Assembly (NCBI GenBank): GCA_021604665.1
Contig: BQJK01000001.1
Coordinates: 744,001 to 808,000 of the forward strand
DNA from: Rhodomicrobium sp.
Lineage (GTDB): Bacteria > Pseudomonadota > Alphaproteobacteria > Rhizobiales > HXMU1428-3
Direction: 5' to 3'
DNA: 64,000 nt
Made by a program: the position numbers and the translations under genes. Under the pieces are notes generated by a model, which saw only the letters and a list, made by a program, of their open reading frames with translations, was not told the DNA's origin and ran no database searches. Shown here one piece after another: positions 1 to 64,000 of this stretch. Positions within the stretch are counted from its first letter, which is position 1. Each line of letters opens with the position of its first letter.

Positions 1-672
1 TGAATGCTTCAGGCCAATCTTCTTGCCATAAGCCTCCATCATCTCAGCAAATTTCTGTTCAGTGCCACCAATATGCTCAGCAATCGCCATCGCCGCATCA
101 TTACCAGATTGTATGATAATGCCGCGGATCGCCTGTTCAACTGAGATTTCAGATTTCACCGGTGCAAACATCGCAGATGTGCCAGACGGCGCGCCGCCAT
201 TGCGCCATGCATTCACAGATATACGAACAGCATCATCAAGCTTCAGCCGCCCCGTCTTCAGCTCATTAAAAATGACCGCAACAGTCATCAACTTACTCAT
301 GCTGGCCGGCGCCATCGGCACATCAGCATTTTTATTGAGAAAGACAGACCCGGTTTTTACATCCAACACAAAACCAAAACGTGCCTTTGTACTGGTTGAA
401 CTATCCTGCGCATGCGCTCTATCAATTGTAAAAGCAGCTTGTGGATTCAGGGAGCCAACTTTTAGAGAGCCATGTTTTATTGAGCTATTTTTTTGAAGAT
501 CCGGAACAACGCCGCTAAAGAGCCCGCTTAATAAAATTATCCCACCTAAAATGGCTGTGGCCATAAACACGCTTAGCCGCCGGGCATAAAATCTGCGCGG
601 GTTTACCATAAGCCGATCACCCACAATGCCCGCCTTTACCATCAGGGACTTGAACATAGCTAAATCTAACAT
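1..672 (-). CDS. D-alanyl-D-alanine carboxypeptidase, S11 family (partial, N-terminal part)
   Basis: A penicillin-binding D,D-carboxypeptidase that trims the terminal D-Ala from peptidoglycan stem peptides in the periplasm. The frame is open from an ATG at 672 down to position 1, so only about 223 N-terminal residues are in the window and the C-terminus lies outside. The first ~60 residues are a basic N-terminus followed by a hydrophobic signal/anchor segment. The mature part begins with the family pattern of a 'ARFGFVLDVKTG' strand and carries the catalytic SxxK motif (SMSK, near 298-305) and the SxN motif (SGND, near 107-118). The KTG motif would be beyond the edge. It is transcribed away from btaA. 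The motif pair and their spacing are typical of DacA/DacC/DacF proteins; which paralogue it is cannot be decided. Confidence 0.88.
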   Translation of the reverse strand, partial: MLDLAMFKSLMVKAGIVGDRLMVNPRRFYARRLSVFMATAILGGIILLSGLFSGVVPDLQKNSSIKHGSLKVGSLNPQAAFTIDRAHAQDSSTSTKARFGFVLDVKTGSVFLNKNADVPMAPASMSKLMTVAVIFNELKTGRLKLDDAVRISVNAWRNGGAPSGTSAMFAPVKSEISVEQAIRGIIIQSGNDAAMAIAEHIGGTEQKFAEMMEAYGKKIGLKHS

Positions 673-818
673 ATTAATGACCCCATTGCCCCCAAACACC
701 TCTTAGACTCAAACTTTCTGATAAAAGTTACCCCAAGAGGAAGCCCTTCACCTTAAGTATCTCAAGCTCTCAACATTTATCAAGCGCCTAAACACCAGAT
801 GCCGCCCCATTCCATAGT

Positions 819-851
819 CTAACTTTCATCTGTCACGCATCTGTCATCCAT
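819..851 (+). promoter_or_regulatory. Pho-box-like triple repeat upstream of btaA
   Basis: Three consecutive 11-bp units, CTAACTTTCAT, CTGTCACGCAT and CTGTCATCCAT, lie 58-90 bp before btaA. The last two contain CTGTCAC and CTGTCAT spaced by 4 bp, the direct-repeat architecture of PhoB binding sites (7-bp repeats, 11-bp period). In rhizobia betaine-lipid genes are induced by phosphate limitation through PhoB, so the position agrees with the downstream operon. The assignment is by eye; PhoB binding is inferred. Confidence 0.75.
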
Positions 852-908
852 CAGTGGTAGCTGCTTGATAATTGATAAGCAAAATATGATGTAAGGACGC
901 CGCTGATT

Positions 909-2171
909 ATGACCATGCCGGCCACTATAGAGACCCCCAAACCCGCACGCGCAAAACTTATCAGAAACGCCGTGCGTACCACCCCGCCATTAAACAGCAA
1001 AGGCCTGCTAGAGCAACTCTTCGCCCAGCTTTTCTCAGGCCTTGTTTATCCGCAAATTTGGGAAGACCCGCTCGTCGATCTTCAGGCCATGGCAATAGAG
1101 CCTCATCACCATATTATGACAATCGCCTCAGGCGGGTGCAACGTCATGAGCTATCTGACAGCAAATCCGGGTAAAATCACCGCTGTTGACCTGAACCGCG
1201 CTCATGTCGCCCTCACCAAAACAAAGATAGCCACAGCGAACACACTGCCAGATTGGGCACATTTCCATAAGTTTTGGGCCATACCCAACGCCACTGAAAA
1301 TGAAACCCTTTATGAGCGCTATGTTGAAACAAGCCTCGATGAAACCACCAAAAAACATTGGCGCGGCCGCGATGCAACAGGCCGCCGCCGGCTTAGATAT
1401 TTTAGTGAAAACCTTTATCACCATGGCATGCTGGGTCGCTTTATCGGTCTTTGCCATTTTATGGCCCGCCGCTATGGCATCCGATTTGAGGAGCTGTTAA
1501 CAGCCGCAACCCACGAAGAGCAAACAGCTTATTTTGAAACCAAACTGAAACCTCTTATGACAAAAAGGCTCATCCGCTGGCTCACATCACATCCGGCATC
1601 ACTTTATGGCCTTGGCATTCCGCCCGCCCAATATGAAGCACTGGCAGCCTCTGGCGGCGGCAACATGACAGACGTACTCACAGAGCGCCTCCGCAAACTT
1701 TGCTGTGATTTTGACATTGAAGATAATTACTTCGCCTGGCAAGCCTTTGGCCGGCGCTATGGCGGAAATGGCGCCAATGCACTCCCCCCATATTTGCAAC
1801 AACATAATTTTGAGACCATCAAATCCGGAGCTGCCAAGGTCTCTGTGTTCCAAAATTCAGTCACAGACCAATTGCGCAGCGAACCTCCAGCCTCCCTCGA
1901 CCGGCTCGTCCTTCTCGATGCGCAAGATTGGATGGATGATAAAACATTAAATGACCTATGGGACGCTATCACCATAGCAGCCGCCCCAAAAGCCAGAGTA
2001 ATTTTCAGAACAGCCGGCGCTGAGAGCATCCTCCCCGGCCGGGTGGCGCCTGAAATATTAGACCAGTGGAACTATCAAGAAGAGCGCTCCGTACAACTAA
2101 ACAAACAAGACCGTTCAGCCATATATGGCGGCTTCCATATTTATGAACTGACAGCTAACGCAAAACAGTAA
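909..2171 (+). CDS. btaA: S-adenosylmethionine:diacylglycerol 3-amino-3-carboxypropyl transferase BtaA
   Basis: First enzyme of betaine-lipid (DGTS) synthesis. It moves the 3-amino-3-carboxypropyl group of S-adenosylmethionine onto diacylglycerol to give diacylglyceryl-homoserine at the cytoplasmic membrane. The 420-residue product matches the BtaA/DUF3419 family: 'LVYPQIWEDPLVD' near residue 47, then a SAM-binding stretch 'TIASGGCNVMSYL' and 'ITAVDLNRAHVAL' near 75-105, and a C-terminal half with the family pattern 'LLDAQDWMDD'. Length is normal. The gene is followed 52 bp later by btaB in the same direction. A Pho-box-like array lies just upstream, suggesting induction in phosphate starvation, when the phosphorus-free lipid replaces phospholipids. 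The assignment is firm. Confidence 0.93.
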   Translation: MTMPATIETPKPARAKLIRNAVRTTPPLNSKGLLEQLFAQLFSGLVYPQIWEDPLVDLQAMAIEPHHHIMTIASGGCNVMSYLTANPGKITAVDLNRAHVALTKTKIATANTLPDWAHFHKFWAIPNATENETLYERYVETSLDETTKKHWRGRDATGRRRLRYFSENLYHHGMLGRFIGLCHFMARRYGIRFEELLTAATHEEQTAYFETKLKPLMTKRLIRWLTSHPASLYGLGIPPAQYEALAASGGGNMTDVLTERLRKLCCDFDIEDNYFAWQAFGRRYGGNGANALPPYLQQHNFETIKSGAAKVSVFQNSVTDQLRSEPPASLDRLVLLDAQDWMDDKTLNDLWDAITIAAAPKARVIFRTAGAESILPGRVAPEILDQWNYQEERSVQLNKQDRSAIYGGFHIYELTANAKQ

Positions 2172-2223
2172 CAGCTCAACTTGTAAATTCATGAGACAAA
2201 TGTGATTGGAATTTGAGACCGAA

Positions 2224-2907
2224 ATGACCCAGCACTCCCTATTGAATACAAGGACACAACCACCAGAATTCAATCTGATGAACCAGATCTATAAGCATCA
2301 AAGGTTCATCTATGATGCCAGCCGCAAATATTACCTTTTAGGGCGGGATAACCTCATTAAAGGTTTAAAACCACCCCATAACGGCACCATATTGGAGCTC
2401 GGGTGCGGCACAGGCCGAAACCTGATCCAGGCAGCAAATAAATACAAGGACGCCGAATTTTACGGCATTGATATTTCGACAGAAATGTTAAAAACCGCAC
2501 AAAGCACAATAAGGCGCCGCAAACTAAGCAGACGCATTCACATCAGTGAAGGGGATGCGACCATAATTGATCCAGAAGCCACCTTTAACATCAGGCAGTT
2601 TGACCGGCTGTTTATTTCATTCTCACTATCTATGATCCCCGCCTGGCCGCAAGTTATAGCCCATGCGCAAACCCTCCTCCGCCCCGGCGGTGAACTTCAT
2701 ATAGTTGATTTTGGTGACTGTGACGGTCTCTCTGCCATGTTCCGCAACAGCCTCTACTGGTGGCTGGCTCGCTTCCATGTTCACCCCATTCAGGGCATGA
2801 GCACAAAACTCAAATACGCTGCCGAACAAGCCGGCAACAGCTGCCGCTCAAGACGATTGTTGAGAGGGTATAGCGTCTATACCATCATCAAAAAACCACT
2901 CACCTAG
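2224..2907 (+). CDS. btaB: Diacylglyceryl-homoserine N-methyltransferase BtaB
   Basis: Second enzyme of betaine-lipid synthesis. It should N-methylate diacylglyceryl-homoserine three times with S-adenosylmethionine to yield DGTS. The product is a class I methyltransferase with motif I 'ILELGCGTGRNLIQAA' and a following acidic strand 'FYGIDIS', as in BtaB and PmtA-like enzymes; the N-terminal 'MNQIYKHQRFIYDASRKYYLLGRDNLI' region is characteristic of BtaB. I prefer the ATG at 2224; an upstream TTG at 2206 extends it by six residues but has no ribosome site. It lies 52 bp behind btaA, so the two form an operon. A methyltransferase alone would be ambiguous; the neighbour makes the assignment strong. 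Confidence 0.9.
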   Translation: MTQHSLLNTRTQPPEFNLMNQIYKHQRFIYDASRKYYLLGRDNLIKGLKPPHNGTILELGCGTGRNLIQAANKYKDAEFYGIDISTEMLKTAQSTIRRRKLSRRIHISEGDATIIDPEATFNIRQFDRLFISFSLSMIPAWPQVIAHAQTLLRPGGELHIVDFGDCDGLSAMFRNSLYWWLARFHVHPIQGMSTKLKYAAEQAGNSCRSRRLLRGYSVYTIIKKPLT

Positions 2908-2918
2908 CAAGATACGGT

Positions 2919-2960
2919 AAAAAATATAAAAGCGCGTCACCCATAAAGACTGACGCGCTT
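2919..2960 (-). terminator. Rho-independent terminator of rlpA
   Basis: A perfect 10-bp stem, AAGCGCGTCA at 2930-2939 and TGACGCGCTT at 2951-2960, has an A-rich flank at 2919-2930. Read on the minus strand this is a stem followed by a T-rich tract, so it ends rlpA. On the plus strand there is no T run, but the stem may also slow transcription leaving btaB. Confidence 0.75.
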
Positions 2961-2991
2961 GTGACCAAACTACCCAGAGAGCTGGATAAAA

Positions 2992-3654
2992 TTAGCGATA
3001 TGCCTGCCGCTGTATAGGCTCTCTATTAAACCGGACAATCGGGCCTCCTAAAGCGTAGGGACGACGGAACCAGGGTTGCTGGGCCAATATGCGGTGCTCA
3101 TAGCTGTCGTTACCATTCAAAGGCGCCTTGCCAATATAACGAACCCGCACTGGCGCTGTACCCTGGCGGTATACATCCAGCAATTGTGCAACTTTTTTCG
3201 ATAAATCAATAATCCGGTTATGCTTATAAGGCCCGCGGTCATTCACCCTGACAACCACCCGGCGACCATTCCGCATATTCGTCACTTCCGCATAGCTGGG
3301 TAACGGCATAGTCGGATGCGCCGCGCTTAGCGCGTACATATCATAAACTTCACCATTTGCCGTTTTCCGGCCATGGAATTCCTCACCATACCAGGACGCA
3401 ATGCCCCGCCGGTCATATGACGGATCTTCTTTAGGGGTCCACCACTCACCAGCAATTTTATAAGGGTTGCCAATCTTATATACCCCACCACCCTTCGGCA
3501 CAGGTTGACCAAGCTGAACAACACGGGGGCTATATTTGGGTTTTTTCTTCGCAATAACGCCCACAGAGGAACATGCCGTTAGCATTTGAGCCACAGCGAT
3601 AAGCGCAAAGAACATAGTGAAGGGTAATAAATATCGTTGACGAAGACTACTCAA
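2992..3654 (-). CDS. rlpA: RlpA-family septal ring lytic transglycosylase lipoprotein
   Basis: RlpA proteins are outer-membrane lipoproteins that cleave peptidoglycan strands lacking stem peptides. The 220-residue product has a hydrophobic signal ending in a lipobox (LTAC, Cys near residue 28). It then has a double-psi beta-barrel domain with the hallmarks 'GIASWYGEEFHGRKTANGE' (near 84-102), 'AAHPTMPLPSYAEVTN' and 'VVVRVNDRGPY', with the catalytic-type Asp of NDRGP. There is no C-terminal SPOR domain, unlike E. coli RlpA, so septal targeting would need another route. A perfect 14-bp inverted repeat lies 63 bp before the start, and a terminator lies just after the stop, so it is probably monocistronic. 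A second, smaller RlpA-like protein is at 21500-21862. Confidence 0.9.
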   Translation of the reverse strand: MSSLRQRYLLPFTMFFALIAVAQMLTACSSVGVIAKKKPKYSPRVVQLGQPVPKGGGVYKIGNPYKIAGEWWTPKEDPSYDRRGIASWYGEEFHGRKTANGEVYDMYALSAAHPTMPLPSYAEVTNMRNGRRVVVRVNDRGPYKHNRIIDLSKKVAQLLDVYRQGTAPVRVRYIGKAPLNGNDSYEHRILAQQPWFRRPYALGGPIVRFNREPIQRQAYR

Positions 3655-3716
3655 ATTACTCTGGCCTCAATCCAATTCACTCATGCAAATTGAACACTGA
3701 TTATGACCACAGTATG

Positions 3717-3756
3717 GTGCGCCAAAATCAACTAATACACGATGATTTTGGCGCAC
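3717..3756. repeat. Perfect 14-bp inverted repeat upstream of rlpA
   Basis: GTGCGCCAAAATCA at 3717-3730 is exactly mirrored by TGATTTTGGCGCAC at 3743-3756 with a 12-base centre. It lies between the divergent rlpA and moaA genes, 63 bp before the rlpA start. There is no T run on either side, so a simple terminator is unlikely. An operator or a structured 5' leader of rlpA is possible. Confidence 0.6.
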
Positions 3757-4084
3757 TAAATAACTGATGCATACGCAGCACTAACTTGCATCTAATGATT
3801 ATTTTTTAGCAGGCAGGCGTTAGCATTCAGTAAACAGCATCTAAATTAATGCCATAAGATTTAAACAAAAATGGAGCAAATCTAACTCGATTGTCTAAAT
3901 GCATTCTCTGTCATTATTATGCAATCTAGATGAAAATGCATTGCAGATACCTCGGAAGCTCCCTACATATAAAGGGTGCATCGATTAAACCGCTTTTAGC
4001 AAACAGCCTCTGAATAAACGGGCATTAGCTACTTCCGGGCGATGGCTACACAAAAAATGGCAAATTGCCATGGTGAGGAATTAT
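3757..4084. other. Intergenic region upstream of moaA
   Basis: AT-rich sequence between the inverted repeat and moaA. I see no open reading frame worth reporting and no pattern I recognise as a molybdenum-cofactor riboswitch. The rlpA and moaA promoters should lie in the 3655-4084 interval. Confidence 0.5.
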
Positions 4085-5152
4085 ATGACTGTCATTGAAA
4101 ACGACGCAGGCGCCCCAAAAGACCCGGAACACGCCTCAGACTTGTCTGGGGACACTTCTGGCCTCATAGACCCATTCGGGCGCCACGTAAATTATGTACG
4201 CATCTCTGTGACAGACCGCTGTGATTTCCGCTGTGTCTATTGCATGGCAGAAAATATGACCTTTCTGCCCCGCCGCGAGCTATTAAGCCTTGAGGAGCTG
4301 GATAGGCTCTGCTCCACCTTTATTGAATGCGGCGTAAAAAAACTGCGCATCACCGGCGGCGAGCCTTTGGTTCGCAAAAACATCATGAGCCTATTCGAAA
4401 ACCTCTCCCGCCACCTGGAGAGCGGCCAACTCGAAGAACTGTTGGTCACAACCAATGGCAGCCAACTGAAAACTCATGCGGCAGGCCTCTATAAGGCAGG
4501 CGTGCGCCGCATCAATGTCTCACTAGACACGCTGAATGCTGATAAATTCCACGAAATCACCCGCTGGGGCCGCTTAGAGCAAGTGCTGGAAGGCATTAAA
4601 TATGCTGAAGATGCAGGGATAAAAGTAAAAATCAACACCGTTGCCCTTAAAGGGGTCAATGAGCATGAAATCACAGATATGATGGAGTGGGCCCATGATA
4701 AAGGCATGGATTACACCCTCATTGAAACCATGCCCCTTGGCGATATAGACGGCGACCGCACAGATCAATACCTGCCGCTAAACACAGTACGCAGCCGTTT
4801 GGAAGAGAAATACACTCTCACCGCAATCCCTTATAAAACCGGTGGCCCCGCCCGCTATCTCGAGGTTAAAGAAACAGGTGGCCGCCTGGGTCTCATCACC
4901 CCAATGACCCATAATTTCTGCGAAAGCTGCAACCGTGTGCGTGTTACCTGCACCGGAGAAATGTATATGTGCCTCGGCCAGGACGATAAAGCCGATCTCA
5001 GAACACCCATGCGGCAAAGCGAAAGCAATGAGGCATTGAAAACCGCCATAGATGAAGCCATCGCGCGCAAACCCAAGGGCCATGACTTCATAATAGACCG
5101 TGAAAACGGTGCTCCGGCTGTCTCTCGTCATATGAGCGTAACAGGCGGATAA
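4085..5152 (+). CDS. moaA: GTP 3',8-cyclase MoaA
   Basis: Radical SAM enzyme that rearranges GTP to (8S)-3',8-cyclo-7,8-dihydro-GTP, the first step of molybdenum cofactor synthesis. Visible features are the N-terminal radical-SAM cluster motif CDFRCVYC after '[10 protein letters not shown]', the GGEP motif '[13 protein letters not shown]', the C-terminal second-cluster motif '[13 protein letters not shown] ... MYMC', and the terminal Gly-Gly (SVTGG) needed for activity in this family. I place the start at the ATG at 4085, five bases after a GAGGA ribosome site; an ATG at 4070 would put that site inside the gene. Length is normal. No other moa, mob or moe gene is nearby, so the pathway is scattered. 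Confidence 0.95.
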
Positions 5153-5310
5153 GCCGCTATATTTCTCGCAAAACCCATCAGAATTTTACCCGAAAATACC
5201 GACAATTAGCCACTTGGCCATTTTGTTATATATTTCCTGGCAATTCAGCAAATTACCACTTGCAAGGCCAAAGCAACAACGCTAGACACAGGGTCACAGT
5301 TTTTCAAGCA

Positions 5311-5400
5311 GGAGAGGTGGCCGAGTGGTTTAAGGCGGCGGTCTTGAAAACCGTTGAGCGTTTGCGCGTTCCGGGGGTTCGAATCCCTCCCTCTCCGCCA
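5311..5400 (+). tRNA. tRNA-Ser (anticodon UGA)
   Basis: Ninety bases that fold as a type II tRNA. The acceptor GGAGAGG (5311-5317) pairs with CCTCTCC (5390-5396), followed by G and an encoded CCA (5398-5400). The anticodon stem GCGGT/ACCGT encloses the loop CTTGAAA with anticodon TGA. A long variable arm and the T loop GGGTTCGAATCCC follow. The long variable arm and anticodon give serine, reading UCA codons. Confidence 0.97.
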
Positions 5401-5457
5401 GTTACCCTCTGAATTATGAAGATCTGCGATTGAGGCCCTAATCCCTCCCTCTCCGCC
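5382..5457 (+). repeat. Direct repeat of the tRNA-Ser 3' end
   Basis: The last bases of the tRNA, AATCCCTCCCTCTCCGCC at 5382-5399, recur exactly at 5440-5457, 58 bp downstream, without the rest of the tRNA. Duplicated tRNA 3' ends are the usual scar of integrase-mediated insertion at a tRNA gene. No integrase is seen here, so this may be an old or emptied attachment site. Confidence 0.6.
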
Positions 5458-5578
5458 CTCACACTGATCTCACGGCAATGCGCCACCCTCATACCTCAAA
5501 AAATACTCACTTCACTAATTACACATTTCAAATATAACAATCCTCCTGATATTAGAGATTTTATAAAAGGCATCACCT

Positions 5579-6376
5579 ATGTTTAGTCGCATCCTGGCCC
5601 TCTTAGCAGCGCTTATACTGAGCACCATGGCTCACCCAGTAAACGCCGCCACTTATCAGGAAACGCTCAAATCCTGCAATGCCCAAACCGTCACCATCCT
5701 CTATAATATCAAAACAAACAGCTGGATGATCACAGAACAAAGCCAGGCAGCAGAAGGCACCCTGCCCGCCTCTACATTTAAAATCATGAACAGCCTCATC
5801 GCCCTCGAGACAGGTGCAACAAAACCTGTTGAACTTTACCTATGGGATGGGGTTAAGAGAGATTATGAGGTTTGGAACCAGGACATGAACTTAGCGCTTG
5901 CTATGAAGCATTCTGCCGTCTGGGTGCATGAAAGGCTGCGCAGCCGCCTGAAAACCAGCACCTATAAAACCTATCTTGCCAAATCAAATTATGGAAATGG
6001 CAAATTAGAAACCGGCAAAAACGGGAATTTCTGGGTTTACGGCGATTTTAAAGTCACCCCGCGTCAACAAATAGACCTTCTTGTCAAACTCTATAAAAAC
6101 CAACTCCCTTTTTCTCTGGCCAACCAAACCTATGTAAAGAAGATCCTTGAAGTGGAAGATGATACCCTCCCCAATCTTCACGCCAAAACCGGTTGGACAA
6201 GAAAAGACGGCAAACATATAGGCTGGTGGATCGGCTACACAATAAGAGAGAACCAACCTTTGTTTTTTGCCACCAGAATTATACGAGATGAAAAAGATGG
6301 CTTTGAAGGGTTTCTGGAGTGTAGAAAATCAATCACCAGAAAAGCCATTGAACTGTACAGAAACACCAATGGTTAG
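5579..6376 (+). CDS. Class D (OXA-type) beta-lactamase
   Basis: Periplasmic serine beta-lactamase that opens the beta-lactam ring via an acyl-enzyme. All class D signatures are present in a 265-residue protein of normal length: signal peptide 1-24 (cleavage near NAA), STFK with the nucleophile Ser65 and the normally carboxylated Lys68, SAV at 112-114, YGN at 138-140, the 'FWVYGDFKVTPRQQI' segment and KTGW at 203-206. It sits 122 bp after the duplicated tRNA-Ser end, on its own, with no regulator beside it. Substrate range cannot be read from sequence. A BlaR-type sensor is unlikely because there is no large membrane domain. Class D enzymes also occur as intrinsic chromosomal genes in environmental bacteria, so recent acquisition is not proven. 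Confidence 0.93.
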   Translation: MFSRILALLAALILSTMAHPVNAATYQETLKSCNAQTVTILYNIKTNSWMITEQSQAAEGTLPASTFKIMNSLIALETGATKPVELYLWDGVKRDYEVWNQDMNLALAMKHSAVWVHERLRSRLKTSTYKTYLAKSNYGNGKLETGKNGNFWVYGDFKVTPRQQIDLLVKLYKNQLPFSLANQTYVKKILEVEDDTLPNLHAKTGWTRKDGKHIGWWIGYTIRENQPLFFATRIIRDEKDGFEGFLECRKSITRKAIELYRNTNG

Positions 6377-6459
6377 AGAGCTGAACCCCTTAAATATTTA
6401 AGGTCGCGGATATGAACCAATGCCATCAAACCAATCCACAGATCACAGGCGTTTAGCAA

Positions 6460-6879
6460 ATGATAGCTCTCTCCACCCTGTTTCTGGTTTCATTTCTGGC
6501 AGCAACAATTCTCCCCCTACAGTCAGAAGCTGTATTAGCTGGCCTTGCGCTAGCCGGCTCCTATAACAGCGTCTTACTCCTGTTGGTTGCAACAGCCGGC
6601 AATGTGCTTGGCGCCTGTGTAAACTTGTGGCTGGGACGGCATATGGAAAAGTTCAAAGAGCAACGCTGGTTCCCGGTTAAAAAGGCCCACCTGGCCCGCG
6701 CGCGGCTTATCTATCGCCGCTATGGAATTTGGACACTACTGCTAGCCTGGGTGCCCTTCATTGGTGATCCACTGACGATAATCGCCGGCATCATGCGAAC
6801 ACCATTAACAATCTTCCTGCCCCTCGTCACCATAGGTAAAGCTGGCCGGTATTTGGCTATTTTAGCAGCGCTTCAATAA
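6460..6879 (+). CDS. YqaA-type small DedA/VTT-family membrane protein
   Basis: A 139-residue polytopic inner-membrane protein resembling YqaA, a short relative of the DedA (VTT/SNARE-associated) family implicated in lipid-carrier transport and membrane homeostasis. Four hydrophobic segments are visible (about residues 3-18, 22-52, 88-108 and 113-136). The family features are 'ILPLQSEAVLAGLAL' near the N-terminus, 'GNVLGACVNLWLGR' in the middle and 'WVPFIGDPLTIIAGIMR' near residue 96. The gene follows the beta-lactamase by 83 bp in the same direction and may be co-transcribed. The specific substrate is unknown. Confidence 0.85.
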   Translation: MIALSTLFLVSFLAATILPLQSEAVLAGLALAGSYNSVLLLLVATAGNVLGACVNLWLGRHMEKFKEQRWFPVKKAHLARARLIYRRYGIWTLLLAWVPFIGDPLTIIAGIMRTPLTIFLPLVTIGKAGRYLAILAALQ

Positions 6880-6899
6880 AGGTATCACTATATTTGAGA

Positions 6900-8144
6900 T
6901 CAACCCATGAGCGGTAAAGAGCGCAGCGCTCTCATCCCGCCCCGCTTGGTCCATCTAACCTCATCCTCACCAATAGCCAGCTTCACATCTGGCATTTCAC
7001 GCATTAACACGCCAAGGTAAATTTCCATTTCTTTGCGCGCCAGCCAGGCCCCAAGACAAAAATGCGGCCCCGCGCCAAAAGCTAAATGCCTGTTAGGCTG
7101 GCGGCTCAGCTCCAGCTGGTCAGGCGCATCAAATGCAGCTTCATCAGAATTCGCAGATGCCAAAAGCGCCATAAGCATTTGCCCGCGCTTAAATGATCGC
7201 CCCATAAACTCACAATCTTCAACAACAAATCTGGGCTTCGTCATTTGCACAGGAGAGACAAACCGCAACAACTCATCAACAGCTGAAGGCAAAAGAGAAG
7301 GCGCCGCGAACAACCGCTCCATCTGCTCTTTATTTTGTAGCAATGCCAGGGTGCCGCCACTAATAAGATGCGTTGTCGTTTCATGCCCCGCCGCAAAAAG
7401 CAAAAACACCATAGAAACGATTTCATCATCACTAAGCTGGTCGCCCTCTTCCTCCGCCAATACCAAAGCCGAGATTAAATCATCCCTGGGCTCAAGCCGC
7501 CGCTGTTCAATGACACCGCGCATATAGGCGATAATTTTATTGAGAGCCGGCATAATTTTGAATATGGAAATCACCGATGACACATCCGTCATCACCGCCA
7601 TCCAGTTATGAAACTTGTCCCTGTCTTCTGGCGGTAACCCAAGCATTTCTGAAATCACCGCAAGCGGTAGGTCTCTGGCAACATGCTGCACCAAATCACC
7701 ATCATCGCTGGCTTTCAATTTCTGCATCAGTTCTAATGCAATGCGCTCAATCGCAGTTTCAAGTCCTGAAATCTCTTGCCGGCGAAAGGCACCATCCACA
7801 AGCTGTCTCAATCGCCGGTGCTCCGGATCATCTTGTTGCAGCATATTTTTAGAGAGCAGCTTAATCCCCCCAGGCAGCAGCTTTAACAATAGACCAAATC
7901 GCGAATTTCCCGCCCGCGACAGTTCAACAGAAAAACCATCCGCCTGCTTCAATAACTTAGTCGCCGCCTCATATGTTGTGGCAAAAGTGATCTGCCCAAC
8001 AATCGGCAGGCGGTTCGTTACCAAAGGTCCAATAGCCCGCATATCCCTGAATGTCGGGAAGGGATCTCTTTTAAATGTCTGACCTGTCAGATCAAATTTA
8101 TAAACATCATCGCTCATTTGCAGCATCCCTGAAATGGTTTGCAC
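6900..8144 (-). CDS. Cytochrome P450
   Basis: A soluble bacterial haem-thiolate monooxygenase of 414 residues, the normal length for the class. It carries the I-helix oxygen-binding motif AGHETTT (252-258), the K-helix ExxR (E291-R294) and the haem loop FGAGPHFCLG with the axial thiolate Cys363. No membrane segment is seen. It needs a ferredoxin and reductase that are not encoded beside it, and its substrate cannot be named. The start is uncertain: ATG at 8144 or the ATG ten codons later (MSDDVYKF). It is convergent with the yqaA-like gene and divergent from an old-yellow-enzyme gene. Confidence 0.95.
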   Translation of the reverse strand: MQTISGMLQMSDDVYKFDLTGQTFKRDPFPTFRDMRAIGPLVTNRLPIVGQITFATTYEAATKLLKQADGFSVELSRAGNSRFGLLLKLLPGGIKLLSKNMLQQDDPEHRRLRQLVDGAFRRQEISGLETAIERIALELMQKLKASDDGDLVQHVARDLPLAVISEMLGLPPEDRDKFHNWMAVMTDVSSVISIFKIMPALNKIIAYMRGVIEQRRLEPRDDLISALVLAEEEGDQLSDDEIVSMVFLLFAAGHETTTHLISGGTLALLQNKEQMERLFAAPSLLPSAVDELLRFVSPVQMTKPRFVVEDCEFMGRSFKRGQMLMALLASANSDEAAFDAPDQLELSRQPNRHLAFGAGPHFCLGAWLARKEMEIYLGVLMREMPDVKLAIGEDEVRWTKRGGMRALRSLPLMG

Positions 8145-8398
8145 ACCCCGCCACCAAGATATCCAAGCAGCACAATATCTGAACCGTCTCTCACATAGAT
8201 CACAAGAATGTCATTATAAAATCACAAAAACGCGCCGCCTCCTTATTGAAAATTGATACGCCTAATAATAGCTTTTATTTTGAAAGGCACTAATATTACG
8301 ATCTATTTAAAAAGGATCATCAGAGACCAAATGACCACCAGCTCCATATATTCAGCCAAGGCGATCTCAATCTGATTTCAAAAAATCAAAGAGATTAA
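8145..8398. other. Intergenic region between divergent P450 and OYE genes
   Basis: AT-rich, no convincing open reading frame. It must hold the promoters of both divergent genes; a 17-bp palindrome lies just downstream at 8399-8415. Confidence 0.5.
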
Positions 8399-8415
8399 TC
8401 TGGAGACCCTCCAGA
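8399..8415. promoter_or_regulatory. 17-bp palindrome, candidate operator of the OYE gene
   Basis: TCTGGAG ACC CTCCAGA is a perfect 7-bp inverted repeat with a 3-base centre, 68 bp before the OYE start. The size and spacing fit a dimeric repressor such as a TetR-type regulator, but no such regulator is encoded in the neighbourhood, so the binder is unknown. Confidence 0.4.
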
Positions 8416-8482
8416 AACGCTGGCTCGATGAGAGACAACAGCCTCCACAAAGAACAAGACTAAAACGTTAGGATGAAGACAA

Positions 8483-9577
8483 ATGACAACGCTCTATGAA
8501 CCTTCTAAATTTGGCGCTACAGACACTAAAAACCGTGTATTTATGGCCCCCCTCACCCGCAACCGAGCTGTTCATGAAACTGACAATCCTGGTGATCTGG
8601 CCGCTGAATATTACCAGCAACGCGCCACAGCAGGCCTCATCATAACAGAAGCAACCCAAATAAACCCTGAGGGTAAAGGCTATGTCGCAACCCCGGGTAT
8701 TTATAAGGAAGAACATATTGAGGCCTGGAAAAAAATAACCGATAGCGTCCATGAAAAGGGGGGTAAAATCTTTATCCAGCTTTGGCACGTTGGCCGCATT
8801 AGCCATGTATCTTTGCAACCTAACGGGCAGCAACCCCTTGCCCCATCAGCAATTCAAGCCGATGCAGAAACCTTCACATTAGACGGCCCAACCCCCGTCT
8901 CAGAGCCTGTCTCAATGACTGAACAACAGATAAAACAAACTGTAGAAGATTATCAAACAGCGGCAAGCTATGCCAAACGTGCCGGTTTCGATGGTGTGGA
9001 GATCCACGCGGCGAACGGTTACCTGATTGATCAGTTCCTGAGAGACAACACAAATAAACGCAGTGACGCATATGGCGGCGAAATTAAAAACCGGGCACGC
9101 TTTTTATTTGAAGTGGTAGAGGCCATTCTAGAAATATGGTCTGCAGATAAGGTCGGCATTCGCCTCTCACCAACCGGCGCGTTTAATGACATGCAGGATA
9201 GCAACCCCCTTGAAACATTTGGCTATGTCATTGAAAAATTAAACAGCTATAACCTCGCCTATCTTCACATGGTTGAGCGCTTTCCCGGCATGGAGAGTAG
9301 CAAACAGGATCTTGAAACAATCAATAAACTGCGCGCCATATGGCAAGGCTTTTACATCGCAAATGGCGAATATGATAAATCACGCGGCGAAACCGCAATT
9401 GCAAGCGGCCATGCCGATGCCGTTGCATTTGGCCGCCCCTTCATCGCCAACCCAGACCTGCCAGAACGGCTAGAAAAAAATGCAGACCTGAACGAACCAG
9501 ACCAGGAAACTTTCTATGGCGGCAGCGCCGAAGGCTATATTGATTACCCAACATTAAAAGACCAAAAAGCGGCATAA
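8483..9577 (+). CDS. NADH:flavin oxidoreductase, old yellow enzyme family (NemA-like)
   Basis: FMN-dependent ene-reductase that uses NAD(P)H to reduce activated C=C bonds, and in relatives also nitrate esters or maleimides. The 364-residue TIM barrel shows 'KNRVFMAPLTRNRA' near residues 16-29, 'QLWHVGR' at 99-105, the catalytic-type 'EIHAANGYLIDQFL' near 172-185, 'NKRSDAYGG' and a C-terminal 'DAVAFGRPFIANPDL' phosphate-binding region. These are the classical NemA/XenB/OYE features. It is divergent from the P450 and precedes a semialdehyde dehydrogenase. Substrate is not readable. Confidence 0.92.
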   Translation: MTTLYEPSKFGATDTKNRVFMAPLTRNRAVHETDNPGDLAAEYYQQRATAGLIITEATQINPEGKGYVATPGIYKEEHIEAWKKITDSVHEKGGKIFIQLWHVGRISHVSLQPNGQQPLAPSAIQADAETFTLDGPTPVSEPVSMTEQQIKQTVEDYQTAASYAKRAGFDGVEIHAANGYLIDQFLRDNTNKRSDAYGGEIKNRARFLFEVVEAILEIWSADKVGIRLSPTGAFNDMQDSNPLETFGYVIEKLNSYNLAYLHMVERFPGMESSKQDLETINKLRAIWQGFYIANGEYDKSRGETAIASGHADAVAFGRPFIANPDLPERLEKNADLNEPDQETFYGGSAEGYIDYPTLKDQKAA

Positions 9578-9583
9578 TCATTC

Positions 9584-9631
9584 AACTCTCGGGCCGCCTT
9601 CTAGATAAGATTAGAGGGCGGAGCGAGAGTT
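9584..9631. terminator. Hairpin after the OYE gene
   Basis: AACTCTCG (9584-9591) plus CCGCC (9594-9598) pair with GGCGG (9617-9621) and CGAGAGTT (9624-9631), interrupted by a symmetrical 2x2 mismatch. It starts 7 bp after the OYE stop. There is no T run, so it may stabilise the 3' end rather than terminate by itself. Confidence 0.5.
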
Positions 9632-9715
9632 AAGCAGACAGTTAATATGCGGGCATTAAAAACCATCACGAATTAAACAAGCCCTCCGCAAAAATATTTC
9701 TAAATGGAGAGAAAT

Positions 9716-11125
9716 GTGACAGCCCTCGAAACCATTATCGAAACCCACAAAAAAACAGACAACATCACAATCAACCCCGCAACAGAAGAACAGATAGATT
9801 GCCATCATCTACAAACCAGCAATGAAGCCCAAGTCCTGATTGAAAAAGCCCAGGAGGCCTTTTTATCTTGGCGTGAGGTTGAGGTCAGCAAACGGGCTGA
9901 TATCATTCGCAAAATTGCAAAATCCCTGGCAAATAACAAAGACTGCCTTGCCAAAATGATGACAGAGGAAATGGGAAAACCCATCTCTCAATCTAAAAGT
10001 GAGGTTGATGTTTGCATTGCAATTTGCAATTACACCGCAGATCATTGCCCAGAGCGTTTGCAAGACGAAGAGCGCCCCGTTGAAGGTGGCCGCGGTCTCA
10101 TCACATACCAACCGCTCGGCGTCATCCTGGCCATTGAGCCCTGGAACTTCCCGCTCTATCAGGTCATCCGCTACAGCATCCCAAATCTACTCGCCGGTAA
10201 TACCAGCCTCCTAAAGCATGCCAAAAATGTGTGGGGTACAGGCAAACTCATAGATAAAGTCTTCAAACAAGCCGGCCTGCCTGATGGTTGCTTTGACCTG
10301 CTCTTCATTGAAAATGAAATGGTTGAAGACATCATCAAAGATGACCGCATCAGAGGTGTCACCTTAACAGGCAGTGCCGGCGCTGGCCGCGCCGTTGCCA
10401 AAATCGCCGCTGAAAATTTAAAAAAATCTGTACTAGAACTTGGTGGCAGCGATCCCTACATCATCTTAGGTGATGCAGACATAAACAGTGCCGTTAAAAC
10501 CTGCGTTCAAGCGCGGTTAAACAATGCCGGCCAAACCTGCGTCGCCGCCAAACGCTTCATCATAGTTGATGAAGTTTATGACAAATTCCGCGATCGCTTC
10601 AAGGCGATCATGAGTGCCTCAAAATATGGCGACCCCGAAGATACCAATACAAAGCTAGGCCCCCTGGCCCGTAAAGACCTGCGCGATGATCTCCATGAAC
10701 AGGTAAAACAATCTATTGCAAAAGGCGCCCAATGCATTCTTGGCGGTGAAATGCCAGACGGCAAAGGCTTCTTCTATCCACCAACCATATTAGAGAATGT
10801 CACCCCCGGCATGCCCGCCTATGATGGCGAACTCTTTGGCCCAGTGGCCACCCTCATCCGCGCAAAAGATGAAGCAGATGCCATCCGGATCGCGAATGAT
10901 CATAAATATGGTCTTGGTGGCGGCATTTTCACCAAAGATGTTGACCATGGCATAGACATTGCCCGCACCAAAATCGACACCGGTATGATGAATGTAAACG
11001 GTTATAACCTGGCCCTGCCAAACATGCCCTTTGGCGGTGTCAAAGAAAGTGGCTATGGCCGCGAACATGGCGGTTACGGCGTCCGCGAATTCGTCAATAT
11101 CAAATCTGTGGTCATATCTGAGTAA
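9716..11125 (+). CDS. NAD(P)-dependent succinate-semialdehyde dehydrogenase (Sad/YneI-like)
   Basis: Aldehyde dehydrogenase that should oxidise succinate semialdehyde or a similar short aldehyde to the acid. Catalytic features, numbered from the longer reading (ATG at 9704): the glutamate in 'VLELGGSDPYI' (E245), the nucleophile Cys279 in 'NNAGQTCVAAKRF', and the cofactor loop 'LTGSAGAG' near 221-228. The stretch 'GVILAIEPWNFPLYQVIRY' and the overall length of ~470 residues fit the YneI branch better than GabD. The GGAGAG ribosome site (9706-9711) lies inside the longer reading, so I favour the GTG at 9716. A terminator follows. The exact substrate is inferred from family resemblance only. 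Confidence 0.88.
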   Translation: MTALETIIETHKKTDNITINPATEEQIDCHHLQTSNEAQVLIEKAQEAFLSWREVEVSKRADIIRKIAKSLANNKDCLAKMMTEEMGKPISQSKSEVDVCIAICNYTADHCPERLQDEERPVEGGRGLITYQPLGVILAIEPWNFPLYQVIRYSIPNLLAGNTSLLKHAKNVWGTGKLIDKVFKQAGLPDGCFDLLFIENEMVEDIIKDDRIRGVTLTGSAGAGRAVAKIAAENLKKSVLELGGSDPYIILGDADINSAVKTCVQARLNNAGQTCVAAKRFIIVDEVYDKFRDRFKAIMSASKYGDPEDTNTKLGPLARKDLRDDLHEQVKQSIAKGAQCILGGEMPDGKGFFYPPTILENVTPGMPAYDGELFGPVATLIRAKDEADAIRIANDHKYGLGGGIFTKDVDHGIDIARTKIDTGMMNVNGYNLALPNMPFGGVKESGYGREHGGYGVREFVNIKSVVISE

Positions 11126-11133
11126 AACTAAAT

Positions 11134-11186
11134 GAAAAAGGCGCGCTAACATATATCAAGCCAATAAAGGAACACGCGCCTTTTTC
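11134..11186. terminator. Bidirectional rho-independent terminator
   Basis: GAAAAAGGCGCG (11134-11145) is mirrored by CGCGCCTTTTTC (11175-11186). The A and T runs serve both strands, ending the dehydrogenase from the left and the Mla operon from the right. Confidence 0.85.
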
Positions 11187-11226
11187 ATCTCATCACCATA
11201 GATGAGAGAGAGTGAATCAAACCCGC

Positions 11227-12291
11227 TTAGGTCGGCAGCTTCTCACCAACCCAGGCAACAAGATCAGAAGCCGCACCAAAAAACGCCGTCTCCATCGCCT
11301 TAACCACATCAATAATCTCAGTTGAACCCGCCGCAGCTTTCCTTAAAAACTGGTGCGAGGCTATAACTTTTCCATCCCGGTCAACCAGCTTGGCGATAAA
11401 CTCAATCACCGCTTCCGGTGCAGCCTCTTTAGCAAGGTAAAACCCACGAATATCAATCAGCACACGGTTATCAGGGTCAAGCGCATCAGCCGGACGCATG
11501 ATCACATCCCGGTATCCAGCATTTTCAAAACTCTGGATCAACTTGGTCTGAAGTAGATTAGGTAGGTTATCTGTCCATTTCGCATCACCGATGGCGATAT
11601 ATTCCCCAGCCGCCGTGCGCTCTAAAATCTTATCTGTATTCAACGCAAGCGGCACTGTTGGTTCAGCTATCACCAATTGCCCGGAAGGAACAACAGCCAA
11701 AGCGGGGAACCCTTTTGCAGGGCTCAGATCATAAAGCCCCGTCTCCTCGGATTTAGAGCCGCCTGTCATCCGTTGCAGCCCTTCAAGAATACTATCCACC
11801 CGGCCGGAGTTACGGGCCAAAAGGTCATCAAACCGGGAGAGCGCCCGTCCGGCATTTTGCGCCAGGCTGCGTGAGGCCGCCGGGTCCGCTTCTAACAGCG
11901 GCACCGCTCCACCTTGCGCAGTTAGCAGCGCTGCGCTGGCCTCCCCGCCAGTGAGCAAAATCGCAGCCGTCCCCGTTAAGCCCTGATATTCAACACCAGC
12001 TTTTGTATCCTCTCGCATCGGTGTATTTTTATTGATTAATATGCGTGCGATTAATCTTTTAGGTGAAGCCTCATCAATAATGATGCTATTCACATCCCCA
12101 ACCTGAATGCCGTTAAAAAAAACTTTACTGCCAACAGACAGCCCCGAAACCGGCACAGAGAACCGCACATCGTAAGCCGCCCGCTCACCATAAGCACCAG
12201 CATTATTCAGCCAATATATGAACCCAAACACACCAGCAATAACCGCCAGCGCAAACATACCGATAAGCTCATACCGTGCTTTAAATTCCAT
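11227..12291 (-). CDS. MCE-domain (MlaD-like) protein fused to a PqiC-like (ABC transport auxiliary) domain
   Basis: Substrate-binding part of an MlaFED-type phospholipid transporter, anchored in the inner membrane and facing the periplasm. Residues 8-28 are a transmembrane anchor. Residues ~40-117 are an MCE domain ('YDVRFSVPVSGLSVGSKVFFNGIQVGDV', 'VEYQGLTGTAAILLTGG'). A short linker (118-185) is followed by residues ~186-350 resembling the PqiC/DUF330 auxiliary lipoprotein domain ('LYDLSPAKGFPA', 'QLVIAEPTVPLALNTDKI', 'AKWTDNLPNLLQTKLIQSFENAG'). In related bacteria the auxiliary domain is normally a separate outer-membrane lipoprotein; here it has no lipobox of its own. The usual long helical region after MCE is much shortened. 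It is the last gene of the mlaE-mlaF-mlaD operon. Confidence 0.85.
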   Translation of the reverse strand: MEFKARYELIGMFALAVIAGVFGFIYWLNNAGAYGERAAYDVRFSVPVSGLSVGSKVFFNGIQVGDVNSIIIDEASPKRLIARILINKNTPMREDTKAGVEYQGLTGTAAILLTGGEASAALLTAQGGAVPLLEADPAASRSLAQNAGRALSRFDDLLARNSGRVDSILEGLQRMTGGSKSEETGLYDLSPAKGFPALAVVPSGQLVIAEPTVPLALNTDKILERTAAGEYIAIGDAKWTDNLPNLLQTKLIQSFENAGYRDVIMRPADALDPDNRVLIDIRGFYLAKEAAPEAVIEFIAKLVDRDGKVIASHQFLRKAAAGSTEIIDVVKAMETAFFGAASDLVAWVGEKLPT

Positions 12292-12346
12292 CAGCTCTCT
12301 CCCATCGGGTCATTGAAACTTGTTCTAAACACTCAATCATTCAGTT

Positions 12347-13168
12347 TTATTGCTGTTTCCGTGCAGTCATTAACCCAGCTCGTTTGCCTTTAAAATATGA
12401 CTGCACCCAAGGATGCGAACTCTCCAGCATGGTAGAAAGCGGGCCATGCTCCACGACCCGCCCGCCATCCAAAACCGCAATCTGGTTACAGATTGAATAG
12501 ATACTCTCTAAATCATGGGTCACCATAAAGACGGTTAGCCCCAATGTGGTCTGCAATGTTTTAATCAGGTCATCAAATTCACTGGCAGAAATAGGATCAA
12601 GCCCAGAGGTTGGTTCATCAAGAAACACAAACTCAGGGTCAAGCGCCAGCGCGCGAGCCAGCGCCACACGTTTCGTCATCCCCCCAGAAAGTTCAGACGG
12701 CATTTTAGCGCCATCATCAGCTTTCAACCCAACCATTTCTAATTTAGCAATGGCGATTTCATCTGTAAGTCGGCGAGATAACCCCAGCACTTCACGCATC
12801 TGAAACTGGATATTCTGTTTAACCGTTAGCGATGAAAATAACGCCCCGCGTTGAAACATCACACCCCAGCGCCGCTCTAGGGTTTGCCGCGCCGCTTCAT
12901 CCAGTTCATCAATATTTTGGCCAAAGAGTTTAATCACCCCTGCCCGTTTCGGAATAAGCCCAATGATGGTACGCATCAAAACAGATTTGCCAGAGCCAGA
13001 GCCACCAACAACCCCTAAAATCTCACCGCGCGTTACGTCAAGCGACAGCCCATCCAGAATAATCGTATCGCCAAATCCAACAACAAGATCACGCACCTCA
13101 ATTGAGAGGGCGCCGTTATTATCTGTTGCCATCACGATATCTCTGCTCATAGTCCCATCACCGCTCAT
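12347..13168 (-). CDS. ABC transporter ATPase, MlaF-like
   Basis: Cytoplasmic ATPase that powers the Mla-type lipid transporter. The 273-residue protein has Walker A 'GGSGSGKSVLMR', the Q-loop region 'GVMFQRGALFSSLTV', the signature 'LSGGMTKRVALARAL', Walker B 'FVFLDEPTSGLDP' and the switch histidine in 'VTHD'. The 'MFQRGALFSSLTV' and 'LSGGMTKRVALARA' wording is typical of MlaF rather than of amino-acid importers. It begins 3 bp after the permease stop and is followed 55 bp later by the MCE gene, so the three are co-transcribed. Confidence 0.92.
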   Translation of the reverse strand: MSGDGTMSRDIVMATDNNGALSIEVRDLVVGFGDTIILDGLSLDVTRGEILGVVGGSGSGKSVLMRTIIGLIPKRAGVIKLFGQNIDELDEAARQTLERRWGVMFQRGALFSSLTVKQNIQFQMREVLGLSRRLTDEIAIAKLEMVGLKADDGAKMPSELSGGMTKRVALARALALDPEFVFLDEPTSGLDPISASEFDDLIKTLQTTLGLTVFMVTHDLESIYSICNQIAVLDGGRVVEHGPLSTMLESSHPWVQSYFKGKRAGLMTARKQQ

Positions 13169-13171
13169 GAG

Positions 13172-14332
13172 TTACATCCCTACCGAGGCAAAGAAAATTG
13201 CGAAAAGACCATCAAGCACAATCACCATAAAAATCGCTTTCACGACTGATTTAGTTGTTTGTTCCCCAAGCGACGCAGCGCTACCTTTTGTACGCAGCCC
13301 CTCAGTGCAAGCAATAATACCAATCACCGCGCCCATAAAGGGGGCCTTAATCATCCCAACCTGAAAATGCGTGAGCGATATAGCTTCCTTCAGCCGCTCC
13401 ATAAACAATTCAGGCGACATGCCCGCATAGAACACAGCTATCAACCCGCCGCCATAGAGCGACGCCATAGAGCCAAGGAAAGTCAGCATCGGCACAGCTA
13501 AAATGAGAATAAGAATGCGCGGCAAAATCAGGATCTGAACAGGGTTAAACCCCATCGTGCGTAAGGCGTCGATCTCCTCCCGCATTTTCATTGACCCAAG
13601 CTCAGCGGTGAATGAACTACCAGATCGCCCAGCAACCATAATAGCCACCAACAAAACACCAATTTCGCGGAGCACAAGAATGCCAACCATATCCACTACA
13701 TAAAGATCCGCGCCAAATTTCCGAAAGTGAAAGAACCCCTGCTGAGCGATGATAGCCCCAATCAAAAACGTAATAAGCAGAATGATGGGCACCGCTTGAA
13801 AGGTGACACGGTCAAGCTGATGCACAGCAGTGGTAAACCGGAAATTTGAAGGGCGAGTAAGTAAACTGAGAAAGGCAACAACAAGCGCCCCAAACATATT
13901 GGCAAAGGCCCGCATGTCATGAACAAGTTCAACGATAGCTTTGCCGGTGGTCTCAAAAAATCCCATCACACCAAAGGGGCGGCGGAGGGGGGCTGACTTG
14001 GTTTTATTAACCCGCTCAACTTCACGGAAAAGCAAATGATCTTCAGAAGAAAGCCCTGATATCTCAAAGCCATCAACCATAGCGTTTGAGTTTTGATGAG
14101 CAGTCAGCTCGCGCTTTAACCGCTCCAGCAGCCAGGCACCATAGGTATCAAACTCAGTTACCGCAGCCATCTCAATAACAACCGCATCTTCAGCGTCATT
14201 TCCAGCCGTAGCTGCATCTATAAGTTTTTCCAACCCAGTAGCATTGTTGGCCGTCCATGCACCGCTTGCAACAAGCCGGCGCTTTTCGCCAGTATTACTA
14301 TCAGTCCAATGCAGCAAAGGTTCTGTGCCCAT
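13172..14332 (-). CDS. MlaE-family permease with N-terminal STAS domain
   Basis: Membrane permease of an MlaFED-type phospholipid transporter, 386 residues. Residues ~1-110 form a STAS-like domain ('VVIEMAAVTEFDTYGAWLLERL'), after which the MlaE region has five or six hydrophobic segments and the family signatures 'QAVPIILLITFLIGAIIAQQG' and 'REIGVLLVAIMVAGRSGSSFTAELGSMK', followed by 'EIDALRTMG'. In E. coli the STAS protein (MlaB) is a separate subunit; fusion to MlaE is common in alphaproteobacteria. First gene of the operon with the MlaF-like ATPase and the MCE protein. The direction of lipid movement is not settled by sequence. Confidence 0.92.
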   Translation of the reverse strand: MGTEPLLHWTDSNTGEKRRLVASGAWTANNATGLEKLIDAATAGNDAEDAVVIEMAAVTEFDTYGAWLLERLKRELTAHQNSNAMVDGFEISGLSSEDHLLFREVERVNKTKSAPLRRPFGVMGFFETTGKAIVELVHDMRAFANMFGALVVAFLSLLTRPSNFRFTTAVHQLDRVTFQAVPIILLITFLIGAIIAQQGFFHFRKFGADLYVVDMVGILVLREIGVLLVAIMVAGRSGSSFTAELGSMKMREEIDALRTMGFNPVQILILPRILILILAVPMLTFLGSMASLYGGGLIAVFYAGMSPELFMERLKEAISLTHFQVGMIKAPFMGAVIGIIACTEGLRTKGSAASLGEQTTKSVVKAIFMVIVLDGLFAIFFASVGM

Positions 14333-14475
14333 CTGCCCTCATCCCATACCAAGCTCCAAAGCATCTCTTATTATTATGGAGCGGTTTTACTTAAGGTGCA
14401 GCCATCCTATGCTGCAGCAGAAAGCCCTGCAACCAGAGTGATAGTTTTTGGCTAACGCCGCCGGCTTAGCACTGG

Positions 14476-14976
14476 TTAACGTCTGCTCATTGTCACATTA
14501 ACGCTCTTCAAGCCAATGCCACTGGTTTTAATGGTAACTTTTTGCCGGCGTTTGGTAAAAGACACAATCATAGTCCCACTTACATTGCCGCCAATGCGCA
14601 TGGTGATCCGGTTTTTGCTGGCCGTGCCGTTAATATTGCCAGAAGCATTAAAATTACGCTCTTCCCAGGTGCCAGAAAGGCTACCGGCGTTATAAGATAT
14701 TTTACCGCGCATTTTGACGTCTTGCGTATTGCTCTTGCAATAAATCGCCAGCCCTAATTGCGTGCCGCCGCCAGTATAATAGCCGGTGCATTTAATCCGC
14801 TCTTTTTTGCCATCTTGCAAAACAATCAAACCACTGCCACCCCAGCTGCCTAACAATGTTGCAAAAGGGTTGGAATTAGCCAACAACTGCTGAGAGCCAC
14901 CGCCGACGAGCAGAACCATCATAGCTGCTAACAAAGCCGATTTACCTAAACGTAACTCCATAATCATCTTCCTCAT
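14476..14976 (-). CDS. Exported protein of unknown function
   Basis: I do not recognise the family. The reading frame is open from 15024, but the ATG at 14976 follows a strong GGGAGAGGGAGA ribosome site and gives a 166-residue protein with a clean signal peptide (hydrophobic AMMVLLVGGG core, cleavage near LAN-SN). The mature part starts 'LLGSWGGSGLIVLQDGKKERIKC' and is rich in Gly, Ser, Thr and basic residues with alternating beta-strand-like segments, ending in 'SVNVTMSRR'. Two cysteines (in KCTGYY and IYCKS) could form a disulfide. It resembles small secreted beta-sheet proteins with a 'GxWxGxG' opening; no activity can be assigned. It stands alone between the Mla operon and another small exported protein. 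Confidence 0.75.
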   Translation of the reverse strand: MRKMIMELRLGKSALLAAMMVLLVGGGSQQLLANSNPFATLLGSWGGSGLIVLQDGKKERIKCTGYYTGGGTQLGLAIYCKSNTQDVKMRGKISYNAGSLSGTWEERNFNASGNINGTASKNRITMRIGGNVSGTMIVSFTKRRQKVTIKTSGIGLKSVNVTMSRR

Positions 14977-15122
14977 GGGTCTCCCTCTCCCTTGATAAAA
15001 CCAATCACATCCCTTCAAGGACAATATGTCAAATATACCACTATGGTAAGTTTAACGATTTACCACCTTATCTGAATGAAACCCTGGTTACTCACAAGGC
15101 TCCAAAGGGCGCTTCAATACGT

Positions 15123-15605
15123 CTACTCCTTCAACCCTTCAAAACTGCCCGTGTAGTTAGCATCATAAAGCTCTCCCTTATCAGAGAGCAAAAGGTAGAG
15201 AGAGCTCTCTTCCCCGGTTTCATTTTTAACCAGCACGATAAAATAACCCTTACCGGTTTTATGTATCGTGCGCGCGTCATCTCCAACCTTAGCCCAGCTC
15301 TCATCAAGCAACCCACCTTCAACCGGCAGCGCCTGCTGAACTAAAGTGTTAATGGCAGTAGCGGAAGCTGTTAAAGCGCCCTTCTCGTCAATTGTATCTT
15401 TTGGTGTCTCAGCAAAACGCTTTGGGGCAGGCTTTTGTCCAGCAGCTTGATCATGTTTGTGATCTGCAGCACTATGTTCGCTTGTCATATGCACATAGGA
15501 TCTTTTAATCTCCGCCCCATGATGAGAAAAGGCCTTAACAGGCGCAGAGAACAAGAAAAACGCGGCCAACATACTCACCGAAAATTGAACCATCCATAAT
15601 TTCAT
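15123..15605 (-). CDS. Small periplasmic protein, DUF6488-like
   Basis: A 160-residue exported protein with an N-terminal signal (cleavage near VKA-FS) and a histidine-rich mature N-terminus (SHHGAE ... MTSEHSAADHKHD, residues ~27-53) that could bind a metal. The C-terminal part 'ATAINTLVQQALPVEGGLLDESWAKVG', 'GYFIVLVKNETG', 'LYLLLSDKGELYDANYTG' resembles DUF6488 proteins (helix, 'W', then a beta strand pair ending in an 'xxANYTG'-like motif). The role is unknown. No metal-transport gene adjoins it. The family name is a resemblance by eye. Confidence 0.7.
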   Translation of the reverse strand: MKLWMVQFSVSMLAAFFLFSAPVKAFSHHGAEIKRSYVHMTSEHSAADHKHDQAAGQKPAPKRFAETPKDTIDEKGALTASATAINTLVQQALPVEGGLLDESWAKVGDDARTIHKTGKGYFIVLVKNETGEESSLYLLLSDKGELYDANYTGSFEGLKE

Positions 15606-15891
15606 AATTTAATAACCTTCCACACAAAGCCGTCTATAAAGTAGTCCATGTTATTTTGGATTAAGACTAAACACATCTTCTTGCAAAACAAACTGATATC
15701 AACATAACTCGTTAAATAGCCCTGATAACCGCGCTGTTGCCATAGTCTCATGTGAATGAGAGCAACAAAATAGCTATACATTCAAAAACACCATAACTTA
15801 CTTGCAAAACAAAAGCGATATGGCTATTAAACACATCTCTGTCATGAGTACGCCACCGCCCCTGTTATAACAAAAACCAAATGGCTCTAAA

Positions 15892-16830
15892 ATGACCCTA
15901 TCGGAAAATGCGCCCATCATCTCCATATCTCATTTAGACAAAACCTATGATGACGGCTTCAAAGCCCTGAAAGACATCTCCCTCGATATAAACAAGGGAG
16001 AAATTTTTGCGCTACTCGGCCCCAATGGCGCCGGTAAAACCACATTGATCAGTGCCATATGCGGCATCGTTACGCCGTCAAGCGGCACGGTTAAGGTGGC
16101 CGGTTACGATATCATTAAAGAATACCGCCAAACCAGAAAACTGATCGGCCTGGTGCCGCAAGAGTTAACAACGGACGCCTTTGAAACCGTTACAAACACA
16201 GTGAATTTCTCACGCGGGCTTTTCGGCAAAAAACCAGACCCCGCCTATATAGAAGAGTTGCTGAAAAGCCTGACCCTGTGGGATAAAAAAGACAATCAAT
16301 TAATGACCCTTTCAGGCGGCATGAAGCGCCGCGTGCTGATAGCCAAAGCCCTCTCTCACCAACCTGATATTCTATTTCTGGATGAACCATCTGCCGGTGT
16401 GGATGTGGAACTGCGCAAAGAGATGTGGTCCCTGGTGCGCAAATTACGAGAGAATGGCACCACCATCATCCTGACCACTCATTATATTGAAGAAGCCGAG
16501 GAAATGGCTGATCGTGTTGGGGTGATCAGTAAAGGCGAAGTGATCCTGGTTGAAGAAAAATCAGTCTTGATGAAAAAGCTTGGCAAAAAGCAGGTGATAC
16601 TCGATTTGATCGAGCCGTTAAATGAACTTCCCTCAGCCTTAGCCGCTTATGACCTCTCTCTGATTAAAGAGGGGCAAGAGCTGATCTATACCTATGACAC
16701 AAACGCCAACCGCACAGGCATCACCACAGTCCTGAAAGCCTTGAGCGATAATAATATTAAATTCCGCGACCTCAACACGAAGGAAAGCTCGCTAGAGGAA
16801 ATTTTCGTAGAACTGGTGCAAGAAAAATGA
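15892..16830 (+). CDS. ABC-2 type transporter ATPase (YadG-like)
   Basis: ATPase subunit of a two-gene ABC exporter, 312 residues. Walker A '[16 protein letters not shown]' near residue 43, signature '[15 protein letters not shown]', Walker B '[16 protein letters not shown]', switch '[14 protein letters not shown]', and a C-terminal extension of ~90 residues as in YadG/NodI/CcmA-type exporters. Its stop overlaps the start of the permease gene by 4 bp (ATGA), so the two are translationally coupled. The exported substrate is unknown. Confidence 0.92.
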
Positions 16831-17591
16831 TCAACCTACCCGCAGTTTCAGCAATCTATAAATTCGAGATGATGCGCACCTGGCGCACGCTGGCGCAGTC
16901 CATCGCCTCACCCGTCATCTCGACGGCCCTTTATTTCATTGTATTTGGCTCAGCCATTGGCTCCCGCATCGCAGAAATCGACGGCGTTAGCTATGGCGCC
17001 TTTATCGTGCCCGGCCTCATTATGTTCTCGATCTTGACCCAGAGCATTTCAAATGCTGCCTTCGGCATCTATTTCCCTCGCTTTACAGGCACAATTTATG
17101 AGGTGTTATCCGCGCCAATTTCACCATTGGAGATCACCCTCGGCTATGTGGGGGCAGCCGCATCTAAATCCATTATTCTCGGCTTGATCATTCTGGCAAC
17201 CGCCGCCGCCTTTGTACCGCTACAGATCGCGCATCCAGTTATAATGCTTCTGTTTCTGGTCCTCACCGCTGTGACCTTCTCACTATTTGGCTTCATCATC
17301 GGCATATGGGCGGATGGCTTTGAAAAACTCCAGATCATCCCCCTCCTGCTGATCACCCCGCTGGCCTTCCTTGGGGGCACTTTCTATTCCATCAGCATGC
17401 TCCCCCCCTTCTGGCAAACGGTTACACTGTTTAACCCGGTGGTCTACCTCATCAGTGGTTTCCGCTGGAGCTTCTATGAAATATCAGATGTGAATGTCTG
17501 GCTTAGCCTGGTGATGATCACCCTGTTCCTCAGCATCGCCCTCGGCATAATCTGGTGGATATTCAAATCAGGCTACCGCCTCAAAGCCTAA
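16827..17591 (+). CDS. ABC-2 type transporter permease (YadH-like)
   Basis: Inner-membrane permease partner of the preceding ATPase. The 254-residue product has six hydrophobic segments and the ABC-2 signature region '[43 protein letters not shown]', typical of YadH/NodJ-type permeases. The N-terminal '[31 protein letters not shown]' is a good match to YadH. It overlaps the ATPase gene by 4 bp; a hairpin follows the stop. Confidence 0.92.
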
Positions 17592-17601
17592 TAAAAAATA
17601 C

Positions 17602-17636
17602 AAACCATTCCGCAGGGCCGTCCCAAGGAATGGTTT
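17602..17636 (+). terminator. Hairpin after the ABC exporter genes
   Basis: A perfect 10-bp stem, AAACCATTCC (17602-17611) and GGAATGGTTT (17627-17636), lies 10 bp after the permease stop. The downstream flank is not T-rich but the right arm ends in TTT. Read on the minus strand it would follow the sulP stop. Confidence 0.55.
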
Positions 17637-17650
17637 GCCAATATCAAAAT

Positions 17651-17698
17651 TGAGTAAAAGTACACTGAGGCGCGCCAGCGCCGAGGGACTTTTACTCA
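17651..17698. terminator. Two-part hairpin overlapping the sulP stop codon
   Basis: TGAGTAAAAGT (17651-17661) pairs with ACTTTTACTCA (17688-17698), and inside it GGCGC pairs with GCGCC. The outer right arm contains the sulP stop codon (17696-17698, minus strand), so the last codons of sulP form part of the stem. Confidence 0.55.
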
Positions 17699-19312
17699 GT
17701 GCCCGCCATTCCCATATTTAGAAGCATAGTCAACACCAAGACCATAAACCGGGTCATCGGAATCTTTATCAACAATCAGCATACCGCTACGCTCAAGTAG
17801 CATCTGACAGTCGCGGCTGAGATGGCGTAATACCAGCCGTTTGCCATAACCATCATAACGCGCTGCCAGCGCTTCGATCGCCTCCAGTGCAGAGTGATCC
17901 CAAACACGGGCATTTTTAAAGTCGATGATCACCTGATCAGGATCATTTTGCGTATCAAAAGCATCCTGGAATTCAGCGGATGAAGAGAAGAACAGCTGAC
18001 CAGTAACGTGATAAACCTTGGCCCCGGTGCCTTCCTGAATACAATCTCTCACCTGAATATGCTTGGCGCTTTCCCAGGCGAACACCAATGCAGAAACAAT
18101 CACACCAACCACAACTGCGATGGCAAGGTCAGTCACCACAGTGACCAGAGACACAAGAATAAGCACAAACGCATCGGTCCATGGAATTTTCGGCAACATC
18201 TGGAAGGTATCCCAGGCAAAGGTACCAATCACCACCATGAACATAACTCCAACCAGCGCAGCGAGCGGGATCTGTTCAATAAGGCCAGAGGCAAACAGAA
18301 TGAAGGAAAGCAGAAACAAAGCCGCCGCCAAACCAGAAAGCCGCGTACGGCCACCGGAGCTAACATTGATCATGGTTTGACCAATCATCGCACAGCCACC
18401 CATGCTAGAGAAAAAGCCACTAACCACATTGGCAGCGCCCTGCGCCACACATTCTTTAGAGGCCCCGCCCCGGGTCTCCAGCTTGTCATTCACCAGGTTA
18501 AGAGTAAGCAGGCTTTCAATCAGCCCGATAGCAGCAAGGATGAGCGAATAAGGAATGATAATTTTCAACGTTTCGAAGTTTAATGGCACAGAAGGGAGAT
18601 GAAAACTTGGTAACCCAGCGCCAATTTCAGCCAAATCACCAACGGTGCGCGTATCAAGCTGGAAGAAGATAACAAGCAGGCTAACCGCCAAAATCGCAAC
18701 CAAGGGCGCAGGCACAGCAGAAGTGAATTTAGGCACCAGGTAGATTAGCAGCATAGTTAGTAAAACTAGACCAAGCATAACCATAAGCGGCACACCAGTG
18801 AGCCATTGCTGCACGCCATCAGGCCCCTCAACTTTAAACTGAGAGAGCTGCGCCAAGAAAATTACAATCGCCAAGCCATTCACAAAGCCAAGCATAACCG
18901 GCCTTGGCACCATGCGAATAAATTTACCCAGATGAAAGACCCCGGCAAGCAGCTGCAAGATCCCCATCAACACGACGGTAGCAAACAGATATTCAACACC
19001 ATGCTGGACAACAAGTGAGACCATAACAACAGCCAGAGCCCCGGTTGCCCCTGAGATCATCCCCGGCCGGCCACCAGAAAGCGCCGTGATCAACCCAACA
19101 ATGAAAGCCGCATAAAGCCCGACCAGCGGGTGAACATGCGCCACGAAGGCAAACGCAACAGCTTCAGGCACAAGCGCCAGCGCCACGGTTAACCCACAAA
19201 GCACCTCGGTCTTGACCCGGGTGGGGGTTAAAGGCTCTTCACCCATGTAAGCCGCAAAACGGTCTTTCAGGTTTGTTGTCTCACCAACAGACATAATTTT
19301 ATCCTTGTTCAT
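17696..19312 (-). CDS. SulP-family anion transporter with STAS domain
   Basis: Inner-membrane transporter of the SulP (SLC26-like) family, which moves sulfate, bicarbonate or related anions. The 538-residue protein starts with the family pattern 'EVLCGLTVALALVPEAVAFAFVAHVHPLVGLYAAF', 'ALSGGRPGMISGATGALAVVM' and about ten further hydrophobic segments up to residue ~420. A C-terminal STAS domain follows ('VYHVTGQLFFSSSAEFQDAF', 'VIIDFKNARVWDHSALEAIEAL'). The short loop style resembles bicarbonate-type SulP proteins, but the substrate is not decided by sequence. The upstream region is unusually rich in inverted and tandem repeats (19372-19424 and 19605-19768). Confidence 0.92.
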   Translation of the reverse strand: MNKDKIMSVGETTNLKDRFAAYMGEEPLTPTRVKTEVLCGLTVALALVPEAVAFAFVAHVHPLVGLYAAFIVGLITALSGGRPGMISGATGALAVVMVSLVVQHGVEYLFATVVLMGILQLLAGVFHLGKFIRMVPRPVMLGFVNGLAIVIFLAQLSQFKVEGPDGVQQWLTGVPLMVMLGLVLLTMLLIYLVPKFTSAVPAPLVAILAVSLLVIFFQLDTRTVGDLAEIGAGLPSFHLPSVPLNFETLKIIIPYSLILAAIGLIESLLTLNLVNDKLETRGGASKECVAQGAANVVSGFFSSMGGCAMIGQTMINVSSGGRTRLSGLAAALFLLSFILFASGLIEQIPLAALVGVMFMVVIGTFAWDTFQMLPKIPWTDAFVLILVSLVTVVTDLAIAVVVGVIVSALVFAWESAKHIQVRDCIQEGTGAKVYHVTGQLFFSSSAEFQDAFDTQNDPDQVIIDFKNARVWDHSALEAIEALAARYDGYGKRLVLRHLSRDCQMLLERSGMLIVDKDSDDPVYGLGVDYASKYGNGGH

Positions 19313-19371
19313 TCAGCTTGTTTAAGCGCCGCGCCGCGTCGATTTGTGATTAGGCAACACGAAAATAGTGA

Positions 19372-19424
19372 TGGCATCACATGTCCTGGATGCCAGTGTT
19401 TCATGTGAGAGCAATTAACTCTCA
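19372..19424. promoter_or_regulatory. Cluster of inverted repeats in the sulP upstream region
   Basis: Three short inverted repeats overlap here, 60-112 bp before the sulP start: TGGCATC/GATGCCA (19372-19378 and 19389-19395), TCACATG/CATGTGA (19377-19383 and 19402-19408) and TGAGAG/CTCTCA (19406-19411 and 19419-19424). They are mutually exclusive foldings and could be operators or a switching leader. Confidence 0.35.
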
Positions 19425-19604
19425 AACGCCTCATAAAGCCTCTATCCTGAAATTGCTCTTTAAATGAAGACCAAAATCATCACAGGCAATTCGAGGCAAA
19501 AGCCATGTAAAACTCATTATTTTTGAAAAGAGGTTATGCGGCTCGTTGATCACATGATTACAAGCACACAACCCTATCAGATACTTAAGAAAAAGGGGCC
19601 CCGT

Positions 19605-19768
19605 CTCTTTGACGCAGTCAAAGTGACCATTCAACTCTGCTCTTTGGCGCAGTCAAAGTGACCATTTAACTCTACTCTTTGGCGCAGTCAGAGAGACCAT
19701 ACAACTTTCCTCTTTGACTAAGTCAAAGTGACAAATTGAGTTTCCTCAAAGGCGCCGTCAAAGGCACA
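19605..19768. repeat. Tandem array of 35-bp units, each with a TTTGAC-GTCAAA palindrome
   Basis: Four full units (19605-19639, 19640-19674, 19675-19709, 19710-19744) and a partial fifth from 19745 are tandem copies of a 35-bp sequence. Each begins CTCTTTG and contains a palindromic core of the form TTTGAC-NNN-GTCAAA, best kept in units 1 and 4 and partly changed in units 2, 3 and 5. The spacer between cores (GTGACCATTCAACT in unit 1) also recurs. The array lies between sulP (upstream by ~290 bp) and the end of the gene at 19856. It looks like a set of binding sites at regular spacing; it is not a CRISPR array, because the units are contiguous without unique spacers. Confidence 0.8.
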
Positions 19769-19855
19769 GCGATAGGTGGTTTTAAAGTCCAATCACTTCC
19801 ACTGCCAATTAAACTAATGACCCACAGTATAAAATGGCTGGATCACAAGCAGACT

Positions 19856-20482
19856 TTAATTGGCAGATGGCACAGAAGAAGGCTCCACCCCCCGCTCATT
19901 ACCAGTTTCAGATACTGTCTTATCCGCCGGTGCAATTGGCGCTAAAGCCCGCCCGGCACTGGAATCAGCCTCAACAGCCTTTACTTGAAAAGCGCAGGTT
20001 AAATCACCCGCATTCGGGCATGGTTCATAAACCACCATCTCACTCTCCACTCCATTTTCCCACGTTACCTGCACAGCGATTGTCTTCACTGTACCCAAAG
20101 GATACTCAATCAAAGTGGAGCCAAGCCCAGCATCAGAGGGCAGCGCAAATGGGCTAAGAGGGTTACAAGGCACCAGTTCAAATTTCTGATCAAGCGCCTG
20201 CGAATTGACAGAATATCGTATTTCCTTCAACCGGCAATGCAGAGTTTGCAAAGCTGTGAAATAGATCAGCTGACGTTTGTCATAATTCCGAAACTGTACC
20301 CAACCCTGCTCTTTATTCACTTTAAGCATTGTTTTATATAGCGAGAATGGCGGCACCCGGCTTTTATCAACCGCCAACCCAGCAGTAGAAAAGCCAGACA
20401 ACAGACTAATCAAAATCAGCGCTGAAAATGTCAGCTTAATCAGGCAAGCTAAATTTACCCTGGTTCGCACATAAGCTCTCAT
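19856..20482 (-). CDS. Exported protein of unknown function, next to a cytochrome c
   Basis: I do not recognise the family. The frame opens at 20515, but the ATG at 20482 follows a GAGAGGG site and starts directly with a signal peptide (hydrophobic LIKLTFSALILISLL core). The mature domain of about 110 residues reads 'WVQFRNYDKRQLIYFTALQTLHCRLKEIRYSVN', then 'LVPCNPLSPFALP', 'YPLGTVKTIAVQVTWENG' and 'VVYEPCPNAGDLTCAFQ', with four cysteines that could form disulfides. A low-complexity tail of about 35 residues follows. The strand pattern suggests a small periplasmic beta protein. It follows a cytochrome c gene by 124 bp in the same direction, which hints at a shared process. Confidence 0.72.
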   Translation of the reverse strand: MRAYVRTRVNLACLIKLTFSALILISLLSGFSTAGLAVDKSRVPPFSLYKTMLKVNKEQGWVQFRNYDKRQLIYFTALQTLHCRLKEIRYSVNSQALDQKFELVPCNPLSPFALPSDAGLGSTLIEYPLGTVKTIAVQVTWENGVESEMVVYEPCPNAGDLTCAFQVKAVEADSSAGRALAPIAPADKTVSETGNERGVEPSSVPSAN

Positions 20483-20606
20483 CTCAAACGCCCTCTCTAT
20501 CAGCCGGTCATACAAAAAAGAACAGGGCCAAAAGCTCTGTTACTTTGATAACCTATTAAAGAGTAGATAGACCATCTGACAAGCTATAGTCAAAAACCAA
20601 AATGCC

Positions 20607-21056
20607 TTATTCAAGAATAGGTTTCTTGGTCTCCGGCGTCATAGATTGATACCAAATCGCGACATCCTCTATATCTACATCAGAAAGCGGGCCCGCAACT
20701 GCATTCATAACAGCTTGCACCCGCCGGCCAGAGCGAAACTGAGATAGGTTGAATTTTACAAAATCTTCAACTGTGCCTGGCCAATTTCTCGCCTCGGCCG
20801 CCCGCGCCATACCAAGGCGCCCATGGCAACGGGTGCAAAGCTGTGCCTTGCCGCGCCCGCGTCTTAAGGCAGTAAGCACAGGGGGAGCGCCCGCCTCTTT
20901 CGCACCATCCTTTTCAGCGGCATCATCCGTCTCAGCAGCGATCACCATAGCAGAATAAAGCCCGCCGCGATCAATCCCAGCACCAGTTAAAAACACAATG
21001 AGAGCACAAAGGCCGCCCCCCAACACTAATTTCAGGCGGCGTTGATCTAATCGCAT
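20607..21056 (-). CDS. Monohaem c-type cytochrome
   Basis: Periplasmic or membrane-anchored electron carrier. An ATG at 21056 with a GGGAGA site gives ~149 residues (the frame is open from 21128). An N-terminal hydrophobic segment (LVLGGGLCALIVFLTGAG) is a signal or anchor. An acidic linker (AAETDDAAEKDGAKEAG) leads to a haem motif CTRCH and a class I cytochrome tail 'FRSGRRVQAVMNAVAGPLSDVDIEDVAIWYQSM', with the Met of 'VMNAVAGPLS' as the likely sixth ligand, as in c4/c553-type proteins. Its partner enzyme is not apparent; the next gene downstream is an unknown exported protein. Confidence 0.88.
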   Translation of the reverse strand: MRLDQRRLKLVLGGGLCALIVFLTGAGIDRGGLYSAMVIAAETDDAAEKDGAKEAGAPPVLTALRRGRGKAQLCTRCHGRLGMARAAEARNWPGTVEDFVKFNLSQFRSGRRVQAVMNAVAGPLSDVDIEDVAIWYQSMTPETKKPILE

Positions 21057-21128
21057 AAGCTGTCTCCCTTCGTTTGTTCTCATAAGTTTCACAGAAAACA
21101 GGCGTCTAAACCAGCCATTTCGGAGCAT

Positions 21129-21499
21129 TTAAAGGGGGGAAGGGGCAAATCATCTAATAAATTAGTGTGAATTTGCACACTGGCAGAAAGCAAAATGAGA
21201 GAAAAAATAACGACCAAAGTCTGCGACAAAACTGCACGAATAATTGTCTTTAACGCGCCACATTTAAAGTTAATCTAGAGCCTGTCTGCAACAGAGAAAA
21301 GCGGGCAACAAATGGGGCGGCAAACATAAATAACAGCCTCCCCAAATATCTAATGAAACCCAAAGAGGCACCTGCCTATCTATAAACAGCTGCCTCTTGA
21401 TTTAAAGTCAGATATTTAAATCGAAACCATTCAGACCGGATCAAATCCAAGGTTAAGTCTTTAAGTCATATTCATTCATAAAATAATTGGAGTTTTTAT
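21129..21499. other. Intergenic region between divergent cytochrome c and RlpA-like genes
   Basis: About 370 bp of AT-rich sequence with no supported open reading frame. It should hold both divergent promoters. I see no strong inverted repeat. Confidence 0.5.
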
Positions 21500-21862
21500 A
21501 TGTCACTGCAACAGACAGGGTTCCTGTGCGCGGCGGCCCTATCACTCGCCGTCATGTCTACATCACCAGCTTATGCTTATAAGCAATGCGGCCATGCCTC
21601 ATGGTATGCAGGCCCGGGTGCCAAAACTGCAAATGGAGAGCGCCTAAATCATGGTGCCAACACAGCAGCACACAAATCACTCCCATTCGGTTCAAAAGTG
21701 CGGGTAACAAACAGGCGCAATGGGCGCTCTATCATTGTCCGTATCAACGATCGCGGGCCCTTCATTAAAGGCCGCATAATCGATTTGACAAAAGGCGGGG
21801 CAAAACGTCTTGGCTTCATCAATTCAGGTGTAACGAACGTTTGCATTACACGCATAAAATAA
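21500..21862 (+). CDS. Small secreted double-psi beta-barrel (RlpA-like) protein
   Basis: A 120-residue exported protein consisting of a signal peptide (cleavage near AYA-YK) and little more than one double-psi beta-barrel domain: '[20 protein letters not shown]', '[33 protein letters not shown]', '[14 protein letters not shown]'. The order and motifs match RlpA, but there is no lipobox and no extra domain, so it is probably soluble in the periplasm or secreted. Two cysteines (CGHAS and VCITR) bracket the domain and may pair. Lytic activity is plausible by family but not shown. TTGGAG upstream is the ribosome site. Confidence 0.88.
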
Positions 21863-21902
21863 ACTCGGTATTAGACCGTCTATATTAATACATCACATCC
21901 TA

Positions 21903-21948
21903 TCGCGAGGGGAGCTTTCCTATATTTTGGGGCAACCTCCCCTTGCGA
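21903..21948. terminator. Stable hairpin between convergent genes
   Basis: TCGCGAGGGGAG (21903-21914) pairs with CTCCCCTTGCGA (21937-21948), a 12-bp stem with one G-T position. It separates the convergent RlpA-like gene and the gene at 21979. No T run, so it is a likely but imperfect bidirectional terminator. Confidence 0.55.
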
Positions 21949-21978
21949 AAGAGCCTCCCAAATAGCTGCAATAGCACC

Positions 21979-22236
21979 CTAATTGGTGACTGAGCGCGCA
22001 TTCGCTGACTTCCTGTCACCCTGCCATAGGCAATTCAACTGATCTGACATCAAGCAAAGCTCAGCTTCATCCGCCATTGTCAGATCAATCCCGGCATCAC
22101 GAGCCACAGCAGTCTGATTTTTGATTAAAACTGTTTCATGGCGCTTTTCGCCATCCATCAACGCATAAGCGCTCACAGTCATTGTTGCCATAGTCATAAA
22201 AAGACCGCCTAACATAAGTTTGCCAATCCAGCTCAT
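21979..22236 (-). CDS. Small exported protein of unknown function (85 residues)
   Basis: Not a family I recognise. A strong AAGGAGAT ribosome site precedes the ATG. The product has a signal peptide (hydrophobic KLMLGGLFMTMATMTVSAYA, cleavage near AYA) and a short mature part of about 60 residues with two cysteines (LCLMSDQLNCLWQG) spaced to form a small disulfide loop. The mature segment is helix-rich and acidic in the middle (DLTMADEAEL). It is convergent with the RlpA-like gene. The good ribosome site and intact signal sequence make it a real gene. Confidence 0.65.
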   Translation of the reverse strand: MSWIGKLMLGGLFMTMATMTVSAYALMDGEKRHETVLIKNQTAVARDAGIDLTMADEAELCLMSDQLNCLWQGDRKSANARSVTN

Positions 22237-22496
22237 CGTAAATCTCCTTCATCTCATCAATTCTATCAGAACTCAAAAATCACTTATTGCAGCACTTATC
22301 TTATTGTTCAGGCTCTATCCGTTGCGGAGCCACCTCTGTTAGACGTGCTAATAACTCTTTTGGTTCAAAAAGAATGACCTGATTGCCCGTAAGAGCACGA
22401 TACTTACGTTAATGCTTTTATATAAATCTGCGTTTATACTGCCATTGAATGTCATTCACTGAATGCAAGTGAGCTTTATGGGATTTACGCTGTATT

Positions 22497-23057
22497 ATGG
22501 CCGTTCAGATCAGATTTAAGGACATAAGCAACCGCCAGTTTGAGGCAGAGATTACAACCTTCCCTGCCGCCGTCTCTTTGCCCAAAAACAAAGCTAACGG
22601 CATCTCCAGATTGTTTCTGGGGCTGTTTTTAACGGTATTCGCCTATTTGTTCTATAAAGCCGGGATGAGAGAAAGCGGTCTTACCAACCCTATGAGTTTG
22701 ATTGGCCTGGGTGTCGCGGCCATTGGCGGCCTCAATATCGCTCGCTGGGTGGGAGGCTTCAAAAGCCCCGCAACCATGCTGTTTCATGAAGATTATGTTG
22801 ATGTTAGTGAAGAGCTGCTATTTAGGGAAATAAGCTGGCGCGCCCCATATGAGGAGTTCTCAGGGGTTAGAATGCGCCCGCAAAAGGTCAAATCAAAACG
22901 GGCCGTTCATACAGACCCCTATCAGATCATAGAGCTGGTCCACCCAGACAAGAGCAAGACCCTGCCACTTTACGCCGCCCGCAGCAAAACCCCACCCCAT
23001 AAACAATTGGAGCATTACTCAGAAATTTTAGGGGTTCCAGTTTTAGATTATAATTAA
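22497..23057 (+). CDS. Membrane protein of unknown function
   Basis: A 186-residue protein. A short soluble N-terminus (1-38) is followed by two transmembrane helices (about 39-56 and 66-82). The cytoplasmic C-terminal domain of ~100 residues has a beta-rich pattern reminiscent of PH-like bacterial membrane proteins ('MLFHEDYVDVSEELLFREISWRAPYEEFSGVRMR', 'YQIIELVHPDKSKTLPLYAAR'). I cannot name the family or function. Its stop codon abuts the stop codon of the convergent yqeY gene with no intervening base. Confidence 0.72.
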   Translation: MAVQIRFKDISNRQFEAEITTFPAAVSLPKNKANGISRLFLGLFLTVFAYLFYKAGMRESGLTNPMSLIGLGVAAIGGLNIARWVGGFKSPATMLFHEDYVDVSEELLFREISWRAPYEEFSGVRMRPQKVKSKRAVHTDPYQIIELVHPDKSKTLPLYAARSKTPPHKQLEHYSEILGVPVLDYN

Positions 23058-23507
23058 TCAGGAAAGCAGATCTTTCACGACCAGATTGGCTTTACGAAAA
23101 TCCATTTCACCAGTGTAGCGCTCTTTAAGAGCGGCCATAGTGCGCCCCATATCTTTCAGACTCTCTGCACCAATCTCAGCCACAACAGCCTTAACGGCGG
23201 CATTTACCGCCTCATCATCCATCTGCGCGGGCAGATAATCCTGTATGATGACAATCTCTTCCCGTTCCTGGTTGGCCAGTTCAGGCCGGCCAGCATCTTC
23301 ATATGTCACGGCTGATTCCTGGCGCTGTTTAACCATTTTAGCCAGAATTTCGAGAATATCGGTATCACTTACCGCATCCCGCCCCGCAGAACGCGCCGCA
23401 ATATCACGGTCTTTAATCGCAGCAGTGATCAATCGCAGTGTTCCTACACGGCGCTTATCCTGCGCTTTTATCGCCTGTTTCAGGCTATCATTTATTCTCT
23501 CGCGCAT
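23058..23507 (-). CDS. GatB/YqeY domain protein
   Basis: A 149-residue cytoplasmic protein of the YqeY family, related to the C-terminal tRNA-binding domain of GatB. Key stretches are 'MRERINDSLKQAIKAQDKRRVGTLRLITAAIKDRDIA', 'DILEILAKMVKQRQESAVTYEDAGRPELANQEREEIVIIQDYLP' and 'GRTMAALKERYTGEMDFRKANLVVKDLL'. The family is helical and its role is not firmly established; amidotransferase-like activity is inferred by relatedness. Divergent yqeY and carA is a recurrent arrangement in alphaproteobacteria. Confidence 0.93.
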   Translation of the reverse strand: MRERINDSLKQAIKAQDKRRVGTLRLITAAIKDRDIAARSAGRDAVSDTDILEILAKMVKQRQESAVTYEDAGRPELANQEREEIVIIQDYLPAQMDDEAVNAAVKAVVAEIGAESLKDMGRTMAALKERYTGEMDFRKANLVVKDLLS

Positions 23508-23954
23508 TTTAGAACCTCGGAATCAAGAATGTTAGGAGAGCGTAATGTATTACACCCTGCATTTGCAAATGGTTTTGAACTACTAAGCTGTTGTTATTAC
23601 TGTCTATTTAATTATTTTTTTATTTGACTAAGGCAAATCATTCACTTAAGTGTCTGGCTGTTTGCCAAATGGTTGTTGCCTGTGCTAGGCATAACAAACG
23701 CTAGTTCAACGCGAATAGTAATGCGCGTCAACTGGCTAATAGTCGGTCGAGAGATGCCAAAAGAACCTCCTGCAATTTTAAACATCATCCAGAACAGCCC
23801 TATAATCACGGCAATTGCCAGCTTTGCAGCTGCACGCGTCTTCAGGCTATTCAGCCTGAGTGGTGAATTAAATAGCGTCTTTTTACGACCAAAACTCCAT
23901 ATTAAAACCTCCCAGAACATTTAAGATTAAAGATAAAGAGATAAGGCCGCCATT
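23508..23954. other. Intergenic region between divergent yqeY and carA
   Basis: About 450 bp holding both promoters. Open frames exist on both strands (92 codons on minus, 23642-23920; 83 on plus), the minus one with one possible membrane helix. They overlap each other in antisense, and the minus one's start lies ahead of a GGGAGG site that fits neither frame. I do not call either a gene. Confidence 0.45.
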
Positions 23955-25181
23955 ATGTCTGAGCCCAGCGCTACATCTAATATGACCAAAGAGATTTCAC
24001 CCTGGCAGGTAGAAACGCCAACAGCGCTTATCGTGCTGGCAGACGGCACCATCATAAAAGGTAAAGGCGCGGGCAAAACTGGTGTCGCGGCTGGTGAAAT
24101 ATGCTTCAACACAGCCATGACCGGTTATCAGGAAATTCTGACAGACCCTTCATATTCCGGGCAAATCATCACCTTTACCTTTCCTCATATCGGCAATGTC
24201 GGCAGCAATGATGAAGACCTTGAAACCAGCAACCTTAATGCGACATCAGCTGTTAAAGGTTGCATCCTGAGGGCCGAAATCTCTACCCCCTCTAACTACC
24301 GCTCGAATACTCATTTCAATGACTGGCTCAAAGCCAATAATATTATTGCCATCACAGGCATTGATACCAGAGCCCTAACCGCACTTATTCGCGAAAAAGG
24401 CATGCAAAACGGTGTCATCGCCCATGATGAAAATGGCAAATTCGATATTGAAGACCTGAAAAAACAAGCAGCCGCCTTCGCTGGTATTGAAGGCCAGGAC
24501 CTGGCAAAGGACGTCTCCATAGACAAATCCTATGACTGGGACGAGACAAAATGGGTCTGGGATAAAGGCTTTGAAAAAGCAAAAGACACTGACTTACATG
24601 TGGTCGCGCTCGATTGCGGCACAAAACGTAATATTTTCAGATGCCTGGCATCTGAAGGTTGCAAAGTCACCGTGCTCCCCGCTAACAGCAGCGCTGAAGA
24701 TATTTTAGCCGAGAACCCAGATGGCATCTTCCTCTCCAATGGCCCGGGCGACCCGGCAGCAACAGGCGAATATGTCGTACCTGAAATTAAAAAACTTGTA
24801 GAGAGCGGCAAACCCCTGTTTGGCATTTGCCTTGGCCACCAAATTCTTGCCCGTGCTCTCGGCGCTACTACCATGAAAATGCCGCAAGGCCATCATGGTG
24901 CCAATCACCCGGTGAAAGACCATACAACAGGTAAAGTTGAGATCACATCAATGAACCATGGCTTCACCGTAGACCGGGAAACCTTGCCAGATACTTTGGA
25001 AGAAACCCATGTCTCCCTGTTTGATGGCACCAATTGCGGCATCCGGTTAAAAGGCAAACCGGTTTTTTCTGTTCAATACCATCCTGAAGCCAGCCCCGGC
25101 CCACAAGACAGCCACTACCTGTTCCGTCGCTTCATCAATTTCATGCGCGCTGAAAAAGGCCTCACCCCCATAAAGGAATAA
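23955..25181 (+). CDS. carA: Carbamoyl-phosphate synthase small (glutaminase) subunit
   Basis: Glutaminase subunit that hydrolyses glutamine and channels ammonia to CarB to make carbamoyl phosphate for arginine and pyrimidines. The 408-residue protein has the CarA N-terminal domain ('GEICFNTAMTGYQEILTDPSYSGQIITFTFPHIGNVG', residues ~47-83) and a class I amidotransferase domain with nucleophile Cys292 in 'FGICLGHQ' and the His376/Glu378 pair in 'YHPEASPG'. It is followed 6 bp later by a ChaN-like gene and then carB, an unusual interruption of the carAB pair. Confidence 0.97.
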   Translation: MSEPSATSNMTKEISPWQVETPTALIVLADGTIIKGKGAGKTGVAAGEICFNTAMTGYQEILTDPSYSGQIITFTFPHIGNVGSNDEDLETSNLNATSAVKGCILRAEISTPSNYRSNTHFNDWLKANNIIAITGIDTRALTALIREKGMQNGVIAHDENGKFDIEDLKKQAAAFAGIEGQDLAKDVSIDKSYDWDETKWVWDKGFEKAKDTDLHVVALDCGTKRNIFRCLASEGCKVTVLPANSSAEDILAENPDGIFLSNGPGDPAATGEYVVPEIKKLVESGKPLFGICLGHQILARALGATTMKMPQGHHGANHPVKDHTTGKVEITSMNHGFTVDRETLPDTLEETHVSLFDGTNCGIRLKGKPVFSVQYHPEASPGPQDSHYLFRRFINFMRAEKGLTPIKE

Positions 25182-25187
25182 CCCTCT

Positions 25188-26243
25188 ATGACAAGAATTC
25201 GCCTCTGGCTAATTCCAATGCTGGCATGTTTGTGCCTAAGCATAATAACGACCGAAAAACCAACCGCCGCTGAGCTCTCACCTGAAGACCTGACCACGCC
25301 CTCAAGCTGGAAGGCCGATCAGTTCAAGACAAATGCGCTGGTTGGAAAATTATGGTCACGAGCCGAGGGCAAGTTTGTCACTCCAGGTGAAATGCTGGCT
25401 GATTTAAAGACAGCCAAATTCATTCACCTCGGTGAACTACATGACAACCCAGACCATCACACCCTGCAAGCCAATATTATCACAGCGCTTGCAAAGACAG
25501 CGAAGGCGGCAAATAAACCAGTCCCAGCAATTGTCATCGAGATGATCCGCGTTGACCAGATGCGCCGCCTAAATGCTTACCTTGAAACAGACAACCCAAA
25601 AGCTGAGTTTCTTGGTAACGCACTGGAATGGGAGCAAAATGGATGGCCATCTTGGGAAATTTACCGCCCCCTCGGTGAGGCCATCTTTGCAAATGATATG
25701 GAAATTTATCCCGGCCATGCCAGCCGCATGCAGATCAACCATCTCATTAAAAGCGATCTGGCCATACTGCCGGCCAAAGCCCGCGAAACATTCGGTCTGA
25801 ACACCCCCCTTGGCAAGACGCTTGAAGACAGCCTCTCTGAAGAAATCCGCGTCGCACATTGCGATCGCTTACCAGAAAATGTCATCAAACCCATGACCAT
25901 AGTTCAGCGTTTTAGAGATGCCTGGATGGCTGATGTGTTGATACAGGCTGGCGAAACAGATGATGAAAAACCGCGTCAATCGATCTTAATTGCTGGCAGG
26001 GGCCACACCAGAGACGATCGCGGTGCCCCTTGGTATCTTCGCAATAGAGTGGCAGCGGCAAAGACCAAAACCGTCCACTTCATCGAAACAAATGCAACAG
26101 CTGCAACAATAAGCGATCTGTTAAAAGCAGAGCTGAAAAACCAGGACCTCAAAACAATACCGGCGGATTATATCTGGGTGACCCCATCCATAAAACGTGG
26201 CGACCCTTGTGAAAATATCCCTGATTTTGGCAAGAAAGACTAG
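25188..26243 (+). CDS. ChaN-like (haem-binding uptake, Tiki-superfamily) exported protein
   Basis: A 351-residue exported protein of the ChaN family, whose members bind haem or iron and belong to the EreA/ChaN/Tiki superfamily. An N-terminal signal ends near TAA-EL. The conserved features are 'FIHLGELHDNPDHHTLQ' (GExH-D-N-xxHH, residues ~81-97), 'AIVIEMIRVDQM', 'EWEQNGWPSWEIYRPLGE', and near the C-terminus 'SILIAGRGHTRDDRGAPWYL' with the conserved GxGH. Between these lies the helical middle. The gene starts 6 bp after carA and precedes carB, so it is probably transcribed with both. Why an envelope haem protein sits inside the car operon is unknown. Confidence 0.87.
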   Translation: MTRIRLWLIPMLACLCLSIITTEKPTAAELSPEDLTTPSSWKADQFKTNALVGKLWSRAEGKFVTPGEMLADLKTAKFIHLGELHDNPDHHTLQANIITALAKTAKAANKPVPAIVIEMIRVDQMRRLNAYLETDNPKAEFLGNALEWEQNGWPSWEIYRPLGEAIFANDMEIYPGHASRMQINHLIKSDLAILPAKARETFGLNTPLGKTLEDSLSEEIRVAHCDRLPENVIKPMTIVQRFRDAWMADVLIQAGETDDEKPRQSILIAGRGHTRDDRGAPWYLRNRVAAAKTKTVHFIETNATAATISDLLKAELKNQDLKTIPADYIWVTPSIKRGDPCENIPDFGKKD

Positions 26244-26549
26244 CAGGAGCATTCGGTATCATGAGCATAAACATCATGTGGCCTACCGCCGAGTATGACC
26301 CCTTAGACACCCCTATAAGGGGATTGCCCTTCAAGGAAAGCTTCTTTAATGTAGCCAACTCAGAAGCACTTATTAATCTATTTTATAATCCGGCAAGCAA
26401 CACGGAAACCAACACAGTGTCATTTTCATCATCAGCATGTAAAGCGGCGGTGCAGAACGTGTAAAACACTCTGATAAACCCAACCAGCCAAGCCGGTAAC
26501 AACGCCGACACAGCTCCTGAAACCCCCCTTCAAAGCAACTGAGAAACTT
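26244..26549. other. Gap between the ChaN-like gene and carB
   Basis: About 306 bp. A 67-codon open frame at 26261-26464 follows an AGGAG but has no recognisable features. A small stem CCCCTTA/TAAGGGG (26299-26305 and 26316-26322) lies near the start and could attenuate transcription into carB. Nothing else is apparent. Confidence 0.4.
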
Positions 26550-29500
26550 ATGCCAAAACGCACAGATATTAAATCCATCCTCATCATCGGGGCGGGCCCC
26601 ATCATCATTGGTCAGGCCTGTGAGTTTGATTATTCCGGCACACAAGCCGTCAAAGCTTTAAAAGAAGAGGGTTACAGGGTCATACTGGTAAACTCCAACC
26701 CCGCCACCATCATGACAGACCCGGAACTGGCAGACGCCACATACATTGAGCCAATCACTCCGGAAGTCGTTGCAAAAATCATAGCCGAAGAACGGCCAGA
26801 TGCTATCCTCCCAACCATGGGCGGCCAAACCGCATTGAACACAGCTTTGGAATTACAGAAGCGTGGCATTCTGGACGCCTTAAATGTTGAGATGATCGGC
26901 GCCAGAGCCGACTCTATCGACAAAGCCGAAGATAGAGACCGCTTCCGCCAGGCTATGACAAAAATCGGCCTGGACACCCCAACTTCCCGCATCGCCAACA
27001 CAATGGGCGAAGCAATGGAAGTGATGGATGTTGTCGGTCTGCCTGCCATCATCCGCCCCTCTTTCACAATGGGCGGCACCGGCGGCGGTATCGCCTATAA
27101 CCGCGAAGAATATATCGACATTATCGAGCGCGGGTTAGATGCCTCCCCAACAACAGAAGTGTTGATTGAAGAAAGCGTCCTGGGCTGGAAAGAATATGAG
27201 ATGGAGGTTGTCCGCGACAAAGCAGATAACTGCATCATCATCTGTTCCATTGAAAATATCGACCCTATGGGCATTCACACCGGCGATAGCATGACGGTCG
27301 CCCCTGCCCTGACATTGACAGATAAAGAATATCAAATCATGCGGGATGCGAGCCTCGCCGTATTGCGCGAAATCGGCGTTGAAACAGGGGGCTCAAACGT
27401 TCAGTTTGCCGTGAACCCCAAAGATGGCCGCCTTATCGTCATCGAGATGAACCCCCGCGTTTCCCGCTCATCTGCCCTGGCCTCAAAAGCCACCGGCTTC
27501 CCCATTGCTAAAGTGGCGGCCAAACTGGCAGTTGGTTATACCCTTGATGAACTTGAAAATGACATCACCGGCGGCGCAACACCAGCATCATTCGAGCCAA
27601 CCATTGACTATGTCGTCACCAAAATTCCGCGCTTTGCGTTTGAAAAATTCCCTGGTGCCGTCCCAACCCTGACAACAGCAATGAAATCTGTTGGTGAAGC
27701 CATGGCCATCGGCCGCAACTTCCAGGAAAGCCTGCAAAAAGCCCTTCGCTCACTGGAAACAGACCTCACAGGCCTGGATGACAGCCCCTTCGAAGGTCTC
27801 GGCCAGGGTGAAGACAAAAACATCATCCGTGAAGCTTTGGGCGAGCCAACACCAGACCGCTTGCTAAAAGTGGCAGAGGCCATGCGCCACGGCGTCTCTC
27901 ATGATCAAATCCACGCCTCCTGTAAAATAGACCCCTGGTTCCTGGAGCAGATACAACAGCTGGTTGATTATGAAAACCAGGTTAAAAAATATGGCTTGCC
28001 GCAAGAGGCAAGCCAACTGCGTCGTTTAAAAGCCGCTGGCTTTTCAGATGAACGGCTTGCAAAGCTTGCGGGCTTAACAACAGCTGAAGTCACAAGCCAC
28101 AGAAACACGCTGGACATTCACCCGGTCTATAAACGCATAGATACCTGTGCCGCTGAATTCGCCTCACCAACAGCCTATATGTACTCAACTTATGAAACAC
28201 CTTTGACAGATGATATCAGCAGCTCAGAATCAAGACCTGAAGACGCTGAGAAAATAATCATTCTCGGCGGTGGTCCAAACCGCATCGGTCAGGGTATTGA
28301 GTTTGATTATTGCTGCTGCCATGCCGCCTTCTCACTCTCAAAGGCTGGCTACCAGACCATAATGGTCAATTGTAACCCCGAAACTGTCTCTACAGACTAC
28401 GACACCTCAGACAGACTTTATTTTGAGCCACTGACAGAAGAAGATGTGCTGGAGATCATTAGGGTCGAGCAAACAAAAGGCACCGTCAAAGGTGTCATCG
28501 TTCAGTTTGGCGGCCAAACTCCATTAAAACTTGCCAACTTCCTTGAAGCGAATGGTGTCCCAATTCTCGGCACGTCACCAGATGCCATTGACCTGGCTGA
28601 AGACCGCGACCGCTTCAAAGCGCTGATAGAAGAACTCGGCATTGCCCAACCCAAAAACGGCATCGCCCGCAGCGCAGAAGAAGCCAAAGCCATCGCAGAT
28701 GAAATCGGCTTCCCGGTTGTCATCCGCCCTTCTTACGTGCTCGGCGGCCGCGCTATGGAAATCGTCGATAACCACACCCAGCTAGACCGCTACATCAACG
28801 AAGCGGTTATCGTCTCTGGCGATAGCCCCGTGCTGATAGATAGCTACCTGCGTGATGCAATTGAGATCGATGTTGACGCCCTCTCGGATGGAGAGGATGT
28901 TTATATCGCTGGTATCATGGAACATATTGAGGAGGCCGGCGTCCATTCAGGTGATAGCGCCTGCTCCCTGCCGCCCTATTCTTTAAGCGATGAGATCCTT
29001 GAAGAGCTGAAAACACAAAGTAGAAAACTGGCCAAGGCGCTTAAGGTTGTTGGCCTGATGAATGTGCAATTCGCGGTTAAAGATGGTGACATCTATATTA
29101 TCGAGGTAAACCCTCGTGCCAGCCGCACAGTGCCATTTGTGGCCAAAGTCATTGGCCACCCAATCGCCGCCATCGCCTCTGAACTCATGGCAGGTGCAAG
29201 CTTAAAAGACTTTAACCTCAAAGAGCGCAAGATAAACCATATCGCCGTTAAAGAAGCTATTTTCCCGTTTAATCGCTTCCCTGGCGTCGATAGCGTCCTC
29301 GGCCCTGAAATGCGCTCAACCGGTGAGGTAATGGGCATCGACCGTGACTTTGCAATGGCCTTCGCCAAAGCACAAATGGGCGTTGGCATTAAGTTGCCTA
29401 AAAACGGCACAGTCTTCGTCTCAGTGAAAGAGCGCGATAAAGAGCGCCTGATTGAGCCGGTCAAAACATTAGAAGAAATGGGCTTCTCCATCATCGCAAC

Positions 29501-29801
29501 CAGCGGCACCGCCCGCTTTCTCACCGATAATGGCATCGAGGCAACCCAGATCAATAAGGTGCTGGAAGGCCGCCCACATATCGTTGACCAGATTAAAAAC
29601 CGCAAAGTGGATATTGTCTTTAATACTACCGAGGGGACAAAGGCGATCAAGGATAGTAAATCAATCCGTCAGGCAGCATTGATGCACCAGATCCCGGTCT
29701 ATACAACCATGGCTGGTATCAGATCTGTCACCCAAGCCATTAAAGCCATTTCAGACGGTAACATTACGGTAACCCCGATTCAGGACTATATGAAATCCTA
29801 G
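26550..29801 (+). CDS. carB: Carbamoyl-phosphate synthase large subunit
   Basis: Catalytic subunit that makes carbamoyl phosphate from bicarbonate, two ATP and the ammonia delivered by CarA. The 1083-residue protein has two homologous synthetase halves. The first opens '[36 protein letters not shown]' and the second '[34 protein letters not shown]', each with an ATP-grasp domain ('[18 protein letters not shown]' and '[16 protein letters not shown]'). From ~residue 945 there is a C-terminal MGS-like allosteric domain ('[18 protein letters not shown]'). Length is normal. It is separated from carA by the ChaN-like gene. Allosteric control by UMP or ornithine would act through the C-terminal domain. 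Confidence 0.98.
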
Positions 29802-29852
29802 GCTTGAGTTAATAAACAAGCTGACTATAAGATACCTGATTAATATAAAAGA

Positions 29853-29869
29853 CGCCCCAATGATGGGCG
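29853..29869 (+). promoter_or_regulatory. Hairpin directly before the greA ribosome site
   Basis: CGCCC (29853-29857) and GGGCG (29865-29869) can pair across a 7-base loop. The stem ends within the GGGAGGA ribosome site of greA (29869-29875 region), so it could limit translation initiation. A short stem; functional role is inference. Confidence 0.35.
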
Positions 29870-29884
29870 GGAGGAAAGACACAC

Positions 29885-30367
29885 ATGTCTGTTGATAAAG
29901 TTCCAATGACAGTGGAAGGCCATGCCGAGCTTGAAAAAGAGCTCCAGCACCGTAAATCCGTAGAGCGCCCCCGTATCATCCAGGCAATTGCAGAAGCAAG
30001 AGCCCATGGCGACTTGTCTGAAAATGCCGAATATCACGCCGCTAAAGAATCTCAAGGCTTGAATGAAGCCCGCGTTAGCGACCTTGAGGATAAGCTTTCA
30101 CGCGCAGACGTGATTGACGTTACTAAACTCTCTGGCGACCGCGTTGTATTTGGCGCAACTGTAGACCTTATCGACGATGACACAGAAGAAGAAGTCACCT
30201 ACAGAATCGTCGGTGAATATGAAGCTGATGTTAAAGCCGGTAAAGTCTCCGTCACATCCCCCATCGCCCGCGCCCTCATCGGCAAACGTGCTGGAGATGT
30301 TGCCGAGGTGACCACACCGCGCGGCTCCAGAACCTATGAAGTGATAAAAATCGGCTTCAAGGGCTAA
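29885..30367 (+). CDS. greA: Transcription elongation factor GreA
   Basis: GreA enters the secondary channel of RNA polymerase and stimulates cleavage of backtracked RNA. The 160-residue protein has an N-terminal coiled coil with the acidic tip in '[19 protein letters not shown]' (residues ~38-56, containing the Asp/Glu pair that acts at the polymerase active site) and a C-terminal FKBP-like domain ('[24 protein letters not shown]', '[18 protein letters not shown]'). Length and motifs are standard. It follows carB by 83 bp in the same direction, a gene order common in alphaproteobacteria. Confidence 0.97.
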
Positions 30368-30415
30368 TCAAGATATATCCAAACAGGACTTTGACGCCAA
30401 AACAGGGCACCAAAA

Positions 30416-30465
30416 CAGGGCCAAAAAAATACGAGCCCAATCATGACAGGGCTTAATTGGCCCTG
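30416..30465 (+). terminator. Two-tier hairpin after greA
   Basis: CAGGGCC (30416-30422) pairs with GGCCCTG (30459-30465), and inside it AGCCC (30434-30438) pairs with GGGCT (30449-30453). It begins 49 bp after the greA stop. No T run follows. A 12-bp unit CCAAAACAGGGC is repeated just before it (30397-30408 and 30410-30421). Confidence 0.45.
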
Positions 30466-30707
30466 CTCATAATAAAGAAATACAGATTAAACGTGACCAG
30501 AAAAATCCCTGGGTATGGCAATTCTCCAGCAGCCCTGCTGTTAAATTCAAAACATGCTCCCCATTGTCATCAAATCCGATTAAATGGCAAAATATCGGCC
30601 TAAAGGGCCGTTTTAAGGCTTCTGACCCTCTAAATTCGTTGTTCCCTTAAGCAATATTAAACAGTATTTGGCTAAGTTGACTGTCAGTTCAGTCGTCAAG
30701 TCAGGGT
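30466..30707. other. Upstream region of the DUF2336 gene
   Basis: Together with the hairpin, about 340 bp separate greA from the DUF2336 gene. I see no open reading frame in it; the promoter of the downstream gene is expected here. Confidence 0.45.
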
Positions 30708-31847
30708 ATGTTTATGTTAGATGGCGCAGAAATTCTTGATGAATTGCAATCTTTATCAAATACAAAATCCAGTGATAGCCGCCGCCAGCTGCTACACCGG
30801 ATTACGGATTTATTTGAACATACATCTGATGAACAGGATGAAAGTCATAACCTTGCCTTTGATCAAATCATGGATAAGCTCGCATACGAGTTAGAAACCT
30901 CAGTACGCGCCGAATTTGCCAACAGATTAGCCGACCTTCCCAATGCACCAACCAATGTCAGCCAAAAATTTGCTCTGGATGAAATTGATGTTGCGCGCCC
31001 GCTCCTGCAAAAATCTAAAGTTCTGTCAGATGATTTCCTGATCAGAGTGGCACAAACCAAAAGCCAGGAACATCTCATGGCTATTTCGCAGCGCCCGGAT
31101 ATCACCACAAGAGTGACAGATGTACTGGTTGACCGCGGCAATGAACGCGTCCTGGAAAATGTTACATCCAATAAAGGTGCGAACTTCTCTCGCAAATCAT
31201 TCGAAAAACTAACAAAGCACGCCAATGAGAATGAAACTTTAAACAACCTGCTTGAAGGCCGCGCAGATACTCCAGAAGATCTACTGGAAATCATCAAAGA
31301 TCAGGTTACTAATAAAATTCGTGAAGAAGCCGCCGAAGCAGGCATTGATATTTCCAGCGATGAGATCCGCCACACTGTTGATCAAAAATCAGCCTCGATT
31401 GAAATATCTGAAGCAGAAAAACAGGCCGCTCTGCAAGAGATTGATTATCTCCATAAGCGTAAACAACTGGATGAACGGGTAGTCGTCCATTACGTAAAAC
31501 TCAATAAACCAGTTGAGACAATCTATTGCCTAAGCTTGATGACAGATATAGATGAGCCAATTGTGCGCCATTGCCTGTTACAGGCTGAACTTCCAGCACT
31601 CGCGGTGCTATGTAAATCCAGTGGTTTCCAGCGCTCCACTTTTGCAAGCCTATTACAATTGCGTGAAAATCTTTCAGACATAACTGGCAGTCAAATTGTT
31701 GATGCAATCCGCCGCTATGAAACACTTGATCTCAGCACTGCACACAGCGTCATGCGGTTCCTGAAAGTAAGAAAGCTTGCAGAGCAAAACGCTGAGAATA
31801 ACCAAGAGCCACAAGCGGCAGAAACCACGCCGCCATCTGCTGTATAA
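30708..31847 (+). CDS. DUF2336 protein
   Basis: A 379-residue, nearly all-helical cytoplasmic protein of the DUF2336 family, which is confined mostly to alphaproteobacteria and has HEAT-like repeats. The pattern 'LHRITDLFEHTSDEQDESHNLAFDQIMDKLAYELETSVRAEFANRLADLPNAP' (split repeats of short helices), 'QTKSQEHLMAISQRPDITTRVTDVLVDRGNERVLENVTSNKGANFS' and a C-terminal 'FQRSTFASLLQLRE' is typical. The repeated 'HLMAISQRPDI' and 'VLVDRGNERVL' helices are the family core. The function is not established; some members are linked to signalling. No catalytic residues are seen. It stands alone between greA and lrp. Confidence 0.82.
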   Translation: MFMLDGAEILDELQSLSNTKSSDSRRQLLHRITDLFEHTSDEQDESHNLAFDQIMDKLAYELETSVRAEFANRLADLPNAPTNVSQKFALDEIDVARPLLQKSKVLSDDFLIRVAQTKSQEHLMAISQRPDITTRVTDVLVDRGNERVLENVTSNKGANFSRKSFEKLTKHANENETLNNLLEGRADTPEDLLEIIKDQVTNKIREEAAEAGIDISSDEIRHTVDQKSASIEISEAEKQAALQEIDYLHKRKQLDERVVVHYVKLNKPVETIYCLSLMTDIDEPIVRHCLLQAELPALAVLCKSSGFQRSTFASLLQLRENLSDITGSQIVDAIRRYETLDLSTAHSVMRFLKVRKLAEQNAENNQEPQAAETTPPSAV

Positions 31848-31869
31848 AAAGTTCGCGAAGCTCTAGAGT

Positions 31870-32355
31870 TTAAGCCCGCGCCAGCTCACCCTCAATCGGG
31901 CCCCCCGCCAACCATTTAGAGCGGCGAATAACCAAGTGAGTTTTCACACCCGCGACATTCGGCGCAGCTGTCAGTTCAGTAATAATAAAATCCTGAAACG
32001 CGCTTAAATCAGTTGCCACACAGCGCAATATAAAATCTACCTCACCAGAGAGCATGTAACACTCCCTCACAACTTGCCAGCTGCGGGTCTTCTCTTCAAA
32101 CGCCAGCAAGTCAGCCTCAGCCTGCGCATGCAAACTCACCATAGCAAACGCCGTAAGCTCAAAGCCAATTCGCTTTTCATTCAGCTGCGCAAAATACCCC
32201 TCAATGATCCCTTCCTGCTCCAACGCCCGGACACGGCGCAAACAAGGCGGTGCAGAGATACCAACCGCCTTTGCTAAATCAACATTGGTTATGCGCCCAT
32301 TCTGTTGCAGAGCAGAGAGTATTTTCCAGTCAATTTCATCTAATTGTGATTTCAA
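31870..32355 (-). CDS. Lrp/AsnC-family transcriptional regulator
   Basis: DNA-binding feast/famine regulator of 161 residues. The N-terminal winged helix 'LDEIDWKILSALQQNGRITNVDLAKAVGISAPPCLRRVRALEQEGII' (residues ~5-51) is followed by an effector-binding RAM domain ('MVSLHAQAEADLLAFEEKTRSW', 'VRECYMLSGEVDFILRCVATDLSAFQDFI'). It is divergent from trxB over ~425 bp, an arrangement shared by many alphaproteobacteria. It may regulate its own gene and possibly amino-acid metabolism; the effector is unknown. Confidence 0.93.
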   Translation of the reverse strand: MKSQLDEIDWKILSALQQNGRITNVDLAKAVGISAPPCLRRVRALEQEGIIEGYFAQLNEKRIGFELTAFAMVSLHAQAEADLLAFEEKTRSWQVVRECYMLSGEVDFILRCVATDLSAFQDFIITELTAAPNVAGVKTHLVIRRSKWLAGGPIEGELARA

Positions 32356-32780
32356 GACACTTCATCTCCCAGAAAAATAAGAGCAACAAGGCCAGAGGGG
32401 CCAAGCCCAAGACGGCCAAAGTGGGCCTAAGCGCAAACAGGGCAAGGCAAGAGACTACTCATGAAACATCTCACAGCTCGGACCAGGTCATTTGCCTCAA
32501 TGCGCCCAGCTAACTATGCCTTATCTTTCCCAAAAACGAAAGATCAGAAAATATAAAGCAGTATTTTTGTATCAATATTGCGCAGAACTGACGACAGCGC
32601 CCTCTCAGGTAGACAAAGGGTTGGAGTATGAAGGGCGCGGCCTATATATAGAGCATCAAAAGAACAATTTTTTAGTTGATGCCACCCCATCACAGGTTGA
32701 CGAAACCACCCACATCCCCCAAATCAGTACTGAAATCATGGCAAAACCGCATTAGCTAGCCCGCCAGAAGGAACAACTGA
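32356..32780. other. Intergenic region between divergent lrp and trxB
   Basis: About 425 bp with both divergent promoters. Two open frames run through it on the plus strand (32250-32513 and 32492-32755) but neither has a ribosome site or recognisable composition. No strong inverted repeat was found. Confidence 0.45.
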
Positions 32781-33752
32781 ATGAGCAACCCAGTAAAACA
32801 CTCCAAACTCGTCATCATCGGCTCAGGCCCGGCTGGTTACACAGCCGCTATTTATGCCGCCAGAGCCATGTTAGAGCCTGTAATCATTCAAGGGTTAGAG
32901 CCCGGCGGTCAGCTCACTATCACCACAGATGTCGAAAATTATCCCGGCTTTGCAGATGTCATCCAGGGCCCCTGGCTAATGCAACAAATGGAAGCCCAAG
33001 CCAAGCATGTCGGCACAGAAATTATCAATGACTATATTGTTGAAGTAGATCTGGAGAACCGGCCTTTCACACTAAAAGGTGATAGCGGCACAGAATACAC
33101 AGCCGATAGCGTCATCATCGCAACCGGCGCGCAAGCGCGCTGGCTTGGCCTGCCAACTGAAGAGAAGTTTAAAGGCTTCGGTGTTTCAGCATGCGCAACC
33201 TGTGATGGCTTTTTCTATAAAGACAAACATGTCATTGTTGTTGGCGGCGGTAACACAGCAGTTGAAGAAGCACTCTTCCTCACCAACTTTGCGTCAAAAG
33301 TCACTCTCGTCCATCGCCGCGATGAATTACGCTCAGAAAAAATCCTTCAGGATCGCCTCTTCAAACATGAGAAAATCGAAGTGATCTGGGATAGCGCTTT
33401 AGAAGAAGTCATCGGTGAGGAAAACCCGCTTTCAGTCACTTCAGCAAAACTGCGCAATGTTAAAACAGATGAGATTAGTGAAATCGCAGTTGATGGCATT
33501 TTCATCGCCATTGGTCACGCCCCGGCAACCGCTCTGTTTAAAAACAAACTGGAGATGAAACCAAATAACTACATCATCACCAAACCAGATAGCACAGCCA
33601 CTTCGGTTGAGGGGGTGTTTGCCGCCGGTGATGTAACAGATGAAACATATCGCCAAGCTGTAACAGCTGCTGGCATGGGCTGCATGGCCGCATTAGAGGC
33701 TGAAAAATTCATTGCAGAACTACCAGCACCTGTTGAGAAACAACCCGCTTAA
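32781..33752 (+). CDS. trxB: Thioredoxin reductase
   Basis: Flavoenzyme that passes electrons from NADPH to thioredoxin. The 323-residue protein has the FAD motif '[18 protein letters not shown]' at the N-terminus, the redox-active CATC in '[14 protein letters not shown]' (near residue 137), the NADPH motif '[17 protein letters not shown]', the '[15 protein letters not shown]' NADPH-phosphate region and the C-terminal FAD motif '[34 protein letters not shown]'. All are standard for the low-molecular-weight bacterial enzyme. A ribosome site AGGAA precedes the ATG. A structured hairpin follows the gene. Confidence 0.97.
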
Positions 33753-33781
33753 AAAGCCTATCAGTTTTCACATTCTATACC

Positions 33782-33833
33782 GCCGTTTTTGTTCTTTATC
33801 ACTGCTTGAAGTTGTGATGTGAGCAAAAACGGC
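33782..33833 (+). terminator. Nested hairpin after trxB
   Basis: GCCGTTTTTG (33782-33791) pairs with CAAAAACGGC (33824-33833), and inside it ATCAC (33798-33802) pairs with GTGAT (33814-33818). Thirty bases after the trxB stop. No T run follows, so it may be an RNA stability element or part of a small RNA instead of a simple terminator. Confidence 0.45.
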
Positions 33834-34008
33834 AACTTCTGCAACTAATTGTCCCCACCTCTCCCTCCAGCTTTCCTCGACAACCCCCTGCAAATACGAA
33901 AAGATAAGCGCTTAGTAAGCTTACCCATCAGCCGCCATAATTAAGCAAGTCTTAGAAAGTCTGTTTAAGAGCACAACATATTTGGTCGCGGCCAAAAAGG
34001 ACATTCAA

Positions 34009-34899
34009 ATGGATTGGAATAAAGTCCGCATTTTTCAGGTGGCAGCAGAGGCAGGCAGCTTCACCAAAGCTGGTGATGAACTGAATATGAGCCAATCAGC
34101 CGTATCACGTCAGGTCTCGGGCCTTGAAGAAGAATTGAAAGTCTCGCTATTTCATCGTCATGCACGGGGCCTTATGCTCACAGAACAAGGCGAAACTCTC
34201 TATCAAACCGCTTGTGATGTCTTTAACCGTCTGCGCACAACTGAAACCCTGCTCGCAGATTCAGCCGATAAACCTTTTGGTGAACTGAAAGTCACAACCA
34301 CTGTTGGCTTCGGCTCCGCCTGGTTAACACCGCGTCTGAATAACTTCATCACCCTCTACCCTGATATCCAGCTGCAAATCTTACTCAGCGATACGGAGCT
34401 GGATATTTCAATGCGTGAAGCAGATGTCGCCATCTGGTTGAAAGAACCAACCCAACAAGATTTGATCCGCCGGCCCATGTTCACGGTGCATTTTCATGTT
34501 TATGCCTCAAATAGCTACATCCGAAAATTCGGTGTTCCTCATAGTCTGAAAGAATTAGACGAACATCGCATCATGACATTCGGCGGCAAGGCCCCAGACC
34601 CGATCCAAAAATTAAATTGGTTGGAAACCGCCGGGTTAGAGAATAATGAAAAGCGAACACCAACTGTGACTATCAACAACCTCTATAGCCTGCGCCAAGC
34701 AGTTAAGCGCGGCATAGGCATAGCCGTATTACCTGATTATCTGGCAAAAGATGATGATGACCTTGTCAATGTGCTGCGAGATGCAGACGTGCCAAACCTC
34801 GACACATATTTCGTCTATCCTGAAGAGCTTCGCAATTCCAAACGGGTCATCGTGTTCCGAGATTTTCTCCTCAGTGAAGCTCACGCCTGGAAATTCTGA
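34009..34899 (+). CDS. LysR-family transcriptional regulator
   Basis: A 296-residue LysR regulator (read from the ATG at 34009, which has an AAGGA site seven bases before it; the frame could extend to a TTG at 33982). The N-terminal helix-turn-helix 'WNKVRIFQVAAEAGSFTKAGDELNMSQSAVSRQVSGLEEELKVSLFHRHARGLMLTEQGE' is followed by a substrate-binding domain (from ~residue 90, 'ELKVTTTVGFGSAWLTPRLNNFITLYPDIQLQILLSDTELDISMREADVAIW'). The wording is close to GcvA/VtlR-type regulators found downstream of trxB in rhizobia. Target genes and inducer are unknown; no divergent target gene adjoins it. Confidence 0.93.
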   Translation: MDWNKVRIFQVAAEAGSFTKAGDELNMSQSAVSRQVSGLEEELKVSLFHRHARGLMLTEQGETLYQTACDVFNRLRTTETLLADSADKPFGELKVTTTVGFGSAWLTPRLNNFITLYPDIQLQILLSDTELDISMREADVAIWLKEPTQQDLIRRPMFTVHFHVYASNSYIRKFGVPHSLKELDEHRIMTFGGKAPDPIQKLNWLETAGLENNEKRTPTVTINNLYSLRQAVKRGIGIAVLPDYLAKDDDDLVNVLRDADVPNLDTYFVYPEELRNSKRVIVFRDFLLSEAHAWKF

Positions 34900-34953
34900 T
34901 TTAGGGATTTAGTGAGACAGGCAAGGGGCATCTAAGATTAGAGCGATAACAGC

Positions 34954-36501
34954 TTAGCTTGTGGCAAAACTATCCCGCTGTTTCGCATTTTCAATCCAAC
35001 CCTTCACCTCAGCCAAATCGGGCTCATTACCAACCCGCAACAACCGCTCCCCATCCGAGGTCATCAAAAAGGCCTGAATGTCGACAAGCACAGTTTCAGG
35101 GCTGGCAGCCACAACCTGCTCTACAGTGCGGTAACCGCAGGCAACAAGAAACTGCGCATCATGCCCACGCAACCTCGGTATCTGGCATTGCAGCTCGGCC
35201 TGGTCCTGCCAATCCCGAACTGTCTTACCCTTCACATAAGAAACAGCAAGCTTGCGCGACACCTCTTCAGGGTCAGCTTGCAACAACTCAGCCACAGAAC
35301 GTATATCAATAACCTGCAACCTGGCAGCCGTTTTTGCCCCTATGCTCGGCGCATCAACAACATCATCCTGCTTTTTTAAATAGAAATTCGGTCGGTTTTT
35401 CGGTCTTTTTTCAGGAAGAGTGCCCGCACCCCCTTCGCCTCGATCCTCATCATGACGATCATATGACCGGCGCTCGGACTTATCTTTTCCGACATTCAGC
35501 AACTCTTCCGGATCAGGTGTAACCTCTTCAGGTAAAACAACCTCATCTTCATCAGCCTCAGCCCAAATATCATAATCCTCAGGCGGTAAACCCAGCACTT
35601 CCTCCCGGTGCAATTCACGGATCATTAAATCATCAGCGGGCAATGTCTTAATCACCCGGCCCGTCGCTTGTAACTCATCATACATCGCCTGAACCTGGCG
35701 CTTGTCAGCAGCATCATCCATTTTTCGTAAAACCCATTTCAGCGGGATTTGAATGCCACTCATCACAGTCTCAGCAGTGAGGTTTACTTTAGGCGGTGTT
35801 ACCCCGGCAGCTTTAATCCCCTCATCCAGCATCACCGCAAACCCCCGCGCTGAATAGCGCAGCAATTCAGCAAGCACCCGGCGACCATGGGAATTAAAAC
35901 CCTCCTCGGGTCGCACAACCCCCTTATCAAAATCATAGTGAGCAATAAGATGAGAGTAGTAGCGGTTAGAAACTTCAGCGCCTTGCAGTACCATATTGGC
36001 GGCAAAGTCAATTTCATCTTCCGGTTTAACAACCATGAGCATTTTATATTCCTGCTCACCCTGCCGCCACAGCGCGTTATAGCTCTTATTCACTGACCAT
36101 TCGACTGCCCGGTGAATTTGGCTCTCAGCTTCCGTCTGCCCTGTATGAAACGGCATAATAGGGTCAGTGTAATAATGAGAGAGCACCCCTGCACTATAAA
36201 TAGCATCTTCCCATTTTTCAGCGATCAGAGAAGAAACAAAATCATCATACCACTCCCGGCATTTATCCGGCGCGCCGCCCCAGTTATTATCACGCACATG
36301 GAGCACATGGTTTTTGAAGTCTTTAAAGCGCTTATCGGGCTCTTTAGACGCCTCAATATAGCGCGGCGCATGTTTTAGAAACAAGCGCTGCCAGTCCCTG
36401 CCATTTTCAACGGAGAGAAAACGCAACGCATCAAGCGCCAGTTTATGGTGCGTGCCATTCGCATGTGTCGCATATATGATCTTGAATAATAAAGACATCA
36501 C
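34954..36501 (-). CDS. Zinc-dependent phospholipase C-like / DUF4332 fusion protein
   Basis: A 515-residue protein in two parts. Residues ~1-250 resemble the zinc-dependent phospholipase C / S1-P1 nuclease fold: an N-terminal histidine cluster (H13, H18, H19) and 'AGVLSHYYTDPIMPFHTGQTEAESQIHRAVEW' with H109, D113, H119, E124 and H130 in the positions expected of metal ligands. No signal peptide is seen, whereas known enzymes of this fold are secreted. An acidic, low-complexity linker (~315-380) leads to a DUF4332 domain (383-510), a helix-hairpin-helix-like module with two repeats ('DAPSIGAKTAARLQVIDIRSVAELLQADPEEVS' and 'RLRGHDAQFLVACGYRTVEQVVAASPE'). That module usually binds nucleic acids or other proteins. 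The combination suggests an intracellular role, but activity is not shown. Confidence 0.75.
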   Translation of the reverse strand: MMSLLFKIIYATHANGTHHKLALDALRFLSVENGRDWQRLFLKHAPRYIEASKEPDKRFKDFKNHVLHVRDNNWGGAPDKCREWYDDFVSSLIAEKWEDAIYSAGVLSHYYTDPIMPFHTGQTEAESQIHRAVEWSVNKSYNALWRQGEQEYKMLMVVKPEDEIDFAANMVLQGAEVSNRYYSHLIAHYDFDKGVVRPEEGFNSHGRRVLAELLRYSARGFAVMLDEGIKAAGVTPPKVNLTAETVMSGIQIPLKWVLRKMDDAADKRQVQAMYDELQATGRVIKTLPADDLMIRELHREEVLGLPPEDYDIWAEADEDEVVLPEEVTPDPEELLNVGKDKSERRSYDRHDEDRGEGGAGTLPEKRPKNRPNFYLKKQDDVVDAPSIGAKTAARLQVIDIRSVAELLQADPEEVSRKLAVSYVKGKTVRDWQDQAELQCQIPRLRGHDAQFLVACGYRTVEQVVAASPETVLVDIQAFLMTSDGERLLRVGNEPDLAEVKGWIENAKQRDSFATS

Positions 36502-36701
36502 CAGCCCCGCCGCACATAATGATTTTGGTCATAATCTAGCCTGGAGGGTAGGCGAAACGCCGCCAGCAAACAAGCGGCCTCTTAAGTCCATAAACAGCTT
36601 AAAGCCCGGCAGCCATAGTTTACTGACAGCGCATTGATTATTCGCTATAGGCTAACCACCAGCAAAACTCCCTGCAATCATGATGAGAAAGCAAACCTCA
36701 A

Positions 36702-37031
36702 ATGCCAGCCCTATATTTAACAGCCGCCATTCTGTTTGAGGTCATCGGCACTATCGCTTTAAAGCACAGCGCCACAACCAACAGCATATGGTATGGCGCT
36801 TTAACAGCCATAAGCTATGTGTTTGCATTTCTATTATTATGGCTGGCTTTAAGAAACCTGGCTTTAGGTCCGGTTTATGCCACCTGGTCAGGTGTTGGGA
36901 TAGCTCTTACAGCAATTGCTGGGGTTTTATTCTTCAACGAAAAAATAGATCTAATCGGCCTTCTCGGCATCGGTTTCATTATTGTCGGTATTATATTATT
37001 GAATGTATTTTCAAATATGCAGAGCAGCTAA
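36702..37031 (+). CDS. Small multidrug resistance (SMR, EmrE-like) transporter
   Basis: Four-helix inner-membrane antiporter that exports cationic drugs or quaternary amines in exchange for protons. The 109-residue product has the conserved membrane glutamate in helix 1 ('LTAAILFEVIGTIALKHS', Glu13), 'AISYVFAFLLLWLALRNLALGPVYATWSGVGIALTAIAGVLFFNEKID' and a fourth hydrophobic helix. The 'GPVYATWSGVG' stretch is a signature of the drug-pump branch rather than of guanidinium exporters (SugE/Gdx), although the split is not absolute. Single gene, so it would act as a homodimer. Confidence 0.92.
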   Translation: MPALYLTAAILFEVIGTIALKHSATTNSIWYGALTAISYVFAFLLLWLALRNLALGPVYATWSGVGIALTAIAGVLFFNEKIDLIGLLGIGFIIVGIILLNVFSNMQSS

Positions 37032-37532
37032 TGACAGCAACTCTTTATCTCACCTGAGAACAGCCAGCAATTAACCGGCCAGGCCGCTCAGAAACGGACA
37101 TGACCGTTTCTCCAGAATGTACCGCAACCTCTTCAGAATAATCCGCAACCTATGGGGGCAGCAATCTTTGCTCTTACCACCCATAACAAAACAATACCTG
37201 GAATTGGCCCAGCTATCTCACATATCGTGTCTGAAGATAAAAAGAAGACCCCGTCAATAGGCACCTTATAGTAGAAGCATGGCTGGTAACCCATTCTCTA
37301 TAAGCAAAAGAGAACAAATGCCCCAATTCATTCAGGGCATATAGATCAAAATTTGAACCTAGCAGCATTCAAGATATATTTACCACATAGAATAAGAAAT
37401 CTGCGAGATTCAATCCGAACCGGCTAAGAACGTAACAAATTCAAAATTCCATCAAATTCCTGCCTTTTACCCGCCACCTTTTAAAGGTCTGGTCATCACT
37501 CACGGACATATATATCCGTCACAAACTTTTAA
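37032..37532. other. Intergenic region after the SMR gene
   Basis: About 500 bp without a supported gene. A short stem AGAAACGG/CCGTTTCT (37090-37097 and 37104-37111) lies near its start and could end the SMR transcript. The repeated phrase CCGCAACCT occurs at about 37121 and 37141. Nothing else recognised. Confidence 0.45.
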
Positions 37533-38072
37533 ATGCGGGACCATAATCACATGTTTCATTTCACAACGGCGCCCAGCCACAAAGCCGGGCAGCCGACACG
37601 CCATATTGCAACTGTCAGCCTCTCAGCCATAACCGGGTTACTTGCGTTATCAGCGTTAGCATCACCACATATCTCAACCCAAGCCCAAGCAGCAGATGCA
37701 GGACACACTGTGAAGCATGTGCAAGGGATATGGCGCACACATAACGGTGAATTGATACGCTTCACTGCCTGCGGCCCACAAATCTGCGGAAAATTACTGT
37801 CTACAAGATCAGGCATTAGCAAAGATAAAAACAACCCAAACCCAAAATTGCGCAACCGCCCGGTAAAAGGGCTGACAATCATCCGCAGCCATAAGAAAAC
37901 TGGCCCATCAAAATGGATCGGCACGGTTTACAGCATCAAGGATGGCCGCAAATATCGAGGCTCACTGAAACTAACCGGCGCGCGCAGTGCCAAACTAACA
38001 GGCTGCGATGGGGCCTTCTGCCAGTCTGCAACCTGGACCAAAATCAGCAAAACACGCATCGCAAACAAATAA
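37533..38072 (+). CDS. DUF2147 exported protein
   Basis: A 179-residue exported protein. After a signal peptide ('TVSLSAITGLLALSALASPHIS', cleavage near AQA), the mature domain matches DUF2147: 'GIWRTHNGELIRFTACGPQICGKLLS', 'NRPVKGLTIIRSHKKTGPSKWIGTVYSIKDGRKYRGSLKLTGARSAKLTGCDGAFCQSATWTK'. Four cysteines in CGPQIC and CDGAFC are placed as in the family and may form disulfides. The family is a small beta-sheet exported protein of unknown function. The start may also be the ATG at 37551. A terminator-type hairpin follows. Confidence 0.87.
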   Translation: MRDHNHMFHFTTAPSHKAGQPTRHIATVSLSAITGLLALSALASPHISTQAQAADAGHTVKHVQGIWRTHNGELIRFTACGPQICGKLLSTRSGISKDKNNPNPKLRNRPVKGLTIIRSHKKTGPSKWIGTVYSIKDGRKYRGSLKLTGARSAKLTGCDGAFCQSATWTKISKTRIANK

Positions 38073-38090
38073 ATCTAATCACAACCCAAC

Positions 38091-38118
38091 CACAAAAAAG
38101 CCCGGCGAAAGCCGGGCT
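38091..38118 (-). terminator. Rho-independent terminator between DUF2147 gene and purA
   Basis: AGCCCGGC (38099-38106), a GAAA tetraloop and GCCGGGCT (38111-38118), with an A run at 38094-38099. On the minus strand this is a stem followed by TTTTTT, suited to end purA transcription; on the plus strand the same stem follows the DUF2147 gene. Confidence 0.75.
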
Positions 38119-38455
38119 AATAACAATGCACAGCATACATTTGGGGCGGAATCTTAATCGGCATCTGAAGCCTCAAAATCTGGCGGATGCGTAGTGGGCA
38201 TCTGAAGCCCCAAAAAAGAGCCGCCCCAATCGAATGCTATTCAATATAAAATCTTGATGAAACTATACTGAGGCGCAGCCATATTAATGGCTATAGTCAG
38301 CCAAGAACCAAAGGCCCACCGCCGCCCATCCATCACACTCAACGCGCCAGACGGCGCCCGCGCATTTTGCGCCCGATAGGGGCACAAAAAATATTGCGCG
38401 CCCCATCGGAGGGCCTGCGCGGCCAGGCCGCCGCAGAATAGCCCGCGAGATCAAA
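38119..38455. repeat. Non-coding region with nested direct and inverted repeats, downstream of purA
   Basis: TTGGGGCGG (38141-38149) is mirrored by CCGCCCCAA (38221-38229). Between them GGCATCTGAAGCC occurs twice (38160-38172 and 38197-38209), and GATGC/GCATC can form an inner hairpin. The remainder (38230-38455) is GC-rich near purA, with a GCCATATTAATGGC palindrome near 38277. The small minus-strand frame at 38284-38535 overlaps purA and is not a gene. Not a known RNA family to my eye. Confidence 0.5.
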
Positions 38456-39748
38456 TTAGTCTTCAAAAGGATCTTGCACCAAAATAGTGTCATCACGTTC
38501 AGGGCTGGTTGAAAGCAGCGCAACAGGCGCCTCAATCAGCTCTTCAACCCGGCGCACATATTTAATGGCATTCGCAGGCAGCTCGGCCCAACTACGTGCC
38601 CCGGCGGTTGATTCTGACCAACCATCGAGCGTTTCATATATAGGCTCAATAGCGCATTGAATATCTTCACTAGCAGGCAGGTGGTCAAACTCCTGATCAC
38701 CCATTTTATAGCCAACACAAATTTTCAATTCACTAAACCCATCCAACACATCAAGTTTTGTCAGGGCAATGCCGGTAATACCAGCAACTTTAATTGTCTG
38801 ACGAACCAGGCAAGCATCAAACCAACCACAGCGGCGCTGGCGTCCGGTAACTGTACCAAACTCATGCCCCCGCTCACCAAGCCGCTTACCATTCTCACAA
38901 TCCAGCTCAGTCGGGAACGGCCCCATACCAACCCGTGTTGTGTACGCCTTGGTGATACCAAGCACATAATCAATAAGCGTTGGCCCCACACCGCAACCAG
39001 ATGCGGCTTGAGCTGCAACAGTGTTAGAGGAAGTCACAAATGGATAAGTGCCATGATCAACATCAAGAAGCACACCCTGCGCCCCTTCAAACAGAATGCG
39101 CTTACCCTTCCGGCGCTGATTATCCAGCAGTTTCCAAACAGGTTTAACAAACGGCGTAATCTTAGGCGCCACTTCAACCAGCTCAGAGAGCACCTTGGCT
39201 GCATCAAGCTCAGGCTCCCCCATGCCGCGGCGCAATGTATTATGATGCGCTAGCAGACGGTCAATTTTAGCGGGCAAATTGTCTGTGTTTATAAGGTCAA
39301 GCGCGCGGATAGCCCGGCGGCCAACTTTATCTTCATAAGCAGGTCCAATACCGCGTTTTGTAGTCCCGATTTTGCCCTTACCAGCAGCCTTCTCACGCAA
39401 AGCATCAAGCTCTTGATGCAGCGGTAAAATCAAAGTGGCATTTTCAGCAATTGAGAGCCGCTCGCTGGTAATCAAAACACCCTGCTCTGCAATGGTCTCA
39501 ATTTCAGAGATAAGCGCCCATGGGTCAACCACAACGCCATTGCCAATAACAGCAAGCTTACCTTCACGAACAACACCAGAGGGGAGAAGTGAGAGCTTGT
39601 AAACCTTGCCGTCAATCACCAGCGTATGGCCGGCATTATGCCCGCCTTGAAACCGCGCGACGATATCCGCGCGCTCAGAGAGCCAGTCAACAATCTTGCC
39701 CTTGCCCTCATCACCCCATTGAGAGCCAACAACAACCACATTTGCCAT
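38456..39748 (-). CDS. purA: Adenylosuccinate synthase
   Basis: GTP-dependent enzyme that joins IMP and aspartate to make adenylosuccinate, committing IMP to AMP. The 430-residue protein begins '[23 protein letters not shown]' with the catalytic Asp13 and GDEGKGK loop, has His41 in '[10 protein letters not shown]', '[17 protein letters not shown]' and the GTP/specificity stretch '[15 protein letters not shown]' further on. Length is normal. It is divergent from a DMT transporter. The neighbouring order with serA and serC is a common alphaproteobacterial one. Confidence 0.98.
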
Positions 39749-40028
39749 GAGGGAAATCCTATGCGCTGAATTTGATAATCAGAATCCCGAACGGGATGAT
39801 TGCCAGAATATAAACAAGGATTATCATTTAAGCGAGAGCGTTTTGTCTATTTTTACGCCATTAATCTGACAAAAATCGACCAAACTTCATAATCCCGCAT
39901 AATTTTTCCTAAAATCAGGCGGTGACAGCCATAGCTGAATGGGTTAACTGAGCCAGTATGTTGAAGCGCCCTAATTTGAAGCATCGTCATTTTCAAAAAA
40001 ACTGAATTTAAATGAGAGATAAAACCTG

Positions 40029-40946
40029 ATGTCGCGGCCAAACAGCCTATCTTCCAGCCAAACGGCCTATCTATTATTAACCATGGCCTGCCTGTTTTGG
40101 GCGGGTAATTTCGTTATGGGCCGCGGCGTTAGCGACACAGTGCCGCCAATGGCACTGAGCTTCTGGCGCTGGTTATTGGCCTCTCTCCTCATTTTGCCAT
40201 TTGCCTGGTCTCACCTCAAAAAAGACTGGCCAATAATTCGCCCCCGCCTGGGCTATATTTTCCTGATGGGCTTTTTAGGCGGCACCAGCTTTAACGCCCT
40301 CACCTACCTGGCACTGCATACAACAAGCGCCACAAATGCCCTGGTATTAAACGCAGCCAACGCCGTTTTTATCGTATTGGCCAATTTCTTCATCCGCAGC
40401 ATTCACCCGCCACTAAACCAAATCATAGCCATTCTTATAGCCATGTTCGGCATGCTCTATATCATCACAGAAGGCAATCTCACCCGGCTTACATCACTGA
40501 GTTTCAATTATGGTGATCTACTGGTAATAGCATCAATGGTTGGGTGGTCCATCTATACAGCCAAGCTGCCTGACCGCCCCAACATTCACTGGCTCAGTTT
40601 CACTGCCGCAATTTTCATCGCCTCCACAGTGCTATTAATTCCCTTAGTCATTGGCGAAAGCCTCTTCTTCCAGGCGGCTCAGATAGACCAGACAACAATG
40701 AGCGCCATTTTATACGCCGCCATTTTCCCCGGCTTGTTAGCCTATGTATTTTATAATCGAGGCGTGGAGATTATCGGCGGCAATCGGGCAGGCATCATGA
40801 TTTATCTTGTGCCATTTTTCGGCGCGCTGCTCGCCATACTATTGTTGAATGAAGAACCAGAAATTTTCCACATCATAGGTTTCACGCTTATCATAACCGG
40901 CGTCATTCTCTCTCACCGAAAACCAAAAAAACCGCCGGAGGGCTAA
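40029..40946 (+). CDS. DMT-superfamily (EamA) transporter
   Basis: Ten-helix inner-membrane transporter of the drug/metabolite superfamily, 305 residues, with two EamA repeats. The first repeat begins 'LLLTMACLFWAGNFVMGRGVSDTVPPMALSFWRWLLASLLILPFAW' (residues ~14-58) and the second near 155 ('GDLLVIASMVGWSIYTAKL'). Typical members export metabolites such as amino acids or purines; the substrate is unknown. It is divergent from purA. Its stop codon lies in the loop of its terminator. Confidence 0.9.
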   Translation: MSRPNSLSSSQTAYLLLTMACLFWAGNFVMGRGVSDTVPPMALSFWRWLLASLLILPFAWSHLKKDWPIIRPRLGYIFLMGFLGGTSFNALTYLALHTTSATNALVLNAANAVFIVLANFFIRSIHPPLNQIIAILIAMFGMLYIITEGNLTRLTSLSFNYGDLLVIASMVGWSIYTAKLPDRPNIHWLSFTAAIFIASTVLLIPLVIGESLFFQAAQIDQTTMSAILYAAIFPGLLAYVFYNRGVEIIGGNRAGIMIYLVPFFGALLAILLLNEEPEIFHIIGFTLIITGVILSHRKPKKPPEG

Positions 40947-40960
40947 TCCGGCGGTTTCTA
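40925..40960 (+). terminator. Terminator hairpin overlapping the DMT gene stop
   Basis: AAACCGCCGGA (40929-40939) pairs with TCCGGCGGTTT (40947-40957), an 11-bp stem with a short T run and A-rich 5' flank. The stop codon TAA (40944-40946) is in the loop, so the last codons of the gene form the left arm. The A and T runs make it usable in both directions. Confidence 0.75.
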
Positions 40961-41023
40961 ATAAATCTCAAACTATATGTAGGTAGCTTAAGTCTGGTTC
41001 AGTTTTATAAATCTTTAGTGCCG

Positions 41024-42733
41024 TTAGCGAAGCGTAATGCGCTTATCCTTCGGCCAGACCAGCTGATAACCAAAGCTAATTTCTTTGCTCTTATCCGCTC
41101 CCAGTTCAAAATCCCAGGCAAGAACACCGCGCTTATCATCTACATCACGCCGTGTTGGTTTCGGGCTGGTATCAAGCAAGCTGATAGTTAGCGTTTCATC
41201 CTGCGCATAAGGCAGCTGGTCCAGCACAGTTACCTTCATGGCCTTTTTATGCCCGTTAGAAATGGTGATTTTATAGCGATGCACATCACTGTTAGAAGAA
41301 GTAATCAACCCGGTTTTGCCTTTCACCCGGTCAAGCTTTGTCCATTTGACATTCACTTGCGGATCAATCCCAAAGCCAAGATCGCTGATCTGCCCGGGCT
41401 CTACAGCTTTCAACCGGCCATCACCAACATAAACCCCATCACGAAACAATGAGAGATGCCCGGGAATGAGCGCATTACCCGTTTTATTTTCAAATGAGGC
41501 TTGCAAATAAGCCTTCTGGTCTTTCTTTGGCACAGTGAGTAGAGAAATTGCTGGTGTCACATCAAGCTTATCCAGCAATACTTTTTTCTCAGCGCCTGCG
41601 CGCTCAATGGTTGTGAAACCTGGCACTTCAAATGTCATCTGATATTGGCCAAAATTAATGCGCGCACTACGCATCGCAACAGGCGCTGGTGCTTTCGCGG
41701 CTTTAAGTTGAGCACGTCCACGATAGCGCTCAACCTTCGGCTCTTCTTCTGCTGCGTCCATAGACATGACCCCACCAGAGATCCGGTCATCTTCGCGGTC
41801 AGGGAGATAGTCAACAAGCCAGGGACGCAAGCTCGGGGCTGAAGTGCGCCCTGTTGGGTTGGCAGTAGAAAGGCTAACCTTTACATTATCCCAACTCTCA
41901 CCGCTCCTCTGAAAAATAACAGCGCGGCGCACCAGCTTAAGCGATGATTTATCCGTATCAAGCCGTGCCTCATAGCGCGGCCGCCACCCGGCCCGCTTCA
42001 CCTGATAGCGCACAGTGAACTTAGCCTGGCCAGCAGTTTCAGCCTCGACATGTACCACCAATTTAGAAACCCTCTTGGTGCCAGAAGGTTGCTCACCAAG
42101 CCGGTCATTCACATTTCTAATTTCCTCGTCAAGGTCGCGAATTTTAAACCGCGCTTCCAGCGTATTTTTCTGCGCCTCTAAATATTTATCGCCCATCATA
42201 GTATAGAGCGCTGTATATTGCTGCGTCAGACCAGAACTCCCCGCTTCCTCGCGGCCCGATTGACTGGAAGGTTGGCGAGACGGCAACAGCGCCATTTCAT
42301 TTAATAATTTCAACTGCAATTGAAACGACTGGATCTCTGCTTCAAGAACATCCCGCTGATCTCTTAATCTTTGCAACCGTGTCTTAAGAGTTTTTCTTGT
42401 TTCAGACACCCCGTTATCATCAAGTGAAAGCGTAATCACCTTATGATCAATCGAGCCTATCGTCAGACCCTCAGGCCCGGCCCCTTCAATTCTGAGTGAT
42501 TGCCGGTCAAGGTCTTCAGGTAAATCCTCCAATACCAACTCATGCGTGCCAGACGGAAGATCCATCACAAAATCACGGCTAACCTGCGCCCCGGACGGAA
42601 AAACCATCACTTCTGTCACTTTAGATACACCCGCAAGTTCAGCCGCCTCAGCCGTAAGTGGTAGCGCTGCCAGAGAAAGCATCATCGGCAAAGCAAGCCC
42701 AATCGCCTTAAGTTTCATATCAGTATCTCTCAT
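41024..42733 (-). CDS. DUF4139 (MuiA-like) exported protein
   Basis: A 569-residue exported protein of the mucoidy-inhibitor MuiA / DUF4139 family. A signal peptide ends near EAA-EL. Residues ~35-130 form the DUF4140 N-terminal domain ('VTEVMVFPSGAQVSRDFVMDLPSGTHELVLEDLPEDLDRQSLRIEG'). A coiled coil follows (~135-215, 'LKTRLQRLRDQRDVLEAEIQSFQLQLKLL'), and the large DUF4139 domain runs to the C-terminus with 'FTVRYQVKRAGWRPRYEARLD', 'VKVSLSTANPTGRTSAPSLRPW' and 'LAWDFELGADKSKEISFGYQLVWPKDKRI'. The biochemical role is unknown. Monocistronic and convergent with the DMT gene. A start at the ATG six codons later is possible. Confidence 0.87.
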   Translation of the reverse strand: MRDTDMKLKAIGLALPMMLSLAALPLTAEAAELAGVSKVTEVMVFPSGAQVSRDFVMDLPSGTHELVLEDLPEDLDRQSLRIEGAGPEGLTIGSIDHKVITLSLDDNGVSETRKTLKTRLQRLRDQRDVLEAEIQSFQLQLKLLNEMALLPSRQPSSQSGREEAGSSGLTQQYTALYTMMGDKYLEAQKNTLEARFKIRDLDEEIRNVNDRLGEQPSGTKRVSKLVVHVEAETAGQAKFTVRYQVKRAGWRPRYEARLDTDKSSLKLVRRAVIFQRSGESWDNVKVSLSTANPTGRTSAPSLRPWLVDYLPDREDDRISGGVMSMDAAEEEPKVERYRGRAQLKAAKAPAPVAMRSARINFGQYQMTFEVPGFTTIERAGAEKKVLLDKLDVTPAISLLTVPKKDQKAYLQASFENKTGNALIPGHLSLFRDGVYVGDGRLKAVEPGQISDLGFGIDPQVNVKWTKLDRVKGKTGLITSSNSDVHRYKITISNGHKKAMKVTVLDQLPYAQDETLTISLLDTSPKPTRRDVDDKRGVLAWDFELGADKSKEISFGYQLVWPKDKRITLR

Positions 42734-43089
42734 TTCCAGATGGTCCTTCTCTTAAAATTTATCAAATCTAATAACCCTGAACACTCACCGCCTCTAATCG
42801 CTGGCCCCCTCTCCACAACTGAAGAGAAGTTATTCAAGATAAAAGTCATGACTTACGTAAAGTATGTATCAACCTCACCGTATGCTCTCAATAGCTCGGC
42901 TGATTGTGCGCATTTAACATGAACTGAAAATGAAAATTACCAGTCATTACAACATTGTAATCTAGCAGCCCACTTTCAATTCCAGCGCAGATCACGCTAT
43001 CAGGCCTAAAAAGCTTAGGCCATTGCGAACCTGGGATACGCAGTCGGATGTCAAACCATAAATCTTTTTGAACAGTGCTCACAATTAGC
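42734..43089. other. Intergenic region between the DUF4139 gene and serA
   Basis: About 350 bp, AT-rich, with no supported gene. It holds the DUF4139 promoter. A minus-strand 64-codon frame at 42888-43082 and a plus-strand frame at 42740-42922 lack ribosome sites and family features. Confidence 0.45.
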
Positions 43090-43117
43090 CTAAAAAAAAG
43101 GCCCCACCGGGGCCTTT
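43090..43117 (-). terminator. Rho-independent terminator of serA
   Basis: AAAGGCCCC (43097-43105) and GGGGCCTTT (43109-43117) form a stem with a three-base loop. On the minus strand it is followed by a run of eight or more T, a strong terminator just after the serA stop. Confidence 0.85.
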
Positions 43118-43147
43118 AAATTAATTCTGTGTCATCTATTTAATATT

Positions 43148-44728
43148 TTAAAAGCTTAGTTTTTTCGCATCAAGCACTTGCTCAAAGCCACGAATATCAG
43201 TGAGAACATCATCGCTTACTTCACCATCAACGCCAATAAGAGCAATTGCGTTGCCGCCTTCTTCATTCCGGCCAAGGTTAAAGTTAGCAATGTTTACGCC
43301 GGCTTCACCAAGCTTGGTACCAAGCGCCCCGATAAAGCCAGGCTTATCAGTGTTTTCAATATAGAGCATATCTTCATCAAGCGCCGCCTCGAGGTTAACA
43401 CCGCGCACCTGAATGATACGAGGTTTGCCATCAGAAAATACGGTACCAGCAATAGAGCGCTCTTGCCGCTCTGTCTTAACGGTCAAACGCATATAGCTGC
43501 CATAAGCGCCTTCTTCACCGCGCTTGGTTTCTTCAATCATAATGCCCCGGTCTTTCGCCAGAACAGAAGCAGAAACCATGTTTACGTCAGCAAGCTGTGG
43601 GCGCATAACACCACAAACAGCAGCAGCCATTAAAGTCTTGGTGTTCATTTCACCAATCTCACCAACAAACTCAATCCGAACTTCTTTCAAGCCGGTTTCA
43701 ACCAGCTGCCCCGCAAAGAGACCAAGCTGTTCAGCTAGTTTCGCATAAGGGCGCAAACGCGGCGCTTCTTCAGCAGAAACAGAGGGGAAGTTAATCGCAT
43801 TGGTAATAGCCCCAGTGAGGAGATAGTCAGACATCTGCTCCGCAACCTGCACAGCAACATTGACCTGAGCCTCATCAGTAGAGGCACCAAGATGCGGTGT
43901 GCAAATCATATTAGGTGCGTTAAAGAGCACATTCTCTTTCGCTGGCTCTTCAGAGAACACATCAAAGGCCGCACCAGCAACCTTGCCACTATCCAGCGCC
44001 TCACGCAGCGCCGGCTCATCCACAAGACCGCCCCGCGCACAGTTAATAATACGCACACCATCTTTCATTTTAGCAATCGCATCAGCGTCAATGATGTTAC
44101 GTGTTTTGTCTGTCAGCGGTGTGTGCAGGGTAATAAAATCAGCGCGCTTGAATAGCTGATCAAGTTCAACCTTTTCAACGCCGAGCTCAATCGCCCGCTC
44201 TTCGGTCAGGAAGGGGTCAAACGCAATAACCCGCATTTTAAGGCCAATACCACGAGATGCCGCGATAGAACCAATATTACCGCAACCAATAACCGCCAGC
44301 GTTTTGCCGGTTACTTCGACACCCATAAATTTGGATTTTTCCCACTTGCCTTGATGAGTAGAAACATTTGCCTCAGGTATATTCCGGGCCAAAGCCATCA
44401 TCATGGCAATTGCATGCTCAGCAGTGGTGATGGAGTTACCAAAAGGCGTATTCATTACAATAACGCCTTTGCCGGTTGCAGCTTTAATATCAACATTGTC
44501 AACGCCAATACCAGCCCGGCCAATCACTTTCAGCTTAGTCGCAGCTTCAAGTATTTTATCATTTGGCTTCGTGGCAGAGCGAATAGCAAGCCCGTCATAA
44601 TCACCAATGATTTTTAAAAGCTCTTCCTTTTCAAGACCAACCTTCTCATCAACTTCAATACCGCGCTCTTCAAAAATCTTCTTTGCAAGAGGGCTCAATT
44701 TATCTGAAATAAGAACACGTGGTGCCAT
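43148..44728 (-). CDS. serA: D-3-phosphoglycerate dehydrogenase
   Basis: First enzyme of serine synthesis, oxidising 3-phosphoglycerate to phosphohydroxypyruvate. The 526-residue long-form enzyme has a substrate domain, an NAD-binding Rossmann domain ('GKTLAVIGCGNIGSIAASRGIGLKMRVIAFDPF'), the catalytic-domain motifs 'INCARGGLVDEPALREAL' and 'TPHLGASTDEAQVNVAVQVAEQM' with the His-containing PHLGA, then an allosteric-substrate-binding domain and a C-terminal ACT domain ('MLYIENTDKPGFIGALGTKLGEAGVNIANFNLGR') that normally senses serine. serC lies upstream in the same direction, 150 bp away. Confidence 0.97.
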   Translation of the reverse strand: MAPRVLISDKLSPLAKKIFEERGIEVDEKVGLEKEELLKIIGDYDGLAIRSATKPNDKILEAATKLKVIGRAGIGVDNVDIKAATGKGVIVMNTPFGNSITTAEHAIAMMMALARNIPEANVSTHQGKWEKSKFMGVEVTGKTLAVIGCGNIGSIAASRGIGLKMRVIAFDPFLTEERAIELGVEKVELDQLFKRADFITLHTPLTDKTRNIIDADAIAKMKDGVRIINCARGGLVDEPALREALDSGKVAGAAFDVFSEEPAKENVLFNAPNMICTPHLGASTDEAQVNVAVQVAEQMSDYLLTGAITNAINFPSVSAEEAPRLRPYAKLAEQLGLFAGQLVETGLKEVRIEFVGEIGEMNTKTLMAAAVCGVMRPQLADVNMVSASVLAKDRGIMIEETKRGEEGAYGSYMRLTVKTERQERSIAGTVFSDGKPRIIQVRGVNLEAALDEDMLYIENTDKPGFIGALGTKLGEAGVNIANFNLGRNEEGGNAIALIGVDGEVSDDVLTDIRGFEQVLDAKKLSF

Positions 44729-44836
44729 TATACTTCTCCTTGCGGCTCGTTTTGAGATAGAGCCGTTAAAATCACATTTGCCGTTCAGGCTTTTATAGCT
44801 GTGGAGTTAGATGCCGATTAGGCTTTAAATTTTTGG

Positions 44837-44865
44837 GCCTGGCCGGTTGAAACCACCGGCCAGGC
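44837..44865. terminator. Stable hairpin between serC and serA
   Basis: GCCTGGCCGGT (44837-44847) and ACCGGCCAGGC (44855-44865) form an 11-bp stem with a 7-base loop, just after the serC stop. No T run follows on the minus strand, so it may attenuate expression of serA relative to serC instead of ending transcription. Confidence 0.55.
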
Positions 44866-44878
44866 GCCATGAGATGAA

Positions 44879-46048
44879 TTAGCTAGCTAACTCAGCCTTG
44901 GCTGTGGCGAATGCCCATTCAAGCCAGGGTGTCAAAGCTTCTAAATCGCTGGTCTCAACAGTGGCACCAGCCCAAATCCGAAGGCCAGCAGGCGCATCAC
45001 GGTAAGACCCTATGTCTTTCGCGGCCCCTTCACCGTCAAGCAATTTCACCAACCGTTTGGCAAATGCCGCCTGGGCCGCATCATCAAGTGCCGCCACATC
45101 AGGATCAACAATTTTCAGACAAACTGAGGTGTTAGACGCAATCTCAGGAGAAACAGCAAGGTTCGCAACCCAATCTGTTTTGTCCATCCAGTCATTCAGC
45201 GCCTTAGCATTAGCATCAGCTCTGGTTTTAAGTGCCGTGAGACCACCAATATCTTCAGCCCAGTTGAGCGCATCAACATAATCTTCCAGCGCTAACATAG
45301 ATGGGGTGTTAATTGTCTCACCTTTGAAAATGCCATCAATCAGCTTACCGCCCTTCGTCAGACGGAAGATTTTAGGCATCGGCCAAGCTGGTGTGTAACT
45401 TTCCAGCCGCGCGACTGCACGGGGTGAGAGAATAAGCATGCCATGCTGGCCTTCCCCGCCCATAACCTTCTGCCAGGAGTAGGTGAGCACATCAATTTTA
45501 GCCCAGGGAATATCCTGCGCAAAAACAGCAGAGGTCGCATCAACAAGGGTTAAACCGGCTCTGTCATCAGCAATCCAGTCCCCATTTGGCACTTTAACGC
45601 CAGATGTCGTACCATTCCACGTCAAGACAACATCGCGAGCAAAATCAACAGCAGTAAGGTCCGGCAATTCGCCATACTCAGCATCCATCACCCGGACATC
45701 ATCAAGCTTCAGCTGTTTGGTCACATCAGTAACCCAGCCTTTGCCAAAGCTCTCCCATGCCAGAATGTCAACGCCGCGCTCCCCTAAAAGGGACCACATC
45801 GCCGCTTCAAAAGCACCGGTGTCAGAGGCTGGCATAATGCCAATATGATAATCTTCAGGGATGCCCAGAATGTCACGGGTCTTGTCGATGGCAAGCTTAA
45901 GCCGTGCCTTACCTTCACCTGAGCGGTGAGAGCGTCCAAGAACGGCATCTTTTAAATTATCGAGAGAATAACCTGGCCGCTTGGAACAAGGACCAGATGA
46001 AAAATGCGCGTTAGCCGGCCGCGCTGCCGGTTTCTGTAGATCTGTCAT
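44879..46048 (-). CDS. serC: Phosphoserine aminotransferase
   Basis: PLP enzyme that converts phosphohydroxypyruvate and glutamate to phosphoserine in serine synthesis. The 389-residue protein belongs to the alphaproteobacterial SerC branch: '[40 protein letters not shown]' at the N-terminus, '[37 protein letters not shown]', and the PLP-lysine region '[28 protein letters not shown]' in which the Lys of SWQKVMGG binds the cofactor. It precedes serA in the same direction. Confidence 0.95.
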
Positions 46049-46166
46049 GATCTATCCTTCCAGATAGTTGCCTCTCGGTGGGGAGAGGTGGCCCGCTCTC
46101 CGTCTATGGCAGATGGCAGGCGGTGTCAACAGGAAGTTAGAAAAACAGTTCAAAATCCGTATAGGC

Positions 46167-46194
46167 AAAAAGGCGGAGAAAATCCCCGCCTTTT
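46167..46194 (-). terminator. Rho-independent terminator of the beta-barrel gene
   Basis: AAAAAGGCGG (46167-46176) and CCGCCTTTT (46186-46194) form a stem with a 9-base loop, just after the stop of the outer-membrane protein gene at 46236. On the minus strand it ends in TTTTT. Confidence 0.8.
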
Positions 46195-46235
46195 CATCAT
46201 TCATTTCAGCTCATACAAAACTGAAAAGTAAATAT

Positions 46236-47006
46236 CTATTTCATTGGCTCATAAGAAGCGACGGCACAATCTCTCCAGCAACCAAAGCTGTAGCGCAGAC
46301 CAACGCGGATCTCATGAGATTCAAGATCATCAAGGACGAAATCTTTAGCAGGTGTGCCATTTTTCTTGTCATCAAATTGAGCATCACCCATATCTAGATA
46401 ACGGTAACCGATATCAAGTTTCCAACGATCACGCAGATCAATATCAACACCGGCCATCAGTGCCCATGCAAATGATGTATCACTATCATCAGCGTCATCA
46501 CCCGAAATTCTATGATGAGCAAAGCCTAGACCGACACCCACATATGGTGTAATCCGATGGCCCATATCAAAATCATAATAGAAATTAGCTAGACCAACTA
46601 GCGTATCAACTTCACCAGTAAATTCCGCCAGTGGTGGAGTAGCAGGTGGAGGAAGCAAACCATATGCATCCATACCCATGCGATAATCAAGAGTCGCATC
46701 CATCCGAATACCACGCATCAGATAATAACCAATACCACCACCCAGGCTCCAACCATCATCAAAGTCTTGATTGATAAATGGAGACGCTAAACCTTGTTCA
46801 ATGATTGTGTCGGAAACTGTACCATCAGCACTAACACCAATACCAATATCCCCCCGGAGATACCATCTCTCCTGCGGCGCCTCTACTGCATAGCCATCAT
46901 CTTTAAGGCTACCGCGATAATCATCATACAAATCCGCAGCGCCAGCCGATGATACTGACCACATCAACATGAGAGTGCCGACCAAGCCAACTCTACTAAT
47001 ATTCAT
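46236..47006 (-). CDS. Outer-membrane beta-barrel protein (OmpA/opacity-like)
   Basis: A small outer-membrane beta-barrel protein of about 256 residues when read from the ATG at 47006, which has an AGAGGGG ribosome site; the frame is open back to 47084. A signal peptide (VGLVGTLMLMWSVSSAGAA) is followed by eight alternating beta strands, e.g. 'RWYLRGDIGIGVSADG', 'WSLGGGIGYYLMRGIRMDATLDYRMGMD', 'ITPYVGVGLGFAHHRIS', 'WKLDIGYRYLDMG' and 'SHEIRVGLRYSFG', ending in a CxxxC pair (CWRDC) in place of a terminal aromatic. It resembles the Omp25/Omp31 and opacity family of rhizobia. It has its own terminator. Confidence 0.87.
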   Translation of the reverse strand: MNISRVGLVGTLMLMWSVSSAGAADLYDDYRGSLKDDGYAVEAPQERWYLRGDIGIGVSADGTVSDTIIEQGLASPFINQDFDDGWSLGGGIGYYLMRGIRMDATLDYRMGMDAYGLLPPPATPPLAEFTGEVDTLVGLANFYYDFDMGHRITPYVGVGLGFAHHRISGDDADDSDTSFAWALMAGVDIDLRDRWKLDIGYRYLDMGDAQFDDKKNGTPAKDFVLDDLESHEIRVGLRYSFGCWRDCAVASYEPMK

Positions 47007-47275
47007 CTCTAAATCCCCTCTATGGAACGCCATGCTGATACATACGCAGTGGCAAAGTTTTCCATTGCCACGACAATTGAGCAACAGACCTTAGAGCTGA
47101 CTATCCACGAGAAAAATTAAAAGAGAATTAATCATAACGAGCAAAAACGCATTGAATTTATTGACAAAATATTAACAAGGCTGTGCCAGAGCCGGAAACC
47201 GCTAAGCTTAAATTCACTATGAATCACTGCCCATATTCAGATATAACGAATCAAAACAGGGCCTTACAAAGCAAA

Positions 47276-48622
47276 TTACGCAGCTGTTTCCTTCAGAACA
47301 CCGACAATATCTGAGACAACAGACTGAACTAGGTTTTGGTCATCCCCTTCAGCCATTACACGAATAAGCGGTTCCGTACCAGAGGGGCGAATAACAAGAC
47401 GCCCCGATTTCGCAAGGCGGCTTTCACCATCTTTAATTGCTTCAATCACATCATCCCTCTCCAGCGGCTGCCCTGAGCTGTAGCGCACATTCTCCAATAT
47501 CTGAGGGATGGGTTCAAAGTTATTACAAACCTCACTCACTGGCCGCTCAGAGACGATAACCTCAGCTAAGATCTGCAAGGCCGAGACAAGACCATCCCCT
47601 GTAGTCGTGAAATCAGAGAGCACAATATGACCAGATTGCTCGCCGCCAACATTATAGCCATGGCGGCGCATATGCTCCACAACATGGCGATCACCAACAG
47701 GCGTGCGGATCAAATCAAGTTTCTGTTTAGTCAAAAACCGCTCCAGCCCAAGGTTAGACATGATCGTTGCAACAATACCGCCGCCGAGCAGCATATCCCG
47801 TTCCTTCCAGGATTTTGCAATCACCGCCATCAGCTGATCACCATCAACAAGGTTTCCCTTTTCATCAGCAATCAAAACCCGGTCAGCATCGCCATCAAGC
47901 GCGATACCAATATCTGCTCTCAGCTCCCTGACTTTCTCACATAACGTTTCAGGAGAGGTAGAACCGCAATCATCATTGATGTTGGTACCATTCGGGTTCA
48001 CGCCAATGGAGATAACTTCGGCACCAAGCTCCCAAAGCGCAAGCGGGGCAACCTTATAGGCAGCACCATTCGCACAATCGATCACAATGCGTAAATCTTC
48101 AAACCTCATATTGCGCGGTAAACTGCGCTTAGCGGCCTCAATATAGCGCTCATTGGCACTTTCAATCCGCTTTGCCCGGCCAATCTCCAGGGGAGCTGCC
48201 AACAGCTTAGTCATATCGCCATTGATAAGCCGCTCAATTTCCTCCTCCTGCTCATCAGAAAGCTTGTACCCATCAGGTCCAAAAATCTTAATGCCATTAT
48301 CGCAAAAACGATTATGAGAGGCAGAGATCATCACCCCTAAATCCGCCCTCATTGAGCGGGTCAACATGGCAACCCCCGGCGTAGGCACGGGACCAAGCTG
48401 AAAAACATCCATCCCCACAGCCGTAAAACCCGAGACCAGCGCTGTCTCAATCATATAACCAGAGAGCCGCGTATCCTTGCCAATCACCACCCGGTGCCGG
48501 TGCTCACCATTGCGAAAGATATGCCCTGCAGCCATACCAATTTTTAAGGCCACCTCAGAGGTCATAGGGTATTTATTCGCCTGTCCGCGCACACCATCCG
48601 TGCCAAAAAACTGTCTCACCAT
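47276..48622 (-). CDS. glmM: Phosphoglucosamine mutase
   Basis: Converts glucosamine-6-phosphate to glucosamine-1-phosphate for UDP-GlcNAc, the precursor of peptidoglycan and lipid A. The 448-residue protein has the phosphorylated Ser102 in '[25 protein letters not shown]', the Mg-binding '[11 protein letters not shown]', the sugar-binding '[24 protein letters not shown]' and the phosphate loop '[15 protein letters not shown]'. It begins '[14 protein letters not shown]' as expected. It ends the conserved tilS-ftsH-folP-glmM block. Confidence 0.97.
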
Positions 48623-48994
48623 TACCCAAAATCTCCGCAGCCCCCAACCAAATTGGGGGTTAATTAAAGTGAACCGGCAACCAAACCGCTTAAAAGCGCA
48701 TTAAAATTGAGCGCACTATATCAAATTAAAAACCTATCACCAGCTGTCTTTAAAATCGCTCAAATACAAAGAATTAATCGGCTTGAATTTTACGATGACT
48801 AGACAAAGATGACCATCAATGAAGCTATCACGATATAAAACCAAATTTAACATGCCATACAAAGCGCCCAGCAGCCCTTTTATGCCCTTCTCCACGCTGG
48901 TATTAGGCTGAATAATACAAAGGAAGAATGAGAAAAAACGGAAAGTCATGCCCCCTAAGATCAGCCATAAACACAGGCAAACGAAAACTGCGTT
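48623..48994. other. Intergenic region between folP and glmM
   Basis: About 370 bp. CCCCCAA (48641-48647) and TTGGGGG (48653-48659) form a small hairpin 20 bp before the glmM start. A 70-codon minus-strand frame (48737-48949) is open, but its ribosome site is one base from the ATG and it has no family features, so I do not call it a gene. Confidence 0.45.
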
Positions 48995-50089
48995 TTAAAG
49001 CGTCCCGTAAAAGACATCAAGCGCCTGCCGCGTCTCTGCCACATCATGAACCCGCATTATCTGCACCCCCTGCATTGCCCCCAGCATAACCCCCGCTAGA
49101 GAACCCGGCAACCGCGCCTCAACCGGCGCATCCCGCGATATCTCAGCAATAAACCGTTTGCGCGAACAACCAAGGAGCAGCGGCACACCAAGCCCATGAA
49201 ATAAACTTAAGCCCTGCATGAGCGCCATATTATGCGCAAGCGTTTTGCCAAAACCAATACCCGGATCAATAATCAGGTTATGCGCTTCAATCCCAGCATC
49301 GAGCGCCAGCTCAATCTTTTCCTCAAGCCCGTCATAAACATCCAAAAGCACATTATTATATGTTGGCGCGGCCTGCATCACATCAGGCGTGCCCTGCGCA
49401 TGCATCAAAACAACCGGCACATTCACATCTGCTGCCACCGCTCGGGCCTTGGGGTCAAACTCAAGCGCTGACACATCATTGATTAGCGAAGCCCCAGCCC
49501 CCACAGCCGCCGCCATAACAGAAGCCTTGCGCGTATCAATAGAGATCACAACATCACTTTCTTCCCGCAAACCCTTGATAACCGGCAACACCCTGGAGAG
49601 CTCTTCCGCTTCTGAAATAAGCCTGGCCCCAGGCCGTGTGCTTTCCCCGCCAAGGTCAATAATATCCGCGCCTTCATCAAGCATTTGCAGCCCTTGCTCT
49701 ATGGCCACATCAACCTCGTCATAGCGGCCACCATCATAAAAACTATCCGGCGTAACATTGAGGATGCCCATAATAAGCGGACGCAAAAAATCAAAACCCG
49801 CCATCACCGGGCGGCGTGCACATAAACGCTCTTCAACATCTGTGGAAAAACCTGCTCGCCGCGCTGCATCTAAACCTAAAGGCCCCTCAACAATAGAACC
49901 CCCCTCATCGCGGCGTATTCGCTCAACAGCACCAAATAAAACTTCATCTCGCCCAGTTAGCGCCAGAAATTCATCCGTGTGAGATGAGTGACTAAACTGT
50001 GTAAGAGGTCGCCAATAGTCTTTCATCAAACACCCCATTCCTTCATTCCAAACTCCCAAGCAAATCACATCTTGCCAGTGTCGTTTCAC
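48995..50089 (-). CDS. folP: Dihydropteroate synthase
   Basis: Condenses 4-aminobenzoate with dihydropterin pyrophosphate in folate synthesis; the target of sulfonamides. The DHPS TIM barrel starts near residue 104: 'PLIMGILNVTPDSFYDGGRY', then 'LGGESTRPGARLI', 'ISIDTRKASVMAAAVGAGASLINDVSAL', 'LIIDPGIGFGKTLAHNMALM' and 'PLLLGCSRKRFIAEI'. About 100 residues precede the barrel; even from the more likely ATG 21 codons in (MKDYWRPLT) an ~80-residue extension remains, as in many alphaproteobacterial homologues. A terminator lies between it and ftsH. Confidence 0.96.
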   Translation of the reverse strand: MKRHWQDVICLGVWNEGMGCLMKDYWRPLTQFSHSSHTDEFLALTGRDEVLFGAVERIRRDEGGSIVEGPLGLDAARRAGFSTDVEERLCARRPVMAGFDFLRPLIMGILNVTPDSFYDGGRYDEVDVAIEQGLQMLDEGADIIDLGGESTRPGARLISEAEELSRVLPVIKGLREESDVVISIDTRKASVMAAAVGAGASLINDVSALEFDPKARAVAADVNVPVVLMHAQGTPDVMQAAPTYNNVLLDVYDGLEEKIELALDAGIEAHNLIIDPGIGFGKTLAHNMALMQGLSLFHGLGVPLLLGCSRKRFIAEISRDAPVEARLPGSLAGVMLGAMQGVQIMRVHDVAETRQALDVFYGTL

Positions 50090-50137
50090 ATGCCCTCAAG
50101 CAAATGATTTTACAGTGATCAGCCCGCATCTAAGCAC

Positions 50138-50176
50138 AAAAAAGCCTGCGCTATTTCAATTGAGCGCAGGCTTTTT
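50138..50176. terminator. Bidirectional rho-independent terminator downstream of ftsH
   Basis: AAAGCCTGCGCT (50141-50152) and AGCGCAGGCTTT (50163-50174) form a 12-bp stem with A and T runs on both sides. It ends ftsH, so folP is expected to have its own promoter. Confidence 0.88.
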
Positions 50177-50199
50177 GTATATCTTTGTAATAGCAATTC

Positions 50200-52137
50200 T
50201 TAGCCTTGCGGTTGCGGCTCCATGCCGCCTGAAGGCTCTTCGCCGCCATCTTTCTTCGGCTTATGCTTACCAGCCACCGGCACAGCAGAGCTGGTTCCAC
50301 CCGATTTCTGGTCAGGCTCATCCCGGCGCGGCGGCTTACCATCTAAAAGGTCAGCAACCTCAACACCAGAAAGGGTTTCATATTCCAGCAACCCTTGCGC
50401 CAGAGTATGCAGATCATCAATCCGCTCCTCAAGAATACGCCGCGCGGTCACTTCACCATCATCGATAAGGGATCTAACTTCCTCATCAACAATCTTGGCG
50501 GTTTCCTCTGAAATATTCACAGACTGTGTCACCGAATGACCAAGGAAAACCTCTTCCTCATTATTGGTGTAAAGCACACGGCCAAGCTTTTCAGACATGC
50601 CCCACTCCATCACCATTTTGCGGGCAAGGCCTGTTGCCTGTTGAATGTCACCAGTTGCACCATTGGTCACTTTATCAGGGCCAAAAATCAATATCTCAGC
50701 TTCCCTGCCGCCAAAAACAGAAGCAAGGCGGGAAATACAATATTGTTTGGTATAGCTCAACCGGTCAGCTTCTGGCAGGTTCATGGTCACACCCAGCGCG
50801 CGGCCACGTGGGATAATTGTCACCTTATGCAGCGGGTCATGGTCTGGCATATGAATGCCAACAATGGCATGGCCAGCTTCATGATATGCCGTTAGTTTCT
50901 TCTCATCTTCAGTCATGACCATAGAGCGGCGCTCCGCTCCCATCATCACCTTATCTTTCGCATCTTCAAATTCCTGCTGCGTCACCATCCGCATAGACCG
51001 GCGCGCTGCAAGCAAAGCGGCTTCATTAACAAGGTTGGCAAGGTCAGCACCAGAAAATCCGGGCGTGCCTCTGGCAACCACTTTCAGGTCAACATTTGGC
51101 GCCATGGGCACACGGGCCGCATGCACACGCAAAATTTTCTCACGACCAACAACGTCTGGGCGCGGCACAACCACTTGCCGGTCAAACCGACCAGGGCGCA
51201 ATAGTGCCGGGTCAAGAACATCAGGCCGGTTAGTTGCAGCGATCAGAATGATGCTTTCATTTGCTTCAAAACCATCCATCTCAACCAAAAGTTGGTTCAA
51301 CGTTTGCTCGCGTTCATCATTACCGCCGCCAAGGCCAGCACCACGGTGGCGACCAACAGCGTCAATCTCATCGATAAAGATAATACAAGGGGCATTGCGT
51401 TTTGCCTGCTCGAACATATCGCGCACGCGGCTCGCACCAACACCCACAAACATCTCCACAAAGTCAGAACCAGAGATGGTGAAGAACGGCACATTCGCCT
51501 CGCCTGCAATAGCCCGCGCCAGCAATGTCTTACCCGTACCAGGGGGGCCAACAAGCAGCGCACCATGAGGAATACGACCACCTAGCCGTTGGAATTTCTG
51601 CGGGTCACGCAAATATTCAACAATCTCTTCCAGGTCTTCTTTCGCTTCATCAACACCAGCAACATCTTCAAATGTCACCCGGCCATGATGCTCAGTTAAA
51701 AGCCGCGCTTTCGATTTACCAAAGCCCATCGCCCGGCCACCGCCGCCCTGCATTTGCCGCATAAAGAAAATCCACACAGCAATCAGTAGAAACACTGGCA
51801 ATAAGGTTGTCAGCAAAACATTGAAGAATGAATTCGACTCATCCTCCGGCGGCTTCGCAGAAATCTGAACACCCTTGGCCTGAAGTTTCCCGACAAAGTT
51901 CGGATCATTCGGCGCATAAGAGTTAAAGCTGGTACCATCATCGAATTTACCAGTTACTTTCTGACCGGCAATTGTCACAGCTTTAATATTTCCAGCATCA
52001 ACCTGCGAGATCATATCGGAATAACTGATCTGAGACGATTTAGGGTTATTTTGCGCGCTTTGAATCATATTGAACAAAGCCATCAGCAAAAGGAGGATAA
52101 CAACCCAAACCGCAAAATTACGAAAATGCGAATTCAT
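50200..52137 (-). CDS. ftsH: ATP-dependent zinc metalloprotease FtsH
   Basis: Membrane-bound AAA+ protease that degrades misfolded membrane proteins and regulators. I take the ATG at 52137 ([15 protein letters not shown]), preceded by AGGAAA; the frame extends 11 codons further. Two transmembrane helices (about residues 7-25 and 105-126) flank a periplasmic domain. Then come Walker A '[11 protein letters not shown]', Walker B 'IIFIDEID', the pore motif '[15 protein letters not shown]', the second region of homology '[18 protein letters not shown]' and the zinc site HEAGH (419-423). Length is normal. The C-terminus is Pro/Gly/Lys-rich. It lies downstream of tilS, as is usual. Confidence 0.98.
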
Positions 52138-52170
52138 CAAGATTTCCTGTTCCCGGGCCTTCAGAAGCAA

Positions 52171-52609
52171 CAGCCACCCGGCCTGGTTGGTACAACCTGC
52201 AATTAAATAACAGGCACGTTAATAAAAGAGAGCGGGGCTTTAATCATCCCTGCAAATTAGAAATATAGCCTCTGAAGGAAAAGCGTAGCGCTGATCCTCC
52301 ATCTAAAATCTAAGCCTCACCTAAAGTTAAGCCTTAAAAGTTCATAAGAGCCATGAACAAACCTCAACAAATAGCGGGGCATCCTAATTGATTAAACCTA
52401 ACATAGGAGCCCTAACCCTGTTTGCCAAGATAGACAAAGACGGTATTTCAACGAAATAACAGACAAAACACGGCCATTTTCCGCCATCTTGCCACTCTCC
52501 CCATAAGATACCCCTAAAAACGGCAAATTGCCGCAGAAATTATGGGACTGGCAGGCTAATTCTGGTGCTTTACGTTAATGAAATCAAAAATTCAGGCTCA
52601 AAGCCACTC
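52171..52609. other. Intergenic region between tilS and ftsH
   Basis: About 440 bp, AT-rich, without a supported gene. CGGCAA-A-TTGCCG (52521-52533) is a small palindrome. The ftsH promoter is expected here, so ftsH is probably not only read from tilS. Confidence 0.45.
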
Positions 52610-54067
52610 TCACCTTGGCTGGGATCTCATCCATCCCATTAATGGCGCAGTGCAATCAATAGATAAATGGCACTCTAACCCAGCGCTTTCCTCAGTATTG
52701 TTCAAGGCGTTCATCACCAGATTTTCAAACCCTCGACTTACTTGCGGCACAGCCACCACTCTCTGACCGCACCAAACACCAACCAGCCCCGCAACGGCGG
52801 CCTCATTAACTAATGAGGCTTCAGGCATACCCCCCTCAGGCAAATCCTCACCTGTTTCTGCATTTTTAATCACTGCCATCACATCCCGGCGCTCATCATC
52901 GTTAAAAGCACGCAGCGTCAATGGCTGAAGCGCTTCACCTGAAAGGTTGAGTGCCAACCGGCCATCCCAAAGCGGGCAACAGGGCAATTCATCTGGCTGA
53001 ATAGTTATCTCTTCAAATGGCGCCCGTTGCCATTCCCTATAAAAACAAAGCGTATCCAGCTTCGGCTGCCAGTCCACCAGCACGCCGGCAAGCGCATGAG
53101 TAAAACCACGGCCCCGCTTATTTGCACCCGTCTCATGATCATCCTCGCTGCCAGCACCGAAAGCTAAAGGCTTTTCAAGCCGAAGGAGTAACTCATCAAG
53201 CAGAGCCTCGAGTTTAGAGAGCGACACCGCCCGCCCAAAACCGGCAATAACCCGCCCCAAAACACGCAGCTGTATTTCCGGCGGCAAAGGTGAAAAAGCA
53301 GCAAGAGGAAAATGTACCACCCCCGCACATATCTGGGCATTCTGGCTCAAGACGCTCTCAACCCAAACATCAAGCGCCGCTTTGCTACGCGCCAACCGCT
53401 GCGCCGATAATGAAAGCCCCCGGCGCAACTCTCTCTCTGGGTCAATCTGCTGCAGAGCCGCCCGCAACGAGACCCGCTCATAAATCTCATTCTTATTGCT
53501 CGGGTCTTCCACCCAGCGCACATCTATACTGCAGAGAAACTGCCGCAACTCGTCCCGGCTAAACGCAAGCAGCGGGCGACAGAGCAGAATAGAAAACAAC
53601 AACCTCTCAACCGCCATCCCCGCTAGCCCATCAACCCCGCTCCCGCGTTTCAAACGCATTAAAAGAGTTTCCGCCTGGTCATCCAGCGTATGCGCCGTTA
53701 TCAACCGCGACAGACCACGCGCAGTCAAAGCCTTGCTCATCGCCTCATAGCGGGCCTCACGCGCCCGCGCCTGCAGGCCGTGGCCATCTTGTAGGTTTTG
53801 GAGTTTCAGCGCTACGGTCTCAAAACCAAGCTCGCTAGCCCGCCCAGTCACAAAAGCGACTTCATCCGCCGCTTCAGGCCGCAACCCATGATCAACAGTG
53901 AGAACAACATCCCTCATGCCATCCGGTAAAGGGCAGCTCTCCCGGTATAAGGCAAACAGATGCAGTAGCGCCATACTGTCACTGCCACCAGAAACGGCCA
54001 GCCCAACTGGCGCCGCATCCGGCAAATGTCCAAATAGGGAGAGAGGGTTTAACAGCGTTTTTTCCAT
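52610..54067 (-). CDS. tilS: tRNA(Ile)-lysidine synthase
   Basis: Modifies C34 of the CAU-anticodon tRNA-Ile to lysidine so it reads AUA; essential. The 485-residue protein has the N-type ATP pyrophosphatase PP-loop 'GLAVSGGSDSMALLHLFA' (SGGSDS at 26-31), 'VDHGLRPEAADEVAFV', and the TilS 'RLITAHTLDDQAETLLMRLKRGSGVDGLAGM' motif, followed by a less conserved tRNA-binding C-terminus. Length is at the long end for the family. Normally it follows cpoB directly; here a caspase-like gene lies between. Confidence 0.95.
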   Translation of the reverse strand: MEKTLLNPLSLFGHLPDAAPVGLAVSGGSDSMALLHLFALYRESCPLPDGMRDVVLTVDHGLRPEAADEVAFVTGRASELGFETVALKLQNLQDGHGLQARAREARYEAMSKALTARGLSRLITAHTLDDQAETLLMRLKRGSGVDGLAGMAVERLLFSILLCRPLLAFSRDELRQFLCSIDVRWVEDPSNKNEIYERVSLRAALQQIDPERELRRGLSLSAQRLARSKAALDVWVESVLSQNAQICAGVVHFPLAAFSPLPPEIQLRVLGRVIAGFGRAVSLSKLEALLDELLLRLEKPLAFGAGSEDDHETGANKRGRGFTHALAGVLVDWQPKLDTLCFYREWQRAPFEEITIQPDELPCCPLWDGRLALNLSGEALQPLTLRAFNDDERRDVMAVIKNAETGEDLPEGGMPEASLVNEAAVAGLVGVWCGQRVVAVPQVSRGFENLVMNALNNTEESAGLECHLSIDCTAPLMGWMRSQPR

Positions 54068-54202
54068 CAGAGGGACGCTAAAGGCAATTTACATAACCAG
54101 CAACCCTAATGTAAGAAGCCTCGCCGGGCCCATGAAGTGAGACATGTGAATGAGAAAAACACATAGCAGGCCACAAAATCAAACAACAAAACAAACCATC
54201 AT

Positions 54203-55630
54203 TTAACGAGAGAGTTTGGACTTTGGTAAGCCTAACGTCTCCACCCCCTTCGGCAACGGCCCATTGAGCGAATATTTCGGCACACCACCTCCGGTCGCTG
54301 CACAATGGATAAGGCCCCTTTGATACGCAACTGCGACTTCACTAGAAGGCAGTAACAAACCTTGGCCGCCATTCCTATTCACGAAGTCTTTTACTTTGGT
54401 ATGCGCCCTTACCTTCAGCCCTTTTAAATCAGCCCCTCTTGTAATTCTCTTAGTGCAATAAAAGACGAACGGTACACAGCCTCTACAGGAGGGTAATTCT
54501 GAGCGAACAGCGCCCATTTTGAAGATACCTAATCGCTGGTAGATTGCATCAAGATATTCAAGATGTGCCGCCACAGAAACACCCCCAGCTTTTGGAGGCT
54601 CAGGCCGAATAGGTTTGGCGGGTTTTAGCGCCGCAACTTTGCGCAAATTCAATTGGCGTATCTTTAGCTTGGCCACTGCCCGGTGCGCCCCTGAGGGAAA
54701 CTCCTTAAGGTAAAATTCAAAGTCAGATATTTTATTAGACTGTGAAATTGTCTTCCAAAGCACTACCGCAGCTGAGGGAGATTGACCAACCGGCTTTTGT
54801 TTAATAGCAGCAACCTGTTTTTGAGGCTTTTTTGTGGGAGACGCAGCCCCGGGAATAAAAAAATAATCCCCCCTCACCTGGTCATAAAAGGCCGGGAATT
54901 GTTGATGTCTGTCAGCGGTGGTAAGTGCCAGAGATTCAACCTCCACCTGCAAGCGTTTGGCCATTTTCACATGCGATAGACCCGGCGTTTTCAAAAGAGG
55001 CAACAACTTTCGTGTGAAAACAGAATTAGGGTCGGCATCATCATCGCTTAACCGGTCTAGCGCCTCTTCCCCAATGCCAGCAGAATAAATCACAAAGGTA
55101 TTTCGCGGCGGGCTTTTCCGTTGCCCAAGACCAACAGAGCGACCAACAGACCTCGTCCCCGTCTTAGGAAACGGATTATTCCGGCACGCATCAATTATCA
55201 AGATACTAACCCGTGCGCCCTTCTCTCGTAGAATATCGAGAATTTCATCTTCTGAAAAACTGTCCTTCAGAACAAAGCGCTGCTGCCCAGGTTTAATTTT
55301 AGGGATATCAACCGGCAAAAGAAAATTCTGCCCCTTGAAGGAAATGCCATGTCCGGCATAATAAAACACCACCTCACCCCCGGCTGAGATGCGCCCGCTA
55401 AGCTCAGTCAATTGCCGCGCCATGCTTTGCCTGTTGAGATTCTCACTCGCCAAAACATCAAAGCCAATATCTCGCAGCACAAGCGCCACAGCCCGCGCAT
55501 CATTCACAGCTTTTTGCAGAGGGGAGACATTCACATAGCTATCATTGCCAATAACCAGCGCCACCCGCTTAGCCGAGACAGGCAGCGGCAGTAAAATAAG
55601 AGATAGTAAGAGAAGCGACAAAACTCTCAT
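54203..55630 (-). CDS. Caspase-like (peptidase C14) exported protein with a C-terminal TRAP DctP-like segment
   Basis: A 475-residue protein read from the ATG at 55630, which has a GGGAGG site (frame open to 55687). A signal peptide (LSLLLLSLILLPLPVSA) is followed by a caspase-like domain opening 'KRVALVIGNDSYVNVSPLQKAVNDARAVALVL', with the catalytic His94 in YYAGHG and Cys149 in IDACRNNP. A helical module follows ('VLWKTISQSNKISDFEFYLKEFPSGAH'), common in alphaproteobacterial caspase-like proteins. After a Lys/Pro-rich linker, the last ~115 residues resemble part of a TRAP-transporter solute-binding protein ('DLKGLKVRAHTKVKDFV', 'SSEVAVAYQRGLIHCAATG'). Only about a third of a DctP is present. 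The protein is probably periplasmic; substrate and role are unknown. It separates tilS from cpoB. Confidence 0.8.
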   Translation of the reverse strand: MRVLSLLLLSLILLPLPVSAKRVALVIGNDSYVNVSPLQKAVNDARAVALVLRDIGFDVLASENLNRQSMARQLTELSGRISAGGEVVFYYAGHGISFKGQNFLLPVDIPKIKPGQQRFVLKDSFSEDEILDILREKGARVSILIIDACRNNPFPKTGTRSVGRSVGLGQRKSPPRNTFVIYSAGIGEEALDRLSDDDADPNSVFTRKLLPLLKTPGLSHVKMAKRLQVEVESLALTTADRHQQFPAFYDQVRGDYFFIPGAASPTKKPQKQVAAIKQKPVGQSPSAAVVLWKTISQSNKISDFEFYLKEFPSGAHRAVAKLKIRQLNLRKVAALKPAKPIRPEPPKAGGVSVAAHLEYLDAIYQRLGIFKMGAVRSELPSCRGCVPFVFYCTKRITRGADLKGLKVRAHTKVKDFVNRNGGQGLLLPSSEVAVAYQRGLIHCAATGGGVPKYSLNGPLPKGVETLGLPKSKLSR

Positions 55631-55858
55631 CCAGAACCTCCCAAGCAATGGCCAAAACAGAACGCAACGGCAGAGATAACAGACCAACTAAAATTGGCGG
55701 ATTACATCAATATTTAGGAATAAAGTTAGCAGCCCCCGCAATAAAAAGATAGCGAGCCCATATTAAAGATAATTAATGGAGGTGATAAATAGGGGGACAC
55801 AAAAACCCTGAGAGCTGTAGAGAAGCAATGAAGCCCAGCCGAAAGAGGGGCAGCAGCA

Positions 55859-56761
55859 TTAACTACATTTTGCCTTGCGCATCTCATCATTTACATTGCG
55901 GGCAATATGGCCAGGCAATGATTTATAGCGGGTTTTCAATTCAGCAAAAGTTTGACACGCCGCATCAGATTGCCCAAGCCGCTGTAAAGACATGCCCAGT
56001 TTCAAAAGATTATCAGGCGCCTTGCTGCTATCTTTATAGGACTTATACCCCTTCAAAAATTCTCCTGCAGCTTTCCGGTAATTGCCGCGCGCAAAAAAGC
56101 TCTCCCCCAGCCAATATTGCGCATTCCCCGCCAGGGCATCTTCCGGGTATGTAGAGAGAAAATTTCTAAAGGTTGATTCAGCAGAGGCATAATCACTGGC
56201 CATCAGATAGTTATATCCAGCATCATAAACCTTGCGCGGGCTCTGCCCGTTAATAGCAGTGCGGCTTATGGGCGGGTCAAACCCTTCAACAAGATCAGCA
56301 GGCGGCGGCGCATTCCGGTTGCTATCCAGTTCAGAGCGAATGTCAGCCCCCCAGTCATTATCATTTTGCGGGCGCTGATTATTAAAGCCGCCCCGCTCAG
56401 AGCGGGTATCCAACCGGTCAACTGGCGGTGTAATAGGCTGGTCAAAATGGGCTGGTGGCTGTGCCACACCTTTTTTGACCAAGGTTTGCAGCGCCGCGAT
56501 CATTGATTGCATCTCAGAGATCTGCGCTTCCAGCCGGTCAATGCGGCGCAGCGCTTCATTCAATTCTGATGATTTACCTTTAGCCCCTGCTTTAGCTTTG
56601 TCACTTTTGCCAGCATCTTGCGCATAGGCCTGGGTGACAAAACCACCACTCGCCATACTGGCCACAAATCCGCAACAAAAAATCACGGCAATAAAGGCCC
56701 CCAAAGGCTTGATAGCACCGGTCAGCAGTTCAGGAATATAATTTGAAATTCGTGTAATCAT
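55859..56761 (-). CDS. cpoB: Cell division coordinator CpoB (Tol-Pal system protein YbgF)
   Basis: Periplasmic protein that links the Tol system to peptidoglycan synthesis during constriction. The ATG at 56761 gives ~300 residues (frame open to 56839). A signal peptide (AFIAVIFCCGFVASMASGG, cleavage near AYA) is followed by a trimerising coiled coil ('LNEALRRIDRLEAQISEMQSMIAALQTL'), a Pro/Arg-rich linker and C-terminal TPR repeats ('YNYLMASDYASAESTFRNFLSTYPEDALAGNAQYWLGESFFARGNYRKAAGEFLKGYKSY'). The family organisation is standard. It follows pal in the Tol-Pal cluster. Confidence 0.93.
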   Translation of the reverse strand: MITRISNYIPELLTGAIKPLGAFIAVIFCCGFVASMASGGFVTQAYAQDAGKSDKAKAGAKGKSSELNEALRRIDRLEAQISEMQSMIAALQTLVKKGVAQPPAHFDQPITPPVDRLDTRSERGGFNNQRPQNDNDWGADIRSELDSNRNAPPPADLVEGFDPPISRTAINGQSPRKVYDAGYNYLMASDYASAESTFRNFLSTYPEDALAGNAQYWLGESFFARGNYRKAAGEFLKGYKSYKDSSKAPDNLLKLGMSLQRLGQSDAACQTFAELKTRYKSLPGHIARNVNDEMRKAKCS

Positions 56762-56861
56762 CCGCGCCTCAAAAATACACGCGCCCATTAAGCGCCTTCG
56801 TGAGGGGACTAAAGACAAAGGGAAGCTCCCCCTTATCACTCACCAACCCCCCTAAAAGACT

Positions 56862-57368
56862 TTAATAATTGGCCGCCCCATTTAGCCGTGTTTCAACCCG
56901 CCGGTTTTGAGACCAGCAGCTAATATCATTACAAACCGCAACCGGCCGTTCTTTACCATAGGAAATAGTGCGCAACCGTGTTGGGCTAATGCCATTTGAA
57001 AGCAAATAGTTTTTAACCGTCTCAGCGCGCCTGCCGCCCAACGCAAGGTTATATTCCCTTGTGCCGCGTTCATCCGCATGGCCCTCAAGGGTTACAGAAT
57101 AATTTGGATATTTGTTAAGCCAGGCAACTTGACCGCGCAAGATTCCCAAAGCCTGCTCAGTGAGCTGCACGCTATCAGTGGTGAAATGCACAGTGGTACC
57201 AACATTTACAGCAAAATCCTGCGGAGAACCCGGTGTTGTTGGGGTACCCGTCAAGCTTTTCTGCGCATTACTGCACCCAGCCATAACCAGCACTACGGCC
57301 AGCATTGTAAATAGATGTTTCATTTGCGACTTCATTGCTGGTATCGATTTCATTGTCTTAAGACCCAA
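56862..57368 (-). CDS. pal: Peptidoglycan-associated lipoprotein Pal
   Basis: Outer-membrane lipoprotein that binds peptidoglycan and TolB/TolA and helps the outer membrane constrict at division. The 168-residue frame has several candidate starts (MGLK..., MKSI..., MKHL...). The signal ends in a lipobox (VMAGC), and the mature part carries an OmpA-like domain with 'TVHFTTDSVQLTEQALGILRGQVAWL', 'VTLEGHADERGTREYNLALGGRRAETVKNYLLSNGI' and 'RTISYGKERPVAVC'. It precedes cpoB by 23 bp (start to stop) and is separated from tolB by about 1.15 kb that holds a small lipoprotein gene. Confidence 0.96.
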   Translation of the reverse strand: MGLKTMKSIPAMKSQMKHLFTMLAVVLVMAGCSNAQKSLTGTPTTPGSPQDFAVNVGTTVHFTTDSVQLTEQALGILRGQVAWLNKYPNYSVTLEGHADERGTREYNLALGGRRAETVKNYLLSNGISPTRLRTISYGKERPVAVCNDISCWSQNRRVETRLNGAANY

Positions 57369-57913
57369 TTCTCTTAGCGGCTAATATATAGCAGCGGCGC
57401 AATAATTACATGCCATACCTTCAACTGATAGGGCTGTATTATCCGGTTTTACCCAAAAATCAACAGGTACAGCTCGTAAACAAGCAAAATGCCCTGCATC
57501 TTTATCATAGAATAAAACCGGTGCCTCCAAAACCATGACATCATCACAGCCTTAAAGGCCAGTGTTTATAAGACTGCCAGAGTTTTAGCTCAAAGGTTTA
57601 TAGCTATAGGAGCAGTTATTAGCTTAGATAATTGCCGGGAAAGTAAGGCGACAGAGTGACTAACCCTTGAGTTTGGCGCTAATTTAAATCTAACAACTAA
57701 ATCCGAGTTGCTAGCCGCAAGTAAAATAGCCTCCTTGCGATCCAGTCTTATCCTCACTCCCCCCCCCCCCCGATTGTTACCAGCAAAATCGGCACGCAAA
57801 AGAGAAAGAGAATGGCAGCCATCACTATTTGGGCTGAAAGTGAATGTGCTTTTATCTAAGTGAGCAAGGAAGTCATCTAGCAAAACAAACTCGTAAAGCA
57901 ACAAACTCAAAAC
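57369..57913. other. Gap upstream of pal, with a 13-base C tract
   Basis: About 550 bp before the terminator at 57914. It contains an uninterrupted run of 13 C (57759-57771). A minus-strand frame of 114 codons (57590-57934) crosses the tract, but it starts at a TTG inside the neighbouring terminator, so I do not call it a gene. The pal promoter should be here. Confidence 0.5.
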
Positions 57914-57950
57914 AAAAAAAATCGTACTGCGCAAATCAGCCCAGTACGAT
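57914..57950 (-). terminator. Rho-independent terminator of the 46-residue lipoprotein gene
   Basis: ATCGTACTG (57921-57929) and CAGTACGAT (57942-57950) form a 9-bp stem. On the minus strand it is followed by a run of eight T, 50 bp after the stop of the small lipoprotein gene. Confidence 0.88.
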
Positions 57951-57998
57951 CTTTATCTGTATGCCGAGCTAAGCTCAGCGAACAAACTTTAGCTAAAA

Positions 57999-58139
57999 CT
58001 AGCGTACAGCTTGTTCTACAGGTGCAATGTCACCACCGAGTTTCATTGGCTCGTGGCGAACTTCACGACGGCAAGCGCCGAGAGCAGCAACAGTTCCAAC
58101 GATAGTAGCAGCGATGATAAGACCTTTAATACCTTTCAT
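57999..58139 (-). CDS. Small lipoprotein (46 residues) of unknown function
   Basis: A gene below the usual size cut-off. The ATG at 58139 follows AAGGGGGAAAGAGG, and the frame reads MKGIKGLIIAATIVGTVAAL then GACRREV to a TAG at 57999. Residues 1-20 are a basic N-terminus and hydrophobic stretch, and LGAC is a lipobox, so the mature peptide is about 24 residues starting with an acylated Cys23. It ends 'RHEPMKLGGDIAPVEQAVR'. Codon choice (GCT, GGT, ATC, GTT) is biased in the manner of strongly expressed genes, and a strong terminator follows 50 bp later. I recall similar tiny 'CR-EPMKLG' lipoproteins in rhizobia but cannot confirm this. It lies between tolB and pal. Confidence 0.8.
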   Translation of the reverse strand: MKGIKGLIIAATIVGTVAALGACRREVRHEPMKLGGDIAPVEQAVR

Positions 58140-58523
58140 CCTCTTTCCCCCTTCAGGTTAAGTGTGGGCCATAATGACCCGGTTGATAAAACAAAAAAAG
58201 CACACACAGCAGATTGACCGCTTAGAATAAAAACCTCTCAGCAAATAATAGCGCCAGTGTATGGCGTCAAATCACATGCTTAAAAATCCGTATCAATTAT
58301 GCGTACTCCTTAAGCAGTTTACGAGCAGTGCATATATTCCGGATTACCGGCGATACATGACAAGATCAAGAACTGAAACGCTTGAGCCACATGTTTTCGC
58401 CCTAAATGATGCGAAAAAGACACGAAAACCCCGATGTCGCCTGTTTGTTCCCAACCATCATACACAGCCTCAATCACAAGGAATTTGAGTTGATTCTGTG
58501 CCAGAAAGCAACGATTTTAAAGG
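58140..58523. other. Gap between tolB and the small lipoprotein gene
   Basis: About 380 bp without a supported gene, expected to carry the promoter of the small lipoprotein gene. A 75-codon plus-strand frame (58261-58488) has no ribosome site or family features. Confidence 0.45.
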
Positions 58524-59933
58524 CTATTTATTAACACGGGGTGACCAAGCGGGGTCAGATCCCCAAGAAGGTGTACGAATTCTCTTTTCATTATACCCGG
58601 TCAGATCAACAGAATAGATCTTGGGGCCAGAGCTCCCACCCGGGGATTCCCGAAAGAACATAAGCACCCGACCATTCGGCGCCCATGTCGGCCCTTCATT
58701 ATGGTAGCCTTCCGTAATAATCCGCTCTCCGCTGCCATCAGGCCGCATAACACCAATGAGAAACCGGCCGGGCACCTGCTTGGTAAAGGCAATCAGGTCG
58801 CCGCGCGGGGACCATACAGGCGTCGAATAGCGCCCCTCCTGCTGGCTGATACGGCGCACATTGCTACCATCACGGTTCATGACATAAAGCTGCTTGGAGC
58901 CGCCCCTGTCACTTTCAAAAACCACCTGCGAACCATCTGGGGAAAAGCTCGGCGCGGTATCAATAGAAGGGCTGTTCGTCAGCCTGGAAATTTGCCGGCT
59001 TTGCAGGTCCATGGTGTAAATATTAGCGTTCCCGCCCTCTTGCAGGCTCATAATTATCACCTTGCCATCAGGTGAGAAACGCGGCGCAAAAGTCATATTC
59101 GGGAAATCACCAACAACCTGCTTCTGCATCGTATCGAGATTAAGGAGATAAACCCTGGGCGCGCCGCTTTCATAAGACATATAAGTTATTTCTTGCGCTT
59201 TCGGGCTAAAGCGCGGCGTCAGCACCAGATGCTGCCCTTGGGTCAAATAGCGGAGATTATGCCCGTCCTGATCCATGATCGCCAACCGCTTAACCCGGCG
59301 CTTCTTCGGCCCCGTCTCATCGATAAAAGCCACCCGTGTGTCGAAATACCCGGCCTCGCCCGTAAGCCGCTGATAAACAGTATCGGCAATAACATGGCCA
59401 ACACGCCGCCAATTAGCTTCATCAATAAAAAATTGCTCACCTGAAAGCTGCTTACCAGAGAAAACATCCCATAGCCTGAATTGAGCTTTAATCCGCCGGT
59501 CTGGCATCCGCTCCACCTGGCCAACCAAAAGTGCCTGCGCTTTAATAATGCGCCAATCAGAGAATTTAGGCACCCGCGCAACACTAGCGGCCTTATCAAT
59601 GAAGCTTTCCGGGTCAAGCGGAATAAACAACCCACTGCCCGCCAGGTCAGCTTGAATAACTTGCACAACCTCTTGCGCAAACCGCTGATCATCCAGTGTC
59701 TTCGCTTCAAAAGCCGCCACAGCAATCGGAATATCACGGATATTACCTTGCGTAATATCAATCTCCACCTGCGCTTTCAGCGGCCCAGCAGGCAGCAGCA
59801 GAAACAGAAACGCCATCAAAAGACCTGCGAGGCAGCCTTTAGCATATTTAATGGGATGAGATTTAAAGCTTGGAGGCTGAATGCCATAGGACTTGATCAT
59901 AGAAAAAGGATTGGTCGTAATTTTTGTGGGCAT
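58524..59933 (-). CDS. tolB: Tol-Pal system protein TolB
   Basis: Periplasmic beta-propeller that shuttles between Pal and TolA. Read from the ATG at 59933 (GGAAACTC before it) it has ~469 residues; the frame extends to 60002. A long basic N-terminus and signal peptide ([17 protein letters not shown]) precede the mature '[18 protein letters not shown]'. The first domain ('DFVGQ'-type alpha/beta) is followed by a six-bladed propeller from ~residue 195 with WD40-like repeats ('[27 protein letters not shown]', '[31 protein letters not shown]', '[14 protein letters not shown]', '[16 protein letters not shown]'). It follows tolA by 72 bp from this start. Confidence 0.96.
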
Positions 59934-60005
59934 GAGTTTCCAACCTGACATCTGATGATTTATAAGAGCAGAAGCTCCAAGCAGCAAAATAGCGAATAGC
60001 ACACT

Positions 60006-60905
60006 CTATCCAGCCAGCATATGCCGCGGATCAAAATTGATAATCATATCCTGCCACAGCTTATATTTCTCTCTCGGCAGATTATAGGGCTGGCATTGCC
60101 AAATAGCCCGTGTTGCACTATCAGCCGCCGCCCGGAAAAACGGGTTAGAGCTGCTATTCATAATTCTGGGTTGATTTTTTAAAGACCCGTCTTTATTCAG
60201 CTCAAGCCGTACCTTCACCAAAAGATCCCCGGCACCAAGCCCGCCAACAGGCGGATTCCAACACTGTGAAACCTGCCGGCGAAACAAATCTATCTCATTA
60301 ATCGACATAACAAGCGCTTTGCCAGCTGGATCGCCCTTTACTTTTTTAGCACCCGGCAAATCAGGCAGCTCAGTGCTAGCGGCCCCTGCATCAGGCACTT
60401 TGTTCAAAAGCGCAGCAATCTTATCTTCGCTAAACTTCTTCTTTTTCTTTTTCTTCTTTGGCGGCGTTTTCTTCACAACCTTAGGCTTAGGTTTTGGCTT
60501 TGGCTTCGCTTTAGGTTTTGGTTTCGGCTTTGGTTTTTCAGCCACCTTCACCTTTTTCACTTTTTCTACAGGCTTTGGTTTCACTTCTTTTTTAGGGGGT
60601 GTGGGGGGCGTAGGCTTCACCTCAGCAGCGGCCTCGACTTTACGCTTCGCCGCAGGCTTCTTTTTCTTTTTTTCTGCTATTTGCTTGGCAATTGGCTTTT
60701 TAGGTTCAGGCTTTTTGGTTTCTTTTTTAGGCGGCGCTTTTTTAAGGCCAGCCTTAACCTTGGTCAATTCAGAAACATCAATAATCTCCATCGGAATGGA
60801 TTTAATCTCTGTTGGCTTAAATTCCTTCGCATTCACCAACGAAATCAGTGCCCAAGCAAGAATGCCTGCATGAAACAAAACAGAGAGTATAAGACCTAAC
60901 CGCAT
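60006..60905 (-). CDS. tolA: Tol-Pal system protein TolA
   Basis: Inner-membrane protein that bridges to Pal/TolB and transmits the proton-motive force. The ATG at 60905 (MRLGLILSVLF; GGAGGG site) gives 299 residues. One N-terminal transmembrane helix (~4-24) is followed by a very Lys/Pro-rich periplasmic domain (about 65-165, repeated 'KPKPKPKAKPKPKPKPK' and a run of eight Lys), and a C-terminal domain with 'ALVMSINEIDLFRRQVSQCWNPPVGGLGAGDLLVKVRLELNKDGSLKNQPRI' and 'AADSATRAIWQCQPYNLP', with the disulfide-type cysteines. The Lys/Pro stretch is extended, not the Ala-rich helix of E. coli. Confidence 0.93.
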   Translation of the reverse strand: MRLGLILSVLFHAGILAWALISLVNAKEFKPTEIKSIPMEIIDVSELTKVKAGLKKAPPKKETKKPEPKKPIAKQIAEKKKKKPAAKRKVEAAAEVKPTPPTPPKKEVKPKPVEKVKKVKVAEKPKPKPKPKAKPKPKPKPKVVKKTPPKKKKKKKKFSEDKIAALLNKVPDAGAASTELPDLPGAKKVKGDPAGKALVMSINEIDLFRRQVSQCWNPPVGGLGAGDLLVKVRLELNKDGSLKNQPRIMNSSSNPFFRAAADSATRAIWQCQPYNLPREKYKLWQDMIINFDPRHMLAG

Positions 60906-61002
60906 TTCATTACCCTCCATTTGTCTCGCTGTTTCAAGAAATGTCTCGTTGTTTCAAATCAAAACTGATCTAACAATTTGCGCGGCCTGATAAACAAACC
61001 AC

Positions 61003-61452
61003 TTACTGACTACTAGAATCAGTCACAATCGCAAGCCGTGTAAATCCGGCACTGGAGATTTTACCAAGCACCTCAGAAACCTTGCCATGCCGCGATTCCT
61101 GATCGCCCCTAATATAAATACGTTCATTATAGCCATTGTTTGATATTGCCTTCAGCTTCGGCACCAGCTCATCCATCGCAATCTCTTTATCCTGAATATA
61201 AATCTTGCCTTCACTGGTCACAGAAATAGTGAGCGGCTCTTTTTCCCCGCCAAGCGCTTTGGCTTCTGTTTTAGGCAGCTCCATCGGAATGCCAACAGTA
61301 AGCATTGGCGCGGTGACCATAAACACAATCAACAACACCAGCATCACATCAACAAGCGGCGTTACGTTAATCTCGGACATAGGACCAGAACCACCACGCC
61401 GAGACCGACGACGCCTGGGGATTGCTTTCCCGCCACCAAGAGATGCACCCAT
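61003..61452 (-). CDS. tolR: Tol-Pal system protein TolR
   Basis: ExbD/TolR-family component of the Tol motor. One N-terminal transmembrane helix in 'SEINVTPLVDVMLVLLIVFMVTAPMLTVGI' (residues ~27-56, including the essential Asp in VDVMLVLLIVF), then a periplasmic domain ('TISVTSEGKIYIQDKEIAMDELVPKLKAI', 'ERIYIRGDQESRHGKVSEVLGKISSAGFTRLAIVTD'). Length 149 residues, normal. A basic, Gly/Arg-rich N-terminus precedes the helix. It follows tolQ with a 26-bp gap. Confidence 0.97.
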   Translation of the reverse strand: MGASLGGGKAIPRRRRSRRGGSGPMSEINVTPLVDVMLVLLIVFMVTAPMLTVGIPMELPKTEAKALGGEKEPLTISVTSEGKIYIQDKEIAMDELVPKLKAISNNGYNERIYIRGDQESRHGKVSEVLGKISSAGFTRLAIVTDSSSQ

Positions 61453-61478
61453 AACAGCTATCCTCTATCCGCTTTAAT

Positions 61479-62195
61479 TCAGGTTCTCATTTCAATCTGG
61501 CGCGAAAGGATCGCCCCAAACTCATCGGCAAATCCCTCATAACGTTGAGAAAGCCGGGCAATATCAGATGAGAACTTATTGTAAAAAATAACCGCAGGAA
61601 TGGCCGCCAAAAGCCCCAGCGCAGTAGCAAAAAGCGCTTCAGCAATACCAGGCGCCACAACAGCAAGGCTGGTATTCTTGGAGGCCGCAATAGATGAGAA
61701 ACTATTCATAATGCCCCAAACCGTGCCAAACAGCCCAACAAATGGCGCCGTAGAGCCAACCGTTGCGAGAAATAAAAGCTTGCTCTCAAGCCTTTCAACC
61801 TCACGGTTCACCGCAACATCCATCACCTTTTCAATCCGCATCTGAACGGTCGGCATAACTTTAGGTCCGGCCTTCAGGCTCTCTTTCCATTCCCGCATGG
61901 CAGAAATAAAAACACTCTCCAGCCCCTTCGTCTCCCGCCGGGTCACTTCATCATAAAGCTCTTCAAACGGCTCACCAGACCAAAACACCTGTTCAAATTC
62001 ATCAGAACGTTTCCGGGCCGCACTCACAGAAAACAGCTTTTCAAAAACAATACCCCACGCCCAAACCGAGGCCAGCGCCAGGCCGATCATCACAATCTTA
62101 ACGACAATATCAGCTTGCATAAACAGCGAGAGAAACGAAAGATCTCCCGTATTCAGGGCAACGGCAGCAGGGGCTGTTACAAAACTCGGCACCAT
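61479..62195 (-). CDS. tolQ: Tol-Pal system protein TolQ
   Basis: MotA/TolQ/ExbB-family proton channel subunit. The 238-residue protein has an N-terminal helix (~27-47), a cytoplasmic loop ('WSGEPFEELYDEVTRRETKGLESVFISAMREWKES') and the paired channel helices 'FLATVGSTAPFVGLFGTVWGIMNSF' and 'LAVVAPGIAEALFATALGLLAAIPAVIFYNKF'. These match TolQ rather than ExbB because of the tolR, tolA, tolB and pal neighbours. First gene of the tol operon; ybgC lies ~360 bp upstream. Confidence 0.97.
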   Translation of the reverse strand: MVPSFVTAPAAVALNTGDLSFLSLFMQADIVVKIVMIGLALASVWAWGIVFEKLFSVSAARKRSDEFEQVFWSGEPFEELYDEVTRRETKGLESVFISAMREWKESLKAGPKVMPTVQMRIEKVMDVAVNREVERLESKLLFLATVGSTAPFVGLFGTVWGIMNSFSSIAASKNTSLAVVAPGIAEALFATALGLLAAIPAVIFYNKFSSDIARLSQRYEGFADEFGAILSRQIEMRT

Positions 62196-62557
62196 TAATT
62201 TCCTCTGATTTCCCGCTCAGCACCCAAATCGGCCGCCATAGCGTTCACAATTTGCCCTTATATATTGATATTGGGGCATAAATTCCATCTGTTTGTGACC
62301 AAACAAGGGCTAACAAAGTCCCTCAATCCGAAACAAACACCCACAATATAAACTGTGGCGCTCCTGAACAAGTGAGCTTTTTCAGTCGCTTAAAGACTGG
62401 CCACTTATAATTTGATAGGTTATTCGCCAGAAGCTTACAAGCAGTCAAAACGCAGCAGTAACTGAACACAGCTCAATAAATGTAAGCCATTAAATGTAAA
62501 GCATGGCCAAATTAGGCAGCACGAATAGAAAACACGGCGCAAAAAACAAATCCCAGC
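62196..62557. other. Intergenic region between ybgC and tolQ
   Basis: About 360 bp of AT-rich sequence without a supported gene. A short direct repeat of AAATGTAA occurs near 62490. The tolQ promoter is expected here, so ybgC and tolQ are probably not a tight operon in this genome. Confidence 0.45.
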
Positions 62558-63043
62558 TTAAACCGCTGGGTCAAATGCACGTTTGATTGCCTCATTCAGG
62601 CGCTGCGGCCGCCCCTGTTCATTCAGCAATACAATGATGACAGAAGCTTTGAATAAAACGAGCTCACCCCGGCAAACCTTTTGAGAAAGCGTGATAGAGG
62701 CGGTCCCCATTTCACTCACTTCCGTGATAACTTCAAGCACATCATCCATCATCGCCGGGCGCAAATAATCCAGCTCCATGCGCCGAACAACAAAAAACAC
62801 CGAACCTTTGCCGGACTTATCCTCAAATAAAGCCTTTTGCTGCAATCCTAACAGACGCACATAGTCAGACCGCCCTCTCTCGCACCATCTGATGTAAGAG
62901 GCATGATAAACCAGACCAGAAAAATCGGTATCTTCATAATAAACGCGGATGGGGAGAACATGACCAAAATCCTCAAGCCGCCCAGAAAGGTCAGGCCATT
63001 CTGGCGGCGCCACCCCAGCCGCATTGCGTTTATCATCTGCCAT
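62558..63043 (-). CDS. ybgC: Tol-Pal-associated acyl-CoA thioesterase YbgC
   Basis: Hotdog-fold thioesterase acting on acyl-CoA, encoded with the Tol genes in most proteobacteria. The 161-residue protein shows 'HVLPIRVYYEDTDFSGLVYHASYIRWCERGRSDYVRLLG' with the catalytic Asp of YYEDTD and the following His, then 'FVVRRMELDYLRPAMMDDVLEVITEVSEMGTASITLSQKVCRGELVLFKASVIIVLLNEQGRPQRL'. An ~26-residue N-terminal extension is present. Substrate chain length is not readable. Confidence 0.95.
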   Translation of the reverse strand: MADDKRNAAGVAPPEWPDLSGRLEDFGHVLPIRVYYEDTDFSGLVYHASYIRWCERGRSDYVRLLGLQQKALFEDKSGKGSVFFVVRRMELDYLRPAMMDDVLEVITEVSEMGTASITLSQKVCRGELVLFKASVIIVLLNEQGRPQRLNEAIKRAFDPAV

Positions 63044-63110
63044 TCAGATATCCATGCCCCTGAGTTAAAGCTTTCATTCTGATGTTACTTGAACAACCAT
63101 CGCATCAATA

Positions 63111-63142
63111 AAAAAGCCGCCAAGAACAAACCCCAGCGGCTA
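63111..63142 (-). terminator. Rho-independent terminator of the gene at 63217
   Basis: AGCCGC (63115-63120) and GCGGCT (63136-63141) form a stem; on the minus strand it is followed by a TTTTTTATT tract. It separates the gene at 63217 from ybgC. Confidence 0.75.
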
Positions 63143-63216
63143 TCTTAATATTATCATCTATTCGAGCTTAAGCGCGGCCATATTGCTCACTCTATGGTAA
63201 TTCAATAACCCACAAT

Positions 63217-64000
63217 TTAGCCTGCATTGCGCTCACAAGTTTCAGCGGCGTTAGCTGGGTTAATATAAGCAACATTACCACCAGCACCCTCAGCGTTTAG
63301 ACCGAGTGACAAGGCCCGCGTTTCCGGCTCATCCATACTATTAGCAGCAACGGCACCATTAATGATTTCTGCAATCCGCTCGGCCAGCGCATCCCACATA
63401 CCAGCTTCCTTTGCAAAATCAGAAGCTCTTGTCCCAGCATCCGCGCCTGTATCAGTGAAGAGAGAGGCAAGCAACAACAACTCACGGTCAACCCGCCAAT
63501 CATAGGCGTGCGCCGCGGCGAGAGAATATTCATAAACACGCAGCCCCTTAGCAAGTGCCGGAGCACCAAATTTCTGCTCCACATGCGCAACAGCTTTCAC
63601 AACGATCTCAGAGCGCGGCAAAGTAAACTCATCCCGGTTAATAAAAGCCGGTGGCCCATCAAGTTTAGCCTCACTGAGCGGTTGGCCAACGGCTTGGGGT
63701 TCAGCTGCTGCGCTCTGCTCATCGCCGCTAATCGCGTCAACAATCCCGCTGCCAACTTCACTGGCATCTTCAGAGAGACCCGCCACATCTTCTCTCGCAC
63801 CTGAGAGCACTTCAGACGCCATATCAGACACAGAAGCAGCTGTATCCTCGACAAATTCAGCAGCCTGCTCAGCAACATAGTCTGCTCTGGTCGAGGCAAC
63901 AGCCACAACACTCTCAACCACCTCTTCAACATCATGCTGCAATGTCATCACAGGATCAGCTGAGGAATTAGTCTCTGTTTCTGTCTGTGTCTCTGTTTTT
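63217..64000 (-). CDS. Acidic protein with a degenerate HD-like domain (partial, 5' end outside the window)
   Basis: The minus-strand frame stays open to position 64000, so the N-terminus is missing; a GTG at 63951 is only an internal codon. The first visible residues are an alternating Thr-Glu repeat (from 'gtctctgttt' repeats at 63971-64000). A long acidic, Ala/Val/Glu/Ser-rich segment with heptad-like helices follows (63720-63950). The C-terminal ~130 residues resemble an HD-superfamily (cyanamide-hydratase-like) helical domain ('AKGLRVYEYSLAAAHAYDWRVDRELLLLASLFTDTG'), but the metal-binding His and HD are replaced (E-Y-S and F-T-D-T). It is therefore probably not a hydrolase. Function unknown; it sits upstream of ybgC. 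Confidence 0.55.
   Translation of the reverse strand, partial: KTETQTETETNSSADPVMTLQHDVEEVVESVVAVASTRADYVAEQAAEFVEDTAASVSDMASEVLSGAREDVAGLSEDASEVGSGIVDAISGDEQSAAAEPQAVGQPLSEAKLDGPPAFINRDEFTLPRSEIVVKAVAHVEQKFGAPALAKGLRVYEYSLAAAHAYDWRVDRELLLLASLFTDTGADAGTRASDFAKEAGMWDALAERIAEIINGAVAANSMDEPETRALSLGLNAEGAGGNVAYINPANAAETCERNAG

Follow-up and report, generated by a model that had tools for sequence, protein, structure and literature searches.

A caspase-like protease of Rhodomicrobium sp. with a C-terminal module descended from one lobe of DctP-type TRAP solute-binding proteins

Within the 64,000-nucleotide stretch of DNA analysed here (the window), a reading frame on the minus strand runs from an ATG at 55630 to a stop at 54203 and encodes a protein of 475 residues. 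Its neighbours are cpoB and tilS, and no DctQ or DctM transporter genes are adjacent. The first-pass annotation had described a signal peptide, a caspase-like domain with intact catalytic His and Cys residues, a helical repeat and, at the C-terminus, a fragment of about 115 residues from a DctP-type TRAP solute-binding protein (SBP). The first three descriptions hold (Table 1): a signal peptide can be recognized by eye, the caspase domain scored 103.4 bits in a Pfam scan (cut-off 21.4) with the dyad of His94 and Cys149 intact, and the helical repeat is present and common to other caspases of the genus, being shared with paralogues of the FGE and YARHG types. The protein probably leaves the cytoplasm for the periplasm.

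Table 1. Layout of the gene and its product; positions are those of the window
Feature	Positions	Strand	Basis
Whole gene: caspase-like protease, probably exported, with half-DctP C-terminal module, 475 aa	54203..55630	-	
Predicted signal peptide, residues 1-20 (MRVLSLLLLSLILLPLPVSA, followed by KR)	55571..55630	-	by eye from sequence
Peptidase_C14 caspase domain, residues 21-252	54875..55570	-	Pfam PF00656, E 1.9e-29
Catalytic His94	55349..55351	-	YYAGHG
Catalytic Cys149	55184..55186	-	IDACRN
Lys/Pro-rich, fast-evolving linker, residues 263-353, including helical repeat DFEFYLKEFPSG	54572..54844	-	
Half-DctP module, residues 354-447, homologue of domain II of DctP-type TRAP SBPs	54290..54571	-	
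CxxC, Cys382/Cys385, module-specific, without counterpart in donor SBPs	54476..54487	-	invariant in six modules
Cys392, half of a cysteine pair derived from the donor SBP subfamily	54455..54457	-	
Cys443, partner of Cys392 (predicted disulfide)	54302..54304	-	
Arg408, equivalent of SiaP carboxylate-binding Arg147	54407..54409	-	alignment; PMC4646407
Conserved C-terminal tail, residues 448-475, without counterpart in SBPs or stand-alone modules	54206..54289	-	

The descent of the C-terminal segment required more sensitive comparison, since neither the window protein nor its three fused relatives reached the curated PF03480 (DctP) cut-off in the Pfam scan. Used as a single query against 385 genomes of the class, the last 125 residues matched complete proteins of about 350 residues at E values down to 1.2e-9; the one such match scanned against Pfam is a DctP protein (PF03480, E 1.8e-22). 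Annotated plasmid matches of the segment were mostly named ‘TRAP transporter substrate-binding protein’, and the plasmid search returned only partial SBP-like matches, none covering 80% of the module and none for the tail. Profile–profile alignment with hhalign of five modules against 24 SBPs gave a probability of 99.2% (E 2.4e-19, 88 columns), while 50 column-shuffled controls reached at most 0.7% and a reversed control 0.4%; none of 200 shuffled single sequences produced a match. The aligned portion is domain II, spanning approximately residue 88 to the 180s of mature SiaP; the similarity stops near residue 448, the final ~26 residues having no SBP counterpart. We conclude that ~94 C-terminal residues derive from domain II of DctP-type TRAP SBPs. 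The earlier assignment is thus upheld for these residues and for its estimate that about one-third of a DctP-type protein is present, but not for the last ~26.

Structure prediction gave models of low confidence. With few relatives available, AlphaFold gave a pLDDT of 51.0 for the full protein and 49.4 for the module; the order of strands and helices in these models is compatible with a DctP lobe, and a fold search with the low-confidence model gave no significant match. The window protein shares with DctP-type SBPs, specifically with the subfamily carrying an FC...DC cysteine pair, the domain II homology, the paired cysteines and an equivalent of Arg147. It differs from them in carrying an extra CxxC, in being fused to a protease, in the lack of adjoining transporter genes and in having neither domain I nor the hinge helix, so that the two-lobe architecture with its hinge is not present. 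The second lobe of an SBP is required for normal ligand clamping.

The fusion is conserved within the genus. Three other genomes encode a caspase bearing the same C-terminal region (41–44% identical); by contig, two of them correspond to the metagenome-assembled genomes titled Methyloligella sp. DHS20C07 and Hyphomicrobiales bacterium OFTM213. A further such genome, OFTM323, has a fragment of the fusion at the end of a contig. The window protein and the three congener fusions are about 45% identical over nearly their full length, with 55% identity in the caspase domain and 35% in the module. Among congeners the module shows a dN/dS of 0.08–0.10 and is under purifying selection. The linker is only 18–23% identical to its congener counterparts, compared with 55% in the caspase domain, and has a dN/dS of 0.24–0.34; the linkers also differ in kind, the window protein having the DFEFYL helical repeat of the FGE/YARHG type and the congeners a coiled-coil-like stretch.

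Two further modules stand alone, in proteins from two other Hyphomicrobiales families, the order being named here after the titles of the congener genomes. One (L087) consists of a signal peptide, a Pro-rich linker and the module; in the other (L086) the module follows a zinc ribbon and an apparent transmembrane helix. A profile of four sequences that excluded both (A1) matched them at E 4e-11 (L087) and 2e-13 (L086); against Pfam DctP, L087 scored 17.4 bits (E 0.0029), below the curated cut-off of 23.4. Both have the same boundaries and the same four cysteines as the fusion module but lack the protease and the conserved tail, carrying instead the zinc ribbon and helix or the Pro-rich linker. 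Searches with one genome per species, sampled at the order level and above (397 genomes of the order, 385 of the class and 299 of the phylum), revealed no modules beyond those of the genus and these two, and no relative was found on viral contigs. Phage matches had E values of 0.7 or worse, including one to an internal stretch of the portal protein of Rhizobium phage 16-3, and were treated as chance. Upstream of the L087 gene and divergent from it lies a gene for a protein of >1500 residues with an apparent signal peptide (L191, genome G021), a possible functional neighbour.

These data bear on the alternative, raised in the first-pass annotation, that the segment is a recombination scar. On that view, an arbitrary stretch of a TRAP SBP was joined by accident and is drifting. 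Such an origin would fit the presence of just one-third of a DctP fold and the state of the tilS–cpoB site, which holds no caspase gene in any of the six congeners from which tilS was recovered. It is contradicted by the conservation among congeners at low dN/dS (about 0.10), by the invariant cysteines, and by independent stand-alone copies, secreted or tethered, with identical boundaries. We consider a scar highly improbable. Neither of the outcomes that the first-pass annotation had named as refuting its reading was observed; the cysteine pattern, the conserved tail and the exchange of modules among caspase paralogues, described below, are additions to that annotation. Because relatives keep the lobe under selection, together with its extra cysteines and a conserved tail, the module looks like a working part for sensing or targeting. 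The window's own genome encodes one complete DctP protein, so the module was not broken off from an extensive TRAP repertoire there.

The six modules analysed (window, three congener fusions, L086 and L087) share the pattern CxxCVP...C...C. The CxxC formed by Cys382 and Cys385 is a feature of the module alone, which the aligned SBPs lack. At the SBP positions corresponding to Cys392 and Cys443, both residues are Cys in 63 of 69 DctP proteins, neither is in six, and one alone never occurs; the 69 proteins are related and do not represent a set of independent events. The pair is inherited from the donor SBPs, and its co-occurrence there suggests a Cys392–Cys443 disulfide.

In the DctP family, Arg147 of SiaP binds the ligand carboxylate (PMC4646407), and one SiaP crystal structure shows acetate bound to the domain II residues R127, R147 and N189 (PMC11550005). 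Binding of a small acid by a single lobe is therefore conceivable. Arg408 of the window protein aligns on Arg147, and the equivalent is present in both stand-alone modules; in the alignment of the three congeners it is shifted by two residues. SiaP R127 is not conserved, aligning to Phe in the window protein.

The tail is an element separate from the half-DctP module. Residues 448–473 form the most conserved segment of the whole protein (65–73% identical to the congeners), with a dN/dS of 0.05–0.13 that likewise indicates purifying selection. Within the genus the tail was found in the fusions only, with none like it detected on the other caspase paralogues. Its conservation, compared with 35% identity for the module, and its restriction to caspase fusions would suit a module that has passed beyond ligand binding and become a structural or protein–protein docking domain, with the tail rather than the old ligand site as its working surface. 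Also in keeping with such a change are the absence of the second lobe and the insecure placing of the Arg147 equivalent in three of the four fusions, whereas the presence of this arginine in the window protein and both stand-alone modules speaks against it. We regard docking as possible, though rather doubtful. A second proposal is autoinhibition by tail or module, with the basic tail (GLPKSKL) blocking the active site of the caspase and being displaced on a signal. Orthocaspases, the prokaryotic caspase homologues, cut after basic residues (PMC6426788), and the lysine-bearing tail is the best-conserved segment; but the proposal lacks structural support, the stand-alone modules have no tail, and nothing similar was found on the other caspase paralogues. 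We judge it distinctly unlikely.

A short frame in genome G001, between tilS and a YkuD gene (L181), reads LPKYSLNNPL and matches the window tail at 18 of 20 bases. It may be a remnant of the tail or of the same gene, but the match is statistically too weak to rely on: two of 500 shuffles scored higher.

By their caspase domains, the fusions do not form one clade. In a tree of caspase domains, the window protein grouped with L002, a caspase of the genus ending in YARHG, and with L145, which has another C-terminus, and the three congener fusions formed a separate branch; constraining the four fusions to one clade cost 46 log-likelihood units and was rejected (p-AU 0.00012). The modules on caspase paralogues of the genus are FGE-sulfatase, Sel1 with PG_binding, and YARHG. 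Given the rejection of one fusion clade, C-terminal modules (half-DctP, YARHG, FGE-sulfatase and Sel1) appear to have been swapped on a conserved caspase core. The half-DctP module arrived either in two separate gains or in a common ancestor, with later replacement in sister lines; both histories require C-terminal exchange. In two congener caspases (L172 in G002, L173 in G004) the recovered sequence stops close behind the core, which is preceded by a longer N-terminal stretch.

The congener fusions lie at another locus, beside a gene for a DUF2793 protein (L146, 3516–5765; L080, 4757–6778). In L146, lon- and clpX-like genes lie on the other side of the fusion. The tilS–cpoB interval (54068–55858 in the window; L157–L162 in congeners) is itself a variable spot, with the caspase gene in the window, a YkuD L,D-transpeptidase gene in G001, an ORF of 217 residues in G004 and no gene in G002, G003, G006 and G007.

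The overall plan has precedents. Like orthocaspases and bacterial metacaspases (Peptidase_C14, PF00656), the window protein has a p20-type caspase domain with a His–Cys dyad. For this group, export signals at the N-terminus and a variety of C-terminal modules, FGE-sulfatase and Sel1 among them, have been described (PMC3501461), and the window protein likewise combines an export signal, as predicted, with a C-terminal module. It differs from the surveyed proteins in ending with a one-lobe derivative of DctP that has a tail of its own; neither ‘solute’ nor ‘DctP’ occurs in the text of that survey, and a search of the literature on caspases fused to solute-binding domains found nothing relevant. 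Another parallel is A5ECX2, a secreted caspase from Bradyrhizobium with YARHG (PMC3355149), which has a signal peptide, a caspase domain and an extracellular C-terminal module. L002 follows the same plan and is 62% identical to the window protein over residues 19–333. Where the window protein has half-DctP, A5ECX2 and L002 both have YARHG (E 9.7e-11 in L002).

The explanation that we favour, and hold to be somewhat probable, is that the gene encodes an exported caspase-like protease with a single-lobe, DctP-derived recognition module that aims or gates the protease in the periplasm. The module from domain II would form a compact C-terminal unit, probably stabilized by disulfides, on a caspase core that in this genus is combined with several C-terminal modules. 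The half-DctP module and the tail would most likely serve as the recognition part, and may bind either a partner in the envelope or a ligand with a carboxylate group; through the flexible linker, the protease could then be positioned, or substrate access to it controlled. Against recognition stand the missing second lobe and hinge, the survival of an equivalent for only one (Arg147) of the two anion-binding arginines of SiaP, the two-residue shift of that arginine in congeners, and a genomic setting beside cpoB and tilS rather than transporter genes. We think it unlikely that the lone lobe is a mobile, disulfide-locked periplasmic sensor that in this genus switches the caspase when an organic acid is present, possibly through pairing of modules that rebuilds a closed site.

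Little is known of the signals by which caspase-like proteases of bacteria are controlled. The window protein adds a defined, conserved C-terminal module to this question, and suggests that alphaproteobacterial caspases consist of a constant protease core and interchangeable envelope modules. It also brings to light a small domain with four cysteines, corresponding to half of a TRAP binding protein, which Pfam does not recognize and which is free-standing in other bacteria. Separately, another DctP fusion occurs in the same genus: a frame of 674 residues (L040, G007:C43) in which a DctP domain (E 4.2e-17) is joined to an alpha/beta hydrolase of the DUF900 type.
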